64,000 nucleotides of DNA, taken from Phytoactinopolyspora halotolerans. GTDB lineage: Bacteria; Actinomycetota; Actinomycetes; Jiangellales; Jiangellaceae. Below the pieces are notes generated by a model. It worked only from the letters and a program-made list of their open reading frames with translations, did no database searches and had not been told where the DNA came from. Positions within the stretch are counted from its first letter, which is position 1. Each line of letters begins with the position of its first letter. This document shows positions 1 through 64,000 of this stretch, piece after piece. The DNA is taken from the NCBI RefSeq assembly GCF_010550675.1, contig NZ_JAAGOA010000005.1, positions 171,524 through 235,523 on the forward strand, given 5' to 3'. A program made the translations under genes and the position numbers.

Positions 1-43
1 CCCCGCCTGCCCCCCCGCCGCCCGCCCCCGTGGGCGGTCGCGC

Positions 44-68
44 GGGGGGCCCCCCCCCCCCCCCCCCC
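44..68. repeat. G6-C19 homopolymer tract
   Basis: Six G are followed directly by nineteen C (50-68) inside an extremely GC-rich stretch (1-80) in which I see no gene. A run this long is unusual even at this GC level. It could be a true slippage-prone tract or a sequencing or assembly artefact. Bases 1-192 otherwise hold only the presumed upstream region of the first gene. Confidence 0.7.
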
Positions 69-192
69 ACGGCGGTATCCGTTGATCTTCAATTCCACGC
101 CACCTGTGGACAAGGCAACCGCGTCCGGCCTGGTTTTCCACAATCTCCGTGGGCGCCTAGGCGTGACGCCCCAAGCCCAGCAGGGTCGATCT

Positions 193-1197
193 ATGGAACA
201 CGGGCATCATCTCTGCCGCGCCGAACCATATGTGCCGACCGGCCTGCCCATACGGGCGAAGTTGGCCGAGTTGCTGAAGCTCCAGCAAGGTGTGATTCTG
301 CGCTCGCAAGCGTATGACTGCGGGGTCACTCCGGAACAGCTCCGGTGGTTACTCAACTCGAACCGATGGCGCCGCATCCATGCCGGCGTGTACGCGTCCT
401 TCACCGGGCCGTTGCCCTTCGAATCACAGGTGTGGGCGGCGGTTCTGCGCGCTGGTCGAGGAGCTGTGGCAAGCCACCGAACCGCCGCCTACCTGGACGG
501 CGTCTGCGACGATCCAGGAGACGTCATCCACGTGACGGTTCCTGCTGACCGTCACGTCGGATCCCGGATCGATGGAGTGCGCGTCCATTACTCACGCCAC
601 GTCCACCGCACCCGCCACCCCACGCGGCTTCCACCTCGGACACGCTTGGAGGAGACCGTACTCGACCTGGTCGACAGCGCGCCCGCCGCATCGGAGGTCG
701 AGGCATGGGTGACCCGGGCGAATCAGCGGAGACTCACCACGCCCGGCCGCATCGCCGCCGCGCTCCGGCTGCGCAAGAGGATTCGCTGGCGGGCCATGCT
801 GGAAGGGATGCTCACGGATGTCGCGGCGGGAGCGCACTCGCCACTCGAACTACGCCACCTCCGTCGTGTCGAGCGCGCACATGGTCTACCCCGCGGCACA
901 CGTCAGCGGCGGGTCGGCGAGCGGCGAGCCAGCTGGATCGACGTCGACTACGACGAATACCGGCTCCGGATCGAACTGGACGGACGCATCGGTCACATCG
1001 AGGAAGGACAGTTTCGCGACCGTCGCCGCGACAATCGGGCGACAGTCGACGGCCGGACGGTGCTGCGCTACGGCCACGCCGACATCTTCGGCGATCCGTG
1101 CGGCGTCGCCGCTGAACAGGCCTGCGTGCTGGCTAGCCGGGGTTGGACGGGACGGATACGCCCATGCGGTCCGGGGTGCACGGTGGCGGCCGCATGA
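193..1197 (+). CDS. AbiEi-antitoxin-like / DUF559 domain protein
   Basis: About 334 residues. The N-terminus (LAELLKLQQGVILRSQA, then LRWLLNSNRWRRIHAGVYA) has the winged-helix pattern seen in the AbiEi antitoxin family and in the many actinobacterial proteins annotated as type IV toxin-antitoxin AbiEi domain proteins. The C-terminal part (DVDYDEYRLRIELDGRIGH, then LRYGHADIFGDP) resembles the DUF559/Vsr-type nuclease-like fold, with the usual D and E residues of the core strands. An ATG further upstream at 82 is in frame, but I chose 193 because homologues start just before the helix rich in Leu and Gln and because AGGG lies 8 nt upstream. No AbiEii toxin gene follows, so a toxin-antitoxin role is doubtful. 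The next gene is convergent. Confidence 0.7.
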   Translation: MEHGHHLCRAEPYVPTGLPIRAKLAELLKLQQGVILRSQAYDCGVTPEQLRWLLNSNRWRRIHAGVYASFTGPLPFESQVWAAVLRAGRGAVASHRTAAYLDGVCDDPGDVIHVTVPADRHVGSRIDGVRVHYSRHVHRTRHPTRLPPRTRLEETVLDLVDSAPAASEVEAWVTRANQRRLTTPGRIAAALRLRKRIRWRAMLEGMLTDVAAGAHSPLELRHLRRVERAHGLPRGTRQRRVGERRASWIDVDYDEYRLRIELDGRIGHIEEGQFRDRRRDNRATVDGRTVLRYGHADIFGDPCGVAAEQACVLASRGWTGRIRPCGPGCTVAAA

Positions 1198-1256
1198 TTG
1201 CCGTGCATCAGTGGGGTGGGAACAACAGTGATCCGCGGCGATCTCGACGTTCAGGA

Positions 1257-2390
1257 TCAGGCGACCTTACGCAGCCAGGTGAAACCGGTGTTGCTGCCCT
1301 GGCATGTCTGCAGGATCACGTCGCACTCGTCGCCGCACGTCCAGTTCGACGCCGGCCCGAGCGCGGACCCTCGGCCTGGGGCGATCTCGCGGTTGACCAC
1401 CTCGTACAGGCCGGCCTGCTCACCTTCGAGTTCCACCATGGTGCCCATCGGCATCGCGTTCCACCAGGCGTTGCCGAGGTAGTCGTGCGCGACCACGAAG
1501 GTCCCGACACCGACCGGTGTGTAGTGGCACGCAGCACCGTATGCGAGGTTGTCGATCTCCACACCGGTGGAGCAGGTGCTCACCGGAATCGTCTCGACAT
1601 CCTCCCCCAGCACGATCGCGACGTCGCTCTTGACCTCGTCGAACCTGTTGCCACCGGAGTACACAAATCGGAATTTGGTACCCACCTCGGCTTCGACCTC
1701 GACCTCGGCCGTGCTATCGGACCCGGTGGTCACCGTCTCCACGGTCTCCCACATATCGTCAGTCCGCCGCTGCAGCTCGAGGTCCCCCATGATGGCCACG
1801 CCGGCCGGCGTGGTCCACGTGGCGATGACCTCCGCGGTCTCGTCGTCGATCGGCGATGCCGTCGCCGTGATCCGCGACTGGAGCAGGTCACCGGAGACCA
1901 CCGTGACGTCGTTCGACGCGGCCTGATCGACCGCTTCGCTTCCCCCGTACGCGAGGCGGTAGATGCCGGTCTCGTCTACCTTGACGTCGGCGGTGCCCTC
2001 ACCATCTGCGAGGTTGAGTTCTGTCACCGACTCCCATGACTCCCCTTCGACGCGCTGCAGGTCGACCGGGCCGTTGACCGGGCCGCCCTCGGCGACGTGC
2101 CAGGATGCCTCGAACGGCACGGCGTCCCAATCGCTCGCCTTCTCCGGCGCGCTGAGCACCAGTTCCAGCTCGTCGGAAGGTGGCTGTGCCTCGGCTTGCA
2201 ACGCTTCGACGTTCTCGGACTCTGCCGGTGACGGCGGAACCGTCAGCGGCAACGAGACGCCGGTGGCCACGACCTTGCCGCGTGCCGAGACGTTCTCATC
2301 CGAGCTGCCGTCGGCCCCGCCGAGCAGGAAGAATGCTGACCCGGCGGCCAAGGCGGCGGCGCCGGTTCCAGCCAGCAGACGAGGCCACAT
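1257..2390 (-). CDS. membrane-anchored protein, two beta-sandwich repeats and a sortase-like C-terminal domain
   Basis: 377 residues. An N-terminal hydrophobic segment (about 4-24, LLAGTGAAALAAGSAFFLL) is a signal or anchor. Residues about 75-160 and 170-260 look like two copies of one beta-sandwich module: both carry a D/E-LQR strand, a W-E-[ST]-V-x-E/T turn, and a YRLAYGG or FRFVYSG strand. The last 85 residues resemble a sortase core: GTFVVAH (His302), a GTMVELEG..LYEVVN strand pair, ILQTC (Cys363) and WLRKV (Arg374). The His-Cys distance (61) and Cys-Arg distance (11) are close to those of sortase A. Four more Cys (288, 352, 356 and one near 282) may form disulphides. GGAGG lies 9 nt before the ATG. 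The function is unknown; a non-catalytic sortase-fold relative is possible. No LPXTG substrate gene is adjacent. Confidence 0.7.
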   Translation of the reverse strand: MWPRLLAGTGAAALAAGSAFFLLGGADGSSDENVSARGKVVATGVSLPLTVPPSPAESENVEALQAEAQPPSDELELVLSAPEKASDWDAVPFEASWHVAEGGPVNGPVDLQRVEGESWESVTELNLADGEGTADVKVDETGIYRLAYGGSEAVDQAASNDVTVVSGDLLQSRITATASPIDDETAEVIATWTTPAGVAIMGDLELQRRTDDMWETVETVTTGSDSTAEVEVEAEVGTKFRFVYSGGNRFDEVKSDVAIVLGEDVETIPVSTCSTGVEIDNLAYGAACHYTPVGVGTFVVAHDYLGNAWWNAMPMGTMVELEGEQAGLYEVVNREIAPGRGSALGPASNWTCGDECDVILQTCQGSNTGFTWLRKVA

Positions 2391-2450
2391 ACGTTACATC
2401 CTCCATGTTCACTCGCCGAGGTGTCCACGACGGTCGGGGGTGTCATTGGG

Positions 2451-3383
2451 TCAGACGATCCGGGAGATCCTCAGGTTCCACCAATCTTGGACGGACTTGT
2501 CCGCCGCCGTCGCTTCGAGGCCTTCCGGTGTAGGCTCCGGGCGCCGGACCGGGAGGAAGCCGCCGCTGGCGATCAGCGGATCGGTGACATCGCGCTCCAG
2601 CAGGCTGGCGGTCGCCAGGCCGCACGCGTACGGAAGCTCCGGCAGCGCGGCGGCAAGCGCGACCCCGGCGGCGATCCCGACCGAGGTCTCCAGCGCGCTG
2701 GATACGACGACGGGCAACCCGATCTGCTCGGCGATCCGCATGCAGGCGCGGACCCCACCCATCGGCTGAACCTTCAGCACGGCGACATCCGCCGCTTCCA
2801 TCCGGGCCACCCGCAACGGGTCGTCGGCGCGACGGATCGATTCGTCGGCGGCGATCGGCACCGATACCCTCCGGCGAAGATCGGCCAGCTCCTCAACCGT
2901 AGGACACGGTTGCTCGACATACTCCAGGCCGTGCGCCGCGTGGTCGTACCTCGGTAAGAGCCGGGCAGCGGTGTCCGCGTCCCAAGCCGCGTTGGCGTCG
3001 ATCCGGATCTTGCCCGCCGGGCCCAGGGCGTCTCGGACCGCCTCCAACCTGGCCAGGTCTTGCCCCGCACTCTGCCCGTCCGCGGCTACCTTCACCTTCG
3101 CGGTGGTGCATCCCGGGAACCGGGACAGGGTTTCGACAACCTGCTCCGGCGGTACCGCCGGCACGGTGGCATTGACCGGTACCCGATCGCGCACCGGCTC
3201 CGGCCAACCGGTGTCGGCCGCTTCGCGGGCGGCACGCCACCAGACAGCCGCCTCCGCGTCGTCGTACTCACGGAACGGTGAGAACTCCGCCCAGCCGCCG
3301 TCGCCCTCGATCAGGACGCCCTCACGGACGTCGAGGCCCCGGAACCGGGACCGCAGCGGGATCGCGTAAACGTGCATGTTCAT
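2451..3383 (-). CDS. menC: o-succinylbenzoate synthase
   Basis: 310 residues. It dehydrates SHCHC to o-succinylbenzoate in menaquinone synthesis (enolase superfamily, Mg-dependent, cytosolic). Visible motifs: TAKVKVA with the KxK acid/base lysine, IRIDANAAW (first metal Asp), LEYVEQP (metal Glu), PIAADES (metal Asp), and VLKVQPMGG with the second catalytic lysine. The length is typical for the short actinobacterial MenC. The ATG at 3383 and the ATG at 3377 are both possible starts; neither has a clear Shine-Dalgarno sequence. It is divergent from menB, and the shared 260-bp spacer carries a large perfect palindrome. The 60-bp gap to the sortase-like gene downstream does not look like an operon link. 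Confidence 0.95.
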   Translation of the reverse strand: MNMHVYAIPLRSRFRGLDVREGVLIEGDGGWAEFSPFREYDDAEAAVWWRAAREAADTGWPEPVRDRVPVNATVPAVPPEQVVETLSRFPGCTTAKVKVAADGQSAGQDLARLEAVRDALGPAGKIRIDANAAWDADTAARLLPRYDHAAHGLEYVEQPCPTVEELADLRRRVSVPIAADESIRRADDPLRVARMEAADVAVLKVQPMGGVRACMRIAEQIGLPVVVSSALETSVGIAAGVALAAALPELPYACGLATASLLERDVTDPLIASGGFLPVRRPEPTPEGLEATAADKSVQDWWNLRISRIV

Positions 3384-3532
3384 CCAACGTCAGCCGTCGA
3401 TGGCCTTGAGACCAGATACCCGCGCCCGAAGAGATCATCCTTCTCGGACACAGCGGCTCCCGCATCGGCACGGCACACGGTAAGGACTCTACCGAAGCGC
3501 CGGCCGCCTCGGTCCCTGAAGCCCATCACCGG

Positions 3533-3597
3533 CCCCGCTTTGCAATGCACACATATACGCGTGCAGCACGCGTATATGTGTGCATTGCAAAGCGGGG
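3533..3597. repeat. perfect 65-bp palindrome (32-bp arms, 1-nt centre)
   Basis: The left arm 3533-3564 is the exact reverse complement of 3566-3597, with a single A at 3565 between them. The inner part is AT-richer than the surroundings (ACATATACGCG). It lies in the menC/menB divergent spacer, 150 bp from the menC start and 34 bp upstream of the menB -10 box. It is therefore not a terminator of either flanking gene. Confidence 0.95.
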
Positions 3598-3643
3598 TTG
3601 GTCCATGGTCACCGCCGGCCGGCTGGGCCGTACTGTTGGCTGT

Positions 3644-4624
3644 GTGAGCGACAGCCCCTTCGATCCCAGCCACTGGCGTCCGGTCAGTGGCTTCGACTTC
3701 ACCGACATCACCTATCACCGGCACGTCCGGGACGGACATGACCAGGGCACGGTGCGGATCGCCTTCGACCGTCCGGAGGTGCGCAATGCGTTCCGGCCGC
3801 ACACCGTCGACGAGCTCTACCGTGCTCTCGACCATGCCCGGATGACTCCGGACGTGGGGTGTGTGCTGCTCACCGGGAACGGCCCGTCTCCCAAGGACGG
3901 CGGATGGGCATTCTGCTCCGGCGGCGACCAGCGCATCCGCGGCCGGGACGGCTATCGCTACACCACACCGGATCCCGCCGCATCCACCGGCGACGCCGGA
4001 GCGGAGGAGAATCCGCCGGGCCCGACCGACCAAGCCCCGCACGGTGGCGAACGGGTGGACCCCGCCCGCGCCGGCCGGCTGCACATCCTGGAGGTCCAGC
4101 GGCTCATCCGGTTCATGCCGAAAGTGGTGGTGGCCGTGGTACCCGGCTGGGCCGCCGGCGGCGGGCACAGCCTGCATGTGGTCTGCGATCTCACCCTCGC
4201 CAGCGCGGAACACGCACGGTTCAAGCAGACCGACGCGGACGTCGGCTCATTCGACGGCGGCTACGGCTCCGCCTATCTCGCCCGTCAGGTCGGGCAGAAA
4301 TTCGCCCGGGAGATCTTCTTCCTGGGCTCCGAATACACCGCCGACGACGGTCATCGCATGGGCATGGTGAACGCCGTCGTGCCACACGCCGAGCTGGAGA
4401 ACGTCGCGCTGGACTGGGCGGCGAAGATCAACGGCAAGAGCCCGACGGCGCAGCGGATGTTGAAGTTCGCGTTCAACTCGGTCGACGACGGCATGGTGGG
4501 ACAGCAGGTCTTCGCCGGCGAGGCGACGCGTCTGGCGTACATGACCGACGAAGCCGTCGAGGGACGCGATGCGTTTCTGGAGAAACGGTCACCGGACTGG
4601 TCCCGCTTCCCCTGGTACTACTGA
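3644..4624 (+). CDS. menB: 1,4-dihydroxy-2-naphthoyl-CoA synthase
   Basis: About 326 residues, crotonase fold, hexameric cytosolic enzyme. It cyclises o-succinylbenzoyl-CoA to DHNA-CoA. Motifs: FDRPEVRNAFRPHTVDEL, WAFCSGGDQRIRGRDGY (oxyanion-hole loop), AVVPGWAAGGGHSLHVVCDL, QTDADVGSFDGGYGSAYLAR (catalytic Asp and Ser region) and the C-terminal SPDWSRFPWYY. An insertion rich in Pro, Ala and Glu after the GGDQ loop is common in actinobacterial MenB. I placed the start at GTG 3644: TACTGT (3631-3636) ends 7 nt before it, which fits a leaderless transcript, and the upstream in-frame ATG (3545) would translate part of the palindrome. menE follows after 247 bp. Confidence 0.95.
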   Translation: MSDSPFDPSHWRPVSGFDFTDITYHRHVRDGHDQGTVRIAFDRPEVRNAFRPHTVDELYRALDHARMTPDVGCVLLTGNGPSPKDGGWAFCSGGDQRIRGRDGYRYTTPDPAASTGDAGAEENPPGPTDQAPHGGERVDPARAGRLHILEVQRLIRFMPKVVVAVVPGWAAGGGHSLHVVCDLTLASAEHARFKQTDADVGSFDGGYGSAYLARQVGQKFAREIFFLGSEYTADDGHRMGMVNAVVPHAELENVALDWAAKINGKSPTAQRMLKFAFNSVDDGMVGQQVFAGEATRLAYMTDEAVEGRDAFLEKRSPDWSRFPWYY

Positions 4625-4871
4625 GCACCTGACTCGCGCTCCGATCGGCGCGGCATGGCACGCCATGGCACCGTCACAAGCACGGCACCGTACCGCCTCG
4701 CCACGGCGCGGCGCGGTGCTGGCCGGCGGTGATCGTCGTCGCCGGCGGTTCGGACACCACGGGATGAAACCGGCCGGTGTGGGTACATCAGCGGCGAATT
4801 TCCGGACCACGTGCGCTTGTGCGCATTCAGGACTTCCAAGACGACTCAGGTTGGCTAAGCTGGTGTATGCG

Positions 4872-6098
4872 ATGCAGAGATCGATTTCGACGACAATGAC
4901 GTCGGCGACCCGCACGCTTCGAGCGGTCGAGGTGCCGTTGACCCCTGCTGTCGTGCCGCGGCTCTACCCGGCGCTACTCGATGCGCTCAGCGGAGGGCCG
5001 GCTCTGCTCCCGGTGCCGGGCAGCCCAGCGCCAGTACGTGACGAGCTGCTGGACGCGCTGCAACCGGCAGAGCCGCTGGAAGACAACGATGTCGCGCTCG
5101 TGGTGCCGACATCGGGCAGCACCGGCGAACCCAAGGGCGTGATGCTCAGCGCCAAGGCGATCCAGGCGTCCTCCGCGGCCACGCTGCGCCGGCTCGGCGG
5201 ACCGGGCCGGTGGCTGCTGGCCTTGCCCGCCACGCACGTGGCCGGCCTGATGGTGCTGGCCCGCTCGATCGCCGCCGAGACCGAGCCGGTGGCGCTCGAC
5301 CTCTCCGAGGGGTTCGATCCGGAGCTGTTCGCCGCGGCCAGCGTCCGGCTCTTCGGCAAGGGACCGGGCCGCCGGTATACCGCTCTGGTGGCCCGCCAGC
5401 TGGCCGCTCTCCTGGACGCGGACGGGGCCGCCCTCGCCGCCCTCACCGGGTACGACGCGGTCCTGGTCGGCGGATCCGCCGTCAGCGACGACCTCCTCGA
5501 ACGAGCCCGCGACGCCGGCGTCACCGTGGTCACGACGTACGGCTCCACGGAGACCGCGGGCGGTTGCGTCTACGACGGAGTGCCGCTGGACGATGTCGAG
5601 ATCGACATCACCGACGACGGCCGCATCCGCCTCGCCGGTCCGATGCTGGCCAGTGGTTACCGGCTGAATTCCCAGCTGAGCGCGGACGTCTTCGCAGACG
5701 GCTGGTTCACCACCGCCGACGCCGGCCATTTCACTCCAGACGGTCGGCTCGAAGTGGTGGGCCGGATCGACGACGTGGCGGTCTCCGGAGGCGTGAACGT
5801 GCCGCTGGCGGCGGTCGACCGGCTCGTCGCCGCACATCCGGCGGTGCGGGAGGCGCTCGCCGTCGCCGTGCCCGATCCGGAGTGGGGGCAACGGGTGGTG
5901 GTGGGTGTCGTCGCCGCCGACCCAGCCCACCCGCCGCGCCTGGAATCGATACGCGAGCACGTCATTCGACAGGCTCCCACGGCATACGCCCCGAAAGAGC
6001 TGATCGGGCTGGACCGGCTCCCGACGCTGCCGAGCGGCAAACCGGACCGTCGGTCCCTGGCCACCGAGCTGACGCCGGCCCCCACCGTGCCGTCATGA
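4872..6098 (+). CDS. menE: o-succinylbenzoate-CoA ligase
   Basis: About 408 residues. It is an AMP-forming acyl-CoA synthetase that activates o-succinylbenzoate for MenB. The P-loop-like motif VVPTSGSTGEPKGVMLS, the YGSTETAGG motif, WFTTADAGHF and VVGRIDDVAVSGGVNV define the adenylating family. The C-terminal lysine motif LPSGKPDRRSL carries the acyl-adenylating lysine. The protein is short, as in other actinobacterial MenE. The start is uncertain: ATG 4872 lies 10 nt after TAAGCT (4856-4861), and ATG 4896 is also in frame; neither has a Shine-Dalgarno sequence. The 247-bp spacer upstream has only a weak hairpin (GCCGGCG..CGCCGGC, 4724-4750). menA follows in the same direction. Confidence 0.93.
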   Translation: MQRSISTTMTSATRTLRAVEVPLTPAVVPRLYPALLDALSGGPALLPVPGSPAPVRDELLDALQPAEPLEDNDVALVVPTSGSTGEPKGVMLSAKAIQASSAATLRRLGGPGRWLLALPATHVAGLMVLARSIAAETEPVALDLSEGFDPELFAAASVRLFGKGPGRRYTALVARQLAALLDADGAALAALTGYDAVLVGGSAVSDDLLERARDAGVTVVTTYGSTETAGGCVYDGVPLDDVEIDITDDGRIRLAGPMLASGYRLNSQLSADVFADGWFTTADAGHFTPDGRLEVVGRIDDVAVSGGVNVPLAAVDRLVAAHPAVREALAVAVPDPEWGQRVVVGVVAADPAHPPRLESIREHVIRQAPTAYAPKELIGLDRLPTLPSGKPDRRSLATELTPAPTVPS

Positions 6099-6250
6099 CC
6101 TGCCGCCCGCCGTCTGCCCGGCGCACGGCGTAGTCTCAGATCTGCCGCCCGACCCGGCACGCACCGGGCGGGGCGGCAGCACGCCGTGGCCGATGCGGGA
6201 CGGCTCGGCACATCATCACGTCGACGGACGAAGGGAACGCGCACGCTCTC

Positions 6251-7126
6251 ATGGCGACGATCACACAATGGACGCAGGGGGCCCGGCCACGGACATTGCC
6301 GGTGGCGTTCGCCCCGGTTCTGGCCGGCAACGGAGCGGCTGCCGCCGCCGGCAGCGCACACCTCGGCAGAGGCGTGCTCGCGCTGGTGGTGGCTGTCGCC
6401 CTGCAGATCGGCGTGAACTTCGCGAACGACTACTCGGACGGTGTGCGCGGTACCGACGACGACCGGGTCGGCCCGTTCCGGCTGGTCGGCTCCGGAACGG
6501 TTCGGCCGTCCGCGGTCAAGACGGCGGCCTGGCTCTGTTTCGCGGTGGCCGCCGTCGCCGGACTGGTCCTCGTGGTCCTCACCCGGCAATGGTGGCTGCT
6601 GGCCGTGGGGATGGCCGCCATAGCCGCCGCCTGGTATTACACGGGCGGCACCCGGCCGTACGGGTATCGGGCGCTCGGCGAGGTATCGGTTTTCGTCTTC
6701 TTCGGTTTGGTGGCCGTGCTGGGCACCGTGTACGTGCAGGCGGAAGAGATCACGGCCGCGGCCGCCGTCACCGCCGTCGCCGTGGGCGCACCGATCTGCG
6801 CGTTACTGGTGGTGAACAACATCCGGGATGCCCCCAAGGACGCCGAAGCCGGCAAACGGACCCTCGCCGTGGTGATGGGTGACCAGAACAGCCGGCGGCT
6901 CTACGCCGCACTCATGGTCCTGCCGCTGGCCCTGGTGCCGGCGCTGATCGTCATCGCCGGAGGATGGACCGCGCTGGCGCTGCTGGCCGGACCGCTGATG
7001 GCGCGCACCACTGCGCCTGTGCTGAAGGGCGAGACCGGCGTCGCGCTCATCCCGGCGCTTCAGGGCACCAGCATGTCCGCGCTGCTCTTCGCCGTCCTGC
7101 TGGCCGCCGGCCTGGGGCTGAGTTAA
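6251..7126 (+). CDS. menA: 1,4-dihydroxy-2-naphthoate polyprenyltransferase
   Basis: 291 residues, UbiA family integral membrane protein with about eight or nine membrane segments. It prenylates DHNA to demethylmenaquinone. The first Asp-rich motif is NDYSDG (about residue 58-63), inside VNFANDYSDGVRGTDDDRVGP; the second is NNIRDAPKDAEAGKRTLAV. The N-terminal WTQGARPRTLPVAFAPVLAG is the usual MenA start. It completes a menC/B/E/A set; menD and menF are not in this window. The gene converges with the DUF4229 gene, 10 bp away. Confidence 0.95.
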   Translation: MATITQWTQGARPRTLPVAFAPVLAGNGAAAAAGSAHLGRGVLALVVAVALQIGVNFANDYSDGVRGTDDDRVGPFRLVGSGTVRPSAVKTAAWLCFAVAAVAGLVLVVLTRQWWLLAVGMAAIAAAWYYTGGTRPYGYRALGEVSVFVFFGLVAVLGTVYVQAEEITAAAAVTAVAVGAPICALLVVNNIRDAPKDAEAGKRTLAVVMGDQNSRRLYAALMVLPLALVPALIVIAGGWTALALLAGPLMARTTAPVLKGETGVALIPALQGTSMSALLFAVLLAAGLGLS

Positions 7127-7136
7127 CCGGAAGCGT

Positions 7137-7448
7137 TCAAGCTACCGCTCCGCCCCGGCTGCCCCCTTGCTCAGGTTCGGAATCCGCCGTGCGCGCCCGC
7201 TCGGCGTCGTTCCAGGCGTCCTCCGCTTCAGTGCGCGACTCCAGCCGATCCTTGATGGTCGACAGCCGCGCGTCCAGCGAGGCGGAGACGTCATCCCGGC
7301 TCCGGCGCAGCACGACGACGCTGACGACGCCCGAGGCGAACACCGCGGACAGCAACAAGACGTAGCCGCGGAAGCCGATCAGCCAGAACAATGCGGCGAT
7401 GACGGCGAAGATCAGCAGACGCAACAGCGTATATCGCACAACAGCCAT
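7137..7448 (-). CDS. DUF4229 domain membrane protein
   Basis: 103 residues. There are two hydrophobic segments near the N-terminus (about 7-25 and 28-46), followed by RRSRDDVSASLDARLSTIKDRL and a hydrophilic tail. This matches the small actinobacterial DUF4229 family, often found near menA. Function unknown. A TACGCT box (7458-7463) ends 9 nt before the ATG, so a leaderless or very short leader is likely. It shares its upstream region with the divergent ABC ATPase gene at 7604. Confidence 0.8.
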   Translation of the reverse strand: MAVVRYTLLRLLIFAVIAALFWLIGFRGYVLLLSAVFASGVVSVVVLRRSRDDVSASLDARLSTIKDRLESRTEAEDAWNDAERARTADSEPEQGGSRGGAVA

Positions 7449-7603
7449 GACGGTTTCAGCGTACTAGGTTCCGCTCCAGGATCCCCCGGACGCATCCCCG
7501 ATAGCCGAGCTCCGGTGCATCAGTCCCCGGGATGACGCGTCGGCCGCCGAGATCACCCCGCGGTGCGACGCCCTCGCCCCGGCCCGATCCATAACGTCAG
7601 GGC

Positions 7604-8434
7604 ATGCTCGATGACACACGGAACACACGCCGGGTACGGTCGGCGCCGCGCCCACCTGAGGCCGGCCACGCCGCACAGGCGAGGGAAGCCACACCGGCGA
7701 GGCAAGCCGCACCGGCCGTCGCCGGGGACCTCGTCGCCACCGATCTGGTCAAGACCTATGGAGACGGAGCGGCGGCGACACACGCGCTGGCCGGGGTGGA
7801 TCTGACCGTGCCGGCGGGCGAATCGCTCGCCGTGATGGGTCCGTCCGGCTCCGGCAAGACGACCCTGCTGCATTGCCTGGCCGGCATCGTGACGCCCACC
7901 AGCGGCTCGGTGATCTGGCGTGGCGCCGATCTGGCCACGCTGAGCGATCGCCGGCGCACGGCGCTGCGCCGCTCCGACTTCGGCTTCGTCTTCCAGTCCG
8001 GCCGGCTGCTGCCGGAGCTGCCCGCGGTGGAGAACGCCGCGCTGCCGCTGATGCTGGCCGGCACCCCACGGGACGTGGCCACCGCCCAAGCCGCGCAGTG
8101 GCTGGTCCGTCTGGGGCTCGCCGGCATGGAGCAACGCCGCCCCGGCGAGCTCTCGGGCGGCCAGGCCCAGCGGGTCGCGATCGCCCGTGCGCTGGCCGGA
8201 TCGCCCGGCGTGGTGTTCGCCGACGAGCCGACCGGCGCGCTGGACCAGCCGACCGGCGCCGACGTCATCCAGATGCTCGTCGCTACCGCCCATGCCGCGG
8301 GCGCCTCGCTCGTCGTCGTCACGCACGACATCAACGTCGCCCGGCACTGTGCGCGGATCGTGACCATGTACGACGGCCGTATCAGCGGCGAAGACGGGGC
8401 CCATACGGCGCCGGAAGGAGAGCATCGCCGATGA
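7604..8434 (+). CDS. ABC transporter ATP-binding protein (MacB/LolD type)
   Basis: 276 residues. An Ala/Pro/Arg-rich 40-residue leader precedes the ATPase domain. Walker A is MGPSGSGKTT, the Q-loop lies in FGFVFQSGRLLPELPAVEN, the signature is LSGGQAQRVAIARAL, Walker B is GVVFADEPTGALD, and the H-loop is VVVTHD. The DEPTGALD form is typical of the MacB/FtsE/LolD group that works with FtsX-like permeases. TAACGT (7592-7597) lies 6 nt before the ATG, so the gene looks leaderless. The stop overlaps the ATG of the permease gene (ATGA), so the two are translationally coupled. Confidence 0.9.
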   Translation: MLDDTRNTRRVRSAPRPPEAGHAAQAREATPARQAAPAVAGDLVATDLVKTYGDGAAATHALAGVDLTVPAGESLAVMGPSGSGKTTLLHCLAGIVTPTSGSVIWRGADLATLSDRRRTALRRSDFGFVFQSGRLLPELPAVENAALPLMLAGTPRDVATAQAAQWLVRLGLAGMEQRRPGELSGGQAQRVAIARALAGSPGVVFADEPTGALDQPTGADVIQMLVATAHAAGASLVVVTHDINVARHCARIVTMYDGRISGEDGAHTAPEGEHRR

Positions 8435-9783
8435 GGTCGATACTGGGCCTGTGGCGGCTGCTGCGTCGGCGCGGCCGGCACAGTGGCCATCCGGAGCAGC
8501 TGACCAGTGCCTTGGCGGTGACCGCGTTCACGGTCGCGACGGCGGCATTGCTGGTCGTCGGCGGCGGGGTGATCGCCTTTGTGGAGCGCACCGACGGAGC
8601 GGGCACGGCGAGCGCGTCATCGGCCGCGGCCCACGCGGATCAATACCCCACTCTCGCCCTGATCGCGGCCGGTCTGCTGCTCATACCGCTCGTCACGCTC
8701 GGCGGCGCCGCCGCCAGGTTGGCGGTGGCCCGTCGCGATGCCCGGCTGGCGACGCTGCGGCTCACCGGCGCCACCAACGGGCAGGTGATCGCGCTGGCCT
8801 CGGGCGATGCCGTCGCCCAGGCCGCCACCGGCGCCCTGCTCGGCGCCGTCGGGTACGTTGCGCTCATCCCGGCGGTGGCACAGCTGCGCTTCCAGGGCCG
8901 CACCTTCGACTATGCGGAACTGTGGGTGGGCCTGCCCATCATGGCGGCCGCCGTCGCGCTCGTGGTGCTGGTGGCCCTGGTCTCGTCGCTGGCCGGCCTG
9001 CGACGCGTCGCAATCACACCGTTGGGGGTGGCGGCACGGACCACCCCGCCTTCGCTGCGGGCCCGACGGGTGGCGATCGCGATCGTCGTGGTCGCCGCCT
9101 ACCTGGTGGCCAGCAACGTCGACGGGGACTCGGCGGTGGTGATCGGGGTGCTCGCCACGCTGCTCGTCCTCGGCCTCGCCACCCTGAACGCGGTGGGCCC
9201 GTTCGTCATCGGAGTGATCGGGCGGCGCATGGTCGCCCGGGCACGCAGCGTCGCGACGCTGCTGGCGGGGCGGCGCATCGTCGACTCGCCCAAGACCGCA
9301 TGGCGCTGTGTCGGTGGGGTCGCGCTGGCCACCTTCATCGCCGGCCTGACCAGCGTCACCGCTGCCCTCGGCGACCCGGGCGGGAACGCCGGCACGGCGG
9401 ACGAGATCTACCGGGCCGACCTCGCCACCGGAGGCCTGCTCACCCTCGGGATCGCCGGCATCCTGGCAGCCGTCTCCGCCGGTGTCATGCAGGCGGGCCG
9501 GATCATCGATCAGCGGGACCAGTACCGCGCCTTGGTGCATGCCGGCACGGACGTCCAGGTGCTCCACCAGGCCCGTGGCCGGGAGACGAGTGTTCCGCTG
9601 CTGGCCGCCGTCGGGATCGCCACAGCCGCCGCTGCGGTCTTCATCGTTCCCGTGCTCGGCACCGGTGCCCTGACCGATGGCAGTGTGATCGTCCGCTTTC
9701 TGTTGTGCGTCGCCGCCGCCACCGCGGTCACCCTCGCAGGCTCGGCCGCCACCCGGCCGGTGGTCCGGACGGTACTGGCATGA
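8431..9783 (+). CDS. ABC transporter permease (FtsX/MacB-like)
   Basis: About 450 residues with roughly eight to ten predicted membrane segments. It contains two FtsX-like regions: LLLIPLVTLGGAAARLAVA then ARRDARLATLRLTGATNGQV, and a second block after about residue 300. The phrase RRDARLATLRLTGA is a characteristic coupling segment of this permease family. There is no large extracytoplasmic MacB domain. The start ATG at 8431 overlaps the ATPase stop. Substrate unknown; such pairs export peptides or antimicrobials or act with sensor kinases. No sensor genes are adjacent. Confidence 0.88.
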   Translation: MRSILGLWRLLRRRGRHSGHPEQLTSALAVTAFTVATAALLVVGGGVIAFVERTDGAGTASASSAAAHADQYPTLALIAAGLLLIPLVTLGGAAARLAVARRDARLATLRLTGATNGQVIALASGDAVAQAATGALLGAVGYVALIPAVAQLRFQGRTFDYAELWVGLPIMAAAVALVVLVALVSSLAGLRRVAITPLGVAARTTPPSLRARRVAIAIVVVAAYLVASNVDGDSAVVIGVLATLLVLGLATLNAVGPFVIGVIGRRMVARARSVATLLAGRRIVDSPKTAWRCVGGVALATFIAGLTSVTAALGDPGGNAGTADEIYRADLATGGLLTLGIAGILAAVSAGVMQAGRIIDQRDQYRALVHAGTDVQVLHQARGRETSVPLLAAVGIATAAAAVFIVPVLGTGALTDGSVIVRFLLCVAAATAVTLAGSAATRPVVRTVLA

Positions 9784-9891
9784 CATCCGCGTCGAGGAGG
9801 CCCGGGCCGGTCGACGGCCCAGCCCTCCGCCACGAGGAGGCGGGAACAGACAACTGGCGATCAATCGAACTTGTGTTCTAACGTGCGTACT

Positions 9892-10161
9892 ATGCCGGTC
9901 GACAAGCCGCCTCACGTTCTACAGGAACAGGCCATCTTGAATGAGCACTGGCCGTCCCATCCGACCGACTTCAGCACGCACGAGCCGGGGATCAAGGTGC
10001 GTGCCAGGCTCATCTGGGAGAAGGATGGTGAGGAGTACGTCCGCGGGTTGGCACGCCGCTGGGACAGCACGCACGTGTACGTCGAGATCGACGATCGACG
10101 GCGGCACGCGCTCGGTGTCTGGCTGAAACCCTGTGACGTGTACCGCAACAGCAGCGTATGA
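9892..10161 (+). CDS. conserved small protein, unknown function
   Basis: About 89 residues from the ATG at 9892, acidic/basic mixed, no membrane segment. The central part (RARLIWEKDGEEYVRGLARRWDSTHVYVEID) looks like a compact beta-barrel of strand-turn-strand units. I do not recognise a named family. TAACGT (9879-9884) ends 7 nt before the ATG, which supports this start and a leaderless mRNA. It stands alone between the ABC pair and the LLM oxidoreductase. Confidence 0.6.
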   Translation: MPVDKPPHVLQEQAILNEHWPSHPTDFSTHEPGIKVRARLIWEKDGEEYVRGLARRWDSTHVYVEIDDRRRHALGVWLKPCDVYRNSSV

Positions 10162-10216
10162 GCGTAGCCAACCGCACGTATCCGGTGCCTGCCCGGGCGC
10201 CCCTTAGTGTGGACAC

Positions 10217-11254
10217 ATGACTGAACGCATGCGCTTCGGATTATTCGTCCCGCAAGGATGGCGCCTGGATCTCGTCGGTATCCCCACTGAGCAGCACTGG
10301 GATGCCATGCTGGGAGTGGCCCAGCACGCCGACGCCGGACCCTGGGAGTCGGTGTGGGTCTATGACCACTTTCACACCACGCCGGCACCGACCGACGAGG
10401 CCACACACGAGGCGTGGACGCTCATGGCCGCCCTCGGCGCCGCCACCGAGCGGGTACGGCTCGGGCAGATGTGCACGTGTATGGCCTACCGCAACCCGGC
10501 CTACCTGGCCAAGGTCGCCGCCACCGTGGACGCGATCTCCGCGGGCCGCACCGAGATGGGCATCGGCGCCGGTTGGTACGAGCACGAGTGGCGCGCCTAC
10601 GGCTACGGGTTCCCCCGCGCCGGTGAGCGCCTCGCCATGCTGGACGAGGGTGTGCAGATCATGCGGCAACTGTGGACCCACGGCAAGGCCAGTCTGGACG
10701 GCAAGCACTACACCGTGGACGGCGCCATCTGCCGGCCGCTCCCGCTGCAGGAGGGCGGCATTCCGCTGTGGATCGCCGGCGGCGGGGAGAAGGTCACGCT
10801 GCGAATCGCCGCCAAACACGCCCGCGGAGGCGACGTCGTCGACGCCGAGAGCTACACCCGGTACACCAACTTCAGCGGCGGCGCGCTCGATGTCTTCCGG
10901 CACAAGTCCGAAATCCTCGCGCAGCACTGCCGCGAACTCGGCACCGACTTCGACTCCATCACCCGGTCGGCCAATCTGAACGTGCTGGTCGCTGAGACGG
11001 AGAAGGAGGTCGAGGAGAAGCTGGCCGAACTGACGGACTTCTACACCAAGCACGTCGGCGCGCAGACGGCCGAACGTGCGATCGGTGCGTACCGGGGCAG
11101 CCCGGCCGTCGGCACGCCGGATCAGGTCGCTTCGAGGCTGCAGGAGCTGCGTGAAGCCGGCATGACCTATTCGATCTGCTACATCCGCGACGCCGCCTAC
11201 GATCTCGATAGCGTCGAGCTGTTCGAACGTGAGGTCATCTCTGCCCTGAGCTGA
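10217..11254 (+). CDS. LLM class F420-dependent oxidoreductase
   Basis: 345 residues, bacterial luciferase-like TIM barrel. Recognisable parts: MRFGLFVPQGWRLD, ESVWVYDHFHT, ERVRLGQMCTCMAYRNPAYLAK (barrel strand with the nonprolyl cis-peptide region), ISAGRTEMGIGAGWYEHEW and IPLWIAGGGEKVTLRIAAKHA. The EMGIGAGW and IAGGGE motifs are usual in F420-dependent family members. The substrate cannot be predicted. TAGTGT (10205-10210) lies 6 nt before the ATG, so the gene appears leaderless. Confidence 0.88.
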   Translation: MTERMRFGLFVPQGWRLDLVGIPTEQHWDAMLGVAQHADAGPWESVWVYDHFHTTPAPTDEATHEAWTLMAALGAATERVRLGQMCTCMAYRNPAYLAKVAATVDAISAGRTEMGIGAGWYEHEWRAYGYGFPRAGERLAMLDEGVQIMRQLWTHGKASLDGKHYTVDGAICRPLPLQEGGIPLWIAGGGEKVTLRIAAKHARGGDVVDAESYTRYTNFSGGALDVFRHKSEILAQHCRELGTDFDSITRSANLNVLVAETEKEVEEKLAELTDFYTKHVGAQTAERAIGAYRGSPAVGTPDQVASRLQELREAGMTYSICYIRDAAYDLDSVELFEREVISALS

Positions 11255-11360
11255 ATCGCCTGGGCCTGGGCGGCCGCCTGAGCGCCCGTGTGGGCATGGG
11301 CGTCCGTCTGGCCTAGGCTTGGGGGATGGGAGAGGTTGTTGTCCGACGAGGAGGTCCAGG

Positions 11361-11849
11361 GTGACCCGCGTATTGCCGGTGCTGGTGACACTCGTACTGG
11401 CGGTCTACACGTTCATCGACTGCCTGCAGACCGACGCGGGCAGGATCCGATCGCTGAACAAGCCGGTGTGGCTGGCCATCGTCGTGTTGATTCCCGTCGT
11501 CGGGCCCATCCTCTGGCTGACCGTGGGTAAGACCCGTGAACCACGGCCAGGCCCCGTGCACCGGCCACCGCCGCCTCAGCAGCTTCCTCCGGACGACAAT
11601 CCTGAGTTCCTCCGTGAGCTGCGCAATCTCGACGACGAACATGAGAAGCTGCTGAGCGAGTGGGAAGAGAGCCTCCGCCGGCGCGAAGAAGAGATGCGCA
11701 GCCAGGAGGGCGAGAAGGGCGAGGACGACAAGCAGAAGCCCGACGACTCGGACCCGCCGGACGAGCCGAAGTCCCAGGAAGACCTCGACAAGGCCGAAGA
11801 GGAGCTTCGCAAGCAGCGCGGCGACCGCGGCGACGACGACGGCCGCTAG
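11361..11849 (+). CDS. PLDc_N domain membrane protein with charged C-terminal tail
   Basis: About 162 residues. The N-terminal 60 residues hold two membrane segments with the PLDc_N (cardiolipin synthase N-terminal) pattern: LVTLVLAVYTFIDCLQTD and LNKPVWLAIVVLIPVVGPILWLTVGK. The rest is a long, highly charged, probably coiled-coil tail (EHEKLLSEWEESLRRREEE, then Lys/Asp/Glu-rich repeats). No phospholipase D catalytic domain follows, so it is not an enzyme. The GTG at 11361 has GGAGG 7-12 nt upstream; TAGGCT (11314-11319) is a likely -10 box. Confidence 0.8.
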   Translation: MTRVLPVLVTLVLAVYTFIDCLQTDAGRIRSLNKPVWLAIVVLIPVVGPILWLTVGKTREPRPGPVHRPPPPQQLPPDDNPEFLRELRNLDDEHEKLLSEWEESLRRREEEMRSQEGEKGEDDKQKPDDSDPPDEPKSQEDLDKAEEELRKQRGDRGDDDGR

Positions 11850-11910
11850 CCAGCGCAAGGCCGCGAGGAAACCGCTGGCTTAGCGCGGTACCGTACCGGG
11901 CACTCTCCAC

Positions 11911-11956
11911 ACGAAGGGCGGAAGCCGGAACTGCAACGCCGGCCTCCGCCCTTCGT
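11911..11956. terminator. bidirectional hairpin terminator
   Basis: Arms 11911-11928 and 11939-11956 are 18 nt with one mismatch (ACGAAGGGCGGA core), loop 10 nt. It lies between two convergent genes (PLDc_N protein and ccsB), about 60 bp after the first stop. Apart from this hairpin I see nothing in the 287-bp spacer. Confidence 0.75.
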
Positions 11957-12136
11957 CGTTCACGCTCTGCTCTTCGGTTGCGCCACCTGTGAACGTTCGC
12001 GGTCCGCGCCCGATCGCGCTGATTCCGCCGCCTGCGCTGATCGCGTCAGGTATGCGCCGTTCGCGCCCGCCTGCCCTAGCCCCGGGTCCGACCGGTTCGC
12101 CTGGCCGGGCGGCCAGAGGGCAAGAGGGACAGGAGC

Positions 12137-13192
12137 TTACAGTCCGCCGTACGCGTGCAGCCCTTCGAAGAAGATGTTGACTCCGAAGTAGCTGAAGATC
12201 GCGGTTCCATAGCCGATCAGCGCCACCGTGGACGCCTTGGAACCCTTCCAGCCGGCCGTCGCCCGCGCGTGCAGATAGGCCGCATAGACCAACCAGGTGA
12301 TCAGCGCCCAGACCTCCTTCGGATCCCAGCCCCAGAATCGTCCCCAGGAGACCTCCGCCCAGACGGCGCCCAGAATGAGCGGGCCGATGGTCCAGATCGG
12401 AAAGCCCGCCGCCGCGAGCCGGTAGCCGAGCCGGTCCAGCACCGAGGAGGTCGGCAGCAGCCCGACGAAGCCGCCGGTGGCGCCGCGGCGCTCCGCCCGC
12501 TCGGCGAGGATCTGCAGGATGTTCACCACGGCCGCCACGGTGAACAGGCCGAACGCGAGTACGGCGCATCCGACGTGGATCACCAGCCAGTACGACTCCA
12601 GGGCCGGTGGCAACGGCCCCGGCGGCACATACAGGTACGTGACCGCCAGCCCCAGTGTGACGAACACGAGGAGGATGCCCCACGACGCCACCGCACGGCC
12701 CGCCGCGGTGCGTCCCACAAAGATGAACGCCACCGACGCCACCAGCGCCGCCGTGATGGAGAACTCGTGCATGTTCCCCCACGGCACACGCTCGGTCCCG
12801 ATGCCGCGCATCGCCACTCCGACCGCCAGCACTGCGGTCGCCACCAGCAGCAACGTGCGCCCCATCCGGTACCGGACGTCGGCCTGCTCAGCCAGGTAGC
12901 CGCGCAGATCGGCAGAGTCGCCCGCGGCTTCCGGACCATCCGGTGCGTCCTGCTCGCCGCCTTCGGCCGCGCCGGACCGTGCGTCGCCGGAGGATTCCGC
13001 GGCGACGGCGGACGCGCCTGTACCGACCGCCACCAGATCCGGGGTCGCGCCCGTGGTCGCGCTCGCCGTAGCCCGCTTCAGCCGGAGACGCAGGCCCATC
13101 TCCGAGATGAACGCGAGCCACACGCCGAGATAGATGAACAGCGCACAGCCGACGACGAATCGGCTCCACTCGGCTATCGATATGAGATCCAT
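12137..13192 (-). CDS. ccsB: c-type cytochrome biogenesis protein CcsB
   Basis: 351 residues, integral membrane subunit of the System II haem-handling complex (CcsA/CcsB family, tryptophan-rich WWD type). The signature WGRFWGWDPKEVWALITWLVYAAYLHAR is near residue 300. Conserved haem-ligand histidines sit in the N-terminal half (GNMHEFS) and in WLVIHVG. An Ala/Ser/Glu-rich cytoplasmic insertion separates the first membrane helix from the rest. The ATG shares one base with the resB stop (TGATG), so it is translationally coupled at the end of the operon. With ResB it ligates haem to apocytochrome CxxCH motifs. Confidence 0.95.
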   Translation of the reverse strand: MDLISIAEWSRFVVGCALFIYLGVWLAFISEMGLRLRLKRATASATTGATPDLVAVGTGASAVAAESSGDARSGAAEGGEQDAPDGPEAAGDSADLRGYLAEQADVRYRMGRTLLLVATAVLAVGVAMRGIGTERVPWGNMHEFSITAALVASVAFIFVGRTAAGRAVASWGILLVFVTLGLAVTYLYVPPGPLPPALESYWLVIHVGCAVLAFGLFTVAAVVNILQILAERAERRGATGGFVGLLPTSSVLDRLGYRLAAAGFPIWTIGPLILGAVWAEVSWGRFWGWDPKEVWALITWLVYAAYLHARATAGWKGSKASTVALIGYGTAIFSYFGVNIFFEGLHAYGGL

Positions 13193-14919
13193 CAGGTCTC
13201 CTCGTCCAGCTGATCCTTGCTGAGTCTGCGGTGGACTCCCTCGGCGACGGCACCGACCTCGTCGTCCAGATTCCCACCCTCGGAACGATGCAACCCGGCG
13301 ACTTCGACCACGGTACGCCCCTCGTCATCGGTACCGGCACGCACCCACAGCCGTCGCCGCCGGACATAGAGCGACGCGGCCAGGCCGGCCACCGCGAGCA
13401 GCGCACCGGCCAGCGCGATCTCCTTGCCCGAGTTCCGGCTGATCTGCAGGTTCACCCAGCTGACGTAGCCGTCGAAGGTGATGAACCCGGAGCCGTCCGG
13501 CAGTTCCACGGTGTCTCCGGCCGCGAGTGCCGCCCGGAACGGTTCGCCGTCGGAATCTTCGAACTGCTCCAGCCCGTCCTTGTCCAACCGATAGATCGAC
13601 TGCGCCACACCGCTGTTGAGACCGAGATCGCCGTAGAACGCGGTAAGAAACACCTGCGGGTTGCGCGGTTCCGGGAAGATCGACACCGGTCCGTTCTGCC
13701 CGACGTCGGCGGTGGGCAGGAAGACGCCCTCGATGCCGAGATCCGGCCCCTCGTCGTCGGCGACCGGGACCTTGACCACGCCGGTGGAGGTGAAGTTGTC
13801 GTCCTGCGGCAGGAACGGCACCGGGCCCTCGGCCAGGATCTCCCGGTCGGCGTTGCGGATGGTGAAGGCGGGCGCGTAACCGGGGTTGAGAATGTGTATG
13901 AGCGTGCCGTCGACGTTCAGCGGCTCGTTCACGCGGATGGTCTCCGTGCGGGCTTCGGCGCCCGGCTCCGGGACGAAACTCACCGTCGCCTCGTAGTTGT
14001 CCGCCTGCCCGATCTGCGATCCCGCGTCGATGAACTCCATCACGAACCGGTCGACCTGGAGGGAGAACGGGGGCAGGTCGGTAGCCTCGAACAGCGACCC
14101 GGAGGAGAAGTTGTCGTACTGGACGATGGAGTTGGAGAAGCCGGAACCCTCGGGCACCAGCACCGTGCCGCGATATCCGAACAGTCCACCGAGGGCAACC
14201 GCCAGCAAGACCACCACCAGGGAGAGGTGGAACACGAGGTTTCCGGTCTCCCGGAGGAACCCGGCCTCAGCGGCGACCGAGCCGTCGTCGCGCGGATCGG
14301 CCACGCGGAACCGCCGCCCGCGAAGCTCGGCGTACGCCGCCGCCTGGACCTCGCCGCTGGGCGCGTCGACGGTGAAGCTGCGGTATGCGGGCATCCGGGA
14401 GAGTCGGCTCGGTGTGCGCGGTGGCTTCGCCCGCATCGCGGTGAAATGCTGCCACGAACGCGGCAGGATGCAGCCGACCAGCGAGACCAGCAGAGCCAGG
14501 TAGATGGCGGCGAACCAGGGAGCGGAGTAGACGTCGAACAGGCTGAACCGGTCATACCACTCGGACAGGCCGGGGTTTCGTGCCCGGAAGTCGCGGACCG
14601 CCAGCGGATCGACATCGGACTGCGGGATGACCGAGCCCGGTATCGCGGCGACCGCCAGCAAGAACAGCAGGATGAGCGCCACCCGCATCGAGGTGAACTG
14701 GCGCCAGGCCCAGCGCAGGAACTCGCCGAGACTCAACGCGGGTGGGCGTTTATCCGCGCCGCCATCCGAGTCGGTTCGCGCCGGTTCGGCGTCGACGTGG
14801 CCTTCCGGAGTCCAGGTCATATCTCCTGGTCGCGCTCCGCTTCTCCCTCGCTCCGCGGCCGGCTCCACTCGTCCCTCACTACGCCGCCCACTCCGCTCGC
14901 TCGTCACGTCGCCGCTCAT
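13192..14919 (-). CDS. resB: cytochrome c biogenesis protein ResB
   Basis: About 575 residues. After a charged, poorly conserved N-terminal tail of about 65 residues come three membrane helices (WRQFTSMRVALILLFLLAVAA, APWFAAIYLALLVSLVGCILP, LVFHLSLVVVLLAVALGGLFG), a large extracytoplasmic domain and a final helix (ISRNSGKEIALAGALLAVAGL) followed by a cytoplasmic tail. This is the ResB/Ccs1 layout. The ATG at 14919 overlaps the ccdA stop as ATGA; an upstream in-frame ATG at 14946 is less likely. The partner is CcsB. Confidence 0.93.
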   Translation of the reverse strand: MSGDVTSERSGRRSEGRVEPAAERGRSGARPGDMTWTPEGHVDAEPARTDSDGGADKRPPALSLGEFLRWAWRQFTSMRVALILLFLLAVAAIPGSVIPQSDVDPLAVRDFRARNPGLSEWYDRFSLFDVYSAPWFAAIYLALLVSLVGCILPRSWQHFTAMRAKPPRTPSRLSRMPAYRSFTVDAPSGEVQAAAYAELRGRRFRVADPRDDGSVAAEAGFLRETGNLVFHLSLVVVLLAVALGGLFGYRGTVLVPEGSGFSNSIVQYDNFSSGSLFEATDLPPFSLQVDRFVMEFIDAGSQIGQADNYEATVSFVPEPGAEARTETIRVNEPLNVDGTLIHILNPGYAPAFTIRNADREILAEGPVPFLPQDDNFTSTGVVKVPVADDEGPDLGIEGVFLPTADVGQNGPVSIFPEPRNPQVFLTAFYGDLGLNSGVAQSIYRLDKDGLEQFEDSDGEPFRAALAAGDTVELPDGSGFITFDGYVSWVNLQISRNSGKEIALAGALLAVAGLAASLYVRRRRLWVRAGTDDEGRTVVEVAGLHRSEGGNLDDEVGAVAEGVHRRLSKDQLDEET

Positions 14920-15662
14920 ACAACCACCTCGAAGCCGCTGATCCACCCTTGCATCTGGGCGATCAGCTCATTCCAGAGCCCGGTCGCCAGCAGAATGCCG
15001 AGAACAATGAGGACGACGCCGCCGAACCGGACGAGCGCGACCTGATGCCGGCGCAGCCACCCGAACACCCGCATCGAACGGCGATACGCGAACGCCGCCA
15101 GCAAGAACGGCAGCCCGAGCCCGATGGTGTACATGAACGACAGCAACGCTCCGCGTCCGGCGTTCGCCTCGTCGAACGCGAGAAACTGCACGGCCGCGAG
15201 CGTCGGCCCCATGCACGGGGTCCAGCCCAGGCCGAAGACCACGCCCAGCAGCGGGGCGCCGGCCAGCCCGACCGCCGGTCTGGCGGTGGACGTCCACTGC
15301 CAGGACAGTCCGGGGATCCACCCGGCGAACGCCAAGCCCAGGCCGATCGTCACGACACCGAGGATCCGCGTGATCAACTCGGCGTGCTCGCGCAGGGCAC
15401 TGCCGAGGCCGCCGAACAGCAGGCCGTACGAGACGAACACCGCCCCGAATCCCAGGATGAACAGACCGACGCCGAGAGCGAGGTGCCCACGCCGGCCGTC
15501 GGACAACTCCGAGCCGGACAGCCCGGTGACGTAGCCGAGATATCCGGGCACCAACGGGAGCACACACGGTGAAACGAACGAGACCAGCCCGGCGATGATC
15601 GCCACCGGGATGGCCAAGGCCAGCGACCCCGACAGGACCGTTTCTCCGAAAGTGCTACCCAT
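14916..15662 (-). CDS. ccdA: thiol:disulphide transporter CcdA
   Basis: 248 residues with six predicted membrane segments. The two redox cysteines are in FVSPCVLPLVPGYLGYVTG (helix 1) and GWTPCMGPTLAA (helix 4), each with the conserved proline. The protein passes electrons from cytoplasmic thioredoxin to the extracytoplasmic thioredoxin ResA, keeping apocytochrome cysteines reduced. The gene sits between resA and resB, 20 bp downstream of resA and overlapping resB. Confidence 0.95.
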   Translation of the reverse strand: MGSTFGETVLSGSLALAIPVAIIAGLVSFVSPCVLPLVPGYLGYVTGLSGSELSDGRRGHLALGVGLFILGFGAVFVSYGLLFGGLGSALREHAELITRILGVVTIGLGLAFAGWIPGLSWQWTSTARPAVGLAGAPLLGVVFGLGWTPCMGPTLAAVQFLAFDEANAGRGALLSFMYTIGLGLPFLLAAFAYRRSMRVFGWLRRHQVALVRFGGVVLIVLGILLATGLWNELIAQMQGWISGFEVVV

Positions 15663-15682
15663 GACTCACATGCTCCTGGAGC

Positions 15683-16339
15683 TCACGACCCGGTCGGCTC
15701 CTCGGCGGCGATGTCGGCAACCATGTCCCGCAGGGAGGATTCACTGATCGGCCCCAGCACCCGGGCCGCCATCCTGCCCTCGCGGTCGACGACGAGCGTG
15801 CTCGGAATCGCCGACGGAGGCAACGTCTCCCGGAACGCGAGCAACGCCTCCCCGTCCGGGTCGACGACGCTCGGGTACGTGATCGCGAACTCCTCCTCGA
15901 ACGCCAGCGCGGCCGTCTCGGTCTGCCCGTCCCTGGTGTTCACGCCGATGAACTGGACGCCGTCGTCCTGCAAGTCCTCATATGCCGCCTGCAGGCCGGG
16001 GGCTTCCTTGCGGCACGGCGGGCACCACGAGCCCCAGACGTTCAGCACGACCACGTCGCCACGGGCATCGGCGAGCTGGAACTCCCCGTCCTCACCGAGC
16101 AACGGACCGCCGAACTCCGGCGCCGGCTTCCGATCCTGCGGCGGGATGATGTTGACCACGCCGTCGCCCTCGAGGTAGCCGATGTTGTCGGTCTCCGAGT
16201 TCCGGCTGACCTGCCCATCCGAGCATGCGGCCAGCGACAGGACGAGCGCCCCCGTCGCCACCGCCGCTGCCAGCAGTCGCCCCGCTCGGGCCCCGATACG
16301 GCGCGCCGGAGCCGGCAGGTCTGGCGGTGTGTCATCCAT
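15683..16339 (-). CDS. resA: thioredoxin-like lipoprotein ResA/TlpA
   Basis: About 218 residues. A hydrophobic segment ends in the lipobox LSLAAC (predicted lipoprotein), so the protein is anchored outside the membrane. The thioredoxin fold has the active site WGSWCPPCRKEAP and the cis-Pro loop PSAIPSTLVVD. It reduces the CxxCH disulphide of apocytochrome c and is itself reduced by CcdA. The ATG at 16339 shares a base with the phosphatase stop (TGATG). The longer in-frame extension upstream would overlap the phosphatase gene and is rejected. Confidence 0.93.
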   Translation of the reverse strand: MDDTPPDLPAPARRIGARAGRLLAAAVATGALVLSLAACSDGQVSRNSETDNIGYLEGDGVVNIIPPQDRKPAPEFGGPLLGEDGEFQLADARGDVVVLNVWGSWCPPCRKEAPGLQAAYEDLQDDGVQFIGVNTRDGQTETAALAFEEEFAITYPSVVDPDGEALLAFRETLPPSAIPSTLVVDREGRMAARVLGPISESSLRDMVADIAAEEPTGS

Positions 16340-16998
16340 CAGGCACCCGCGCTGAACGACGCGTCCGCATCCGGAAGCAGGTCGGCCGCCGGCTCGCTGT
16401 ACGCGATCGACTCGACGACATCGTCGCGGTAGGTGAACGTGGTCAGGCTCGCCAGCGAACATTCGCGTTTGCGTGGATCGTGCCAGAGGCGGCGGCCCTC
16501 GATCGCCGACCGCACCGTCCAGATGGGCAGCTGGTGCGAGACCAGCAGCACCTCGTGACCGGCCGCCGGCACCCGTGCGCGCTCCATCGCGGCGCGCATC
16601 CGCTCGGCGATCTCCACATACGGCTCACCCCAGGAGGGCCGGAACGGGTTGCGCAGAAGCCTCCAGTGCCGGGGTTTGGTCAGCGCGCCGTCTCCCACCC
16701 CGAAGGTGAGTCCTTCGAACGAGTTGCCGGCCTCGATGAGATCCTCGTCGAGGCCCGGTTCGATTCCCAGCTTCTCCGCGATCGGCTGACCGGTCTCAAC
16801 CGCCCGCTCCAGCGGCGACGTGACGACGGCCACGATGTCCCGGTCGGCGACGACGTCTGCGACGCGTTGCGCCATGGCACGGCCTCGCTCCGAGAGGTGG
16901 TAGTCCGGCAACCGCCCGTACAGCACCTTGGCCGGGTTGTACACCTCGCCGTGGCGTAGCAGATGGACCTTGGTGGCGGTCCCGCTCGGGGTACCCAT
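16339..16998 (-). CDS. histidine phosphatase family protein
   Basis: About 219 residues. The N-terminal LLRHGEVYNPAKVLYGRLPDYHLSE carries the RHG catalytic motif; the second catalytic histidine is in VLLVSHQLPIW. It resembles the phosphoglycerate mutase-like proteins that sit beside hemL and the cytochrome c genes in many actinobacteria. The start at 16998 is preceded by GGAAGGGAG. Physiological substrate unknown. It is the first gene of the overlapping resA-ccdA-resB-ccsB run. Confidence 0.88.
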   Translation of the reverse strand: MGTPSGTATKVHLLRHGEVYNPAKVLYGRLPDYHLSERGRAMAQRVADVVADRDIVAVVTSPLERAVETGQPIAEKLGIEPGLDEDLIEAGNSFEGLTFGVGDGALTKPRHWRLLRNPFRPSWGEPYVEIAERMRAAMERARVPAAGHEVLLVSHQLPIWTVRSAIEGRRLWHDPRKRECSLASLTTFTYRDDVVESIAYSEPAADLLPDADASFSAGA

Positions 16999-17065
16999 CG
17001 TCTCCCTTCCGTGCTCCATGGTCAGCGCGCCGCGACCGTGCCGGGGCGTGGCCGGACGCCGGCGG

Positions 17066-18409
17066 TCATGGGCGTTCCCGATCCGGCACCTGGGCCGCTG
17101 CCTCGGCGGCGGCCGGCAGCGCGTCGGCGATGCGCTGGAGCGCTCCGTCGTCGTGCGCGGCACTGACGAACCACGCCTCGAACGCCGACGGCGGCAGGTA
17201 CACGCCGCGGTCCAGCATCGCGTGGAAGAACGCCGCAAACCGGTGGGTGTCCGCTGACTTCGCCGCGTCGAAGTCGGTCACCCCTTCCCCGCCCGGTGCT
17301 GTCCGCAGCTCCGCTGGATCGACGAAGAACACCGTGAACAAGTTCCCAGCGTACTGCACGACGTGAGGCACACCGGCTGTGTCGAGTGCGTCGTGAACCA
17401 AGTCGCCGATGCGGCGGATGGTGCGGTCGAGGTGCGCGTAGACGTCGTCGCCGGCCAGGCGCAGCGTGGTCAGCCCGGCCGTGGTCGCGACCGGATTGCC
17501 GGCGAGCGTACCCGCCTGATAGACGGGGCCGCTGGGCGCCAGCCGCTCCATCACCTCGGCGCGACCGCCGAAGGCGGCTGCCGGGAAGCCACCGCCCATG
17601 ACCTTGCCGAACGTGGTGAGATCCGCCGCCACACCGTCCAGCCCCCACCAACCGGATCGAGAGACCCGGAAACCGGTCATCACCTCGTCCAGGATCAGCA
17701 GAGCACCCTGCGCGTGTGCGGTATCCCGCAGAAACGCGTTGAATCCCTCGACGGGTGGCACAGCGCCCATGTTCCCGGCGGCGGCCTCGGCTATCACGCA
17801 TGCGATCTCGCCGCCGTGCTCGGCGAACACGGCCTTGACCGCCTCGACGTCGTTGTAGGGCAACACGATCGTGTCGGCGGCGCTCGCCTCGGTGACGCCA
17901 GGCGTTCCAGGCAGCCCGAACGTCGCCACGCCGCTACCCGCCGAGGCCAGCAGGGCGTCCACGTGTCCGTGGTAGTGACCGGCGAACTTCACCACCTTGC
18001 TGCGCCCGGTGAAGCCGCGCGCGAGCCGGATGGCGCTCATCGTCGCCTCGGTCCCGCTGGTGACCAGCCGGACCTGGTCCACGCTGGTGCGGGCGACGAT
18101 CTCGGCGGCCAGCTCGACCTCGGGTTCGGTGGGCGTGCCGTAGGAGACGCCCCGGGCCACCTGAGACTGCACCGCGTCGACGACGGCCGGATGGGCGTGC
18201 CCCAGGATCATCGGCCCCCAGGAACACACCAGGTCGACATACTCGCGGCCGTCGACGTCGTACAGGTACGGGCCGGATGCGCGCTGAATGAACCGCGGCG
18301 TGCCGCCGACGGCCTGGAACGCCCGCACCGGCGAGTTCACCCCGCCCGGCGTGACAGCCCGGGCGCTCTCGAACAACTCGGCGCTGCGGGGAACGTCCTC
18401 GTAACTCAC
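17066..18409 (-). CDS. hemL: glutamate-1-semialdehyde 2,1-aminomutase
   Basis: About 447 residues, PLP-dependent class III aminotransferase fold. It makes 5-aminolevulinate from the HemA product. Motifs: [56 protein letters not shown] and [12 protein letters not shown] with the PLP lysine. The GTG at 18409 was chosen over an upstream in-frame codon at 18481 because the family begins close to [13 protein letters not shown]. The phosphatase gene follows after 67 bp. With hemA, hemC, hemD and hemB elsewhere in the window it gives most of the early haem pathway. Confidence 0.95.
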
Positions 18410-18486
18410 CGAGCCATTGTCGCAACCGCGTCTACGACGCTCTGTAGTGCCCCCGCCCCGCCCCCTGTTCCGACAGCACACCCCGC

Positions 18487-18580
18487 CCTAAATGATCATG
18501 TGAAGTGGGTTTTCTCGTGCCGTAACAGGTCTGCAGACATGGTAGTGCTGGAGAAAACCCACTTCACATGATCATTTAGG
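18487..18580. repeat. 94-bp dispersed palindromic element, copy 1
   Basis: Arms 18487-18516 and 18551-18580 are perfect 30-bp inverted repeats (CCTAAATGATC..GATCATTTAGG at the ends). The 34-nt loop has the 10-bp palindrome GTCTGCAGAC exactly at the centre. A second copy at 58353-58446 is 91/94 identical. It directly follows metS, whose TAA stop (18576-18578) lies inside the right arm. It therefore probably ends metP-metS transcription, although dispersed near-identity is more like a mobile or REP-type repeat. Confidence 0.95.
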
Positions 18581-18695
18581 AGTCGTCGTCGGTGGGGTCG
18601 TCGGGGTGGTTGCGGAGGTAGAGCACGCCGGCGACGAGGCCGCCCCACACGATGGCGATGGTGACGATCATCATGACGATGGCGCTAGCGGACAT
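18576..18695 (-). CDS. metS: MetS-type small subunit of NSS transporter
   Basis: 39 residues, too short for most gene finders. It is one membrane helix (SAIVMMIVTIAIVWGGLVAG) followed by VLYLRNHPDDPTDDDS. This is the pattern of the small MetS subunit that Corynebacterium MetP needs for activity. It overlaps the transporter gene by 11 bp. Its TAA stop is formed by the end of the 94-bp palindromic repeat, which suggests that the element inserted at, or was fixed at, the gene end. Confidence 0.9.
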   Translation of the reverse strand: MSASAIVMMIVTIAIVWGGLVAGVLYLRNHPDDPTDDDS

Positions 18696-20214
18696 CGGGC
18701 CTCCCCTCGCCGCCCGCGACCGTGATCAGCTCGTCGGCTCGCCGCCACGGCAGCAGCGAGAGCAGGACACCGACCAGCAACACCCCGCCGGCAACACCCC
18801 AGCCGGCCACGGCCAGGAAGGTGGCCGGATAGCCCTCGTACCGCGCATCGAACTCCTCGCGCAGGCTGTCCCACATCATCCAACCGAGCACGAGCGGCGT
18901 GACCAGGCCGAGGGTGAGCAACCACGGTCGGCCCAGGCGGAGCGCAGACGTGGCGTTGGCATGCCCGGCCAGCGCAGGGAGCTGTCGCAGCATCCAGGCG
19001 ACGACGATGACCGAGACCAGGGCGGCCATCGCGATCCCGTACTGGTTCACGAAGTGATCGGCCGCATCCAGGATGAAGATGCCTTCGGGCGTGGGGAACA
19101 GCAGGATCGACGCGAGCGCGATCACTCCGCCGACCGCCAGGACGGACGGAACCCGGGACATCCCGGTGCGATCCTGCACGGCGGAGATCACCACCTGCAT
19201 GATGCTGATCAACGACGACATGCCGGCCACCACCAGCGAGCCGAAGAACAGCACCCCGAACAGGTCCCCGGCCGCAGGCAGGCTGGAGATGATCTGCGGG
19301 AAGGCGATGAACGCCAGCCCGATTCCGCCCTCGCCGATCACCTCGTCGAAGGCGATGCCCGCGTTGGTCGCCATGAAGCCGATCGCCGCGAACACGCCGA
19401 TACCGGCGAGGATCTCGAACGAGCTGTTCGCGAACCCCGCCACCAGAGCCGACCCGGTCAGATCGGCGCGACGCCTCAGGTACGAGGCGTACGTGATCAT
19501 GATGCCGAACCCGATGGAGAGCGAGAAGAAAATCTGGCCGTACACCCTCACCCACACGCTGCCGTCAGTGATCGCACTCCAGTCCGGGGAGAAGAACGCG
19601 TCCAGCCCTTCCGCGGCGCCGTCCAGGGTCAGCGCCTGGATGACGAGCGCGATGAACAGCACCGCAAGCAGCGGGATGAAGATTTTGTTGGCACGCTCGA
19701 TCCCCCGCCGGATCCCGAAGACCAGAACCCCCAGCGTCACCGCCCACACGCCGATCAGCGGCCACATCACACCCGACACGTACGACGAGACGAAGCCCGG
19801 CTCACTGGTCTGCAGGACGTCACCGTAGAGGAACGCCTCCGGGTCCTCGCCCCAGTCCTGGCCGATCGAGAAGCCGGTGTACAGCACCGCCCAGGCGATG
19901 ATCACCGCGTAGTACGTCGCGATGACGAAGCTGATGGCGACTTGCCACCAGCCGATCGTCTCGGCGCGCCGGGACATACCGCGGTATGCGAGCGGTGGCG
20001 AGGCCCGCGACCGGCGGCCGATCGCGTACTCCATGATGAGCAACGGGATGCCGGCGGTCAGCAACGCGATCAGATACGGGATGAGGAACGCGCCGCCGCC
20101 GCTCTCGTAAGCCACGTACGGGAACCGCCAGATGTTGCCCAGCCCGATGGCCGATCCGATGGCGGCCAGGAGGAATCCGGAACGGGTCGCCCACTGCTCG
20201 CGCTCTCGTGGCAT
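18685..20214 (-). CDS. metP: sodium-dependent amino-acid transporter, NSS family (MetP-like)
   Basis: 509 residues, about twelve membrane helices. The N-terminal WATRSGFLLAAIGSAIGLGNIWRFPYVAYESGGGAF is the NSS (SNF) signature with the sodium- and substrate-binding unwound helix 1. The adjacent metS gene supports MetP-type methionine/alanine uptake. No SAM or other riboswitch pattern is visible in the 100 bp upstream. Confidence 0.92.
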   Translation of the reverse strand: MPREREQWATRSGFLLAAIGSAIGLGNIWRFPYVAYESGGGAFLIPYLIALLTAGIPLLIMEYAIGRRSRASPPLAYRGMSRRAETIGWWQVAISFVIATYYAVIIAWAVLYTGFSIGQDWGEDPEAFLYGDVLQTSEPGFVSSYVSGVMWPLIGVWAVTLGVLVFGIRRGIERANKIFIPLLAVLFIALVIQALTLDGAAEGLDAFFSPDWSAITDGSVWVRVYGQIFFSLSIGFGIMITYASYLRRRADLTGSALVAGFANSSFEILAGIGVFAAIGFMATNAGIAFDEVIGEGGIGLAFIAFPQIISSLPAAGDLFGVLFFGSLVVAGMSSLISIMQVVISAVQDRTGMSRVPSVLAVGGVIALASILLFPTPEGIFILDAADHFVNQYGIAMAALVSVIVVAWMLRQLPALAGHANATSALRLGRPWLLTLGLVTPLVLGWMMWDSLREEFDARYEGYPATFLAVAGWGVAGGVLLVGVLLSLLPWRRADELITVAGGEGRPDVR

Positions 20215-20313
20215 GCCCGCACGACCTCCGCATCGACGACGTCGTCTCCTCGCGAAGGGCCATGTTACCCAAATGTGACACGGAGAACGTGCAGAACCGT
20301 CACCTCCCGGCCG

Positions 20314-21165
20314 TCACCTTCCGGCCGTCAGCACCCGCTCGGTCAGGAACCGGCGGACGACGCTCTGGAACAGCTCGGGCTCCTCCAACGGCGGCGAATG
20401 CCCGGACTTCTCGAAGATCACCAGTTCGGAATCGGGGATGAGCTCGGCGATGGTCTCGCTGCACTCGACCGGCGTGATCCAGTCGGCACGGCCGACGGTG
20501 ACCAGCGTCGGACAGCTGACGCCGGGCAAGCCGGGTTTGACGTCGTAGGCGTGCCGGTTCACCGAGAACGCGTAGTTGTGGGTCGCATAGTGGTAATCGA
20601 CCGATGCGATCCGCTCCGGCAGCGTGGCGGGATCGAAGTCGAAGTCGTAGAGGGGAAGGATCTCGGCCCAGCAGTCCCGGAAGTCGTCGTTGTCACGGAC
20701 GCGGCCCTCCATGATCCGCATCAGCTTCTCGTCGTCGATCTCCACCCGGGCTGAGGCCCTCGCGTTCGCCAGCGCGAGCTCGTCATGGCCCTGGTCCGGC
20801 GCGGTGTCCCGCAACACCAGCGCCAGCAGCCGATCCGGATGCGCGATCGCGTACTCCATGGACAGGAAGCCGCCATACGACCCACCGGCCATCACGAACC
20901 GTTCCGCCCCGGCCCACTCCCGGAGCGCGTCGATGTCCGCGACCCATTGCTCGTGCGTGAACGGCGGCGTGTCACCGCTTTTGCCGCTGCCCCTGGCATC
21001 GAAGACGAGGACCCGGAAGATGTCCGCCAGGTGCCCGAACGCGGCCAGCGGTTCGCGCTTGGACCCGAGCCCGGGGGCGCCGTGGTGGGCGATCAGCAAC
21101 GGCGCCTGCGGATCGTCTCCCAGCAGTTCGACATCCAGCGGGTTTCCGTTGATCTCGACGATCAT
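20314..21165 (-). CDS. alpha/beta hydrolase, proline iminopeptidase-like
   Basis: 283 residues. Oxyanion region HHGAPGLGSKREP, nucleophile elbow GGSYGG (Ser about 95), acid in VGRADWITP and catalytic His in KSGHSPPLEEPELF. The HGxPG start and GGSWGG-like elbow resemble the proline iminopeptidase and tricorn-interacting group, so an aminopeptidase or amide hydrolase is plausible. It is the last gene of the leftward catabolic cluster; its start is 10 bp after the M24 gene stop. Confidence 0.85.
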   Translation of the reverse strand: MIVEINGNPLDVELLGDDPQAPLLIAHHGAPGLGSKREPLAAFGHLADIFRVLVFDARGSGKSGDTPPFTHEQWVADIDALREWAGAERFVMAGGSYGGFLSMEYAIAHPDRLLALVLRDTAPDQGHDELALANARASARVEIDDEKLMRIMEGRVRDNDDFRDCWAEILPLYDFDFDPATLPERIASVDYHYATHNYAFSVNRHAYDVKPGLPGVSCPTLVTVGRADWITPVECSETIAELIPDSELVIFEKSGHSPPLEEPELFQSVVRRFLTERVLTAGR

Positions 21166-21175
21166 CCGGTCTCCT

Positions 21176-22330
21176 TCACAAGTCGATCACGACGTCGTCG
21201 AGATCGCGCGGATAGGTGGTCAGTCGCTCGTGCCCGTCGCCGGTCACCAACACGGTGTCGGAGATCCGGTAGCCGGCGTGCCCTGGCACGTAGATTCCGG
21301 GCTCGCTGGAGACGACCATGCCGGCCTGCAGCTCCGTCTGGTCGCCGTCGTCCAGCCACGGCGGTTCGTGGAAATCGAGCCCGATCCCGTGACCCTGGCG
21401 ATGCCGGATGTGCGCGCCGTATCCGGCGTCCCGGATCACATCCAGACACACACGGTTCACGTCACTGCACCGTGCCCCTGGGCGGATGGCGTCGGTGCCC
21501 GCCGCCTGGGCGTCCCGGTCGGCCTCGAAGTAAGAGATCTGCTCGGGCGACGGCTCCGCGAGAAAGAACGTCCGCTCGCTCTCCGCGTACCGGCCACCCA
21601 CCGCCCCTCCCAGCGAAAGGATGAACGTATCCCCCGGCTGGAGCCGGTTCGCCGACGGCAGCCCGTGCGGGTACGCCGACCGTTCGCCGCTGTAGACGAG
21701 CCCACCGGTCAGCATCGGCACCACGACCACGTCCTGATGCGTCGCATACATCCATCGGCTCCCGGCTCGCACGACGTGGTCGGCCATCTCCGCCTCGGTC
21801 GGTAGCTCCCCCGCCCCGAGCGCCGCCTTGACCAGCTCGATTCCCGCCTCCAGCATCACGTCACCCAGTTGGGCCGCGGCGCGGTGCAGTTCGATCTCCG
21901 CGGGCTGCTTCACCAGCCGGAGCGCATCGACGGCGTCGGACATGACCCACTCGACATCGTCAACGACGGCGCGGAACGCGGCCAGCCGTCCGGTCGACAT
22001 CACCGGCGTGTAGGCCCAGCGCCCGCTCCGCCCCACGGCCCGCGCCAGAACCTCGAACGGGCTGACCACGCCGGGATACTCGGCGAACGCGACGATCTCG
22101 TCGACGACGCTCCCCTGCGCCGCGGCGTGCTCGCGCTCCAGCTCGGGAACGAGCAGCACCGTACGATCCCGGCCGAGCCACACCACGGCAGGTCGCTCGT
22201 TCGGGTGGTGGAAGAAGCCCGTAAGGTACGCGACGTCGTGCCAGTCGTCCACCACGATCGCGTCCAGCCCGGACGTGTCCAGGCCGGCCCGAAGCCGCTC
22301 CTGCACGCCGCGGTAGAAGTCAGCACTCAA
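21176..22330 (-). CDS. M24-fold (pita-bread) hydrolase with altered metal site
   Basis: 384 residues: an N-terminal creatinase-like domain (1-150) and a C-terminal pita-bread domain. In metal-dependent M24 peptidases the five ligands are D, D, H, E, E. Here the first Asp is Ser239 (FILSLGG), the second is Glu250 (RYAESERT), His314 is kept (GHGIGLDFHE), Glu343 is kept (SSEPGIY), and the last Glu is Ser357 (YRISD). It is therefore probably a metal-free hydrolase like creatinase or ectoine hydrolase, not an Xaa-Pro peptidase. The TTG start at 22330 overlaps the stop of the truncated binding protein; GTG 22306 is an alternative. Confidence 0.85.
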   Translation of the reverse strand: MSADFYRGVQERLRAGLDTSGLDAIVVDDWHDVAYLTGFFHHPNERPAVVWLGRDRTVLLVPELEREHAAAQGSVVDEIVAFAEYPGVVSPFEVLARAVGRSGRWAYTPVMSTGRLAAFRAVVDDVEWVMSDAVDALRLVKQPAEIELHRAAAQLGDVMLEAGIELVKAALGAGELPTEAEMADHVVRAGSRWMYATHQDVVVVPMLTGGLVYSGERSAYPHGLPSANRLQPGDTFILSLGGAVGGRYAESERTFFLAEPSPEQISYFEADRDAQAAGTDAIRPGARCSDVNRVCLDVIRDAGYGAHIRHRQGHGIGLDFHEPPWLDDGDQTELQAGMVVSSEPGIYVPGHAGYRISDTVLVTGDGHERLTTYPRDLDDVVIDL

Positions 22331-23388
22331 AGGAACGTCGGCGTCAGCACACTGGAGTTGGCCGACACGGCGTTCCCGCCCAGCACCACCTGCCGGATCG
22401 CCTCGTAGTCGACGGCGTGCGCCAGCGCCTGCCGGATCTCGAGCCGGTCGAGCGGTTCGCGTCGCATGTTGTACTGCATGTGCGCCCAGCCCAGCGACGG
22501 AACCGAGTACGTCTCCAGCGACTCATCGCCGGTGATCTCATTCACCATCGACGGCGGCAGCGCGTTGGCGATCAGGTCCAGCTCGCCGGAGCGCAGCGCC
22601 AGCACCTGCGTGTTCACGTCCGGGTAGACACGGTAGACGACCCGGTCCACCTTCGCCCGGCCGTCCTCGGCGAGCGGGTAGTCGTCGACCGCCTCGAGCA
22701 CGTACCGCTGCCCACGCTCCACCTCGGTCAGCACGAACGGCCCGGCCGAGACCCAGTCGGAGTCGTTGGCGAAGTCGCCGACGCTCTCCGCCTCGCCGAA
22801 GACGTGTGCGGGCACGATCGGCATCCAGAATCCGATGCTGTTGAGGAACGCGCCGTCCGGCCGGGTGAGAGTGAACTCCACCCTGGTGTCCGACACCGCC
22901 TCGGCACTCTCCAGCGCACCGATCATCCCGGCGACGGTGCCGAGGCCCTCCTCCTGGACCGCGGTGATGGTGAAGGCCACGTCCTGCGCGGTCAGCGGTT
23001 CGCCGTCGGTCCACTCCATGTCGTCGCGGATCTCGATCCACGCGGATAGGCCGTCCTCGGCGTAGCCCCAGTCGGTGGCCAGCGCGGGAACCTTCTCGCC
23101 GTCCGCGTTGAGCGTCATCATCGCCGGGTACATCAGGTTGGTCACCCAGGTATCGGTACGGCTGTTGCCGACCAGCGGGTTGTAATTGACGACGTCGGCG
23201 GTGGTGCCGATGTGCAGCTCGCCGCCTTCGGCGCCGGCCGTGTCCTCGGCCGCGGGCGCGTCGCCGGCGTCGCCACCGTCGTCTGCGGCGTCCGGGTCGG
23301 ACGGCGTGCATGCGGCCATCAGAACGGCGACGGCCGCCGCCGCGACCACGCTGGTGCGCCCTGCCCGGGTGCGGATGCCAACTCTCAT
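22327..23388 (-). CDS. truncated oligopeptide-type ABC substrate-binding lipoprotein
   Basis: 353 residues, against about 500-560 for family 5 (DppA/OppA-type) binding proteins. A signal peptide ends in LMAACT (lipobox). The family signature part is present: VNYNPLVGNSRTDTWVTNLMYPAMM, DMEWTDGEPLTAQDVAFT, SAGPFVLTEVERGQRYVLEAVDDYP, and QALAHAVDYEAIRQVVLGGNA. The reading frame then stops after VLTPTFL, where full proteins continue with the second half of the C-terminal lobe. No remnant of that half and no permease genes lie between it and the next gene. The ATG at 23388 overlaps the dipeptidase stop (ATGA). A deletion joining SBP and M24 genes is the simplest explanation. Confidence 0.85.
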   Translation of the reverse strand: MRVGIRTRAGRTSVVAAAAVAVLMAACTPSDPDAADDGGDAGDAPAAEDTAGAEGGELHIGTTADVVNYNPLVGNSRTDTWVTNLMYPAMMTLNADGEKVPALATDWGYAEDGLSAWIEIRDDMEWTDGEPLTAQDVAFTITAVQEEGLGTVAGMIGALESAEAVSDTRVEFTLTRPDGAFLNSIGFWMPIVPAHVFGEAESVGDFANDSDWVSAGPFVLTEVERGQRYVLEAVDDYPLAEDGRAKVDRVVYRVYPDVNTQVLALRSGELDLIANALPPSMVNEITGDESLETYSVPSLGWAHMQYNMRREPLDRLEIRQALAHAVDYEAIRQVVLGGNAVSANSSVLTPTFL

Positions 23389-24596
23389 CTGTCCCATACC
23401 TCCTCGATCACTCGCATCGCGTTGCCCCCGATGACCGCGCGGATCTCGTCGTCGGAGTAGTCGTGCGCAACCAGCCAGCCCACGATGTTCCAGAAGCACT
23501 CGGCCGGGTTCTCCAGGCCGTCCACGTACTCGACCTCCTCGTAGTCGACCGAGCCGTGCGCCTCCCCGATCGACAGGTGGTCGGCGAAGAGATGGTGCAG
23601 GCCGACGTGGTCACCGAACAGGGTGTCCGGCCCGAACGCCACATGCTCGATGCCGACCAGGTCGACGCAGTACTCGAAGTGGTCCATGACCGACTCCAGG
23701 CTGTGCCGCGGGTGCGTCGCCGAGAGCGTGGTGTGCGGGGCGGCCTCCAGCCCGATCACCCCGCCCCGCTCGGCGCATGCCGTGATGACGTGGTCCGGCT
23801 TCATCCGGTTCGTGTTCCACACGCCGCGCGCCCCGGCGTGCGTGATGAGGATCGGCTTCGTCGAGTGCTCGATGACCTCGAGCGAGGTGACGTCACCGGA
23901 GTGCGAGACGTCGATGACGATACCGAGCGCATTCATCCGCTCGACCGCCTTCCGCCCGAACACCGTGAGGCCGCCGTCGCGCTTCTCCTTCAACCCGCTG
24001 CCTAGCGTGTTCGCTTCGCTGTAGGCGATGCCGAGCTGGCGGACGCCGAAGCCGTACAGGATGTCGATCCGGTCCAGCTCGTTCTCGATCGGGGTGGATG
24101 CCTCCAGCCCGGCGATCAGCGCGATCCGGCCGGTCTCATGCGCATTCCGGATATCGGCGAGCGTCTCCGCCTTGATCACGAAGTCCTGGTGGGCCAGGTC
24201 GCTGAACCGCATGCCGAGATCGGCGATGATGTCGGTCCACTTCCAGCCGGCGTGGCTGGTCACACACGCCGTGCCGTCCATGAAGTTGTCGAAGACGACG
24301 GTCATACCGGAGCGGGCAAGCCCTTCGTAACCGGTCCGGTGCCGCCCGTGCCGGTTGTAGTCGATCGTCTCGGAGATCTCCTCCGGGAACCGGGTCGGAT
24401 GTTCGTGGGTGGAGATCACCAGGCTCTCGGAAAGCAACCGAACGGTCCGTTCGTACTGGTCCGTGGTGAGTTCCAGGCCGGCGTACGACGGCACCCGGCC
24501 CAGTTCCGGAGCGAGCGCGAACGATTTGTAGTCCACGCCCTCACGCAAATAGCTGTACGACCGGTAGCCCTCGTAGCGCGGTGCGGGTTTGAGCAC
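23385..24596 (-). CDS. M19-type (renal dipeptidase family) dipeptidase
   Basis: About 403 residues, amidohydrolase TIM barrel. Metal-site elements: ISTHEHPTRF (usual HxD is HxH here), LIAGLEAS (bridging Glu), IVIDVSHSG (His), ILITHAGARG (His) and HVAFGPDTLFG (Asp). The GTG at 24596 is preceded by AGGGAGGT at good spacing. It is the first gene of the leftward cluster that continues with the truncated binding protein, the M24-fold hydrolase and the alpha/beta hydrolase, and it is divergent from the Lrp regulator. A role in breakdown of an imported peptide or D-amino-acid amide is inferred from context only. Confidence 0.88.
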   Translation of the reverse strand: MLKPAPRYEGYRSYSYLREGVDYKSFALAPELGRVPSYAGLELTTDQYERTVRLLSESLVISTHEHPTRFPEEISETIDYNRHGRHRTGYEGLARSGMTVVFDNFMDGTACVTSHAGWKWTDIIADLGMRFSDLAHQDFVIKAETLADIRNAHETGRIALIAGLEASTPIENELDRIDILYGFGVRQLGIAYSEANTLGSGLKEKRDGGLTVFGRKAVERMNALGIVIDVSHSGDVTSLEVIEHSTKPILITHAGARGVWNTNRMKPDHVITACAERGGVIGLEAAPHTTLSATHPRHSLESVMDHFEYCVDLVGIEHVAFGPDTLFGDHVGLHHLFADHLSIGEAHGSVDYEEVEYVDGLENPAECFWNIVGWLVAHDYSDDEIRAVIGGNAMRVIEEVWDR

Positions 24597-24800
24597 GAAA
24601 CGACCTCCCTGCAAGCTTGCCGCCGATATGGCGCAAGTCAACGTTCCACTAGCGAACGGTGCCAGAAATCAGCAGAATTAACAAGCTCAATGACGGAGAT
24701 AGACGTAACAGGCGTGTTGCGGAATGGATTTCTGCGCCGACTTCCGGTTAGGCTCTGCACACGGCCAAGCAAGCCACAACGGACACACCCGAGCTTGAGG

Positions 24801-25826
24801 ATGGTGAACGTGACCGACGGCGACGCTGTCACGCTGGACGACCTGGACCGCCAGATCGTGGCCGCGCTGCAGATCCACGGCCGGGCCACCTGGCAGCAGA
24901 TCGCCCGCGCCGTCGGCACCTCCGACACGACCGTCGCCCGCCGGGCGCAGCGGATGTTCAACTCCGGCATCGTGCGCGTCGTCGCTTCCACCGACCCGTT
25001 GCGCTGCGGCTATGGATACCCGGTGATGATGCAGGTCAAGTGCCGCGTCGGGCAGAGCCCGCGAGTGGCCGCCGAGTTGGCGCGCCGACCCGACGTGCGG
25101 TTCATCGCGCTGGTCACGGGATCGTTCGACATCGTGCTCGAGCTGATCGTCTCCTCCCAGCGGGAACTGGCCCGCATACTCTTCCACGGCATCGAGGCGG
25201 TCGACGGGATCACGTCGACCGTGACGGAGAACGTCATCGCCCACTACAAGGTGGCGCACGTGTGGTCCCACGGCACACTCGACGACGACGCGACCCGCCT
25301 GCTGGCGGAGGCCCGTGGCGCGATCGAGGAGACGGAGCCCACGCCCCTCGACGAACGTGACCAGGCACTGGTGGAGTTGCTCGCCGACGATGCCCGGCTG
25401 AGCTTCGCCGCGCTCGCCGGTGAACTCGGCATCAGCGAGTCGATGGCGAAACGCCGGGTCACCGCCCTGGTCCGGGACGGGCGGATGCGGTTCAGCACGA
25501 TCGTCAACCCCGAGCTGCTCGGCTACGGCGTCGAGGTCATCTGCTGGCTCGGCATGGATCTGCGCTACCTGGACGACGCCGCACGCCAGCTGGCGGCCCG
25601 TCCTGAGGTGCGGTACGTGGCGGGTACGGCGGGATACTCCGACCTCAGCTGCGAAGTGGTCCTGCGCGACCAAGCCGACCTGCACCGATTCTCCACCGCG
25701 GTGCTGGCGCACCTGCCCGGGCTACGCACGACGGAGATCGGCCTGGAGCTGGCCACGCTCAAGCGCGCTTACACACTCGTCGACACACCGTTCGGCACCG
25801 GCCCAGATGGGGAGGCACCGGCATGA
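24801..25826 (+). CDS. double-domain Lrp/AsnC family regulator
   Basis: About 341 residues made of two tandem Lrp/AsnC units. Unit 1: DDLDRQIVAALQIHGRATW with an HTH (WQQIARAVGTSDTTVARRAQRM) and a RAM domain. Unit 2: DERDQALVELLADDARLSF with HTH (FAALAGELGISESMAKRRV) and a second RAM domain. Such fused forms are common in actinobacteria. Starts at ATG 24801, GTG 24804 and GTG 24810 are all possible; GAGG at 24797-24800 fits GTG 24810 best. It is divergent from the dipeptidase gene and overlaps the ATPase gene (ATGA), so it very likely controls both arms of the cluster. Confidence 0.9.
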   Translation: MVNVTDGDAVTLDDLDRQIVAALQIHGRATWQQIARAVGTSDTTVARRAQRMFNSGIVRVVASTDPLRCGYGYPVMMQVKCRVGQSPRVAAELARRPDVRFIALVTGSFDIVLELIVSSQRELARILFHGIEAVDGITSTVTENVIAHYKVAHVWSHGTLDDDATRLLAEARGAIEETEPTPLDERDQALVELLADDARLSFAALAGELGISESMAKRRVTALVRDGRMRFSTIVNPELLGYGVEVICWLGMDLRYLDDAARQLAARPEVRYVAGTAGYSDLSCEVVLRDQADLHRFSTAVLAHLPGLRTTEIGLELATLKRAYTLVDTPFGTGPDGEAPA

Positions 25827-27556
25827 CAGCGGACGTGCCCGCACTTGCCCTGCACGATCTCAACGTGACCTTCCGGCTCGGCCGGGACAGTGTGCACGCG
25901 GCACGGGACGTCACGTTCTCCGTGCAGCCCGGCGAGATCCTCGCGCTGGTGGGAGAATCCGGATCCGGCAAGAGTGTCAGCGCCACCGCGGTCCTCGATC
26001 TGCTGCCACGCACGGCGGAACGCACCGGGCGAATCGAGGTAGGCGGCAACGACGTGACCCGGCTCGACCGTGCCGGGCTCCGCCGGCTACGCGGCAAGGA
26101 CGTCGCGATGGTCTTCCAGGAGCCGATGACCGCGCTGAACCCGGTGCTGACCGTCGGCTCCCAGATCGTCGAGGCGCTCCGGCTGCACACCTCGCTGTCC
26201 AAGGCCGCGGCCAAGGCACGTGCCATCGAACTGCTCGACCTGGTGGGCCTGCCCGATCCAGCCGCACGTTTCCGGTCGTATCCGCATCAGCTCTCCGGCG
26301 GACAGCGGCAACGGGCCGTCATCGCGATGGCGATCTCCTGCGACCCCGCCGTGCTCATCGCCGACGAGCCGACCACCGCGCTCGACGTCACGGTGCAGGC
26401 CGAGATCCTGGAACTGCTACGCGACCTGCGCCGGCGGCTGTCCTCCGCGATCGTGCTGATCACCCACGACATGGGCGTCGTCGCCGACATCGCCGACCGC
26501 GTCGTGGTCATGCGACGCGGGGAGATCGTGGAACAGGCGCCGGTGGACGAGATCTTCGCCCGGCCGCGCCACCCGTACACCCGCGAACTGCTCGCCGCGG
26601 TGCCGCATCTGGGCCGGCGCCCGGAGACGGGCAGGCTGCTGGAGCAGCCACCGGACACCAGGCAGCCCGCGGACGCCGGCGCCGCCGCCACCACCACCGA
26701 CGCCACCACTTCCATCACGGCCCCGGGCACGGCGTCCGCCCACGCGCTCGAGCTCCGCGACGTCGTGGTCGAGTACCCGGGCCGGATCGGTCGCCCGGCA
26801 TTCCGCGCCGTCGACGGCGTGACCCTGAACATTCCGCGCGGCCAGATCGTCGGACTGGTCGGCGAGTCCGGCTCCGGGAAATCGACTCTGGGCCGATGCG
26901 TGGTGGGGCTGCTGCGTGCGGCGTCGGGGCAGGTCGTCGTCGACGGCGAGGATATCTCGCAGGCGAGTCGCCGGCGGTTGCGGCGGGTACGGGCCCGCAT
27001 CGGCATGGTCTTTCAGGATCCGGCGTCGTCGTTGAACCCGCGCTACCCGATCGGCGACAGTATCGCCGAGCCCTTCCGTCTCCAGGCCGAGCCGTCGAGG
27101 CCGTCCCGTGCCGAGATCCAGCGTCGCGTCACGGCGCTGCTGGAGAGCGTCGAGCTACCCGCGGCCTGGCGGCATCGGTTCCCGCACGAGCTCTCCGGAG
27201 GTCAGAGGCAGCGGGTCGGCATCGCCCGCGCCATCGCCCTGAACCCGGCGTTGCTCGTCGCCGACGAACCCACCAGCGCCCTGGACGTGTCCGTGCAGGC
27301 GCGGGTGCTCGACCTGTTCCTCGACCTGCAGGCCCGGCTCGGCTTCTCCTGCCTGTTCATCAGCCATGATCTCGCCGTGGTGGAGCTGCTGGCGAACCGG
27401 ATCGCCGTCATGCATCGAGGCACGCTGGTCGAGCAGGGCAGCCGCGACGAGGTTCTCTACCACCCCCGCGAGGAGTACACCCAGCGATTGCTCGCGGCGG
27501 CGCCGGTCCCGGACCCGCTCGAGCAACGGCGGAGGCGCGCGGCTGCCGGCAGCTGA
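25823..27556 (+). CDS. fused DppD-DppF-type ABC ATPase
   Basis: 577 residues containing two complete oligopeptide-type ATPase domains. Domain 1: VGESGSGKSVSATAVLD, LSGGQRQRAVIAMAI, VLIADEPTTALDVTV. A linker rich in Pro/Ala/Thr (about 275-305) follows. Domain 2: VGESGSGKSTLGRCVVGLL, LSGGQRQRVGIARAI, LLVADEPTSALDVSV. Each keeps the C-terminal HPYTREL or EEYTQRLL segment typical of DppD/DppF. It is coupled to the Lrp regulator. No permease genes are present here, so unless they lie elsewhere the transporter is incomplete. The 115 bp to hemB hold only an imperfect GACGACGG/CCGTCGTC inverted repeat, possibly a shared terminator. Confidence 0.9.
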   Translation: MTADVPALALHDLNVTFRLGRDSVHAARDVTFSVQPGEILALVGESGSGKSVSATAVLDLLPRTAERTGRIEVGGNDVTRLDRAGLRRLRGKDVAMVFQEPMTALNPVLTVGSQIVEALRLHTSLSKAAAKARAIELLDLVGLPDPAARFRSYPHQLSGGQRQRAVIAMAISCDPAVLIADEPTTALDVTVQAEILELLRDLRRRLSSAIVLITHDMGVVADIADRVVVMRRGEIVEQAPVDEIFARPRHPYTRELLAAVPHLGRRPETGRLLEQPPDTRQPADAGAAATTTDATTSITAPGTASAHALELRDVVVEYPGRIGRPAFRAVDGVTLNIPRGQIVGLVGESGSGKSTLGRCVVGLLRAASGQVVVDGEDISQASRRRLRRVRARIGMVFQDPASSLNPRYPIGDSIAEPFRLQAEPSRPSRAEIQRRVTALLESVELPAAWRHRFPHELSGGQRQRVGIARAIALNPALLVADEPTSALDVSVQARVLDLFLDLQARLGFSCLFISHDLAVVELLANRIAVMHRGTLVEQGSRDEVLYHPREEYTQRLLAAAPVPDPLEQRRRRAAAGS

Positions 27557-27671
27557 GGCGGACGACGGACGGGGATCCGGTCAGTGCCGGACGACCGTCG
27601 TCGCTAGGGCAGAAACAGCCTTCCGCCGTAGTCCGAGCTCCACTGAGCTCGACGCCACGCCACGAGACTCC

Positions 27672-28643
27672 CTAAAGGCGACGGGCGACGTCGACGGCCC
27701 AGTACGTCAAGATCGTGTCCGCCCCGGCGCGACGGATGGAGAGCAGCGACTCCTCGACCGCGCGGTCCCGGTCGATCCAACCGTTCGCGGCCGCCGCCTC
27801 GATCATCGCGTACTCGCCGGAGACCTGGTAGGCGGCGACGGGGACGTCGACCAGCTCCCGGACTCGCGTGACGATGTCCAGGTAGGACAGGGCCGGCTTC
27901 ACCATCACCATGTCGGCGCCCTCGTCCACGTCCAGCCGCACCTCGCGCAGCGCCTCCACGGCGTTCGCGGGATCCTGCTGATAGGTGCGGCGGTCGCCGG
28001 TGAGCGACGACTCGACGGCGTCCCGGAACGGCCCGTAGAACGCGGACGCGTACTTCACCGCGTAGGCGAGGATGGAGACGCCGGTGTGTCCGGCCTCGTC
28101 CAGCGCATCGCGGACGGCGCCGACCTGGCCGTCCATCATGCCGCTCGGCCCGACGACGTGCGCGCCCGCCTCCGCCTGCGCCACCGCCATCCGCTGGTAA
28201 GCCTGCAGTGTGGCATCGTTGTCCACCGCGCCGTCGGGCGTCAGCACCCCGCAGTGGCCGTGGTCGGTGAACTCATCCAGGCAGAGATCCGCCATCACCA
28301 CGGTGGCGTCGCCGACCTCATGCACAACATCACGGATAGCGACGTTCAACGCCCCGTCCGGCGCGTAGCCACCAGACCCGTCGGCGTCCTTGTGTTCCGG
28401 GACGGCGAAGAGCATCAGGCCGCCGACGCCCGCCTCGACGGCTTCCACCGCGGCCTTCCGCAGACTCTCCGTCGTGTGCTGGACCACACCGGGCATCGAC
28501 GACACCGGTCGCGGTTCAGTGGCACCCTCCCGGACGAACATCGGAAGCACCAGGTGCTGCGGCTCCAGCACGGTCTCGCGGACCAGCCGGCGCAGCGCCG
28601 GCGTGCTCCGCAGCCGCCGGGGCCGTTCACGCGGATACGGCAT
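27672..28643 (-). CDS. hemB: porphobilinogen synthase (ALA dehydratase)
   Basis: About 323 residues, TIM barrel. It condenses two 5-aminolevulinate molecules. The catalytic lysines are in [13 protein letters not shown] (Lys197) and [12 protein letters not shown] (Lys249). The metal segment [17 protein letters not shown] has Cys121, Asp123 and Cys131, i.e. one Cys fewer than the classic three-Cys zinc site. The ATG at 28643 has GAGGAGA upstream. It lies 91 bp after hemD in the same direction and may be co-transcribed with rex-hemACD or have its own promoter. Confidence 0.95.
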
Positions 28644-28733
28644 CGCCGTTCTCCTCAGCTTGTGGCTGTCATCAATGCGTACGTCCCGCACAGCGAGCCC
28701 ATGGGGCGCAAGCTTGCCGGACGTCGCATGGGA

Positions 28734-30344
28734 TTACTGGGCGCTCTTGCGCCGCGACGCGGACCGGCGCCGCTGGGACGGCCGGAGCAACGGCTCACCC
28801 GCCTCGAGCAGCGACGCCCGGCGGCTGGCACCGAAGTCGGCGACCGCTTCGGCGAGCAACTCCACCGACGGCTCCGGCGCCATCACGTCGACCCGCAGCC
28901 CGTGCTCCTCCGCGGTCTTCGCGGTAGCCGGGCCGATACAGGCGATCACGGTGTTGGCGTGCGGCTTGCCCGCGATGCCGACCAGGTTCCGCACCGTGGA
29001 CGACGAGGTGAACAACACCGCATCGAACTTGCCGGTCTTGATCGCCTCGCGCGTCGCCGCCGGCGGCGGCGCCGCCCGCACCGTCCGGTACGCGGTGACG
29101 TCGTCGACCTCCCAGCCCATCTCCGACAGACCGGCGGCAAGCGTCTCGGTGGCGATGTCCGCACGCGGCAGGAACACCCGGTTGATCGGGTCCAGCACCT
29201 CGTCGTACGGCGGCCAATCCGCGAGCAGCCCCATCGCGGACTGCTCACCGGACGGCACCAGATCCGGCTCGACACCCCAGGCACGCAGCGCCTCGGCGGT
29301 CTTCTCGCCCACCGCGGCGACCTTCAGCCCGGACAGCGCCCGGGCGTCCAGACCGTAGCCGACCAGCTTCTCCTTCACCGCACGCAGCGCGTTGAAGGAG
29401 GTGAAGGCGATCCACTCGTAGCGGCCCTCGACCATGCCCCGGACGGCCTTGTCGATCTGCTGCGGGTTCCGTGGCGGTTCGACCGAGATGGTCGGGACCT
29501 CCTCCGGAACCGCACCCGACTTGCGCAGCGCGGCGGTGAGCGAACCGGCCTGCTCCTTGGTCCGCGGAACCAGCACCCGCCATCCGAACAGCGGCTTGGT
29601 CTCGAACCAGGACAGCGAGTCGCGGTACTCGACCGCGTCGCCGACGACCAGTACGTACGGGCCTTCGGTCTTCGCGGCCTTCACCGCGCCCACCACGTCC
29701 GCCAGCGTCGAGACCAGCGTCTGCTGCTCGACCGTGCTGCCTCGGGTGACGACCGCTATCGGGGTGCTCGGCACGCGACCCGCGTCGACGAGGCCTTGGG
29801 CGACATCTGCCAGCTGCTCGGTGATACCCGTGAACACCAGTGTGTCCGCCGTACACGAGTGCAGGTCGATCTTGCCGCCGACGTCGATCAGCTGGGCGCT
29901 GCGCCGGCGACCGGACACCAGCGGGATCCCGGCGTGGGTCGGAACCGCCGTGCTGGTGGCGACGCCGGCCACGACCTCGAACGGGATGCCGCCCTTGACG
30001 CAGGAGAGCACCTCATCGCTGCCGGTCGGGTGGCTGAAGGGGTCGCCCTCGAGCAGCCGTACGACGCGCCGGCCGTTCTTCGCCGCCTGCGCCACACGCC
30101 GACCGCGCGCACTCGCGGTGAGCGCGACGCCGGCGTCGTCGACGCTGACGTCCACCACCTCGACGAGCTCCGGCGCATGCTCCAGTATCTGGTGCGGCAC
30201 GGTCTCGTCGATGACGACGACGTCCGCACCGTTGAGTGCCTCTACGGCTCGGAGTGTAAGAAGCCCGGGGTCGCCGGGTCCGGCGCCGACAAATGCGACG
30301 CCTCCAGAATCGTTGCGCTGACGCGCGTTGCGCGGAGTGGTCAC
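28734..30344 (-). CDS. hemD: uroporphyrinogen-III methyltransferase / synthase fusion
   Basis: 536 residues with two domains. Residues about 14-255 are SUMT/CobA-like (VGAGPGDPGLLTLRAVEAL, LLEGDPFSHPTGSDEV, VVAGVATSTAVPTHAGIPL, VVTRGSTVEQQTLVSTLAD). Residues about 260-505 are uroporphyrinogen-III synthase (VLVPRTKEQAGSLTAALRKSG, WIAFTSFNALRAVKEKL, VLFTSSSTVRNL). The C-terminal tail is Arg/Ser-rich. This fusion is usual in actinobacterial hem operons and supplies both the haem and the sirohaem/cobalamin branch. The GTG start overlaps the hemC stop (GTGA). Confidence 0.93.
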   Translation of the reverse strand: MTTPRNARQRNDSGGVAFVGAGPGDPGLLTLRAVEALNGADVVVIDETVPHQILEHAPELVEVVDVSVDDAGVALTASARGRRVAQAAKNGRRVVRLLEGDPFSHPTGSDEVLSCVKGGIPFEVVAGVATSTAVPTHAGIPLVSGRRRSAQLIDVGGKIDLHSCTADTLVFTGITEQLADVAQGLVDAGRVPSTPIAVVTRGSTVEQQTLVSTLADVVGAVKAAKTEGPYVLVVGDAVEYRDSLSWFETKPLFGWRVLVPRTKEQAGSLTAALRKSGAVPEEVPTISVEPPRNPQQIDKAVRGMVEGRYEWIAFTSFNALRAVKEKLVGYGLDARALSGLKVAAVGEKTAEALRAWGVEPDLVPSGEQSAMGLLADWPPYDEVLDPINRVFLPRADIATETLAAGLSEMGWEVDDVTAYRTVRAAPPPAATREAIKTGKFDAVLFTSSSTVRNLVGIAGKPHANTVIACIGPATAKTAEEHGLRVDVMAPEPSVELLAEAVADFGASRRASLLEAGEPLLRPSQRRRSASRRKSAQ

Positions 30345-31327
30345 GAGACGTTCTCCTCCTTCGGCGCCGGTGGCTCGACGCCGACAACGGCCCCGGCCCC
30401 GTCGTCGAGGAGCTCGTGGGCGAGCTGTCGCCCGAGCTCCTCAGCTTTCTCGACCGGACCGGTGACGGACTTGCGGATATTCACGGCGCCGTCACCGGAG
30501 ATGACAGCGCCCCTGACGTACAGTTCCAGCTGGACGGTCGCGCCCGTCGACGCGTCGTCCGGTGCGTAATCCCCCTCTGCGGCTACAGCGTACGCACCGA
30601 CAGGGGCGCTGCAACCGGAATCGAGGACGGCCAGCAACGTCCGCTCGGCCAGAACCGCGGCCCGCGTCGTCGGGTCGTCCACAACAGCCAGCATGTTCAC
30701 CAGTTCGGCGGCATCGGAGCGGCACTCGACCGCCAGCGCACCCTGCCCAGGGGCGGGCAACATCTGAAGAGGATCAAGCACCTCGGTCACCGAGTCCAGC
30801 CGCCCGAGCCGGGCCAGACCCGCGTGCGCGAGCACCACGCCGTCCAACTCGCCGTCGGCGACCTTGGACAACCGGGTATCGACATTGCCGCGGATCGGCA
30901 CGACCTCCAGGTCGAGCCCGAGCGCGCGTAGTTGTGCCGAACGTCGCGGCGATCCGGTGCCCACGGTCGAGCCCGGGGGCAGTTCGCCCAGCGTCAAGCC
31001 GTCCCGGGCGCAGAGCGCATCTCTCGGGTCCGCGCGCGTCGGCACCGCCGCCAGGGTCAGGCCCTCCGCGTCCGCAGTGGGCAGATCCTTCAGCGAATGC
31101 ACGGCGACGTCGACCCGGCCGTCGAGCAACGCCTCCCGGAGTGCGTTGACGAACACACCCGTGCCGCCGATGCCGGCGAGCGGCTCGTTCGACACGTCGC
31201 CGTACGTGGTGATCTCGACCAGGCGCACCTCGCGGCCGGTCGCCGCGGTCAGTGCGTCCGCGACCCCCTGGGATTGCGCCAACGCCAGCTTGCTGCCCCG
31301 GGTACCGAGCCGAAGCGGGTCGCTCAT
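30341..31327 (-). CDS. hemC: hydroxymethylbilane synthase
   Basis: 328 residues. The N-terminal LRLGTRGSKLALAQSQ, VHSLKDLPT, TVGTGSPRRSAQL, PIRGNVDTRLSK and LPAPGQGALAVE are classic porphobilinogen deaminase motifs. Cys239 in LAVLDSGCSAPVGA binds the dipyrromethane cofactor. It polymerises four porphobilinogens. It overlaps hemA by ATGA and hemD by GTGA, giving a tightly coupled hemA-hemC-hemD unit. Confidence 0.96.
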   Translation of the reverse strand: MSDPLRLGTRGSKLALAQSQGVADALTAATGREVRLVEITTYGDVSNEPLAGIGGTGVFVNALREALLDGRVDVAVHSLKDLPTADAEGLTLAAVPTRADPRDALCARDGLTLGELPPGSTVGTGSPRRSAQLRALGLDLEVVPIRGNVDTRLSKVADGELDGVVLAHAGLARLGRLDSVTEVLDPLQMLPAPGQGALAVECRSDAAELVNMLAVVDDPTTRAAVLAERTLLAVLDSGCSAPVGAYAVAAEGDYAPDDASTGATVQLELYVRGAVISGDGAVNIRKSVTGPVEKAEELGRQLAHELLDDGAGAVVGVEPPAPKEENVS

Positions 31328-32685
31328 TCCTGATCACCACGCTTCCGGTCCGGTTTGGCCACTGCTTCGATCGCGCGATGATCCAGCGCGAACAGCTCAC
31401 GAAGAGCCGTCTCGTACGATGCGCCGTCGGGCTGTGCGGCGAGTTCCTTCACTCGCACCGTCGGCGAGTGCAACAACTTGTCCACCACACGCCGCACCGT
31501 GGCGGAGACCTCGGCCCGGGTCCGCTCGTCGAGATCCGGCAGCCGCCCCTCCATCCGGGAGAGCTCTGCCTCGACCACGTCGTCGGCCATCGTCCGCAGC
31601 GCGACGACCGTGGGAGCGACCCGCTCCGAGCGTCGCGCTGTCGCGTACGCGGAAACCTCGTCGACGACGATGGCCCGCACGTCTTCCACATGGTCGGCTA
31701 CCACGCCGCCGTCGGCGTCCTGCGCCTCGGCCAACGTGGAGAGATCGGCGAGCACCACGCCGGGCAGCTCCACGACGGAGGCGTCCACGTCATGCGGCAG
31801 TGCCAGGTCGAGGATCCCGAGCGGTCGCCCGTCGCGTCGCGTGACCGCCTCCTCCACCAGGTCATAGGGGATCACCACGCCCGTGGCTCCGGTGCACGAG
31901 ATCAGCACGTCGACCTGATCGAGTTCCGCCGGGACACGACTCATCGGCACCGCGCGTCCGTTCACCGACGAGGCCAGCCGCTCGGCGTGTTCCGGTGTCC
32001 GGTTCGCCACCACGACTTCCACGCCGGCGTCCGCCAGGGTGGAAGCCGCCAGTGCGGACATGGAACCGGCGCCGACGACCAGCGCGCGGCTGCCGCTGAC
32101 CAGATCCCGCCAGGAGCGCCCGTCCACCTGCCCGATCGCCCACCCGTCCGGCGCGATCGCCGGGGCCAGGGTGGCCATCCCGACCGTGACGAGCGACCGG
32201 CCGGCCGTATCAATGTCGGTCTCGGCGTGCGCGCGCTTGCCGACCCGCAGAGCACTCTGAAAGAGTTCGCTGAGCACCCGGCCCGTCGCGCCCGAGGTCT
32301 GCGCCAGCCGGAACGCCTCCCGGACCTGACCCAGAATCTGCGTCTCCCCGACCACCATCGAGTCCAGGCCGCTGACCACGTGGAACAGGTGCGAAACCGC
32401 ACGCTCGTCGTAGTGGACGTACAGATAGGGCGTCAGCAGCTCCAGTGGCACGCCGGTGTGCGACGACAGCATCGCCCCGGCCTCTTCGACCGCTCCATGG
32501 AAGGTGGCGACGTCCGCGTACAGCTCCAGCCGGTTGCACGTGGCGACCACGACAGCCTCACAGATGTGACTCGCCGTGTGCACCTCGTCGAGGATCTTCG
32601 CCGCCGCGTCGCTGCCCAGCGCCACGTCCTCCAGCGCCTCCACCGGGGCGCTACGGTGCGACAGCCCCATCACCAGAACACTCAT
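31324..32685 (-). CDS. hemA: glutamyl-tRNA reductase
   Basis: 453 residues. It makes glutamate-1-semialdehyde from glutamyl-tRNA with NADPH, the committed step of C5-pathway haem synthesis. The catalytic Cys50 is in VVVATCNRLELY. Other motifs: MGLSHRSAPVE, VVSGLDSMVVGETQILGQV, ALVVGAGSMSALAASTLADAG (NADPH fold) and a C-terminal dimerisation domain. It overlaps rex (ATGA) and hemC (ATGA). Its product is used by HemL. Confidence 0.96.
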   Translation of the reverse strand: MSVLVMGLSHRSAPVEALEDVALGSDAAAKILDEVHTASHICEAVVVATCNRLELYADVATFHGAVEEAGAMLSSHTGVPLELLTPYLYVHYDERAVSHLFHVVSGLDSMVVGETQILGQVREAFRLAQTSGATGRVLSELFQSALRVGKRAHAETDIDTAGRSLVTVGMATLAPAIAPDGWAIGQVDGRSWRDLVSGSRALVVGAGSMSALAASTLADAGVEVVVANRTPEHAERLASSVNGRAVPMSRVPAELDQVDVLISCTGATGVVIPYDLVEEAVTRRDGRPLGILDLALPHDVDASVVELPGVVLADLSTLAEAQDADGGVVADHVEDVRAIVVDEVSAYATARRSERVAPTVVALRTMADDVVEAELSRMEGRLPDLDERTRAEVSATVRRVVDKLLHSPTVRVKELAAQPDGASYETALRELFALDHRAIEAVAKPDRKRGDQE

Positions 32686-33413
32686 CCACGAACCGCCTTC
32701 GCCAGTTCGACCGCCTGCTCGGCCGTGAGGGCCAGTGCCGCGCCGTTCTTGCGCTGTTCGTGGTAGGCCAAGATCTGCAGCTCCGTCGACAGATCGACCT
32801 TCCGGAGCTCGACCCCCTCAGGCACCTGGACCACGGCCGGAGCGAAGTTCAGGATACTGGTGATACCCGCCGCGACGACACGATCGCAGACCGCCTGCGC
32901 GGCATGCGCCGGAGTGGCCACCACGGCGATCGAGATGTTCAATGTCTCGATCACGTCTTCCAGTTCATCCGAGTGCCGGACCTTCAGGCCGGCGACTTCC
33001 TCGCCGGAGCGGCGCTCATCCGCGTCGACCAGCGCGGCGATGCGAAACCCGCGGGACGCGAAGCCACCGTAGTTGGCGAGGGCATGGCCGAGATTACCGA
33101 TGCCGATGATCACCACGGCCCAGTCCTGTGTCAGACCGATCTCGCGGGTGATCTGGTGCCGGAGGAACTCGACCTCGTAACCGACACCCCGGGTCCCGTA
33201 CGAACCGAGGTACGACAGATCCTTGCGCAGTTTCGCCGAGTTGACCCCCGCTGTCTCGGCGAGTTCGTCGGATGAGACCGTCGCCACACCGCGATCGGAC
33301 AGCGAGGTCAAGGCGCGCAGGTACAGCGGAAGCCGAGCTACCGTCGCCTCAGGCACACCACGAGGCGACGGCGCCGGCGCGAGCTGCGCCAACGGTCGAG
33401 TAGGTCGGGCCAC
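32682..33413 (-). CDS. rex: redox-sensing transcriptional repressor Rex
   Basis: 243 residues. Winged-helix N-domain (ATVARLPLYLRALTSLSDRG, VNSAKLRKDLSYLGSYGTRG) and Rossmann C-domain (VVIIGIGNLGHALANYGGF, IAALVDADERRSGEEV) that reads the NADH/NAD+ ratio. The GTG start is preceded by GGGGAG. It is the first gene of rex-hemA-hemC-hemD, the same arrangement as the rex-hemACD operon known from Streptomyces. A good Rex operator lies 97-114 bp upstream of the start, so autoregulation is expected. Confidence 0.96.
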   Translation of the reverse strand: MARPTRPLAQLAPAPSPRGVPEATVARLPLYLRALTSLSDRGVATVSSDELAETAGVNSAKLRKDLSYLGSYGTRGVGYEVEFLRHQITREIGLTQDWAVVIIGIGNLGHALANYGGFASRGFRIAALVDADERRSGEEVAGLKVRHSDELEDVIETLNISIAVVATPAHAAQAVCDRVVAAGITSILNFAPAVVQVPEGVELRKVDLSTELQILAYHEQRKNGAALALTAEQAVELAKAVRG

Positions 33414-33497
33414 GATACTCCCCGGTCGGCCGGTCCGGAATCGTCATCCCCGGGGGTGGGGTAGCACCCGGATCCGGCGGAACGTACTATGACCCCC

Positions 33498-33527
33498 ACC
33501 CTAGGGCACTTGTGAAGCCATGCACAA
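33498..33527 (-). promoter_or_regulatory. rex operon promoter with Rex operator
   Basis: An 18-bp imperfect palindrome at 33510-33527 reads TTGTGAAGCCATGCACAA, matching the TTGTGnAnnnnTnCACAA form of Rex operators. On the minus strand it overlaps a -35-like TTGTGC (33527-33522), which is 18 nt from a -10-like TAGGGT (33503-33498). Rex binding would block the -35 region. The site is 97 bp before the rex start. Confidence 0.8.
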
Positions 33528-33569
33528 AGTTGCGATCTTGGCTGACGTGGTCTATGAGGGGCCCGGCCC

Positions 33570-33685
33570 GCGAGGTGAGCCGGGAAATCCGTCCTCCCCG
33601 CCCGCGGCGAGGTCGTCGCCTAGCGGCTCCTTCCACGCCGATGCCCGTCCAAGCCCTGGAGGACGGATTTCCCGGCTCACCTCGC
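33570..33685. repeat. long inverted repeat, family 2 copy 1
   Basis: Perfect 28-bp arms at 33570-33597 and 33658-33685 enclose a 60-nt loop. Arm core: CGGGAAATCCGTCC. It begins 38 bp after the stop of the glutaredoxin-like gene and upstream of the rex promoter, so it is well placed as that gene's terminator. A related arm core occurs in the element at 38867-38969. Together with the Rex operator this accounts for the 309-bp space between rex and the next gene. Confidence 0.9.
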
Positions 33686-33722
33686 TCTCCACCCTACGGA
33701 AGGGGAGACAACGACGCGGTGG

Positions 33723-33983
33723 TCACCCGCGGCGGAAGAGGGATCGTTTGGGGGAGAGAGCTTTGCGGAGGCGGGCCTCGTCGACGCGCCAGAAGTCGTG
33801 CGTCTCGCCGTCGACGAACGTGACCGGGATCTCGTCGCCGTAGCGACGCTCCAGCTCGGGGTCGCCGGCGATGCTCTGCTCCTCCCATTCCACACCGAGG
33901 TCGCGGCAGACGCGCTCGATCACGGCGCGGGCGTCGTCGCAGAGGTGACAGCCTGGGCGGGTCAGGATCCTCACTCTGGCCAT
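33723..33983 (-). CDS. glutaredoxin family protein
   Basis: About 86 residues, a complete short thioredoxin fold: RVRILTRPGCHLCDDARAVIERV with a CHLC active site, then EIPVTFVDGETHDFWRVDEARLRKAL. It is similar to the small glutaredoxin-like proteins encoded next to hemA in many actinobacteria. The electron donor in a mycothiol-using organism is unclear. Start chosen at ATG 33983 with GGGAG 9 nt upstream. It is divergent from the HAD hydrolase gene. Confidence 0.88.
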   Translation of the reverse strand: MARVRILTRPGCHLCDDARAVIERVCRDLGVEWEEQSIAGDPELERRYGDEIPVTFVDGETHDFWRVDEARLRKALSPKRSLFRRG

Positions 33984-34132
33984 CCGTGCCATCTCCCTGT
34001 TCACCTTGGCGTCTGCGGTTTCCGTCCGCTCGATTCTCCGGCAAGCGTGGTCCGTCGGCCGAGTAAGACCGTGGATCGCGTCGTTTCGGGTTCCACGCTA
34101 CCGGGCGGACGGACGCCGCTACGCTGGAGGCC

Positions 34133-34981
34133 ATGCGCCTGAGGCGGAGTCCGGACCGGTATGACCGAGTCGGTGTGGCCGCAGCGGAGACCGCTGAGGT
34201 CACAGCAGGTGTCTATCTCCCGCCGGACTCGCGGGCAGCGGCATTCTTCGACCTGGACAACACGTTGCTGCGCGGTGCGTCGCTGTTCTACCTGGCGCGC
34301 GGACTGTATGAGCGGGAGTTCTTCCGGACCAGCGACATCGTCCGGTTCGGGTATCAGCAAACGCGGTTCCTCTTCGGGGCGGAGGATCCGGAGCATATGG
34401 ATGAGGCACGGAACGCGGCGCTGATGTTCATCGCAGGCCGATCCGTGGCCGAACTCAGCGACATCGGCGAGGAGATCTTCGACGAGCGGATGGCCGGCAA
34501 GATCTGGCCGGGCACCCAGGCGATCGCGCGGATGCACATCGATCAGGGGCAACGTGTGTGGTTGGTCACGGCGGCGCCGGCCGAGATCGCCACCATCATC
34601 GCGCAGAAACTCGGCCTGACCGGCGCCCTGGGCACGGTCGCCGAGCATCTCGACGGGTACTACACGGGGAGGCTGGTGGGAGATCTGCTGCACGGGGAGG
34701 CGAAGGCGGCGGCGGTACGCTCGCTGGCCGCCAGAGAAGGGCTCGATCTGGGCCGGTGCTCCGCCTACAGCGACTCGGCGAATGACATTCCGCTGTTGTC
34801 CCTGGTCGGCCACCCGTGCGCGGTGAACCCCGATCGGCGACTACGGGCACACGCACGCAGACACGGCTGGCGGGTCCGTGACTATCGGGGGCGGCGGCGG
34901 AACACCACACTGGGCGTCGCCGCCGTCGCCGGCGCGGCCGTGGGCAGTGTCGTCGGTGTCAGCGTCGCCCGCCGCCGATGA
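34133..34981 (+). CDS. HAD-IB family hydrolase (SerB-like)
   Basis: 282 residues. Motif I is AAFFDLDNTLLRGAS, motif II VWLVTAAPAEI, motif III/IV KAAAVRSLAAREGLDLGRCSAYSDSANDIPLL. This is the phosphoserine phosphatase-like HAD-IB group (mycobacterial serB1/serB type). A C-terminal segment GVAAVAGAAVGSVVGVSVARRR is a membrane anchor. Substrate not certain; it may act with the neighbouring acyltransferase on lipid phosphates. TACGCT (34120-34125) lies 7 nt before the ATG, so the mRNA is probably leaderless. Confidence 0.85.
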   Translation: MRLRRSPDRYDRVGVAAAETAEVTAGVYLPPDSRAAAFFDLDNTLLRGASLFYLARGLYEREFFRTSDIVRFGYQQTRFLFGAEDPEHMDEARNAALMFIAGRSVAELSDIGEEIFDERMAGKIWPGTQAIARMHIDQGQRVWLVTAAPAEIATIIAQKLGLTGALGTVAEHLDGYYTGRLVGDLLHGEAKAAAVRSLAAREGLDLGRCSAYSDSANDIPLLSLVGHPCAVNPDRRLRAHARRHGWRVRDYRGRRRNTTLGVAAVAGAAVGSVVGVSVARRR

Positions 34982-35011
34982 CCCACACGACGACGTGATC
35001 CGCTCGACGCG

Positions 35012-35878
35012 TCAGAAGAACGGGTTGCCGCGTCCGTCGAGGAGCCTGTTCAGCGTCTGCTGGATGGTGTCGCGGACCTGGTCCGTGAGTTCGAAGATCA
35101 CCATGGGGTCGTCGGCCGCGCCGTCCGGGTATTCATCGGTGGGAATCGGCTCGCCGAACTCGATCGTCCATTTCGACGGCAACGGCACCAGGCCCAATGG
35201 GCCCAGCCATGGGAAGGTGGGGGTGATCGGGAGATAAGGCAGCCGGAGCAGCCGAGCGAGGAAGTCCGCGCTGGCGATCATCGGATAGATCTCCTCGGCG
35301 CCGACGATGGAGCACGGCACGATCGGAGCACGGGAGCGCAGCGCCGCGGCGACGAACCCTCCGCGTCCGAACCGCTGCAGCCGGTAACGCTCCGAGTAGG
35401 GCTTCCCCACGCCCTTGAAACCCTCCGGCCAGACGCCGACCAACTCCCCGCTGGACAGCAGCTTCTCCACGTCTTCGTTGCAGGCCAGAGTCGAGCCGCT
35501 CTTGCGGGCCAGATCGGAGATCACCGGTAGCTGGAAGACCAGCGTGGCGCCGAGGGCACGCAGATGACGGTGCGCTGGATGCTCATCGTGCACGGCCAGC
35601 TGCGTCATCAGCGAGTCCACCGGCACCGTGCCCGAATGGTTGGCGACCACCAGCGCGGCGTCGTCGGCCGGCACGTTCTCGATACCGCGCACGTCCACCC
35701 GGAACCAGTTCCGATACAGCGGGCGCAGCGCCGGCAGCAGGACGTTCTCGGTGAGTTCCTCGTCGAAGCCGAACGGGTCGACGGTGAACTCCCCGGTCAG
35801 GCGGCGGCGGGCGAAGTCCAGCACGCTCTCCGCCCGCCGGGCCATGTCACCGCCGAAGAAGTCGAACATGCTCGTCAT
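35012..35878 (-). CDS. lysophospholipid acyltransferase family protein (MGAT-like)
   Basis: 288 residues. The acyltransferase motif is VVANHSGTVPVDSL; His and Asp are seven residues apart rather than the five of PlsC, as in the MGAT-like subgroup. The second motif is GVWPEGFKGVGKPY and the third PIVPCSIVGAEE. It probably acylates a lysophospholipid or glycerolipid at the membrane. The ATG overlaps the SDR gene stop (ATGA), the same pair order as in mycobacteria. Confidence 0.88.
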   Translation of the reverse strand: MTSMFDFFGGDMARRAESVLDFARRRLTGEFTVDPFGFDEELTENVLLPALRPLYRNWFRVDVRGIENVPADDAALVVANHSGTVPVDSLMTQLAVHDEHPAHRHLRALGATLVFQLPVISDLARKSGSTLACNEDVEKLLSSGELVGVWPEGFKGVGKPYSERYRLQRFGRGGFVAAALRSRAPIVPCSIVGAEEIYPMIASADFLARLLRLPYLPITPTFPWLGPLGLVPLPSKWTIEFGEPIPTDEYPDGAADDPMVIFELTDQVRDTIQQTLNRLLDGRGNPFF

Positions 35879-36939
35879 CTCGTCACACCGCCTCGCTCGT
35901 CACCGGACGCACGATCAGGCAGACCGTTCAGGCCGAGTACGGAACGCAGCAGTTGATCCGCGGCCGCCACGCGTTCCCGGTCGAGGAACCCGCCGCGGGC
36001 GCGCGCCTCGACGAACGCGTCGAACGCATCGACCGTGCTGAACCGCGGGACGAACCCCAGGTGCTCACGCATGCGGGTGGTGTCGACACCCCGGCCGTAG
36101 GTGAGAAACCGGGTCTGTACGGAATCCATATCGGCGATGCCGGCCTGCCGCAACATCCCCCGCACCACCGGCGAACCGAGGGTGGGCAAGGGCAGCGGAA
36201 CCCGGCCGGCCCGGGCGAGCGCCTGGCTGAGCACCAGGAATCCGTCGCCTGCCACGTTGAAGATGCCCGGCCGCGACTCGATCGTGGCCAACCGGAGCGA
36301 GTCCAGGCAGTCTTCCTCGTGGATGAGCTGGAAGCGCGGATCGTGGCCGAAGACCACGGGCACCACCGGAAGCACGAAATACTCGGAGAGGACGGTGCGT
36401 ATCGCCGGTCCCAGCACGTTGACGAACCGCAGGATGGTCACGTCCACGTCCGGCCGTCGCCGGGTGAAGCCGCGCACGTACGCCTCGACCTCGCTGGCGT
36501 CCTTCTCATACCCCCGGCGCACGGCAGCGTTCTGCACCATGTCCTCTGCGGCCAGCGCGGGCGCACTCGGCGACGCGCCATAGACCGCGGTGGAGGACTT
36601 CACCACCAGCTTCCGCACCGTCTCCGACCGCTGGCACGCCGCGAGCAGCTGCATCGTGCCGATGACGTTGATCTCTTTCTGCGGCACGCGGCCACCGGCG
36701 TCGGCGCGGGTGGCGAGGATGTTCATATGCACGACGACGTCGGGCCGGGAACGCGCGATGGCACTGTTGATCGCCGACGTGGTGATGTCCGCCTCGACGA
36801 AGTCGACCGGGCCGAGATCGGCGGACGGCGGCACCACGTCGACACCGATGACGTGGTCCACCTTGGGATCCTCGGCAAGCAGGCGAGCCAGTCGCGCCCC
36901 GAGGTAGCGGGCGACACCGACGACCATCACTCTGGACAC
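35875..36939 (-). CDS. NAD-dependent epimerase/dehydratase (extended SDR)
   Basis: 354 residues. The nucleotide-binding turn VVGVARYLGARLARLL is a variant of the usual GxxGxxG. Further features: DVVVHMNI, KSSTAVYGAS and YEKDASEVE (Tyr and Lys of the catalytic YxxxK appear as Y-E-K-D). It is a galE2-like protein of unknown substrate in the conserved neighbourhood of proC and bS22. The GTG start has GGGAGGTGA 8 nt upstream. Confidence 0.85.
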   Translation of the reverse strand: MSRVMVVGVARYLGARLARLLAEDPKVDHVIGVDVVPPSADLGPVDFVEADITTSAINSAIARSRPDVVVHMNILATRADAGGRVPQKEINVIGTMQLLAACQRSETVRKLVVKSSTAVYGASPSAPALAAEDMVQNAAVRRGYEKDASEVEAYVRGFTRRRPDVDVTILRFVNVLGPAIRTVLSEYFVLPVVPVVFGHDPRFQLIHEEDCLDSLRLATIESRPGIFNVAGDGFLVLSQALARAGRVPLPLPTLGSPVVRGMLRQAGIADMDSVQTRFLTYGRGVDTTRMREHLGFVPRFSTVDAFDAFVEARARGGFLDRERVAAADQLLRSVLGLNGLPDRASGDERGGVTR

Positions 36940-36988
36940 CCAGGCTCACCTCCCTGGGAATCTTTCGAGCCGATAGGCAGGCTCCAGA

Positions 36989-37090
36989 TCACTTACCCTG
37001 GCGACGACGCTGGACGCGGGTACGACGCAGCAGCTTGCGGTGCTTCTTCTTCGCCATGCGCTTACGCCGCTTCTTGACCACAGAGCCCAC
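36989..37090 (-). CDS. small ribosomal protein bS22 (AURKAIP1/COX24 domain)
   Basis: 33 residues, Lys/Arg-rich: starts [18 protein letters not shown] and ends [11 protein letters not shown]. This is the actinobacterial 30S protein bS22, also annotated as AURKAIP1/COX24 domain-containing protein. The GTG start has GAGG 8 nt upstream. It lies 49 bp before the SDR gene and after the small HTH gene, the same order as in mycobacteria. It is too short for most gene callers. Confidence 0.93.
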
Positions 37091-37254
37091 TGGGCAACCT
37101 CACTCAGTTCGTACGGACGTTGGAGTTCCGCGCACAGAGAATACCTGCGGCCCGCTAGGACGGCACGAGGTGTTCAGCACGCGACACCGGTAAGCGTACC
37201 CGCACCGTGAGAGTGGTGATGCGACCGCGTCGTGCAGACGGACGATACGCCACC

Positions 37255-37485
37255 TCAGCCGGCCTGCATGCCCTGTACGTACGAGCTGTCCAGATACTCG
37301 TGAACGGCGTTTTCGGGTATACGGAACGACCGGCCGACCTGCACCGCAGGCAGCGTCCCCGCGTGTACGAGCCGGTAGACCGTCATCTTGGACACCCTCA
37401 TCACAGACGCCACTTCGGCAACCGTGAGGAAACGCACCTCGCCCAGCGGCTGTCCTGGTGTCCCACCCGGTCCGCTCGTCGTCAT
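37255..37485 (-). CDS. excisionase-type (MerR-like) helix-turn-helix protein
   Basis: About 76 residues. The HTH is FLTVAEVASVMRVSKMTVYR, followed by LVHAGTLPAVQVGRSFRIPE and a short helix. It is the small actinobacterial DNA-binding protein always near proC and bS22, similar in fold to BldC and to phage excisionases. The ATG at 37485 has GGAGGAG just upstream; the longer in-frame N-terminus is not conserved in kind. Target genes unknown. Confidence 0.88.
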   Translation of the reverse strand: MTTSGPGGTPGQPLGEVRFLTVAEVASVMRVSKMTVYRLVHAGTLPAVQVGRSFRIPENAVHEYLDSSYVQGMQAG

Positions 37486-37611
37486 CGCTCCTCCACCACG
37501 GCACCGGCGGTGCGTCCTTCGCACATCGACAACGGCACCTGTACTCACGATGGTAGTGGCTGATGTGACGGATGGGAAAGGGGAGTGACCATTTGGATAC
37601 AGAAGTGCCGA

Positions 37612-38802
37612 TTATGCGTGTGGATCCAAGCCATGCAGCGGGAAGACGGCCGTCCGGGTGGCGAGAATCGCCTGGTCGAGCCAGTCCGCCGGATCGTACC
37701 CGTCCTCCCAGTCGGAGAAGGCAGCGTCGGCTCCGTCGGTCATACGTAGTGGTGCCAGCCCATAGTCCAGCCGGCCGACATAGGTCCGCCAGCTCTCCGG
37801 CACCGGGGTCTCAGGGCTGATCGGCCGACCGGCCGCTATCGCCAACAGGTGCGTCCAGGTTCGCGGCACGACATCGGCCAGGGCGTATCCCCCGCCGCCG
37901 GTGGCCAGCCAGCGGCCGTCACACAGTTCGTCGGCCAACGCCTGGATGGCCAGCTCGGCCGCGCGTTGCCCATCGACCGTCAACGCCAGGTGCGCCAGCG
38001 GATCGTCGATGTGGCTGTCACATCCGTGCTGGGAGACGAGCACCTGCGGTTTCCATGTCCGCAGCAGGGGCGGGACGACGGCGTGGAAGGCGCGCAACCA
38101 GCCGGCGTCACCGGTGCCGGGTGGCAGCGCCACATTCACCGCCGAGCCCTCCGCGTCGCCGCCGCCGACCTCGTGCGGGAATCCGGTACCCGGAAACAGT
38201 GTCTGCGGGTTCTCGTGCAGGCTGATGGTCAGCACCCGCGGGTCGTCGTAGAAGATCGCCTGTACTCCGTCGCCGTGGTGGACGTCCACGTCCACGTAGG
38301 CGACCCGCTCGGCACCGGCGTCGAGCATCGCCTGGATGCCGGCCGCGACGTCGTTGTACACGCAGAAGCCGGAGGCGGCCCCTGGCATCGCATGGTGCAG
38401 GCCGCCGGCGACACTCACGCCGTGCAGGGTCGTGCCCTTCCACACCGACCGAGCAGCCGCCACGGTCCCGCCGAGGATGCGCGCGCTGACGTCGTGCATA
38501 CCCGAGAAGCACGGCACATCGTCGGTGCCGAGCCCGTAGGAGAGATCCATCCGCGCGGGATCCGCGCTCGCGTCCCGGACCGCCTGCACGTAGTCCGGGT
38601 TGTGCACGGATGTGAGCAACTCGTCGTCCGCGGTGTCCGGGGAAACCATCCGCACACCTGGCAGCGACAGCACGCCCATCTCGCGGGCGAGCCGGACGGT
38701 GAAGTCGAGCCGCACCGGGTTCATCGGATGGTTCGGCCCGAAGTCGTACCGCATCAGCGACTCGTCCCACGCCACGTACACCGTCGTCCCGCGCTCGTCC
38801 AT
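37612..38802 (-). CDS. acuC: AcuC-type histone deacetylase family protein
   Basis: About 396 residues, arginase/deacetylase fold. Motifs: YVAWDESLMRYDFGPNHPMNPVRL, GGLHHAMPGAASGFCVYND, AYVDVDVHHGDGVQAIFYDD (zinc Asp and His), GCDSHIDDPLAHL (zinc Asp) and LATGGGGY. AcuC deacetylates and activates acetyl-CoA synthetase in other bacteria. TAGGGT (38811-38816) ends 8 nt before the ATG at 38802, supporting a leaderless start. It is followed by the small HTH gene. Confidence 0.9.
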   Translation of the reverse strand: MDERGTTVYVAWDESLMRYDFGPNHPMNPVRLDFTVRLAREMGVLSLPGVRMVSPDTADDELLTSVHNPDYVQAVRDASADPARMDLSYGLGTDDVPCFSGMHDVSARILGGTVAAARSVWKGTTLHGVSVAGGLHHAMPGAASGFCVYNDVAAGIQAMLDAGAERVAYVDVDVHHGDGVQAIFYDDPRVLTISLHENPQTLFPGTGFPHEVGGGDAEGSAVNVALPPGTGDAGWLRAFHAVVPPLLRTWKPQVLVSQHGCDSHIDDPLAHLALTVDGQRAAELAIQALADELCDGRWLATGGGGYALADVVPRTWTHLLAIAAGRPISPETPVPESWRTYVGRLDYGLAPLRMTDGADAAFSDWEDGYDPADWLDQAILATRTAVFPLHGLDPHA

Positions 38803-38866
38803 ACTCCCCGACCCTAGACCGGATGCCCGTACGTTCAACCCCGGGGACGCCAAGGAGATCAAGGCA

Positions 38867-38969
38867 GCGTGGGTCGGGAGATGCCGTCCATGGTGTGGCG
38901 GGCATCAGCGAGGACGAGCGCCAGCGAGGACGAGACTGCTGGGCGAGGACGGCATCTCCCGACCCACGC
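38867..38969. repeat. long inverted repeat, family 2 copy 2
   Basis: Perfect 23-bp arms at 38867-38889 and 38947-38969, loop 57 nt with two copies of CAGCGAGGACGAG. Arm core CGGGAGATGCCGTCC is very close to the CGGGAAATCCGTCC core at 33570. It starts 14 bp after the proC stop, so it could end proC transcription; it also lies just upstream of acuC. Confidence 0.9.
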
Positions 38970-38982
38970 CAAACGGAAAGCT

Positions 38983-39786
38983 TCAGGCGTTGCCGGAGGA
39001 GAGCGCGCGGGAGCGGTCCCGCGCTGCCTCGATGGCCGCCAGGAAGTCCGCCCGGACCTTACCGTCCTCGAGCAGACGGATCGCCGCCGCGGTCGTCCCG
39101 CCGGGCGACGTGACGCCCTCGCGCAGCACGGTCGGATGCTCACCGGTCTCACGCAGCAGTTTCGCCGAGCCCACCAAGGTCTGGACGACGAGCTCGGTGG
39201 CCGTCGCACGTGGCAAGCCCATGTGCACGCCGGCCTCGATCATCGCTTCCACGACGTAGAACACGTACGCCGGCCCGGATCCGGAGATCGCGGTGACGGC
39301 GTCCAGCTGCTTCTCCGGCACGCGGAGCACCTTGCCGGTGGACCGCAGCAGGTCCTCGGCCTCCGTCAGATGTCTCTCGTCGCAATGGGTGCCCGGCGCG
39401 ATCGCCACCATGCCCTCGTCCACCAGAGCCGGCGTGTTCGGCATCACCCGAACGACGGCGACGCCCTCCGGCAACTGCGACTCGATGAATCCGGTGGTGA
39501 TCCCGGCCGCCAGGCTGACCACCAGGTGCCCGGGCCGGACCGAATCATGGATCTCGGTGAGCAGCGCCCCCATGTCCTGGGGTTTGACGACGATGATCAC
39601 GGTATCCGCGCGCTTGACGGCGGCCGGGCTGTCCACGACGTCCACCCCGTACCGATCGGTCAGCTCCTGCGCACGCTCAGCGCGGCGTTCCGTCACGAGC
39701 AGTTCATCGACTCGCCTACCCGCTCGGACCAGACCGGAGAGGAGGGCCTCGCCCATGACTCCGGCACCGAGGATCGCAACCGTCAT
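38983..39786 (-). CDS. proC: pyrroline-5-carboxylate reductase
   Basis: 267 residues. N-terminal Rossmann motif [21 protein letters not shown] and C-terminal signature [30 protein letters not shown]. It reduces P5C to proline. Its start codon overlaps the stop of the proline dehydrogenase gene, so enzymes for both directions of the proline/P5C step are produced together. The terminator-like inverted repeat follows. Confidence 0.96.
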   Translation of the reverse strand: [267 protein letters not shown]

Positions 39787-40724
39787 CGTTTACTCGCCAC
39801 CGATCGAAGAAAGAGGCTCAGGTTGGCCGGCCGCTCGGCCAGCCTCCGAACCAGGTATCCGTACCAGTCCTCACCGTACGGCACGTAAACACGCACGCGC
39901 TCACCAGCACGCACCAACCGATATTGCTCGTCCGGCCGTACGCCGTACAGCATCTGATACTCGTAGCTGCCCTGCGCCCGCCGGTTCTTCGCGGCCAGCG
40001 CCCCGGTGATCTCCACCAGCCGCGGATCGTGCGTGGCCAGCATCGGGTAACAGTCCGCAGCCAGCAGGATCTTCGCGCACCGGACGTAGGACCGGTCCAC
40101 ATCGGACCTGTGCTGGAACGCGACGCTGGGAGGCTCGTCGTACGCGCCCTTGCAGAGACGCACCCGAGAGCCCGGATAGGCCAGATCCCGGCAGTCACCC
40201 TCGGTACGCCGCAAGTACGCCTGCAGGACGGCTCCGGTCTCAGGGAAATCTAAGCGAAGCTCGCGCAGGATGCTCAGTGTGGAATCGGTTGTGGTGTGGT
40301 CCTCCATGTCGAGGGTCACCGTCGTGCCGGCGTTCCGCGCCGCCTGGCAGATCCGCCGCGCGTGCTCCAATGCGAGCTTCTCGCCGTCGTCATGAAGTGC
40401 CTGACCGATCGCCGACAGCTTCACCGACACCTCGACGTGTCCGGCCAGTCCTCCGTCGTCCACGGCGTCCAGCAGAGACACGTAGGTCTCGGCGACGCGT
40501 CCCGCCTGCGCGGCGTCCCGGGTGTGCTCGCCCAGGTGGTCGATGCTGACGTTCAGGCCGTTGGCCACGAGTTGACCGGCGACTCGGACGACCGCGTCCT
40601 CCGTGGCGCCCGCCACGTAACGCGCGACCAACCGACGGGTCAACGGAATGCGTTCGATCGCTTCCTTCAGGTGTTCGTTCCGGGCCGCGGCGAACAACAC
40701 CGACCTGGACAACGATCCGGCCAC
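39783..40724 (-). CDS. proline dehydrogenase
   Basis: 313 residues, single-domain PutA-type TIM barrel binding FAD. Motifs: VSVKLSAIGQALHDDG, VTLDMEDHTTTDSTL, GAVLQAYLRRTEGD, VRLCKGAYDEP, YPMLATHDPRLV, and the C-terminal YEYQMLYGVRPDEQ and RVYVPYGEDWYGYLVRRLAERP. It oxidises proline to P5C and passes electrons to quinone. It overlaps proC by 4 bp (ATGA); a P5C dehydrogenase gene is not adjacent. Confidence 0.93.
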   Translation of the reverse strand: MAGSLSRSVLFAAARNEHLKEAIERIPLTRRLVARYVAGATEDAVVRVAGQLVANGLNVSIDHLGEHTRDAAQAGRVAETYVSLLDAVDDGGLAGHVEVSVKLSAIGQALHDDGEKLALEHARRICQAARNAGTTVTLDMEDHTTTDSTLSILRELRLDFPETGAVLQAYLRRTEGDCRDLAYPGSRVRLCKGAYDEPPSVAFQHRSDVDRSYVRCAKILLAADCYPMLATHDPRLVEITGALAAKNRRAQGSYEYQMLYGVRPDEQYRLVRAGERVRVYVPYGEDWYGYLVRRLAERPANLSLFLRSVASKR

Positions 40725-40840
40725 AGCAGCCGCCCCTTCCGCTCGCGCACATCCCTCTCCGTGGTCAGGCTACGGCACCACGACGCGGGCGCGCCGGAAC
40801 GGCGAGCAGAAGCCGCGCGAGCCGGCTACCACGGCCCGGC

Positions 40841-40857
40841 GGACGGTTGCGCCGTCC
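40841..40857 (-). terminator. possible terminator of TetR gene
   Basis: Stem GGACGG/CCGTCC with a 5-nt loop, flanked by further GGCC/GGCC complementarity, 39 bp after the TetR stop on the minus strand. Confidence 0.5.
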
Positions 40858-40895
40858 GGCCCGGACGCGAGGCCGTAGGCCGGCGCCAGCACACG

Positions 40896-41483
40896 CTACG
40901 GATCGCTGGTACCCAGATCCGGATCGCCCTTGGTCAACCCAAGCGTGTCCCGTGCCGCCTCCAGAACGAGCGGGCGGAGTTCGTCGACCGGCAGGTCGGA
41001 CATGGTCAGGATGGTCGTCATGGCCCCGATCGCGGACAGCACCCGAACCCGCTCGCTCAGCGACAGGTCGGACTCGGCCAGCAACGTCACCAGTTCCCGG
41101 TCATGTCGCTGCAGCGTGGTCACCATGCTCGAATTGCTCGCGCCGACGATGTCCGACATGACATAGACGGCGACGTCGCGGTATTTCAGCAGCAGATCGA
41201 GGTAGCTCTCCACCAGCCGGCAGCGGCCCTCGATGCTCTTCAGCCCGCTGCGGGCTTCGGCGAGCACCATCTCTTCATCGTCGGCGAGCGGACGCAGCAG
41301 GTCGTCGAGGATGTCCACCTTGCTGCGGTAGTGGTAGTACACAGCCGCCTTGGTGATACCGAGTTCCTCAGCGATCTGCCGCAGCGACGTCTTCTCATAA
41401 CCCTGCCGTCCGAAAAGGTCGAGCGCGACACTTCGTATGCGGGCAGCGGTGTCAGGCGCTACATCCTTCGCCTCCGCGACCAT
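40896..41483 (-). CDS. TetR/AcrR family transcriptional regulator
   Basis: About 195 residues. HTH: AARIRSVALDLFGRQGYEKTSLRQIAEELGITKAAVYYHYRSK, a textbook TetR N-domain; the C-terminal ligand domain is helical. ATG 41483 has AAAGGG 6 nt upstream (GTG 41489 is too close). It is divergent from the PAP2 gene, and the shared spacer holds a perfect 12-bp-arm palindrome that is its likely operator. Ligand unknown; the PAP2 neighbour suggests a lipid or a drug. Confidence 0.92.
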   Translation of the reverse strand: MVAEAKDVAPDTAARIRSVALDLFGRQGYEKTSLRQIAEELGITKAAVYYHYRSKVDILDDLLRPLADDEEMVLAEARSGLKSIEGRCRLVESYLDLLLKYRDVAVYVMSDIVGASNSSMVTTLQRHDRELVTLLAESDLSLSERVRVLSAIGAMTTILTMSDLPVDELRPLVLEAARDTLGLTKGDPDLGTSDP

Positions 41484-41573
41484 CGGCACCCTTTCTCTAC
41501 AGCCCTGTGGCTGGGATCACGCAACAAACCCAGAAATTCTGCGGCATCCAGCTACCGTAACGCACTAGTATCA

Positions 41574-41601
41574 AGCTTACTTGCCGGCTGGCAAGTAAGC
41601 T
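41574..41601. promoter_or_regulatory. TetR-type operator palindrome
   Basis: Perfect inverted repeat: AGCTTACTTGCC (41574-41585), 4-nt centre GGCT, and GGCAAGTAAGCT (41590-41601). It lies in the 138-bp region between the divergent TetR and PAP2 starts and contains the TTACTTGCC..GGCAAGTAA form usual for TetR operators. Confidence 0.85.
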
Positions 41602-41626
41602 AGGAAGAGTGGGAGGTCCGGATGTC

Positions 41627-42538
41627 ATGCGAGCCCGGGTACTCGAACGAGTGAGGAACGCGACGCACGACGGCCGCGCGCAGCGAGTCGTGCGGGAGGT
41701 CGTGCTGATCCTCACCGCCGCTCTGCTGTACTCGCTGGTCCGGGGCATGACGGACGATCGGGTCGGTCTCGCCTTCGACAACGCCGAGCGACTCATCTCG
41801 TTCCAGCAGTCGATCGGATTGTTCGTCGAACCGGACATCCAGAGCTGGGTCGTCGGCCACGACGCCGTCATCAACGTCATCAACGCGATCTACATCGCCG
41901 GCTACTGGCCTGTCCTGGTCGGCACCCTCGTGTGGCTGCTGCTGCGCCACCCCGACCGCTACCCCCTCTACCGGAACGCTTTGCTGGCCTCCGGCGCGAT
42001 CACCCTGGTGATCTTCGCGCTCTTCCCGCTGGCACCGCCGCGGTTCCTGCCCGAATACGGCTTCGTCGACACCGTCTCCGACAACTCGTCGGCCTACCGC
42101 GACTTCAGCGCGTCGCCGTTCGTCAATGAATACGCGGCGATGCCGAGCCTGCACTTCGGCTGGATCCTGTTGCTGGGCATCGCCTGGACTACGGTCGGCC
42201 GCTCCGCGATGGCCAAGGTGTTCGGCGCGACCATGCCGGTGCTGATGTTCCTGGCGATCGTGCTGACCGGTAACCACTACATCCTGGACGGGATCGTCGG
42301 CGGCACCGTCGTCCTGCTGGGCCTTGTGGTCGCCGTCGGCGTCGAACACGTGAAGGCGGTACGCTCCGGCGCCCATGCCGAGCATGCGCCGTTGCCTGTG
42401 GGACGGCAGCGGTCGAATCAGGACGGCCCCGCGTTTGCCTCGGAAGACGACGGCGCCGACGCGATCGGACGTGCTCGCGATGATCGCCGGGAATCGGCCG
42501 ACAGGGTATCGGTTGACAGGGTATCGGTTGACCGCTGA
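41627..42538 (+). CDS. PAP2 superfamily membrane phosphatase
   Basis: About 303 residues with six membrane segments. It belongs to the PAP2_3 (inositol-phosphorylceramide synthase-like) branch: FPLAPPRFLPE, AAMPSLHFGW (catalytic His) and LTGNHYILDGIVGG (second His and Asp). The start ATG 41627 has GGGAGG 10 nt upstream. The C-terminal tail is hydrophilic and ends in a short duplication (RVSVD twice, from a 15-bp DNA repeat near 42506-42535). A lipid-phosphate phosphatase or transferase role is likely. Confidence 0.88.
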   Translation: MRARVLERVRNATHDGRAQRVVREVVLILTAALLYSLVRGMTDDRVGLAFDNAERLISFQQSIGLFVEPDIQSWVVGHDAVINVINAIYIAGYWPVLVGTLVWLLLRHPDRYPLYRNALLASGAITLVIFALFPLAPPRFLPEYGFVDTVSDNSSAYRDFSASPFVNEYAAMPSLHFGWILLLGIAWTTVGRSAMAKVFGATMPVLMFLAIVLTGNHYILDGIVGGTVVLLGLVVAVGVEHVKAVRSGAHAEHAPLPVGRQRSNQDGPAFASEDDGADAIGRARDDRRESADRVSVDRVSVDR

Positions 42539-42557
42539 CCATCATGTACCCCGCGCA

Positions 42558-42593
42558 TTGCGGCCCTGACCCGCCATCGGGTCAGGGCCGCAA
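42558..42593. terminator. bidirectional hairpin terminator
   Basis: Perfect 16-bp arms (TTGCGGCCCTGACCCG) with a 4-nt loop between the convergent PAP2 and ABC permease genes, 20 bp after the PAP2 stop. Confidence 0.85.
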
Positions 42594-42622
42594 CAGGGTC
42601 AGGGCTGCTCCGCTCCGGCCGG

Positions 42623-43351
42623 TCACCCTGTACGTCGGCGCAGCGTCGTCGCACCGAGCGCCAGCAGACTGAACGTGAACGCCAGGACCACCGTCCCGTC
42701 GCCCAAGACCGACGGTTCGCTGACTCTCTGCACCTCGTTCATCGCGTCCACCGCGTAGGAGAGCGGCAGCACATCGGAGATCACTTCCAGCACGGTCGGA
42801 AGATCCGCCCGTGGCAGCAGCAGGCCGCAGAGCAAGATCTGGGGAATGACCAGTGCCGGCATGAACTGCACGACCTGGAACTCGGTCTTCGCGAACGCAC
42901 TGACGAAGAGGCCGAGGGCGACACCCAGCAACGCGTCCAACACAGCCACGGTCAGCAACAAGGCGACCGGTCCGGCTACCTCCAGATCGAGCAACGTGAT
43001 CGCCAGCACGCTGGCCAGCACTGCTTGAAGAATCGCCACAACCCCGAACGCCAATGCGTATCCAAGCAGGAAGTCCAGCTTGCGGGTAGGCATGGACAGC
43101 AACCGCTCCAGCGTGCCGGACGTGCGTTCGCGCAGTGTCGCGATCGAGGTCACCAGGAACATCATGATGAACGGGAAGACCACCAGCAGAGCCGGGCCGA
43201 TCTGGCCCCACACCGGTCCGCCATCATAGACCCACCACATCAACGTGATGAGCAGACACGGAACGACCAGCAGCATCGCCACGGTACGGTGATCGTGACC
43301 CAACTGGGTCAGCACCCGCCGCGCGGTCGCCAACGTGATCCGGACGTTCAT
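42623..43351 (-). CDS. ABC-2 type transporter permease
   Basis: 242 residues, six membrane segments, DrrB/NodJ-like. The segment TSIATLRERTSGTLERLLSMPTRKLDFLLGYAL is the conserved cytoplasmic loop of drug-export ABC-2 permeases. The start overlaps the ATPase stop (ATGA). It probably exports a drug or lipid under control of the TetR gene upstream. Confidence 0.9.
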   Translation of the reverse strand: MNVRITLATARRVLTQLGHDHRTVAMLLVVPCLLITLMWWVYDGGPVWGQIGPALLVVFPFIMMFLVTSIATLRERTSGTLERLLSMPTRKLDFLLGYALAFGVVAILQAVLASVLAITLLDLEVAGPVALLLTVAVLDALLGVALGLFVSAFAKTEFQVVQFMPALVIPQILLCGLLLPRADLPTVLEVISDVLPLSYAVDAMNEVQRVSEPSVLGDGTVVLAFTFSLLALGATTLRRRTG

Positions 43352-44118
43352 GCGTGGATCTCCTCTTCCGAGACAAGCTGAAGGAACGCGTGCTCTGCGT
43401 CCGCGGCTCCCGTCCGCTCAAGCAGGTTGGACAATGTGTCATGCGCGAGCACCATCCCGCCCTCGCGGAGCAGGATCAGGTCGTCGCAGCGTTGCGCCTC
43501 ATCCATCACGTGGCTGGACACCAGCAAGGTGGCGCCGTCCGACGCGATCCGGCCGAACAGGTCCCACAGCTCCTTGCGGAGCACAGGATCGAGGCCCACC
43601 GTCGGCTCATCGAGAACCAGCAGTTCGGGGTGGCCGAGCAGGGCCACGGCCAAGGACACCCGGGAGAACTGGCCTCCGGAGAGGTTGGCGGCGAGCTTGT
43701 CCGCGTAAGAGGCGAGATCGACCTGATCGATCGCGCGGTCGACGTCGCTTCTGGGCGCCCCCAGAACGTCGGCGAAATAGGCCAGATTCTGCCGGACCGT
43801 GAGGTCCTGATACACGCTCGGCGCCTGCGTGACGTAGGCGACCCGGTCGCGCAGCTGAACCGACCCCGCAGGCGCACCGAGGACGGTGACCTTCCCTGAA
43901 ACGATCTTCTGCACGCCTATGATCGCTCGCATCAGCGTGGACTTCCCGGATCCCGACGGGCCGAGAAGCCCGGTGATGCTCCCTCGCCCGACCGTCAGGT
44001 CGAGGCCGTCCAGCACCGTCCGCTCCCCGCGTACGACCCGCAGGTCGCGGATCTGAATCGCGTGCTCTTGCTGTTGCGACGCCAGCGCTGCGGTGGTGTC
44101 GCCGACATAATTCATCAT
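43348..44118 (-). CDS. ABC-2 exporter ATP-binding protein
   Basis: 256 residues. Walker A LGPSGSGKSTLMRAIIG, Q-loop VAYVTQAPSVYQDL, signature NLSGGQFSRVSLAVALL, Walker B LLVLDEPTVGLDPV, H-loop LLVSSHVMDEAQRC. A TTGACA -35 box (44159-44154 on the minus strand) lies 18 nt before CAATAT, which ends 7 nt before the start, so the transcript would be almost leaderless. An imperfect palindrome (44110-44127) covers the start codon and is a likely TetR site. Confidence 0.9.
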   Translation of the reverse strand: MMNYVGDTTAALASQQQEHAIQIRDLRVVRGERTVLDGLDLTVGRGSITGLLGPSGSGKSTLMRAIIGVQKIVSGKVTVLGAPAGSVQLRDRVAYVTQAPSVYQDLTVRQNLAYFADVLGAPRSDVDRAIDQVDLASYADKLAANLSGGQFSRVSLAVALLGHPELLVLDEPTVGLDPVLRKELWDLFGRIASDGATLLVSSHVMDEAQRCDDLILLREGGMVLAHDTLSNLLERTGAADAEHAFLQLVSEEEIHA

Positions 44119-44127
44119 GTGTTGAAT
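44110..44127. promoter_or_regulatory. candidate TetR operator over the ABC start codon
   Basis: ATTCATCATGTGTTGAAT is a partial palindrome (14 of 18 positions symmetric, arms ATTCA/TGAAT). It sits between the -10 box and the first codons of the ABC ATPase gene. The TetR gene 163 bp upstream is the obvious candidate to bind it. Confidence 0.6.
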
Positions 44128-44281
44128 ATTGCCTTCATGCGCAGGCCGCTGTCAATTCGTGAGATCACATCGGTCGACCGGCTCAGGCCGGGACCGCAGA
44201 ACAACGACGGGCGAGCCGGGCGCACAAGGTCGCGCAGTGCCCGCCAGGCCAGCTGAGACGCGAAGCGCCGCGGGGTCAGAT

Positions 44282-44899
44282 CTAGGAGCCGTCCGAAGGC
44301 TCGACGTCGGAGATGTAGTGCTGGATCACCGGGCCGATCAATGCCACCAGCTCGTCCTCGGATGCGGAGGCAAGCGGTTCGACCTGCACCACATACCGCA
44401 GGATGCCCATGCCGATCAGGTGCGACACCAGAGCCTCGGCGCGCAGCTCTGCGTCTGGAAGATCGTCCAGGGCCGGCACTACCCGTCCGAGCAGGGCCCG
44501 GGTCACGAACTGGCGGAGCATGGCCGCCGCCGCGCGGTTCGTCATCGCCGAACGCAACAGGGCCAGCAGCGGCCCACGGACATGTTGATGCTCCCAGACG
44601 CCCAGGAACGTCCGTACCGCCCGTTCGCCTAGCTGATCACGCCGGCCGCTGGTCACCGTCTCCGCGATGGTCGCGGGGTCGAACGGCACGTCTACCGCGG
44701 CCAGGAACAGCTTCTCCTTGTTGCCGAAGAAGTGATGGATCATCGCCGGATCCACCTCGGCGCGTGCGGCGATCGCCCGCACGGTCGCGCTGTCGTAGCC
44801 CTTCTCCTCGAACTCGCCACGCGCGGCGACCAGAATGTCGTCCCGGGTGCTGCCGTTGCCTGGCCGCCGACCGCGGACCTTTCCGCCCTTCGCGTTCAT
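44282..44899 (-). CDS. TetR family transcriptional regulator
   Basis: 205 residues. HTH in [48 protein letters not shown]. The [13 protein letters not shown] ending and the C-terminal domain resemble regulators of ABC drug exporters in actinobacteria. It overlaps the TIM-barrel isomerase gene (ATGA) and is followed on the same strand by the ABC-2 exporter pair, which it probably represses. Confidence 0.9.
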
Positions 44900-45786
44900 G
44901 GCGTCGCTTCCCGTGCCACCTGCTCGGCCGTGCCGTCGGCGGAGACGGCGAACGCCGTGTCGACCGCCGCGGCCAGGTTCAGCCGGGTGAACGCCAACGC
45001 CTCATCGAGCTCCGCCACCCGCTCCTCGGTGCTACGGGCCCGCCGCGTCGTGATCTCCAGGATCACGGCTCCGGACCATTCCTGTCTGGCCAGCCGCTCC
45101 AGCAGCGCGGCGCAGGGTTGGCTGCCCCGTCCGGGCACCAGGTGCTCATCCCGGGCGGAAGCGGTCCCGTCGGTCATGTGCACATGGGCGAGCCGATCTC
45201 CGATCACGTCCGCCATGGCCAGCGCATCGCCACCGGCCACCGCCGCGTGTGAGAGATCGAGCGTGATGTGCGAGTACGGGCCCGTCGTCGGATCCCAGTG
45301 CGGTGCGTATGCGGCGATCTCACGTCCGGCCGCTCGCCATGGGTACATGTTCTCGACCGCGATCACGATGCCCGTCTCTTCCTCCAGCTCGGCGATGCGC
45401 GGGGCGAAGTCCTTGGCGTAGTCCCGCTGCCAACGGAACGGAGGGTGGACCACGACGGTTCCCGCGCCCAGCTGATCGGCAGCGTCCAGGGAGCGGGTGA
45501 GCCGGATCCATGGGTCAGGCGACCACACCCGCTGTGTGATCAGCAGGCACGGCGCATGGACGGACAACACCGGCATGTTGTACAGCTCGGAGAGCCGGGC
45601 GACCTCATCGATGTCCTGGCTCACCGGATCCGTCCACACCATCAGCTCCACGCCGTCATAGCCGAGTGAGGACGCGACGCGGAAAGCCGTGGCCGTCCCT
45701 TGGGGGTAGACGGAAGCCGTGGAGAGTCCGACCGGCGCATCCGGTACCCGCAACATCCCCATCGCGCTCTGGCGGAGCTGAGACAC
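44896..45786 (-). CDS. sugar phosphate isomerase/epimerase family TIM barrel
   Basis: About 296 residues, AP-endonuclease-2-like fold. Features: [92 protein letters not shown] and VILEITTR, which together supply the Glu, His and Asp metal ligands of the family. The true substrate is unknown. The GTG at 45786 is 4 bp after the ppx stop with AGGGG just before it, so the two genes are coupled. The ppx-TIM barrel pair is conserved in mycobacteria. Confidence 0.85.
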
Positions 45787-45790
45787 ACCC

Positions 45791-46741
45791 CTAGGGTAGG
45801 GGGTCCGATCCGACGCCTTCCAGCTGGTCAAGGCGACGCAAAATGAGACCTTCGCGGAGTGCCCACGGGCAGATGTCGACCGACGGGACGTCGAACAGGT
45901 CCATCGCCGCGTCCGCGACCAAGGCCCCGGCCAGCAGCTGCTCGGCGCGGCTCTTCGCGACCCCGGGCAGCTTGGCCCGCTCGGCCGCGGACATGCCGGC
46001 GAGCCGGTCGATCAGCTCCGGCATGTCGGCACGCTTCAGCAGGCGGCGGACGTACGGCCCGTCGCCGGACGGTGCCGCCCCGTTGACCCTCGCCAGAGAC
46101 CGGAACGTCTTGCTCGACGCGACCGCCTTGTCCGGTGCGCCGTATCGGGTGACCTTGCCGACCACGTCGGCGACCTCCGCGCGGACGTGGCGGCGGAGGG
46201 CACGCACCTCGTCGTCGCTCGGCGGGTCGCCGGTGAACCACTTCCTGGTGAGCCGTGCGGCTCCGAGCGGCATGGAGACGGCCACATCCGGATCCTCATC
46301 GATCCCCATCGCCAGCTCCAGCGAGCCACCGCCGATGTCGAAACACAGCAGCCTTCCGCTCGACCAGCCATACCAGCGGCGTACGGCCAGGAAGGTCAGC
46401 CGTGCCTCGTCTTCGCCGGAGAGCACCCGCAGGTCGATGCCGGCGTCGCGGCGGACCCGGTCGATCACCGCCGCGCCGTTGGGTGACTCGCGCAACGCCG
46501 ACGTGGCGAACGCGAGCATCGATGTGGCTCCCTTGTCCTCGGCGATCCGGACCGCATTGGCGCAACACTCGACCAGCTGGTCTGCTCCCTCGCCGTCCAC
46601 CGAGTCGTCGCCGTCGAGCAGATCGACCAGGCGCAGCTCGGTCTTCTCCTTGTAGGCAGGCAGAGGCTTGGCACCAGGGTGCGCATCGACGAGCAGCAGG
46701 TGCACGGTGTTCGATCCGACGTCCAGAACTCCGATGCGCAT
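45791..46741 (-). CDS. exopolyphosphatase / Ppx-GppA family
   Basis: 316 residues, actin-like ATPase fold, short single-module form. Motifs: [70 protein letters not shown] and [13 protein letters not shown]. It hydrolyses polyphosphate or (p)ppGpp-like substrates. TAGCCT (46748-46753) ends 6 nt before the ATG, so the transcript looks leaderless. It is divergent from the Cys-rich gene at 46871. Confidence 0.92.
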
Positions 46742-46870
46742 AACCGAAGGCTACCCCGACAGCCGCTGTCGCTTCTTGATGAGTGTCAGTTACGTCAACG
46801 GCCGCCGTAGCGGCGTCTACTCGCCACTGAGGCTCAAGAAGCAGCGGCACCGGCGTCTACACTCGGGGCT

Positions 46871-47632
46871 GTGACGACCGCTGAGCGGGCCACGGGGGAT
46901 GCGGCCCGGGCGTGGGTCGAGTTCGTCGACCCGGACAACTCGAACCAGGTCCTGCGCTGCGACCTCACCTGGCTCACATCGCGCTGGACATGCATCTTCG
47001 GCCACGGCTGCCCTGGTGTCTACGCATCCCGGCCGGACGACGGCTGCTGCACGCACGGGGCGTACTTCTCCGACCAGGACGACGAGCGGCGGGTGCGCGA
47101 ATTCGCGAGCCTGCTGGACGAGGAGACGTGGCAGCTCCGGGCGGAAGGGCTGCGCCACGGCGTGGTGGAGACCGACGAGGACGACGAACGTAAGACGCGC
47201 GTGGTGGACGGTGCATGCATCTTCCACAACCGGCCGGGATTCGCCGGCGGATCCGGATGTGCCCTGCACAAGTACGCACTCGCGCAGGGGATGCACCCGC
47301 TCGAGACCAAACCGGACGTGTGTTGGCAGCTGCCGATACGTCGTGCGTACCGGGAGGTGGAGCGGGCGGACGGGAGCACCTACCTGGAGATCACCATCAC
47401 CGAGTACCAGCAGCGCGACTGGGGCAGCGGCGGCCACGACATGGACTGGTACTGCACCTCGGCCGCGTCGGCGCACGTCGGTGTGGAGCCGGTGTACCGG
47501 AGCAACGAGGCAGAGCTGCGCGAACTCATCGGTGACGCGGCCTACGACGAGCTGGCGCGGCACTGCAAGGCCTTCCTGGACGCGCAGCTTCCGCTCCTCG
47601 TCCACCCCGCCACCGCCGAGGCTGGCGGCTGA
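46871..47632 (+). CDS. Cys-rich conserved protein, zinc/iron-cluster type
   Basis: 253 residues. Nine cysteines, most in a fixed pattern: C41-x5-C47, CC at 59-60 ([11 protein letters not shown]), C116 (GACIFHN), C130 ([11 protein letters not shown]), C151 (KPDVCWQLP), C195. The C-x13-C..H-x3-A and KPxxCWxLP motifs resemble the DUF3109/YkgJ-type cysteine clusters proposed to bind zinc or iron. Divergent from ppx, as the equivalent gene in mycobacteria appears to be. TACACT (46858-46863) is 7 nt before the GTG: leaderless. Function unknown. Confidence 0.75.
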
Positions 47633-47712
47633 CCGGTGATGGGCCGACGCTGCCGTTCCGCGGCGGGCGACGGAGACATCCGCCCGGCTGGATCCTGCTT
47701 AAGGGTGGCCTC

Positions 47713-48477
47713 GTGTCCCGCGGTGTGATTCCGAGCCCGAACATCTGGCGGTATCCAGACGTCTATGAGACGGAGAATCTCGGGGTCGATCCTGACGGCG
47801 TGCTGGAGGCGGCGATGCGCCGCATCCATGACTGGACCGGGCAGAACGTCGTCGATGTGGGGTGCGGGTCGGGTTTCCATCTCCCCCGCTTCGCCGCCGA
47901 CGCCGCGCGCGTGGTCGGCGTCGAACCGCACCCGCCGCTGGTCCGACGCGCACGGCAGCGTGTCGGCGCGATCACAGCGGCCGCGTCCGCCGCACCGGCC
48001 GCAGTTACCGCAGCGGTCGACCCGTCCGATCGCGCCCGGCCGAATGCGAGCATCGAGGTGCTCAGGGGCACCGCCCAGGCGCTCCCGCTGCCGACGTCGT
48101 CGATGGACGTCGCGCATGCACGCTGGGCGTATTTCTTCGGCCCCGGCTGTGAACCGGGGATCCGCGAACTCGGCCGGGTGCTGCGGCGCGGCGGGACCGC
48201 GTTCGTCATCGACAACGACGCCGCCCGCTCGACGTTCGGCCGGTGGTTCCGACGCGCGTTGCCCCGGTATGACCCGCAAGAGGTGGAGCGATTCTGGGCC
48301 CGGCAGGCATGGCAACGGGAGCCGCTGGAGATCCGATGGGAGCAACCGGACCGCGCGTCGTTCGAGGCCGTCGTCCGTATCGAGTTTCCGGCGGAGACAG
48401 CCGATGCGTTTCTGGCCGAGCACCCAGGTAGCTCCGTCGACTACGCGGTCAACCTCTTCTGGCGCACGTTCCCGTGA
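47713..48477 (+). CDS. class I SAM-dependent methyltransferase
   Basis: 254 residues. Motif I VVDVGCGSGFHLPRFAADAARVVGVEP, motif II region SMDVAHARWAYFFGPG, and post-motif GTAFVIDNDAARS. An Ala/Pro-rich insertion follows motif I. Methyltransferase type 11 pattern, substrate not predictable. The GTG at 47713 has AGGG 8 nt upstream. It stands between the Cys-rich gene and radA. Confidence 0.85.
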   Translation: MSRGVIPSPNIWRYPDVYETENLGVDPDGVLEAAMRRIHDWTGQNVVDVGCGSGFHLPRFAADAARVVGVEPHPPLVRRARQRVGAITAAASAAPAAVTAAVDPSDRARPNASIEVLRGTAQALPLPTSSMDVAHARWAYFFGPGCEPGIRELGRVLRRGGTAFVIDNDAARSTFGRWFRRALPRYDPQEVERFWARQAWQREPLEIRWEQPDRASFEAVVRIEFPAETADAFLAEHPGSSVDYAVNLFWRTFP

Positions 48478-48580
48478 TCATCGACCGTGAGACCCATGGT
48501 GATCGGTCCAGCGATTGCGATCATAAGGGGTGCGCGGGGGGCCACGAAGCTGTCGGTGCCAAGGGTTAGCGTTCTGTTCT

Positions 48581-49951
48581 ATGGCCAAGGCAGCACAGAC
48601 CTTCCGGTGCGTGGAATGCGGATGGACCACGTCGAAGTGGGTCGGGCGCTGTGGCGAATGCCAGGCGTGGGGCACGGTCGACGAGGCCACCACCGCCCGC
48701 CCCGGCGGCACGTCCCCCGGCCCGGTCGCTCAATCGGCCCGGCCGATCGGAGCCGTCGGCCTGGAACCGGCCCGGTCCCGGCCCACCGGGGTAGAGGAGT
48801 TCGACCGCGCACTCGGCGGTGGACTCGTGCAGGGAGCGGTGATCCTGCTCGCCGGCGAGCCCGGCGTGGGCAAGTCGACACTGTTGCTCGACGTGACCGC
48901 CCGATGGGCCAAGGACGCCGGTCGCGCGCTTTACGTCACCGGAGAGGAATCCGCCGCGCAGGTGCGGCTCCGGGCGGAGCGCACCGGCGGCATCGCGGAC
49001 GACCTGTTCCTCGCCGCGGAGACCGACCTGTCCGCCGTGCTCACCCATATCGACGAGGTCAAGCCCTCGTTGATCGTGCTCGATTCGGTGCAGACGATCG
49101 CCAGTCCGACGTTGGACAACGCGGTCGGCGGGGTGAACCAGGTCCGCGAGGTGGCCGCCACGCTCATCCACGTCGCAAAGGAACGGGGTATCGCCACCAT
49201 CCTGGTCGGCCATGTCACCAAGGACGGCTCCATCGCCGGCCCACGGGTGCTGGAGCACCTGGTCGACGTGGTGCTGCATTTCGAGGGGGACAGGCATTCA
49301 CGGCTGCGGATGGTGCGCACCGTCAAGAACCGCTACGGTCCCGCCGACGAGGTCGGGTGCTTCGACCTGTCGGACTCCGGCATCGAGTCGCTGGCCGATC
49401 CCACCGGCCTGTTCCTCTCCCGTCATGCCGCCCCGGTCCCCGGGACCTGCGTCACCGTCACCGTGGAGGGACGACGCCCGCTGCTCGGCGAGGTACAGGC
49501 GCTGGTGGCACCGTCGGCGCTGAACACGCCACGGCGAGCCAACTCCGGCCTCGACTCCGCACGCGTCTCGATGGTTCTCGCCGTCCTGGAACGGCGCGGA
49601 CGGGTGCAGCTGGCCATGAAGGACATCTACACGTCGACCGTCGGTGGTGCCCGCTTGGTGGAGCCGGCCGCCGACCTGGCGGTGCTGATCGCGGTCGCCA
49701 GCGCCGCGGCTGGGCAAGCCACTCCGATGGGCATGATCGCCCTCGGCGAGGTGGGATTGGCGGGCGAGATCCGCAGGGTCACCGGTACGCAGCGCCGACT
49801 CGCCGAAGCGGAGCGTATGGGCTTCAGCACGGCCTTGGTACCGCCCGACTCCGGACCGGTCCCGTCCGGCATCCGGGTTCTGGAGGTGGAGAACGTCGGC
49901 TCGGCGCTGGCCGTCGTCGCTGACCCGGCGTCCGCATTCCCGGTCGGCTGA
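48581..49951 (+). CDS. radA: DNA repair protein RadA (Sms)
   Basis: About 456 residues. An N-terminal zinc finger with C10, C13, C24, C27 (FRCVECGWTTSKWVGRCGECQAW), a RecA-like core with Walker A LAGEPGVGKSTLLLD, the RadA-specific KNRYGP motif (VKNRYGPADEVG), and a C-terminal Lon-like domain (AVLERRGRVQLAMKDIYTS, GEVGLAGEIRRV). It migrates recombination branches. TAGCGT (48567-48572) is 8 nt before the ATG, indicating a leaderless mRNA. disA follows after 158 bp, the usual radA-disA pairing. Confidence 0.96.
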   Translation: MAKAAQTFRCVECGWTTSKWVGRCGECQAWGTVDEATTARPGGTSPGPVAQSARPIGAVGLEPARSRPTGVEEFDRALGGGLVQGAVILLAGEPGVGKSTLLLDVTARWAKDAGRALYVTGEESAAQVRLRAERTGGIADDLFLAAETDLSAVLTHIDEVKPSLIVLDSVQTIASPTLDNAVGGVNQVREVAATLIHVAKERGIATILVGHVTKDGSIAGPRVLEHLVDVVLHFEGDRHSRLRMVRTVKNRYGPADEVGCFDLSDSGIESLADPTGLFLSRHAAPVPGTCVTVTVEGRRPLLGEVQALVAPSALNTPRRANSGLDSARVSMVLAVLERRGRVQLAMKDIYTSTVGGARLVEPAADLAVLIAVASAAAGQATPMGMIALGEVGLAGEIRRVTGTQRRLAEAERMGFSTALVPPDSGPVPSGIRVLEVENVGSALAVVADPASAFPVG

Positions 49952-50109
49952 GCGCCGGACGTCACATGAACTTCCCGCTGCATCCGCCGAAGCGGCCGGC
50001 CCGCCGCTGTAGACTGTGAGCGACAGCGCCGGGCGTCGATCTCGCACTTGACAGCTCCCGGCCTTAGACTGGCAGCCGATTGTCATCGACGAGTCACGAC
50101 GGGGGTCAT

Positions 50110-51201
50110 GTGCCCGGCAGCGACAGAGGCGGCGCAGAGGCGAAGCTGCGTCAGGCGCTCGCGGCGGTCGCGCCTGGTACGGAGCTGCGCGAAGGCCTCG
50201 AAAGGATCTTGCGCGGCCGCACGGGAGCGCTGGTGGTCCTCGGCTACGACAAGGTCATCGAGTCGATCAGCAGCGGTGGTTTCGTCCTGGACGTGGAGTT
50301 CAACGCGACCGGCCTGCGCGAGCTCGCCAAGATGGACGGAGCGATCGTCGTCGACCGCGACTGCACGAGAATCCTCCGTGCCGCCACCCAACTCGTCCCC
50401 GATTCATCGATCCCGACCTCGGAGTCCGGAACCCGGCACCGAACCGCTGAGCGAGTAGCCAAGCAGACCGGCTTTCCAGTCATCTCGGTCAGCCAGTCCA
50501 TGCGCATCGTCGCCATCTACGTCGACGGTATCCGTCACGTACTGGAAGACGCCGGCCAGATCCTCTCGCGCGCCAACCAGGCGCTGGCGACGCTGGAGCG
50601 ATACAAGCTGCGCCTCGATGAGGTCTCCGGGACGCTTTCCGCGCTGGAGATCGAGGACCTGGTCACGGTACGCGACGTCGTCACGGTGGCGCAGCGGCTG
50701 GAGATGGTCCGCCGGATCTCCGTGGAGATCGACGGTTACGTGGTTGAGCTCGGCACGGACGGCAGACTGCTCAGCCTCCAGCTCGACGAGCTCGTCTCCG
50801 GCGTGGACGTCGACCGTGAGCTCATCGTACGGGACTATCTACCCAGTCCGGCAGGGCGGAAGAAGGCCGCTGTGAGCGACGCGATCGGTCAGCTCAGCCG
50901 GCTCTCGTCGACCGAACTCCTGGACTTGGGCGCGGTCGCCGGCGCACTCGGATTCAGCGGCGGTGACCAACTCGACGCCGCGGTCAGTCCGCGTGGTTAC
51001 CGGCTGCTCGCACGCGTACCCCGCTTGCCCGGCCCGGTCATCGAGCGGCTGGTCGACCATTTCGGCGGCTTGCAGAAGCTGCTCGCCGCCAGCGTCGACG
51101 ATCTGCAGGCCGTGGACGGCGTCGGTGAGAATCGCGCGCGCAACGTCCGCGAGGGTCTGTCCCGGCTGGCGGAGTCCAGCATTCTGGAACGTTACGTTTA
51201 G
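50110..51201 (+). CDS. disA: DNA integrity scanning diadenylate cyclase DisA
   Basis: About 363 residues. The diadenylate cyclase domain has the DGA motif ([10 protein letters not shown], Asp76) and the RHR motif ([11 protein letters not shown], 109-111). A central helical domain follows, and a C-terminal HhH domain ([22 protein letters not shown]) binds DNA branches. It makes c-di-AMP while scanning DNA; RadA inhibits it in other actinobacteria, which fits the gene pair. Start: GTG 50110 after GGGGG; a TTG at 50080 is also in frame. TAGACT at 50065-50070 is a possible -10 box. Confidence 0.95.
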
Positions 51202-51310
51202 AGCCGTCAGGGCACAGGCCTCCCCGGCCCACCCGGCATCGGAGGCGCCACCGGTGTGTCGTCGGCGATCGCACCCCGATGCGCAGCGGGTCGCGTGCGA
51301 GCACAGAAAC

Positions 51311-51351
51311 GGCCCGTGGGCCCCACGCATCAGCGTGTGAGCCCACGGGCC
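51311..51351. terminator. nested hairpin terminator after disA
   Basis: Outer arms GGCCCGTGGGC/GCCCACGGGCC (11 bp, perfect) with an inner CACGC/GCGTG stem. It lies 110 bp after disA and before the convergent secreted-protein gene. The rest of the 275-bp spacer holds nothing I recognise. Confidence 0.8.
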
Positions 51352-51476
51352 CTTCAGCCGGCGCTCGGAGCGGTTACACCCCGTAGCACCCCCGCCGCGA
51401 GAGACGAGATCGGCGCGGAATCACCGAATCGCCGTGGGGAGACCTCTCCCGCCGCGGGCGCCCCCGTTTGCCGAAC

Positions 51477-52700
51477 TCAGTTCTCGAAGACGGTCTCGTC
51501 GCTCTCGCCGGTCGCCGCGTACAGGCCGCCCTGCGGCACCTCCACGCTCACCTCCGGGAAGCTCAACAGACCGATCTCGGCCGAACCGAGCTCGACCTCG
51601 CCCACGACCGGAGCAGGCACAGCGACGTCCAGCCGCAGCGCCAGTCCGCCACCGGACGCCGCCGCGCTGGTACCGTCCTCGGCGAGCTCGATGTCGTCGT
51701 CGCGGTACTCGGCGAAGTTGACGTTGAGGCTGACGCCCGGAGCGACCTCGATGGTCTCATCGAAGCCCGGCTCGATCTCGACACCGGTCTCCTCGTCACC
51801 GACCCACATCTCCAGTGCCGGCAGGTCATAGTCGAACGACGCGCCGCCGGCCTCGCCGGTCACTTCCAGCCGGCCGAACGCGTTCGGCGTCTCCGTGTCG
51901 GACGAGGCCGCGAAGCCGATCGTCACGCCGCCGTTGGCGGCGCCGCCGAGAACGTTCACATCACCGAAGCGGCCGCTGACCTCGACATACGCGCCCTGGC
52001 TGCCGTCCTCCTTGCCGAAGACGCCGGTCTCCTGCAGAAGCTGGCCGGCGCCGACGCTCACCAGCGGGCCGTTCCCGACCGGCAGCTCGACCGGAACCAG
52101 GCCCCCGACCAGCCCGAGGTCGTCGAAGTCCGCCAGATCCATCTGCCCGACGCCGGAGTACAGCTCGGTGAGCACACCCCCGGACGAGCCATGGCCCAGG
52201 ACCTCGTCATTCCAGTTCGCCTTGGCCTCGCCGGAGATGGCACTCAGCGTTCCGGCCAGCGGCACCTCCAGCTCGTGCAGGCCGTACGTGTCCGGCTCGT
52301 CCTCCTCCGGCAGCGCCGTCTGCTCGACCGCGTAGAGATCGACCGGCAGATCGACACCGAGCAGGTTGGCCCCGACCAGGGTGCCGAACGAGCGGGAATA
52401 GGTACCTTCCGGCTGTCCCTGCAGGCCGTTCGAGTCGACCTCGTTCTCAATGGCACCGACGGTCAGGTCGCCCTGCAGCTTCGCCGCGTCGCCCACGAAG
52501 GGAACATCCCCCGGGAAGTCGAACCGGACCGAGCCGTAGTATCCGTCTGTCGTGATCTTGAGCTGGCCCGGGTCTTCCGGCTCCGCAGCGTGAGCCGGTA
52601 CACCGAATGCACCTACCGCCATGGCCGTGGCCGCACCACAGGCGACGGTCGCCGATGTGGCGCGGCGCCCCCAGCGCACGTTCGTCATCGAGAGAGTCAT
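51477..52700 (-). CDS. secreted protein of unknown function, beta-rich
   Basis: About 407 residues. Signal peptide with a cleavage site near 38 (GVPAHA-AEPEDPG). The mature part has no cysteine, is acidic, and is rich in Gly, Val, Glu and Leu with alternating strand-like segments, e.g. VSVGAGQLLQETGVFGKEDG and GGVTIGFAASSDTETPNAF. No sortase signal and no C-terminal helix, so it is probably released or held non-covalently. AAGGGG lies 7 nt before the ATG. I recognise no family. It is divergent from the repeat protein at 53236. Confidence 0.75.
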   Translation of the reverse strand: MTLSMTNVRWGRRATSATVACGAATAMAVGAFGVPAHAAEPEDPGQLKITTDGYYGSVRFDFPGDVPFVGDAAKLQGDLTVGAIENEVDSNGLQGQPEGTYSRSFGTLVGANLLGVDLPVDLYAVEQTALPEEDEPDTYGLHELEVPLAGTLSAISGEAKANWNDEVLGHGSSGGVLTELYSGVGQMDLADFDDLGLVGGLVPVELPVGNGPLVSVGAGQLLQETGVFGKEDGSQGAYVEVSGRFGDVNVLGGAANGGVTIGFAASSDTETPNAFGRLEVTGEAGGASFDYDLPALEMWVGDEETGVEIEPGFDETIEVAPGVSLNVNFAEYRDDDIELAEDGTSAAASGGGLALRLDVAVPAPVVGEVELGSAEIGLLSFPEVSVEVPQGGLYAATGESDETVFEN

Positions 52701-53235
52701 AACAGCCCCTTTAATGGGTCGAGTGGGCTCGGCATCATCGCTCAGAGATGGAACCGAGCGCCATACTTTCACAGAGAATCTCTGAGCGAGCAACAGTGAC
52801 GCTATCCATACGATTCGAACCGTGTCAAACCTTTACTAAGGCATGTTTCTATTAGTGGTCCATATGTTCATGACGTGTCCACGAGGACGTTAACGGCGTC
52901 ATACGAATGGACGATGCCGACGCGACGTGGCACGAGACACCGCAGCACACAGCAATATGGACGACTCGAGACAGTACATCTGATTCACCCATTGAGCCCC
53001 AACTTGTCCGAGTTAGACAGATAGGGGGCCCAGCTTCCCTGTCGCGCCGGTTTCGCACTGGGAATGCAGTATGCCGGGATGATCGGAGTGAACGTCAAGC
53101 GAAACGGCACGTTTGTTGTTGACTTCTTACTTGACAGTTCGAATTGACAAGTCAAACATTGTTCCCGCGTACACACACCGAACGCATGTTGCCGCGCTTG
53201 CGGCAACAGTCGCAGAGTCAAGGAGAGAGCACAGC
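52701..53235. other. AT-richer divergent intergenic region
   Basis: 535 bp without a convincing gene; noticeably richer in A and T than the rest of the window, most clearly 52740-52900 and 53100-53170. It must carry the promoters of the two divergent secreted-protein genes. Three TTGAC repeats at 53119, 53131 and 53144 (spacing 12 and 13 bp) sit about 90-115 bp before the 53236 start and may be -35 boxes or an activator site. I saw no known riboswitch pattern. Confidence 0.6.
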
Positions 53236-53934
53236 GTGTTCAAGAAGACACTTCGCAGCGCACTCATCGCCGCGGCCGCCCTGGTCACGGCCACTGGGTT
53301 CGCCAGCACGGCAGTGGCCGCCCCGCAGGCGCCCGCCGCATCGAGCGAGGCGACCGTGAGCGACGCCACCGACCTGGAGAGCGTCCTGGACGTCCCCGAC
53401 GTGAACATCGGCAACGACCTCTGTCTGCTGCCGTGGTTCTGGCCGGGTCCGTTCAACGTGCTCACCAAGGACCAGATGGGCAGCTACTCGGCGTGCAACG
53501 GTAGCGGCTCGTCGGAGTCCAGTGAGGGCATCAACATCCTCAACGACGCGTGCATCGCGCCGTGGCTGTGGCAGGGCCCGTTCAACGTTCTGACGGACGG
53601 CCAGGAAGCCTACTACGAGGCCTGCAATGACTACACGGCCGCGGACAGCTTCGCGAACGCGATCGCCCAGTACATGACCATCGAGTACATGATCGATTCG
53701 GAGATGCTGGACGAGTCGATGTTCGAGCAGTTCCTCGCCGGCGAGGTCACGAGCCACGAGGTCATCCAGGACGAGGGCGTGACCGAGGAGTTCGAGGGTC
53801 TGCTCCCGGAGGAGGAGATCACCGACGAGGGCGGGCTGATGAACAACGCCTGCGTTCTGCCGTGGCTGTGGCAGGGCCCGTTCAACTTCCTGACGAACGG
53901 CCAGTACGCCGACTACCAGGCCTGCAACGGCTGA
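53236..53934 (+). CDS. secreted protein with three Cys-framed PWxWxGPFN repeats
   Basis: About 232 residues. Signal peptide: KKTLRSALIAAAALVTATGF, cleavage near residue 28 (TAVA-APQ). The mature protein holds three 30-residue repeats at 60-89, 103-132 and 203-232. Each starts N-[DN]-x-C-x2-PW-[FL]-W-x-GPFN, continues VLT/FLT..Q, and ends YxAC-N; the two Cys are always 23 residues apart. A 70-residue very acidic linker (EFEGLLPEEEITDEGG and similar) separates repeats 2 and 3, and repeat 3 ends at the C-terminus. AAGGAG is 10 nt before the GTG. I know no described family; repeated disulphide loops with exposed Trp suggest binding to a glycan, a surface or itself. Confidence 0.8.
   Translation: MFKKTLRSALIAAAALVTATGFASTAVAAPQAPAASSEATVSDATDLESVLDVPDVNIGNDLCLLPWFWPGPFNVLTKDQMGSYSACNGSGSSESSEGINILNDACIAPWLWQGPFNVLTDGQEAYYEACNDYTAADSFANAIAQYMTIEYMIDSEMLDESMFEQFLAGEVTSHEVIQDEGVTEEFEGLLPEEEITDEGGLMNNACVLPWLWQGPFNFLTNGQYADYQACNG
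53413..53931 (+). repeat. three 90-bp intragenic coding repeats
   Basis: Copies at 53413-53502, 53542-53631 and 53842-53931. Copies 2 and 3 share an almost identical stretch (GCCGTGGCTGTGGCAGGGCC and onward), whereas copy 1 is more divergent. Identity at DNA level suggests fairly recent duplication of copy 2 or 3 or gene conversion between them. Confidence 0.85.
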
Positions 53935-53963
53935 CATTCAGCCCATCGCACGTCTCCACCCGC

Positions 53964-53996
53964 ACCGCCCGTCTGCCGGTCCGGCAGGCGGGCGGT
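53964..53996. terminator. hairpin terminator
   Basis: Arms ACCGCCCGTCTGCCGG and CCGGCAGGCGGGCGGT, 16 bp with one mismatch and a 1-nt centre, 30 bp after the repeat-protein stop. Confidence 0.8.
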
Positions 53997-54071
53997 CGCA
54001 CGCTGATCTGGCGCGCTACGCACCACGCGCTACTAGACCATTGGCCTATCCGAGGCTGGTAACCTCAGATC

Positions 54072-55691
54072 GTGCCTCTCGACTTGATCCCGCAGCCCCG
54101 TTCCGTCGTCCAACGGCCCGGCACCTTCGCGGTTCGCAGCGGTCTGAGCATCGCCGCCGAAGGGGACGCCGTCGGGCCGGCATGGCTGCTGCACGACGTC
54201 CTGCGTGCCGCAGCCGGGATCGCCGCGCCGGTCCTTCCGCACGACGCGACCGCTGCGATCAGGTTCCAGCTCTCCGGCGCCGGCACCGCGGAGTTCCCGT
54301 CGCCCGCAGCCGAGCGGTATCGGCTCGATGTGACCGAAGACGCCGTCACGGTCTCGGCTTCGCACCCGTCCGGCCTGGTCCGCGCGGTGCAGACGATCCG
54401 CCAACTGCTTCCCGCTGACGGGCTGCGCGCGGCGCCCGTCGCCGGCGTTCCGGTCCAACTACCCTGCGTGACGATCGACGACGAACCTCACTTCGGTTGG
54501 CGCGGGGTGATGCTCGACGTCGCCCGGCACTTCCAGCCCAAGGATTTCCTGCTGCGGCTGATCGACCTGGCGGCACTGCACCAGCTCAACGTCGTCCACC
54601 TGCACCTGACCGACGACCAGGGCTGGCGGCTCGAGGTGCCGGGCTGGCCGCGGCTGACCGAGGTCGGCTCCTGGCGGCCAGAGACAGTCGTCGGACACGC
54701 CGCCTCCGGACAGGGCTTCGACGGAACCCCGCACGGCGGGTACTACACGGCCGCGGACCTCAAGGAGGTCGTCGCCTATGCGGCGGCCCGCCACATCACC
54801 GTCGTACCAGAGATCGACATGCCCGGCCACGTCCGGTCGGTGCTGGCCGCCTACCCGGAGCTGGGCAATACGGATACCGTCCACCCGGTCGCCACCACGT
54901 TCGGCATATTCCCCGAAGTCCTCGCGCCCACGGACGAGGCCCTGCGGTTCGCGCGCGACGTCTTCGACGTCGTCACCGAGATCTTCGACGCCCCGTACAT
55001 CCACATCGGCGGGGACGAGTGCCCGCGGTCCGAATGGCGGGAGAGCGCGCAGGCGAAGGCACGCGCGGACGAGCTGGGGCTGGACAGCACCGATCGCCTG
55101 CAGTCCTGGTTCACCGCGTCGTTCGCCGACCACCTGCGCGCCAAGGGGCGCCGCGTCATCGGCTGGGACGAGATCCTCGAGGACGGTGGCGCGCCGCGGG
55201 ACGCGGTCATCTCCGTGTGGCGGGAGTTCGCCACCGCGGCCAAGGCGCTCGCCGCCGGGCACGATGTGATCGTCGCTCCGCAGAAGGCCGTCTACCTGGA
55301 CTGGTACGAATCCGACGGACCGGACGAGCCGCTGCACATCCACGGGCACCTTCCACTGGAGACGATCGCCGAGTTCGACCCGGCGCCCTCCGGCGCGCCG
55401 GAGATGGACGCGGCGGGCTCCGGAACCGTGCTCGGCGTCCAGGCACAGCTCTGGACCGAGTACCTGCCGACACCCCGCCACGTCGAGTACGCGGCGTTCC
55501 CGCGGTTGGCGGCGGTCGCGGACATGGCATGGAGCGGGTTGGACGCTCGCCGTGAGCACCCGATCGCGACGCGGTTGGCCACCCACGTCACGCGCCTGGA
55601 CGCGCTGGGTGTGAACTACCGGCCGACCGAAGGTCCGCACCCGTGGCAGCGCGGCGGCACCGGCCCCAGGGCACGATTCGATCGTGCATGA
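54072..55691 (+). CDS. beta-N-acetylhexosaminidase, glycoside hydrolase family 20
   Basis: 539 residues. An N-terminal GH20b-like domain (LIPQPRSVVQRPGTFAVR.., LRAVQTIRQLLP) and a TIM barrel: FGWRGVMLDVARHFQPKDF, NVVHLHLTDDQGWRLEVPG, HITVVPEIDMPGHVRSVLAAYPEL, and IHIGGDECPRSEW with the catalytic Asp-Glu pair. Substrate-assisted retaining mechanism on GlcNAc-terminated chains. No signal peptide is visible, so it probably acts in the cytoplasm on imported chitobiose or peptidoglycan fragments. TAACCT (54060-54065) is 6 nt before the GTG: leaderless. Confidence 0.94.
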   Translation: MPLDLIPQPRSVVQRPGTFAVRSGLSIAAEGDAVGPAWLLHDVLRAAAGIAAPVLPHDATAAIRFQLSGAGTAEFPSPAAERYRLDVTEDAVTVSASHPSGLVRAVQTIRQLLPADGLRAAPVAGVPVQLPCVTIDDEPHFGWRGVMLDVARHFQPKDFLLRLIDLAALHQLNVVHLHLTDDQGWRLEVPGWPRLTEVGSWRPETVVGHAASGQGFDGTPHGGYYTAADLKEVVAYAAARHITVVPEIDMPGHVRSVLAAYPELGNTDTVHPVATTFGIFPEVLAPTDEALRFARDVFDVVTEIFDAPYIHIGGDECPRSEWRESAQAKARADELGLDSTDRLQSWFTASFADHLRAKGRRVIGWDEILEDGGAPRDAVISVWREFATAAKALAAGHDVIVAPQKAVYLDWYESDGPDEPLHIHGHLPLETIAEFDPAPSGAPEMDAAGSGTVLGVQAQLWTEYLPTPRHVEYAAFPRLAAVADMAWSGLDARREHPIATRLATHVTRLDALGVNYRPTEGPHPWQRGGTGPRARFDRA

Positions 55692-55745
55692 CCTGGGGTT
55701 GCCGCGTGGGCGACGGCGTGGGCGTCGGCGACCGGCAACCCGGCG

Positions 55746-56627
55746 TCAGCCCGGATTCGGCGGTGCGTTGACGACCGCTGCATAGAGCTCGCGGCGGGAC
55801 AGTCCGAGTTCGCGAGCGACGTCGGCGATCGCATCCTTACGGCTGCTCCCGGCGGCCACCCGGTCTCCGACGATGGCCACCGCGTCGTCGATCGACCTGG
55901 CGGCCCGTTCACCGGACCCGGCGAGCGAATCGGACGCTCCGGCGACCACGACGGTGATCTCACCGAGCGGGCCGTGGTGCTCAGCCCAGTGCACCAGTTC
56001 GGCCAAGGTGCCGCGACGGACCTCCTCGTGTTTCTTGGTCAGCTCTCGGCAGACGGCGGCTCGTCGCTTCTCGCCGAACGTCTCCGCCATGACGGATAAG
56101 GTCGAGGCGAGGCGGTGCCGCGACTCGAAGAAGACCATCGTCCGCTCCTCTTCGGCCAGCGCGGCGAACCACCGGGCACGCTCGCCGGGGCGCCGAGGTG
56201 GGAAACCCTCGAAGCCGAACCGCGCCACCGGCAGACCGCTCACCGCCAACGCCGTCACCACCGCCGACGGACCCGGGACCGACGTCACCCGGATCCCGGC
56301 CTCGACCGCAGCATCCACCAGGCGGTAGCCCGGATCCGAGACCGAGGGCATGCCCGCGTCCGTGACCAGCACCACCCGGAGGCCGCGTTCGAGCGCCGCC
56401 ACCAGCTCCGGCGTACGCATCTCCTCGTTACCCTCGAAGTACGAGACGACGCGGCCGGCTATCTCCACCCCCAGCGCCGAGGCCAGCCGTCGCAAGCGCC
56501 GCGTATCCTCGGCCGCGACGATGTCCGCGCGCCCTAGTTCTTCGCTCAGCCGGGGAGACGCGTCCGACGGCTGCCCGATGGGGGTCGCCGCCAGCACCAG
56601 CACGCCGCCGCTGTCCAGATCTGCCAT
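55746..56627 (-). CDS. rsmI: 16S rRNA (cytidine-1402-2'-O)-methyltransferase
   Basis: About 293 residues, tetrapyrrole methylase fold. Motifs: VLVLAATPIGQPSDASPRL (N-terminal GxxGxx region, here ATPIGQ), IVAAEDTRRLRRLASALG, VLVTDAGMPSVSDPGYRLV, VPGPSAVVTALAVSGLP, EGFPPRRPGERARWF and REITKKHEEVRRG-like RELTKKHEEVRRGTL. It modifies C1402 together with RsmH. ATG 56627 has GAGG 8 nt upstream. Divergent from the mannosyltransferase gene, the same pair as in mycobacteria. Confidence 0.94.
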   Translation of the reverse strand: MADLDSGGVLVLAATPIGQPSDASPRLSEELGRADIVAAEDTRRLRRLASALGVEIAGRVVSYFEGNEEMRTPELVAALERGLRVVLVTDAGMPSVSDPGYRLVDAAVEAGIRVTSVPGPSAVVTALAVSGLPVARFGFEGFPPRRPGERARWFAALAEEERTMVFFESRHRLASTLSVMAETFGEKRRAAVCRELTKKHEEVRRGTLAELVHWAEHHGPLGEITVVVAGASDSLAGSGERAARSIDDAVAIVGDRVAAGSSRKDAIADVARELGLSRRELYAAVVNAPPNPG

Positions 56628-56757
56628 CCCTCCATCCTCGCCGATCGACGCAGCTCCGGCGGACTCGGCGCACGTATTGCGTCCGTCGGCCGTCCGTCGC
56701 ATATCCGGATGGCGAGGATGCGCGGGATCCCTCAGCGCGACCGTCTAAGATGACCCG

Positions 56758-58347
56758 GTGGCCCGCACCGCCGTCGAAGCACCGCAGATGGCGCGGGTGA
56801 CGTCTCCCATCCGATTCGTCCGCGCCCGGCTGAACCGCCCCATGCCCGCCGACGGTGTGTGGGGTTGGCTCGGTCCGTTGCTGGTGTCCGCCGTCGCCGC
56901 CGTCCTGCGACTGATCGATCTGGGACGCCCGAACCGGATCATCTTCGACGAGACGTACTACGCCAAGGACGCACTCAGCCAGCTGGAATTCGGCTACACA
57001 CGCCAGGCCGTCGAGGACGCGGACGAGATGATCATCGAGGGCAACCTCGATGTCTTCACCGACGAACCGTCGTTCGTGGTCCATCCACCGGCAGGAAAGT
57101 TCCTGATCGCCCAAGGCATCCGCTTGCTCGGCATGGAGCCGGCGGGGTGGCGGCTCGCCACAGCGCTGGCCGGCGTCATCACGGTGTTCCTCGTCGCGCG
57201 CGTCGGCCGACGCCTGTTCCGATCCACCCTGCTCGGGTGCACGGCGGGGTTGCTGCTCGCGGTCGACGGGTTGGCGATCGCGACGAGCCGGACGGCGATC
57301 CTGGACGGCCTGCTGGCGATGTTCGTCGTCGCGGCGTTCGCTTGCCTGCTGGTCGATCGGGATCGAAGCCGTTCCGCCCTGGCGGATTGGACGGATCGCC
57401 GGGTCGCGGCCGGACTCCCGCTCGGCGACGGCCCGCTGATCGGTTGGCGTCCGTGGCGGCTGGCGGCCGGCCTCATGCTGGGCCTGGCGTGCGCCACCAA
57501 GTGGAGCGGGCTCTACGCACTCGCCGTCTTCGGGCTGATGACCGTGCTCTGGGAGATCGGAGCCCGACGCGCGGCGGGCGTGCGCAGCCCTGCGTTGAAT
57601 TCGCTGCTGCGCGACGGCCCGGTCGCATTCGTCACCATCGTGGGATCGACGCTGGTCACCTACGTGGTGACCTGGTGGGGCTGGATCTTCTCGGATAACG
57701 GCTGGGGCCGGAACTGGGCGGCAGACAACCCCGCCACCGGGCTGGGCCGGCTCGTTCCGGACTGGCTGCGCAGCCTGGTGTATTACCACGGCGAGATCTG
57801 GCGGTTCCATAACGGACTCACCGACGACCACACCTACGAGTCCAATGCCTGGACGTGGTTGTATCTCGGTCGGCCGGTCTCGTTCGACTACCAGGGGCTG
57901 GACCAGGGTCAGGCGGGCTGCGAGGTGGAGCGGTGCAGCCAGGAGGTGCTCGCTCTCGGCAACCCGGTCCTGTGGTGGGGAGCGTGCGTCGCTCTGATCG
58001 CCTGTCTGCTGTTCTGGTTCCTCCGGCGGGACTGGCGGGCCGGCGCCATCCTGGCCGGGGTGACGGCCACCTGGGTACCGTGGCTGTTCTACGTGGAGCG
58101 GACCACGTTCGCGTTCTACGCCGCCGCGATCGTGCCGTTCCTCGCGCTGGCCGTTGCGTACGGGCTGGGGCTCATCCTCGGCAAGCCGGACGACTCGGCG
58201 CAGCGCCGGGCTGTGGGCGTCGCCATCGCCGGAGGGTTCGTGCTGGTGGTGGTCGTCGTCGCCGCGTGGTTCTATCCGATCCACGTCGACCAGGTGATCC
58301 CCTACGACGACTGGCGCCAGCGCATGTGGTTCGACACCTGGATCTAG
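56758..58347 (+). CDS. protein O-mannosyltransferase (GT39, PMT)
   Basis: 529 residues, about ten to eleven membrane segments. The first extracytoplasmic loop has the DE motif (IIFDETYYAKDALSQLEFGY), and FVVHPPAGKFLIAQGIRL and TWWGWIFSDNGWGRNWA follow; the C-terminal part is the PMT_4TMC domain (WVPWLFYVERTTFAFYAAAIVPF). It transfers mannose from polyprenyl-phosphate-mannose to secreted proteins during Sec export. TAAGAT (56746-56751) is 6 nt before the GTG, so the mRNA is leaderless. Confidence 0.94.
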   Translation: MARTAVEAPQMARVTSPIRFVRARLNRPMPADGVWGWLGPLLVSAVAAVLRLIDLGRPNRIIFDETYYAKDALSQLEFGYTRQAVEDADEMIIEGNLDVFTDEPSFVVHPPAGKFLIAQGIRLLGMEPAGWRLATALAGVITVFLVARVGRRLFRSTLLGCTAGLLLAVDGLAIATSRTAILDGLLAMFVVAAFACLLVDRDRSRSALADWTDRRVAAGLPLGDGPLIGWRPWRLAAGLMLGLACATKWSGLYALAVFGLMTVLWEIGARRAAGVRSPALNSLLRDGPVAFVTIVGSTLVTYVVTWWGWIFSDNGWGRNWAADNPATGLGRLVPDWLRSLVYYHGEIWRFHNGLTDDHTYESNAWTWLYLGRPVSFDYQGLDQGQAGCEVERCSQEVLALGNPVLWWGACVALIACLLFWFLRRDWRAGAILAGVTATWVPWLFYVERTTFAFYAAAIVPFLALAVAYGLGLILGKPDDSAQRRAVGVAIAGGFVLVVVVVAAWFYPIHVDQVIPYDDWRQRMWFDTWI

Positions 58348-58352
58348 CTCGG

Positions 58353-58446
58353 CCTAAATGATCATGTGAAGTGGGTTTTCTCGTGCCTCAACAGGTCTGC
58401 AGACATGGTGGTGCTGGAGAAAACCCACTTCACATGATCATTTAGG
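58353..58446. repeat. 94-bp dispersed palindromic element, copy 2
   Basis: Arms 58353-58382 and 58417-58446, perfect 30-bp inverted repeats identical to copy 1 (18487-18580); only three loop bases differ. It fills the space between the convergent mannosyltransferase and GDT1 genes, 5 bp after one stop and 4 bp after the other. It is thus placed as a bidirectional terminator. Confidence 0.95.
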
Positions 58447-58450
58447 GCCG

Positions 58451-59038
58451 TCAGGTGAGTTGGGTGAGGCCATCGATGAGGAGGGCGATGCCGAAGAGGG
58501 CGAACAGGATGGCGGCGCCGACGGCGACGATCCGTTCCGGCAACCGCTGGCTCAGTAGCCGGCCGACGACGATGGCCAACGCATCCGCCGCCACCATGCC
58601 GACCGTGGAGCCGATCCACACCCCGACCCAGTCATGCTGCGTCGCCAGCGTCACCGTCGCCAGCATCGTCTTGTCGCCCAGCTCCGCCAGGAAGAACGCC
58701 ACACCGACGGCCATGATCGCGGAGCCATTGGCGCGTCTGGCCTTCTGTTCCTCGCCCTCGCTGAGTGAGTCCCCGCGCAACGTCCACGCGGCGAAGCCGA
58801 AGAAGGCCAGCGCGGCCACGATGTTGATCCATCCGGTGGGCAGCGCTTCACCGACGCCGAACCCGATCACCACCGAGGCCAGATGGACGACCGTGGTCGC
58901 GACGGTGATACCGACGATGACCTGCCACGCCTTATATCGAGCGGCGAACGTCATCGCCATCAGCTGCGACTTGTCCCCCAGTTCGGCGACGAAGATCACG
59001 CCGAAGCTGACGAGCAGGGCGGCCCACATCTCGGCCAC
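58451..59038 (-). CDS. TMEM165/GDT1 (UPF0016) family manganese exporter
   Basis: 195 residues, six membrane helices in two halves, each with the family motif: FVAELGDKSQLMAM (about residue 18) and FLAELGDKTMLATVTLA (about 115). Members exchange Mn2+ or Ca2+ across membranes, and bacterial ones are Mn exporters. The GTG start has GAAGGGA about 6 nt upstream, in a leader that looks like a yybP-ykoY Mn riboswitch. The cis-regulation supports Mn efflux. Confidence 0.93.
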   Translation of the reverse strand: MAEMWAALLVSFGVIFVAELGDKSQLMAMTFAARYKAWQVIVGITVATTVVHLASVVIGFGVGEALPTGWINIVAALAFFGFAAWTLRGDSLSEGEEQKARRANGSAIMAVGVAFFLAELGDKTMLATVTLATQHDWVGVWIGSTVGMVAADALAIVVGRLLSQRLPERIVAVGAAILFALFGIALLIDGLTQLT

Positions 59039-59206
59039 GTAGAGTCCCTTCGATCCGCGCCGGGACGAAGGTACGCGAGACTTCGACCCGGCAATTCACT
59101 GCCTTGGTCGAAGGTCTCGCCCGCCTCGCTGGAGGCTGCGCGGCCGGACGCCCACATCGGCGTCAGTATGTCGACCGCGACATTGGGGGCTACTCCCCTT
59201 CGCGCC
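59039..59206 (-). ncRNA. yybP-ykoY type Mn2+ riboswitch leader
   Basis: Minus-strand RNA with the conserved 5' segment GGGGAGTAGC (59198-59189), the central GTCGACATACTGACG, and the 3' segment GGCGAGACCTTCGACC. P1 can form from CGAAGG (59202-59197) and CCTTCG (59114-59109). The P1 3' strand can instead pair with GGTCGAAG-TCTCGC downstream (59088-59075 with 59106-59120), an exclusive alternative hairpin. Further down GTCCC (59066-59062) can cover GGGAC (59048-59044) of the Shine-Dalgarno region. TAAATT (59216-59211) is a -10 box placing the RNA start close to 59204. Mn binding is expected to raise expression of the exporter. Confidence 0.88.
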
Positions 59207-59262
59207 GACCAATTTACCGGGCAACCACTCTGTGGGCCATCGGAAGTGTGCAGGGTCACACG

Positions 59263-60387
59263 TCACTCGACGTGGCTCCAGGCGCGGCTGAGCCGGACCC
59301 GGGATCCGGTCTGCAACAACGAACCCGAGTAGAGCCTGGTCGCCATGGCGACGCTGGCGAACAACGTGACCAGCAGAATGGTCAGCGCCAGGAACGGCTC
59401 CCAGGCCTGGGCCTCCCCGCCGAACGTCCGCACCGGCATCGCCACCGGTGCGCTGAACGGCACGTACGAGAGGATGGTCATCACCAGCTCGTTGTCGTTG
59501 AACATGATGACCCCGAAATACGGGATCATGACCAGAGTCATCACCAATGCGGTACTGGAGCCGAGGTCTTCCTGCCGGCTCACGAGGGCGCCGGCCACCG
59601 CCCACATCGAGGCCAGCAGGACGAAACCCAGGATGAAGAACGGAACGAACCATCCGAGCGCATCGGCGAGCCAGGACAGTACGGCGTCCTGATCGCCGGC
59701 ACGCAACGCGATCGGCGTCAGCAGCGCGAGGACGGCGACCTGAGCGAACACGAGTAGCGAGTACCCGATGATCTTCCCGGCGAGCAGGGCGCGCACCGGG
59801 ACCGTCGCCACCAGGATCTCGACGATGCGAGTCTGCTTCTCGGTCACCACGCTCTGTGCGATCGCCATCCCGAACCCGACCGAGAACATGAAGAAGACCA
59901 TCGCGAAGGCGAAGGCGGAGAAGAAGCGGACGCCCGCGTCGACCTCAGAAGGCTCGAGCAGGTCGACGGGTGGTGACACGCTCAGCGCGGAGACGACGTC
60001 GTCCGGGGACTCCTCGTGACCGATCACGCGGACACCGACCGGCGACTGTCCGGTCGTGTCCGGCACCACGGCGGCGTCGACCTCGCCGGTACGCACGAGC
60101 TCCTCGGCCGCATCCGCATCGTCCGCCGGACGGACCTCGAAATCGGTCGTGGCCAGCAGCTGTTCGGACTGCGGTCCCACCGCCGCGACGGTCGGTGTTC
60201 CGCCGCCGAAAATGTTCGGGAGGATGGCGGCCGCGAAGATCCCGACCACGAACAGCCCGAAGTTGAGCCAGAATCCCTTCGTGCGCGTGTGCGCGGTGAT
60301 CTCCCGCTCAGCGACCAGGCGCGTGGCCGACCAGAACGACGTGCCCACGGGCTCGGCGGCGGTCCGTTGCGTGGTGTCGGTGGCCAT
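59263..60387 (-). CDS. ABC-2 type transporter permease (NatB-like)
   Basis: About 374 residues. One N-terminal helix (TKGFWLNFGLFVVGIFAAAIL), a 110-residue extracytoplasmic domain, then five or six helices; the loop VTEKQTRIVEILVATVPVRALLAGKIIG is the NatB/ABC-2 hallmark. ATG 60387 shares one base with the ATPase stop and has AAGGAGG 7 nt upstream. A GTG codon at 60390 is an alternative. It ends 56 bp before the Mn riboswitch region. Confidence 0.9.
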   Translation of the reverse strand: MATDTTQRTAAEPVGTSFWSATRLVAEREITAHTRTKGFWLNFGLFVVGIFAAAILPNIFGGGTPTVAAVGPQSEQLLATTDFEVRPADDADAAEELVRTGEVDAAVVPDTTGQSPVGVRVIGHEESPDDVVSALSVSPPVDLLEPSEVDAGVRFFSAFAFAMVFFMFSVGFGMAIAQSVVTEKQTRIVEILVATVPVRALLAGKIIGYSLLVFAQVAVLALLTPIALRAGDQDAVLSWLADALGWFVPFFILGFVLLASMWAVAGALVSRQEDLGSSTALVMTLVMIPYFGVIMFNDNELVMTILSYVPFSAPVAMPVRTFGGEAQAWEPFLALTILLVTLFASVAMATRLYSGSLLQTGSRVRLSRAWSHVE

Positions 60388-61316
60388 CACACGACCTCCT
60401 TGAAGATCTCGGAGAGAGAGGGAACGACGGGCCCATAACTGCGGACCGGGCCACGTTGCAGGGCCGCCTGCAGAACGGCCTGGTCCCGGTCACCGGCGCC
60501 TCCGGCCGGCGCCGCGCCGTACGCATCTCCCGGCGGTGACTCCTCATCCAGGTCGAACACCGCCCGGGGACCGTCCAGCTCGACCAGCCGGACCCCGGGC
60601 ACATCCCGCACCCACCCGGCGTCGTCGTCGACGACCAGCTGGAACCGGGACGGCCCGAACTGACGGCGCAACTCGTCCCGGGAACCGCTCGCCGCCACCG
60701 CACCGGCCGCGATGATCACCAGGTCATCGCAGAGCCGCTCGACCACGTCCAGCTGATGGCTGGAGAACAGCACCGGCACCCCGCGCGACGCACGGTCCCG
60801 CAGGACACTCAAGACGATCTCGATGGCGAGCGGATCCAGCCCGGAGAACGGCTCGTCCAGGATCAGCAGGCCCGGGTCGTGTACCAGTGCCGCGGCGATC
60901 TGGACCCGCTGCTGGTTGCCCAGCGACAGCTGCTCGACGGGGTCGTCCGCACGTTCGGCCAAGCCGAGCTGTTCGAGCAGCGCGGCCGCGTTCCGCTCCG
61001 CTGCCGCTCGCTCCATTCCGTGCAGCCGACCCAGGTAGGCCACCTGCTCGGCCGCCTTCATCTTCGGATAGAGACCGCGTTCCTCGGGCATGTAGCCGAA
61101 CCGCTGCCGAACGGTCTGGGTGACCTCGCGGTTCTCCCACAGCACCGTCCCGCTGTCCGCGGCGAGGACGCCGAGGATGATCCGCATCGTCGTGGTCTTG
61201 CCGGAGCCGTTGGCGCCGACGAATCCGGTCATCCGGCCGGGCGCCACGTCGAACGAGACATCGTCGACAGCGCGAAGCTCACCGAAGCTCCGACTCACCG
61301 ATCTGACCTGCAACAT
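60387..61316 (-). CDS. ABC transporter ATP-binding protein (NatA-like)
   Basis: About 309 residues. Walker A FVGANGSGKTTTMRIILG, YMPEERGLYPKMKAAEQVAYLG, signature LSLGNQQRVQIAAALV, Walker B LLILDEPFSGLDPL, H-loop VLFSSHQLD. The YMPEERGLYPK and LSxGNQQ variants are typical of NatA-type exporters. A C-terminal extension of about 100 residues follows. GGAGG is 6 nt before the ATG. It is downstream of the two-component system genes, which probably control it. Confidence 0.9.
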   Translation of the reverse strand: MLQVRSVSRSFGELRAVDDVSFDVAPGRMTGFVGANGSGKTTTMRIILGVLAADSGTVLWENREVTQTVRQRFGYMPEERGLYPKMKAAEQVAYLGRLHGMERAAAERNAAALLEQLGLAERADDPVEQLSLGNQQRVQIAAALVHDPGLLILDEPFSGLDPLAIEIVLSVLRDRASRGVPVLFSSHQLDVVERLCDDLVIIAAGAVAASGSRDELRRQFGPSRFQLVVDDDAGWVRDVPGVRLVELDGPRAVFDLDEESPPGDAYGAAPAGGAGDRDQAVLQAALQRGPVRSYGPVVPSLSEIFKEVV

Positions 61317-61493
61317 TCCTGGCCTCCGCTGGGTACACGCCATCGGGGCGCCGACACCCGCGCCGGCACCGTGGAACTCACCGTCCACCACGGTAGGCCG
61401 CAGACCAGCGGTTGAGCGTCCTTCGCGGGTACCGTCATGTCGTCATCCTGGGGTCCACCGGCCAGCCACACCCGCGGCGACCACGGCGGGGGT

Positions 61494-62231
61494 TCAGTGC
61501 GTATCGCTCCCCGGTGCCACCACGCCGTGCTCGTACGCGTACACCACCGCCTGGGTCCGGTCGCGCAGGCCCAGCTTCATCAGCACCCGAGAAACATGCG
61601 TCTTCACCGTGGTCTCCCCCAGGAACAGCCGTTCGGCGATCTCCTGGTTCGTCGCACCCTTTGCCACCTGCACGAAGACCTCGAACTCCCGATCGGTGAG
61701 TTCCGGCGGCCGATGCGGCGCGACAACCGGCGACGGTTGGCTGAACCGCGCGATGACCCGGCGGGTGACCTCCGGCGAGAGCAGGGCGTCGCCGCGGGCG
61801 GCGACCCGGACGGAATCCACCAGATCGTCGGGCGAGGCGTTCTTCAGCAGGAATCCGCTGGCCCCGGCACGCAACGCCTCGAACAGGTAGTCCTCCCGAT
61901 CGAACGTCGTGAGGATCACCACCTGGGTCGGCACGCTCGAGCCCGCCAGGATCTGCCTGGTCGCCTCCAGACCGTCCATGCCCGGCATCTGCACATCCAT
62001 CAGGACCACGTCGGGCTGCATCGCCGCCACCAGCGTGACGGCGTGATCGCCGTCGCTGGCCTCACCCACGACGTCGATGTCCTCCTCGGCGCCGAGAATG
62101 ACCCTGAACCCCGCCCGCACCAGATCCTGGTCGTCCGCGAGGAGGACCCGAATCGGAGCACCGTCGGGCCGGCCGACACGCTGGGGCCGGCTATCCCCGA
62201 GTGCCGGCGGCTCGTCGCCTCGTATGGTCAT
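61494..62231 (-). CDS. NarL/LuxR family response regulator
   Basis: 245 residues. Receiver domain (IRVLLADDQDLVRAGFRVIL, phospho-acceptor Asp in PDVVLMDVQMPGMDG, LTTFDREDYLFEALRAGASGFLLK) and LuxR-type HTH (LTDREFEVFVQVAKGATNQEIAERLFLGETTVKTHVSRVLMKL). Overlaps the kinase gene by ATGA. Likely regulates the NatAB-like exporter that follows on the same strand. Confidence 0.94.
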   Translation of the reverse strand: MTIRGDEPPALGDSRPQRVGRPDGAPIRVLLADDQDLVRAGFRVILGAEEDIDVVGEASDGDHAVTLVAAMQPDVVLMDVQMPGMDGLEATRQILAGSSVPTQVVILTTFDREDYLFEALRAGASGFLLKNASPDDLVDSVRVAARGDALLSPEVTRRVIARFSQPSPVVAPHRPPELTDREFEVFVQVAKGATNQEIAERLFLGETTVKTHVSRVLMKLGLRDRTQAVVYAYEHGVVAPGSDTH

Positions 62232-63637
62232 CGCTCGTTCGCCGTGGCCGCCACGGTCGTCCTCGCCTCCACGGCGCCGGTGGCGGCGCCGGCGCCGCCA
62301 CCGCCTCCCGCGAGCGGCAGTCTCGCGCGGACCAAGAACCCTCCGCCGGAGCGGGGTTGTGCTTCCAGCTCTCCACCGTGCACGGCCACCCGCTCCCGCA
62401 TACCGACCAGACCGAGGCCGCTCGGGGTCCGCTCGCCGGCAGACAGGAGATGTCCGCGTCCGTCGTCGCTCACTTCTACCTCGAGCAGGTTCCGCAGATG
62501 GCGCACTCGAATGTCCACGCTGGTCGCGGCGGCATGTTTCACCGTGTTGGTCAGCGCCTCCTGGACCACACGGTAGGCGGTGAGTTCAACGGCCGCCGAC
62601 ATCGGGTGCGGTTCTCCGAAAACACGGTAGTCCACCTGAAGGCCGGTGCTACGGGCCTTGTCGACCAGCCCCGACAGCTGCGCCAGCCCCGGGGACGGCC
62701 CGCCCCGGTCCCTCTCCGCGTCCGCAGCCGCGTCGCCCTCGCGGCCGTCGCGATCCTCGCGCCCGTCGTCGCGGAGCACGCCGAGCAGACCTCGCAGTTC
62801 GGTGATCGCCGTCCGGGCCGTCTCTTCGACGGCCTCCAGCGACGTGCTGGCCAGTTCGCGGTCGGAGTCGAAGACCCGACGCGCGGCGGCCGCCTGTACA
62901 CCCATCACGGAGACGTGATGGGCTACGACATCGTGCAGGTCGCGCGCGATCCGGACCCGTTCCTCCACCACGGCCCGGCGCGCGTTGGCCTCCTGCGAGC
63001 GGCGCAGTTCGTCACCCTGAATCTCCAGCTTGTACCGCCGTCGAGCCGACTCCCACGCGGCATTGCCGAAGAAATACGCGGAGAAGAAGAACAGCAGGTT
63101 GAAACTGATGTGGTAGAGCGCGGCCGCCCAGAGCGGGTCGAACGGACCTTGCGCGGCGGGAAACTCCGGTGTCGCCTGCGTCAGGTCGCGGGCCATGGCG
63201 ATGCCCAGCCATGTGAACATCGCCCCGATGACGCCGATCCGGACCCACCTGGCCCGTACCCGGTCACGGCCCCACGCGCCGAGGGTGTAGATCGCCGCGA
63301 ACAGCGCGATCGACGGGATGAGGTTGTCGCCGTTCTGCCGTACCTGCGCCGCGATGAACAACGCCGGCAGCACGAGCACCACCGTGCACGGGAAACGGCG
63401 GCGGAAGACGAGCGGCGCAGTCAAGGCGACACCCCACGCGATCTGTTCGGCCAGGCTGGGTGCAGATGGGAAGACGAACGCACCCATGCTGTTGATCAGC
63501 ATCGACATCACCACCGCACCCGCCACGATGGCTGCGGCGAGCACAGCGTCCCTGCGATATCCGGCCCGTCCTGGCCCGGGCCGTTCCCATCGGTCCCAGT
63601 CCATGGTCGGGTGATCGTCTCGTCCTACGGCACCCAT
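62228..63637 (-). CDS. sensor histidine kinase, HisKA_3 type
   Basis: About 469 residues. Five or six N-terminal membrane segments and a coiled region (RRRYKLEIQGDELRRSQEAN), then the phospho-acceptor box ERVRIARDLHDVVAHHVSVMGVQAAAARRV, and an HATPase domain (TVKHAAATSVDI, DDGRG, SGLGLVGMRERVAVHGGELE). No extracytoplasmic sensor, so it senses within the membrane as LiaS/DesK-like kinases do. TACGTT (63645-63650) lies 7 nt before the ATG at 63637: leaderless. Confidence 0.92.
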   Translation of the reverse strand: MGAVGRDDHPTMDWDRWERPGPGRAGYRRDAVLAAAIVAGAVVMSMLINSMGAFVFPSAPSLAEQIAWGVALTAPLVFRRRFPCTVVLVLPALFIAAQVRQNGDNLIPSIALFAAIYTLGAWGRDRVRARWVRIGVIGAMFTWLGIAMARDLTQATPEFPAAQGPFDPLWAAALYHISFNLLFFFSAYFFGNAAWESARRRYKLEIQGDELRRSQEANARRAVVEERVRIARDLHDVVAHHVSVMGVQAAAARRVFDSDRELASTSLEAVEETARTAITELRGLLGVLRDDGREDRDGREGDAAADAERDRGGPSPGLAQLSGLVDKARSTGLQVDYRVFGEPHPMSAAVELTAYRVVQEALTNTVKHAAATSVDIRVRHLRNLLEVEVSDDGRGHLLSAGERTPSGLGLVGMRERVAVHGGELEAQPRSGGGFLVRARLPLAGGGGGAGAATGAVEARTTVAATANER

Positions 63638-63759
63638 GAGGGAAAACGTAACCGATCCACAGGACAACGGCAGCCGGCCCGATCACCCGCGCTCAACGTC
63701 GGTGAGAGAAACGCGGTGAGGGAAATGCACTGTGGCCGTGATCGCGACCACAATGTCGT

Positions 63760-64000
63760 TCACTTCAACGACGGAACCCGCTCGTCGCGGGGCGGCGGGC
63801 CCGGCGGCGTACCCTCGCCGAAAGGCCGCCCGCCCAGTTCCGCACGGTGGTGCGGCGTCAGCCATCCGCTCGGATCCGGTCCCTTGGGCACGATCTGGGT
63901 GGGGTTGATGCCGGTGTGCACCACGTAATAGTGCTCCTTGATCTGGGCGAAGTCGATCGTGTCGCCGAACCCCGGGGTCTGGAACAGGTCACGGGTGTAG
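63760..64000 (-). CDS. glutathionyl-hydroquinone reductase-like protein (C-terminal part)
   Basis: Partial: the gene runs into the window end, and only the last 79 residues are visible (YTRDLFQTPGFGDTIDF, then HYYVVHTGINPTQIVPKGP, HHRAELGGRPF). These match the C-terminus of the ECM4/YqjG family of glutathione S-transferases. A proline-rich tail (GTPPGPPPRDERVPSLK) ends the protein. Homologues in mycothiol-using actinobacteria are common, and their thiol cofactor is unclear. The 122 bp between its stop and the kinase start hold nothing I recognise. Confidence 0.85.
   Translation of the reverse strand, partial: YTRDLFQTPGFGDTIDFAQIKEHYYVVHTGINPTQIVPKGPDPSGWLTPHHRAELGGRPFGEGTPPGPPPRDERVPSLK

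Follow-up and report, generated by a model that had tools for sequence, protein, structure and literature searches.

The gene studied here lies on the forward strand at 53,236–53,934 (stop codon included) of the window, by which we mean the whole 64 kb stretch of DNA that was analysed, and belongs to a member of the genus Phytoactinopolyspora (Jiangellaceae, Jiangellales). It starts with GTG and encodes a protein of 232 aa. Residues 1–29 (53,236–53,322) were called by eye as a signal peptide, based on a basic and hydrophobic N-terminus ending in AVAA. Repeat alignment placed three units at residues 57–89 (53,404–53,502; Cys63/Cys87), 100–132 (53,533–53,631; Cys106/Cys130) and 200–232 (53,833–53,931; Cys206/Cys230), the second and third being 61% and 55% identical to the first, and all following the pattern N-x2-N-x2-C-x2-PW-x-W-x-GP-x-N-x9-Y-x2-C-N. 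The six Cys of the protein all fall within the repeats, with 23 residues between the two members of each pair. An acidic linker at residues 133–199 (53,632–53,832), recognized by its net charge and by alignment to three orthologues, separates repeats 2 and 3; residues 134–199 carry a net charge of −19, and K78 is the sole basic residue of the mature protein. The protein ends in YQACNG, with no LPXTG motif and no membrane segment. A previous sequence-only reading had described three Cys-framed repeats with an acidic linker, a signal peptide and two Cys 23 residues apart. The translation agrees on each of these points, the signal peptide again being judged by eye and the Cys pair being invariant in the larger set of units described below, and the repeat length, given there as 30 residues, was corrected to 33.

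The divergently oriented neighbour P0002 (51,477–52,700, reverse strand) encodes a secreted protein of 407 aa from a family that also includes stalked, LPDTG-anchored paralogues. The same reading had taken this neighbour for a secreted protein without known function and the shared promoter region for an AT-richer one; indeed, the protein was secreted-like, a Pfam or NCBIfam match was lacking even at E up to 10, and GC content was 52% at 52,750–53,249 vs roughly 65–72% around it. A promoter-like element preceded each gene. That of the repeat gene, CTTGACA-N17-RAnnnT, was found on the forward strand at 53,130–53,159, 106 bases before the start codon. That of P0002, on the reverse strand at 52,798–52,828, read TTGACA ... 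GGATAGCGTC and was kept in four Phytoactinopolyspora genes, including that of the window, and in G005, a genome of the Jiangellaceae without the repeat family; the form common to them was TTGACA ... GGATA(G/A)CGTC.

The window protein could not be assigned to any named family, as the sequence-only reading had anticipated, since no match in Pfam, NCBIfam or PDB sequences passed the cut-off. At E up to 10, Pfam gave just two sub-threshold matches, to unrelated families, and NCBIfam and PDB sequences gave none. Genome searches, which scored a capped number of first-look candidates per genome and from which distant relatives could escape, recovered homologues in related species. Of 99 relatives' genomes searched with the full protein (its own counted), 19 gave a match, all within the 22-genome family Jiangellaceae, which includes Phytoactinopolyspora endophytica, P. 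alkaliphila, P. limicola, Jiangella species, Haloactinopolyspora alba and a metagenome bin. A repeat profile search of actinobacterial genomes, proposed in the earlier reading, pointed to the same lineage: the profile of 29 units matched 20 of 393 genomes of the class (19 Jiangellaceae and G329, from family f17), a second draw of 393 class genomes gave 18 Jiangellaceae and again G329, and a phylum-wide search of 396 genomes with a mixed profile matched only the gene of the window itself.

Within f17, the mixed profile at E 0.01 matched 5 of 250 genomes, four of them from the genus g122 (G329, G469, G488, and G505). A match in G565 of the same family (E 0.006) lacked the Cys pair and was set aside as chance. 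The g122 genomes had 4–5 matches each, to small secreted single-unit proteins of about 40–50 residues when mature, some of them in tandem pairs (L067–L085). Comparison of the repeat profile with the g122 type gave an hhalign probability of 96.8 (E 2.5e-10 over 23 columns), which supports homology of the g122 domain and the Jiangellaceae repeat. Both have a signal peptide and two Cys, but the g122 proteins contain one unit, with C-x3-PW instead of C-x2-PW and two residues fewer before the Tyr. The g122 genomes showed no anchored form.

Across the window and 14 named loci, both Cys stood at identical spacing in 88 of 88 PW.W.GP units from multi-unit ORFs. Orthologues of the window gene were present in four further Phytoactinopolyspora genomes, and dN/dS was ∼0.25 (0.108/0.433) against the P. 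endophytica orthologue, ∼0.46 against that of P. alkaliphila and ∼0.45 against that of P. limicola, values indicative of purifying selection. Because all 88 units keep the Cys pair and because of these dN/dS values, the ORF is more than a product of chance, and a non-coding ORF was likewise ruled out. A mobile or phage origin was also rejected: neither the 72,556 plasmid records nor the 50,697 phage records searched contained a match at E 1e-5, no viral-contig match was confirmed, and the locus is syntenic in relatives. The PW-repeat proteins are a real, undescribed and lineage-restricted family of surface proteins.

Two forms of the family were distinguished. The free form, SHORT, to which the window gene belongs, has three units in Phytoactinopolyspora and two in Jiangella and Haloactinopolyspora, and was found in 19 of the 22 Jiangellaceae genomes. 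The other form, LONG, occurred in 17 of these 19, so that 17 of the 22 genomes carry both, and is absent from the window genome (G000) and from P. endophytica (G002). In the LONG genes of named loci, six units were counted in 11 of 11, with adjacent units exactly 42 residues apart in 35 of 55 cases. The repeats lead into an acidic stalk of the (DVDA)n or (DGTEV)n type. LPDTG, a hydrophobic segment and a basic end followed in 9 of the 11 genes; of the two others, L091 leaves its contig and L098 shifts frame within the stalk. In the one LONG protein scanned, from P. alkaliphila, the TIGR01167 LPXTG_anchor model passed (16.8 bits; cut-off 15.9) and PF00746 scored 17.0, under its cut-off of 20. 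Sortase genes were present in 21 of the 22 genomes. The sequence-only reading had suggested an exported surface or matrix protein, a suggestion strengthened by these paralogues, in which the repeat sits on a stalk that ends in an LPDTG anchor. That reading had gone on to propose that the repeats may expose Trp to bind carbohydrate, a hydrophobic surface or further copies.

Two irregularities were observed among Jiangella LONG genes. In L031 and L098, a frame change in the repetitive stalk drops the anchor from the frame, which may reflect either slipped-strand variation or a fault in the assembly. In contig C1, the single contig of G018, the LONG and P0002 genes appear twice in the same orientation, close to the two ends at ∼8–11 kb and 7.474–7.484 Mb, probably representing an unresolved terminal overlap.

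The CTTGACA element was first seen by aligning the upstream DNA of orthologues. CTTGACA-N17/18-RAnnnT was located 85–107 bases upstream of the start codon in 24 of 24 genes (12 SHORT and 12 LONG, from three genera), and CTTGACA occurred just twice in the window, both strands counted, with one occurrence at the SHORT gene. A genome-wide scan with a strict form of the pattern returned 18 sites in 11 genomes, 13 preceding PW-repeat genes and five elsewhere, the latter in surroundings without a common theme; the reversed pattern, used as a control, gave two matches in the same genomes. Only SHORT and LONG genes were matched in three Jiangella genomes (G010, G015, and G018), as were two of the three sites in Jiangella gansuensis (G014), and G001, G005, and G011 had no sites. 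The pattern was drawn from the PW-repeat genes themselves, so that only its rarity elsewhere counts as independent evidence. On this basis SHORT and LONG are probably members of a single small regulon and, since both carry the same promoter, would probably be made together.

Structure prediction was of low confidence. AlphaFold gave a mean pLDDT of 43 for a repeat pair (25 sequences) and of 36 for the mature protein (4 sequences), the latter with a two-strand hairpin per repeat at pLDDT under 50. No structural claim is therefore made, and fold and assembly draw no support from the models.

Chaplins are the textbook solution by which hyphae are raised into the air; they assemble at air–water interfaces, are needed for aerial growth, are controlled by BldN, and have a sortase signal of the class E, LAXTG type. 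Like the repeat family, the chaplins (ChpA-H) of filamentous actinomycetes are secreted small domains with two Cys per domain, and occur within a single genome both as short free proteins and as long, sortase-anchored proteins of several domains, a combination that the window genome does not share. The two differ in Cys spacing (24 apart in the PW repeat vs 18 in four aligned chaplins), in the long form (six domains and LPDTG vs two domains and an LAXTG-type signal) and in composition, the PW repeat being Trp-rich and much less hydrophobic (mean GRAVY of −0.04 over 80 repeats vs 0.50–0.70 for four Streptomyces-type chaplin domains). The window protein had no PF03777 match at E up to 10, and hhalign against four chaplins gave a probability of 0.3; membership of the chaplins was rejected. 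Chaplins have been defined by GN motifs 12–13 apart, two Cys and a strongly hydrophobic domain (PMC13251363). The PW-repeat unit has no series of three GN motifs and falls outside this definition.

The PF03777 chaplin profile matched none of the 22 Jiangellaceae genomes, compared with nine of 22 other class genomes used as a control, including 4 of 4 from f19 and 4 of 4 from f17. J. gansuensis, described as forming a well-differentiated, non-sporulating aerial mycelium (PMC5292007), carries SHORT and LONG and no chaplin match. Published surveys depict chaplins as patchy outside streptomycetes (PMC4255298). G329 of the genus g122 had PF03777 matches alongside the single-unit homologues, so chaplins and the repeat family are not always alternatives. 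CwpA and CwpB of the filamentous actinomycete Actinoplanes missouriensis are non-chaplin, lineage-specific, sortase-anchored proteins thought by their authors to make hyphae hydrophobic, and are reported to lack homologues of significant identity within their own genome (PMC13251363). They set a precedent for lineage-specific anchored surface proteins other than chaplins, but have a different Cys pattern, and differ from the present family, whose free and anchored forms have one repeat in common. The open-access papers searched yielded nothing on Jiangella chaplins or Jiangella cell wall-anchored proteins, no title on such proteins for Jiangellaceae, Jiangellales or Phytoactinopolyspora, and no report of expression, localisation or phenotype for the repeat family.

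The best explanation, which we hold tentatively and at close to an even chance, is a lineage-specific coat composed of soluble SHORT and wall-tethered LONG copies of one self-associating or adhering repeat. The window protein would represent the short, free type in a family of Jiangellaceae envelope proteins whose 33-residue repeats are each framed by a Cys pair that probably forms a disulphide. Sec would export SHORT, which would remain extracellular, either soluble or as part of a matrix, and in most relatives LONG would present six repeats atop an acidic, low-complexity stalk tied to the wall by sortase. The repeat would most likely self-associate, or bind a shared ligand on the surface, such that free SHORT, probably co-expressed with LONG, may build a layer onto the wall-tethered copies around the hyphae, as an outer layer or an adhesive matrix. 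The secretion signals, anchoring signals and common promoter elements on which this scheme draws are read from the sequences of these genes. Such a division of labour would be that of the Streptomyces chaplins, reached with an unrelated domain. As no LONG exists in the window genome or in P. endophytica, SHORT must work there alone or with another anchor. The missing LONG in the window genome weakens the simplest version of the coat and, together with the low hydropathy of the units, counts against a plain hydrophobin-like role.

It is possible, though on balance doubtful, that the repeat is instead a head that binds a sugar, a wall polymer or an environmental surface, with LONG a stalked multivalent adhesin, SHORT a free cross-linker or decoy, and no binding between copies. 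Trp, Pro, and Gly are invariant in each unit, and the architecture of LONG, with six heads in tandem above a long acidic stalk and LPDTG, recalls the MSCRAMM proteins Sdr and Clf, which likewise combine a head, a low-complexity acidic stalk of the dipeptide type and an LPXTG anchor. The matches of Sdr/Clf to LONG, however, concerned the stalk alone (residues 371–506) and were far below the cut-offs, no Pfam or NCBIfam carbohydrate-binding or adhesin head domain passed its cut-off, and no ligand is indicated. A GH20-like neighbour was considered as a clue to a sugar and rejected, because in G005, where the repeat gene is missing, disA, P0002 and the GH20-like gene directly follow one another; its adjacency is therefore no evidence for a sugar ligand.

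The P0002 family offers a further, unlikely explanation, a two-component envelope complex: the repeats would do the binding, and P0002-type proteins, whether free or anchored, would serve as the structural partner. A search of 70 genomes recovered relatives of P0002 in 19, all of them Jiangellaceae and including G005, with zero matches in G007, G008, and G013. LPDTG was read directly in the stalked paralogues of G000 and G001, and the copies in G002, G003, and G005 were cut by contig ends. The stalked forms (L118, 3,638–5,797, reverse strand; L119, 8,258–10,174, forward strand; L121, L122, and L123) lay partly beside other stalked secreted proteins. Both lineage-specific, the ectodomain families of the repeat and of P0002 each exist in free and anchored versions and have stood side by side in two settings. 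SHORT and P0002 form a divergent pair in the window, P. endophytica, P. alkaliphila, and P. limicola, and in G001 an anchored P0002-type gene directly follows LONG. Over the last ∼449 bases these two genes (L119, 6,116–7,588 and 8,258–10,174) are 88% identical in DNA, so that stalk and anchor are held in common, which suggests module swapping or gene conversion. Additionally, G000 and G002, which have no LONG, each carry a stalked P0002-type paralogue. Against a complex, the promoter elements of the P0002 genes differ from those of the repeat genes, G013 contains the repeat family but gave no P0002 match (possibly an assembly gap), and in Jiangella one syntenic region (TetR, ppx-like, methyltransferase, radA, disA) includes the P0002 relative, LONG and SHORT, though not as direct neighbours. 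The co-occurrence of the two genes, which the sequence-only reading had singled out as a check, thus held for the window pair and for the paralogue beside LONG in G001 and broke down in G005; because the P0002 family is present there without the repeat family, the link is not obligatory.

It is very improbable that these are secreted antimicrobials, protease inhibitors or signalling proteins with no structural role, for although such proteins often contain small Cys-framed repeats and the short g122 relatives with their tandem pairs would fit, the six-unit paralogues are anchored to the wall, the 80 repeats contain four Lys/Arg in total, unlike typical antimicrobial peptides, and no immunity-like partner was noticed beside the window gene.

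A bolder form of the coat explanation, which we consider rather unlikely as a whole, is that the family is a non-homologous Jiangellaceae counterpart of the chaplins: a free and tethered pair under a private promoter, whose Trp-rich, disulphide-framed repeat would self-assemble into a sheath letting hyphae leave the substrate, possibly with the free and anchored P0002 family co-evolving alongside. Free plus sortase-anchored surface proteins are already known in actinomycetes as a kind; what is new here is an undescribed family. Even if its role is adhesion, a new Cys-framed surface domain has been defined. For formers of aerial mycelium such as Jiangella, in which no chaplin was matched, the repeat family provides a concrete candidate replacement and, if it is indeed one, sheath systems would have arisen more than once.
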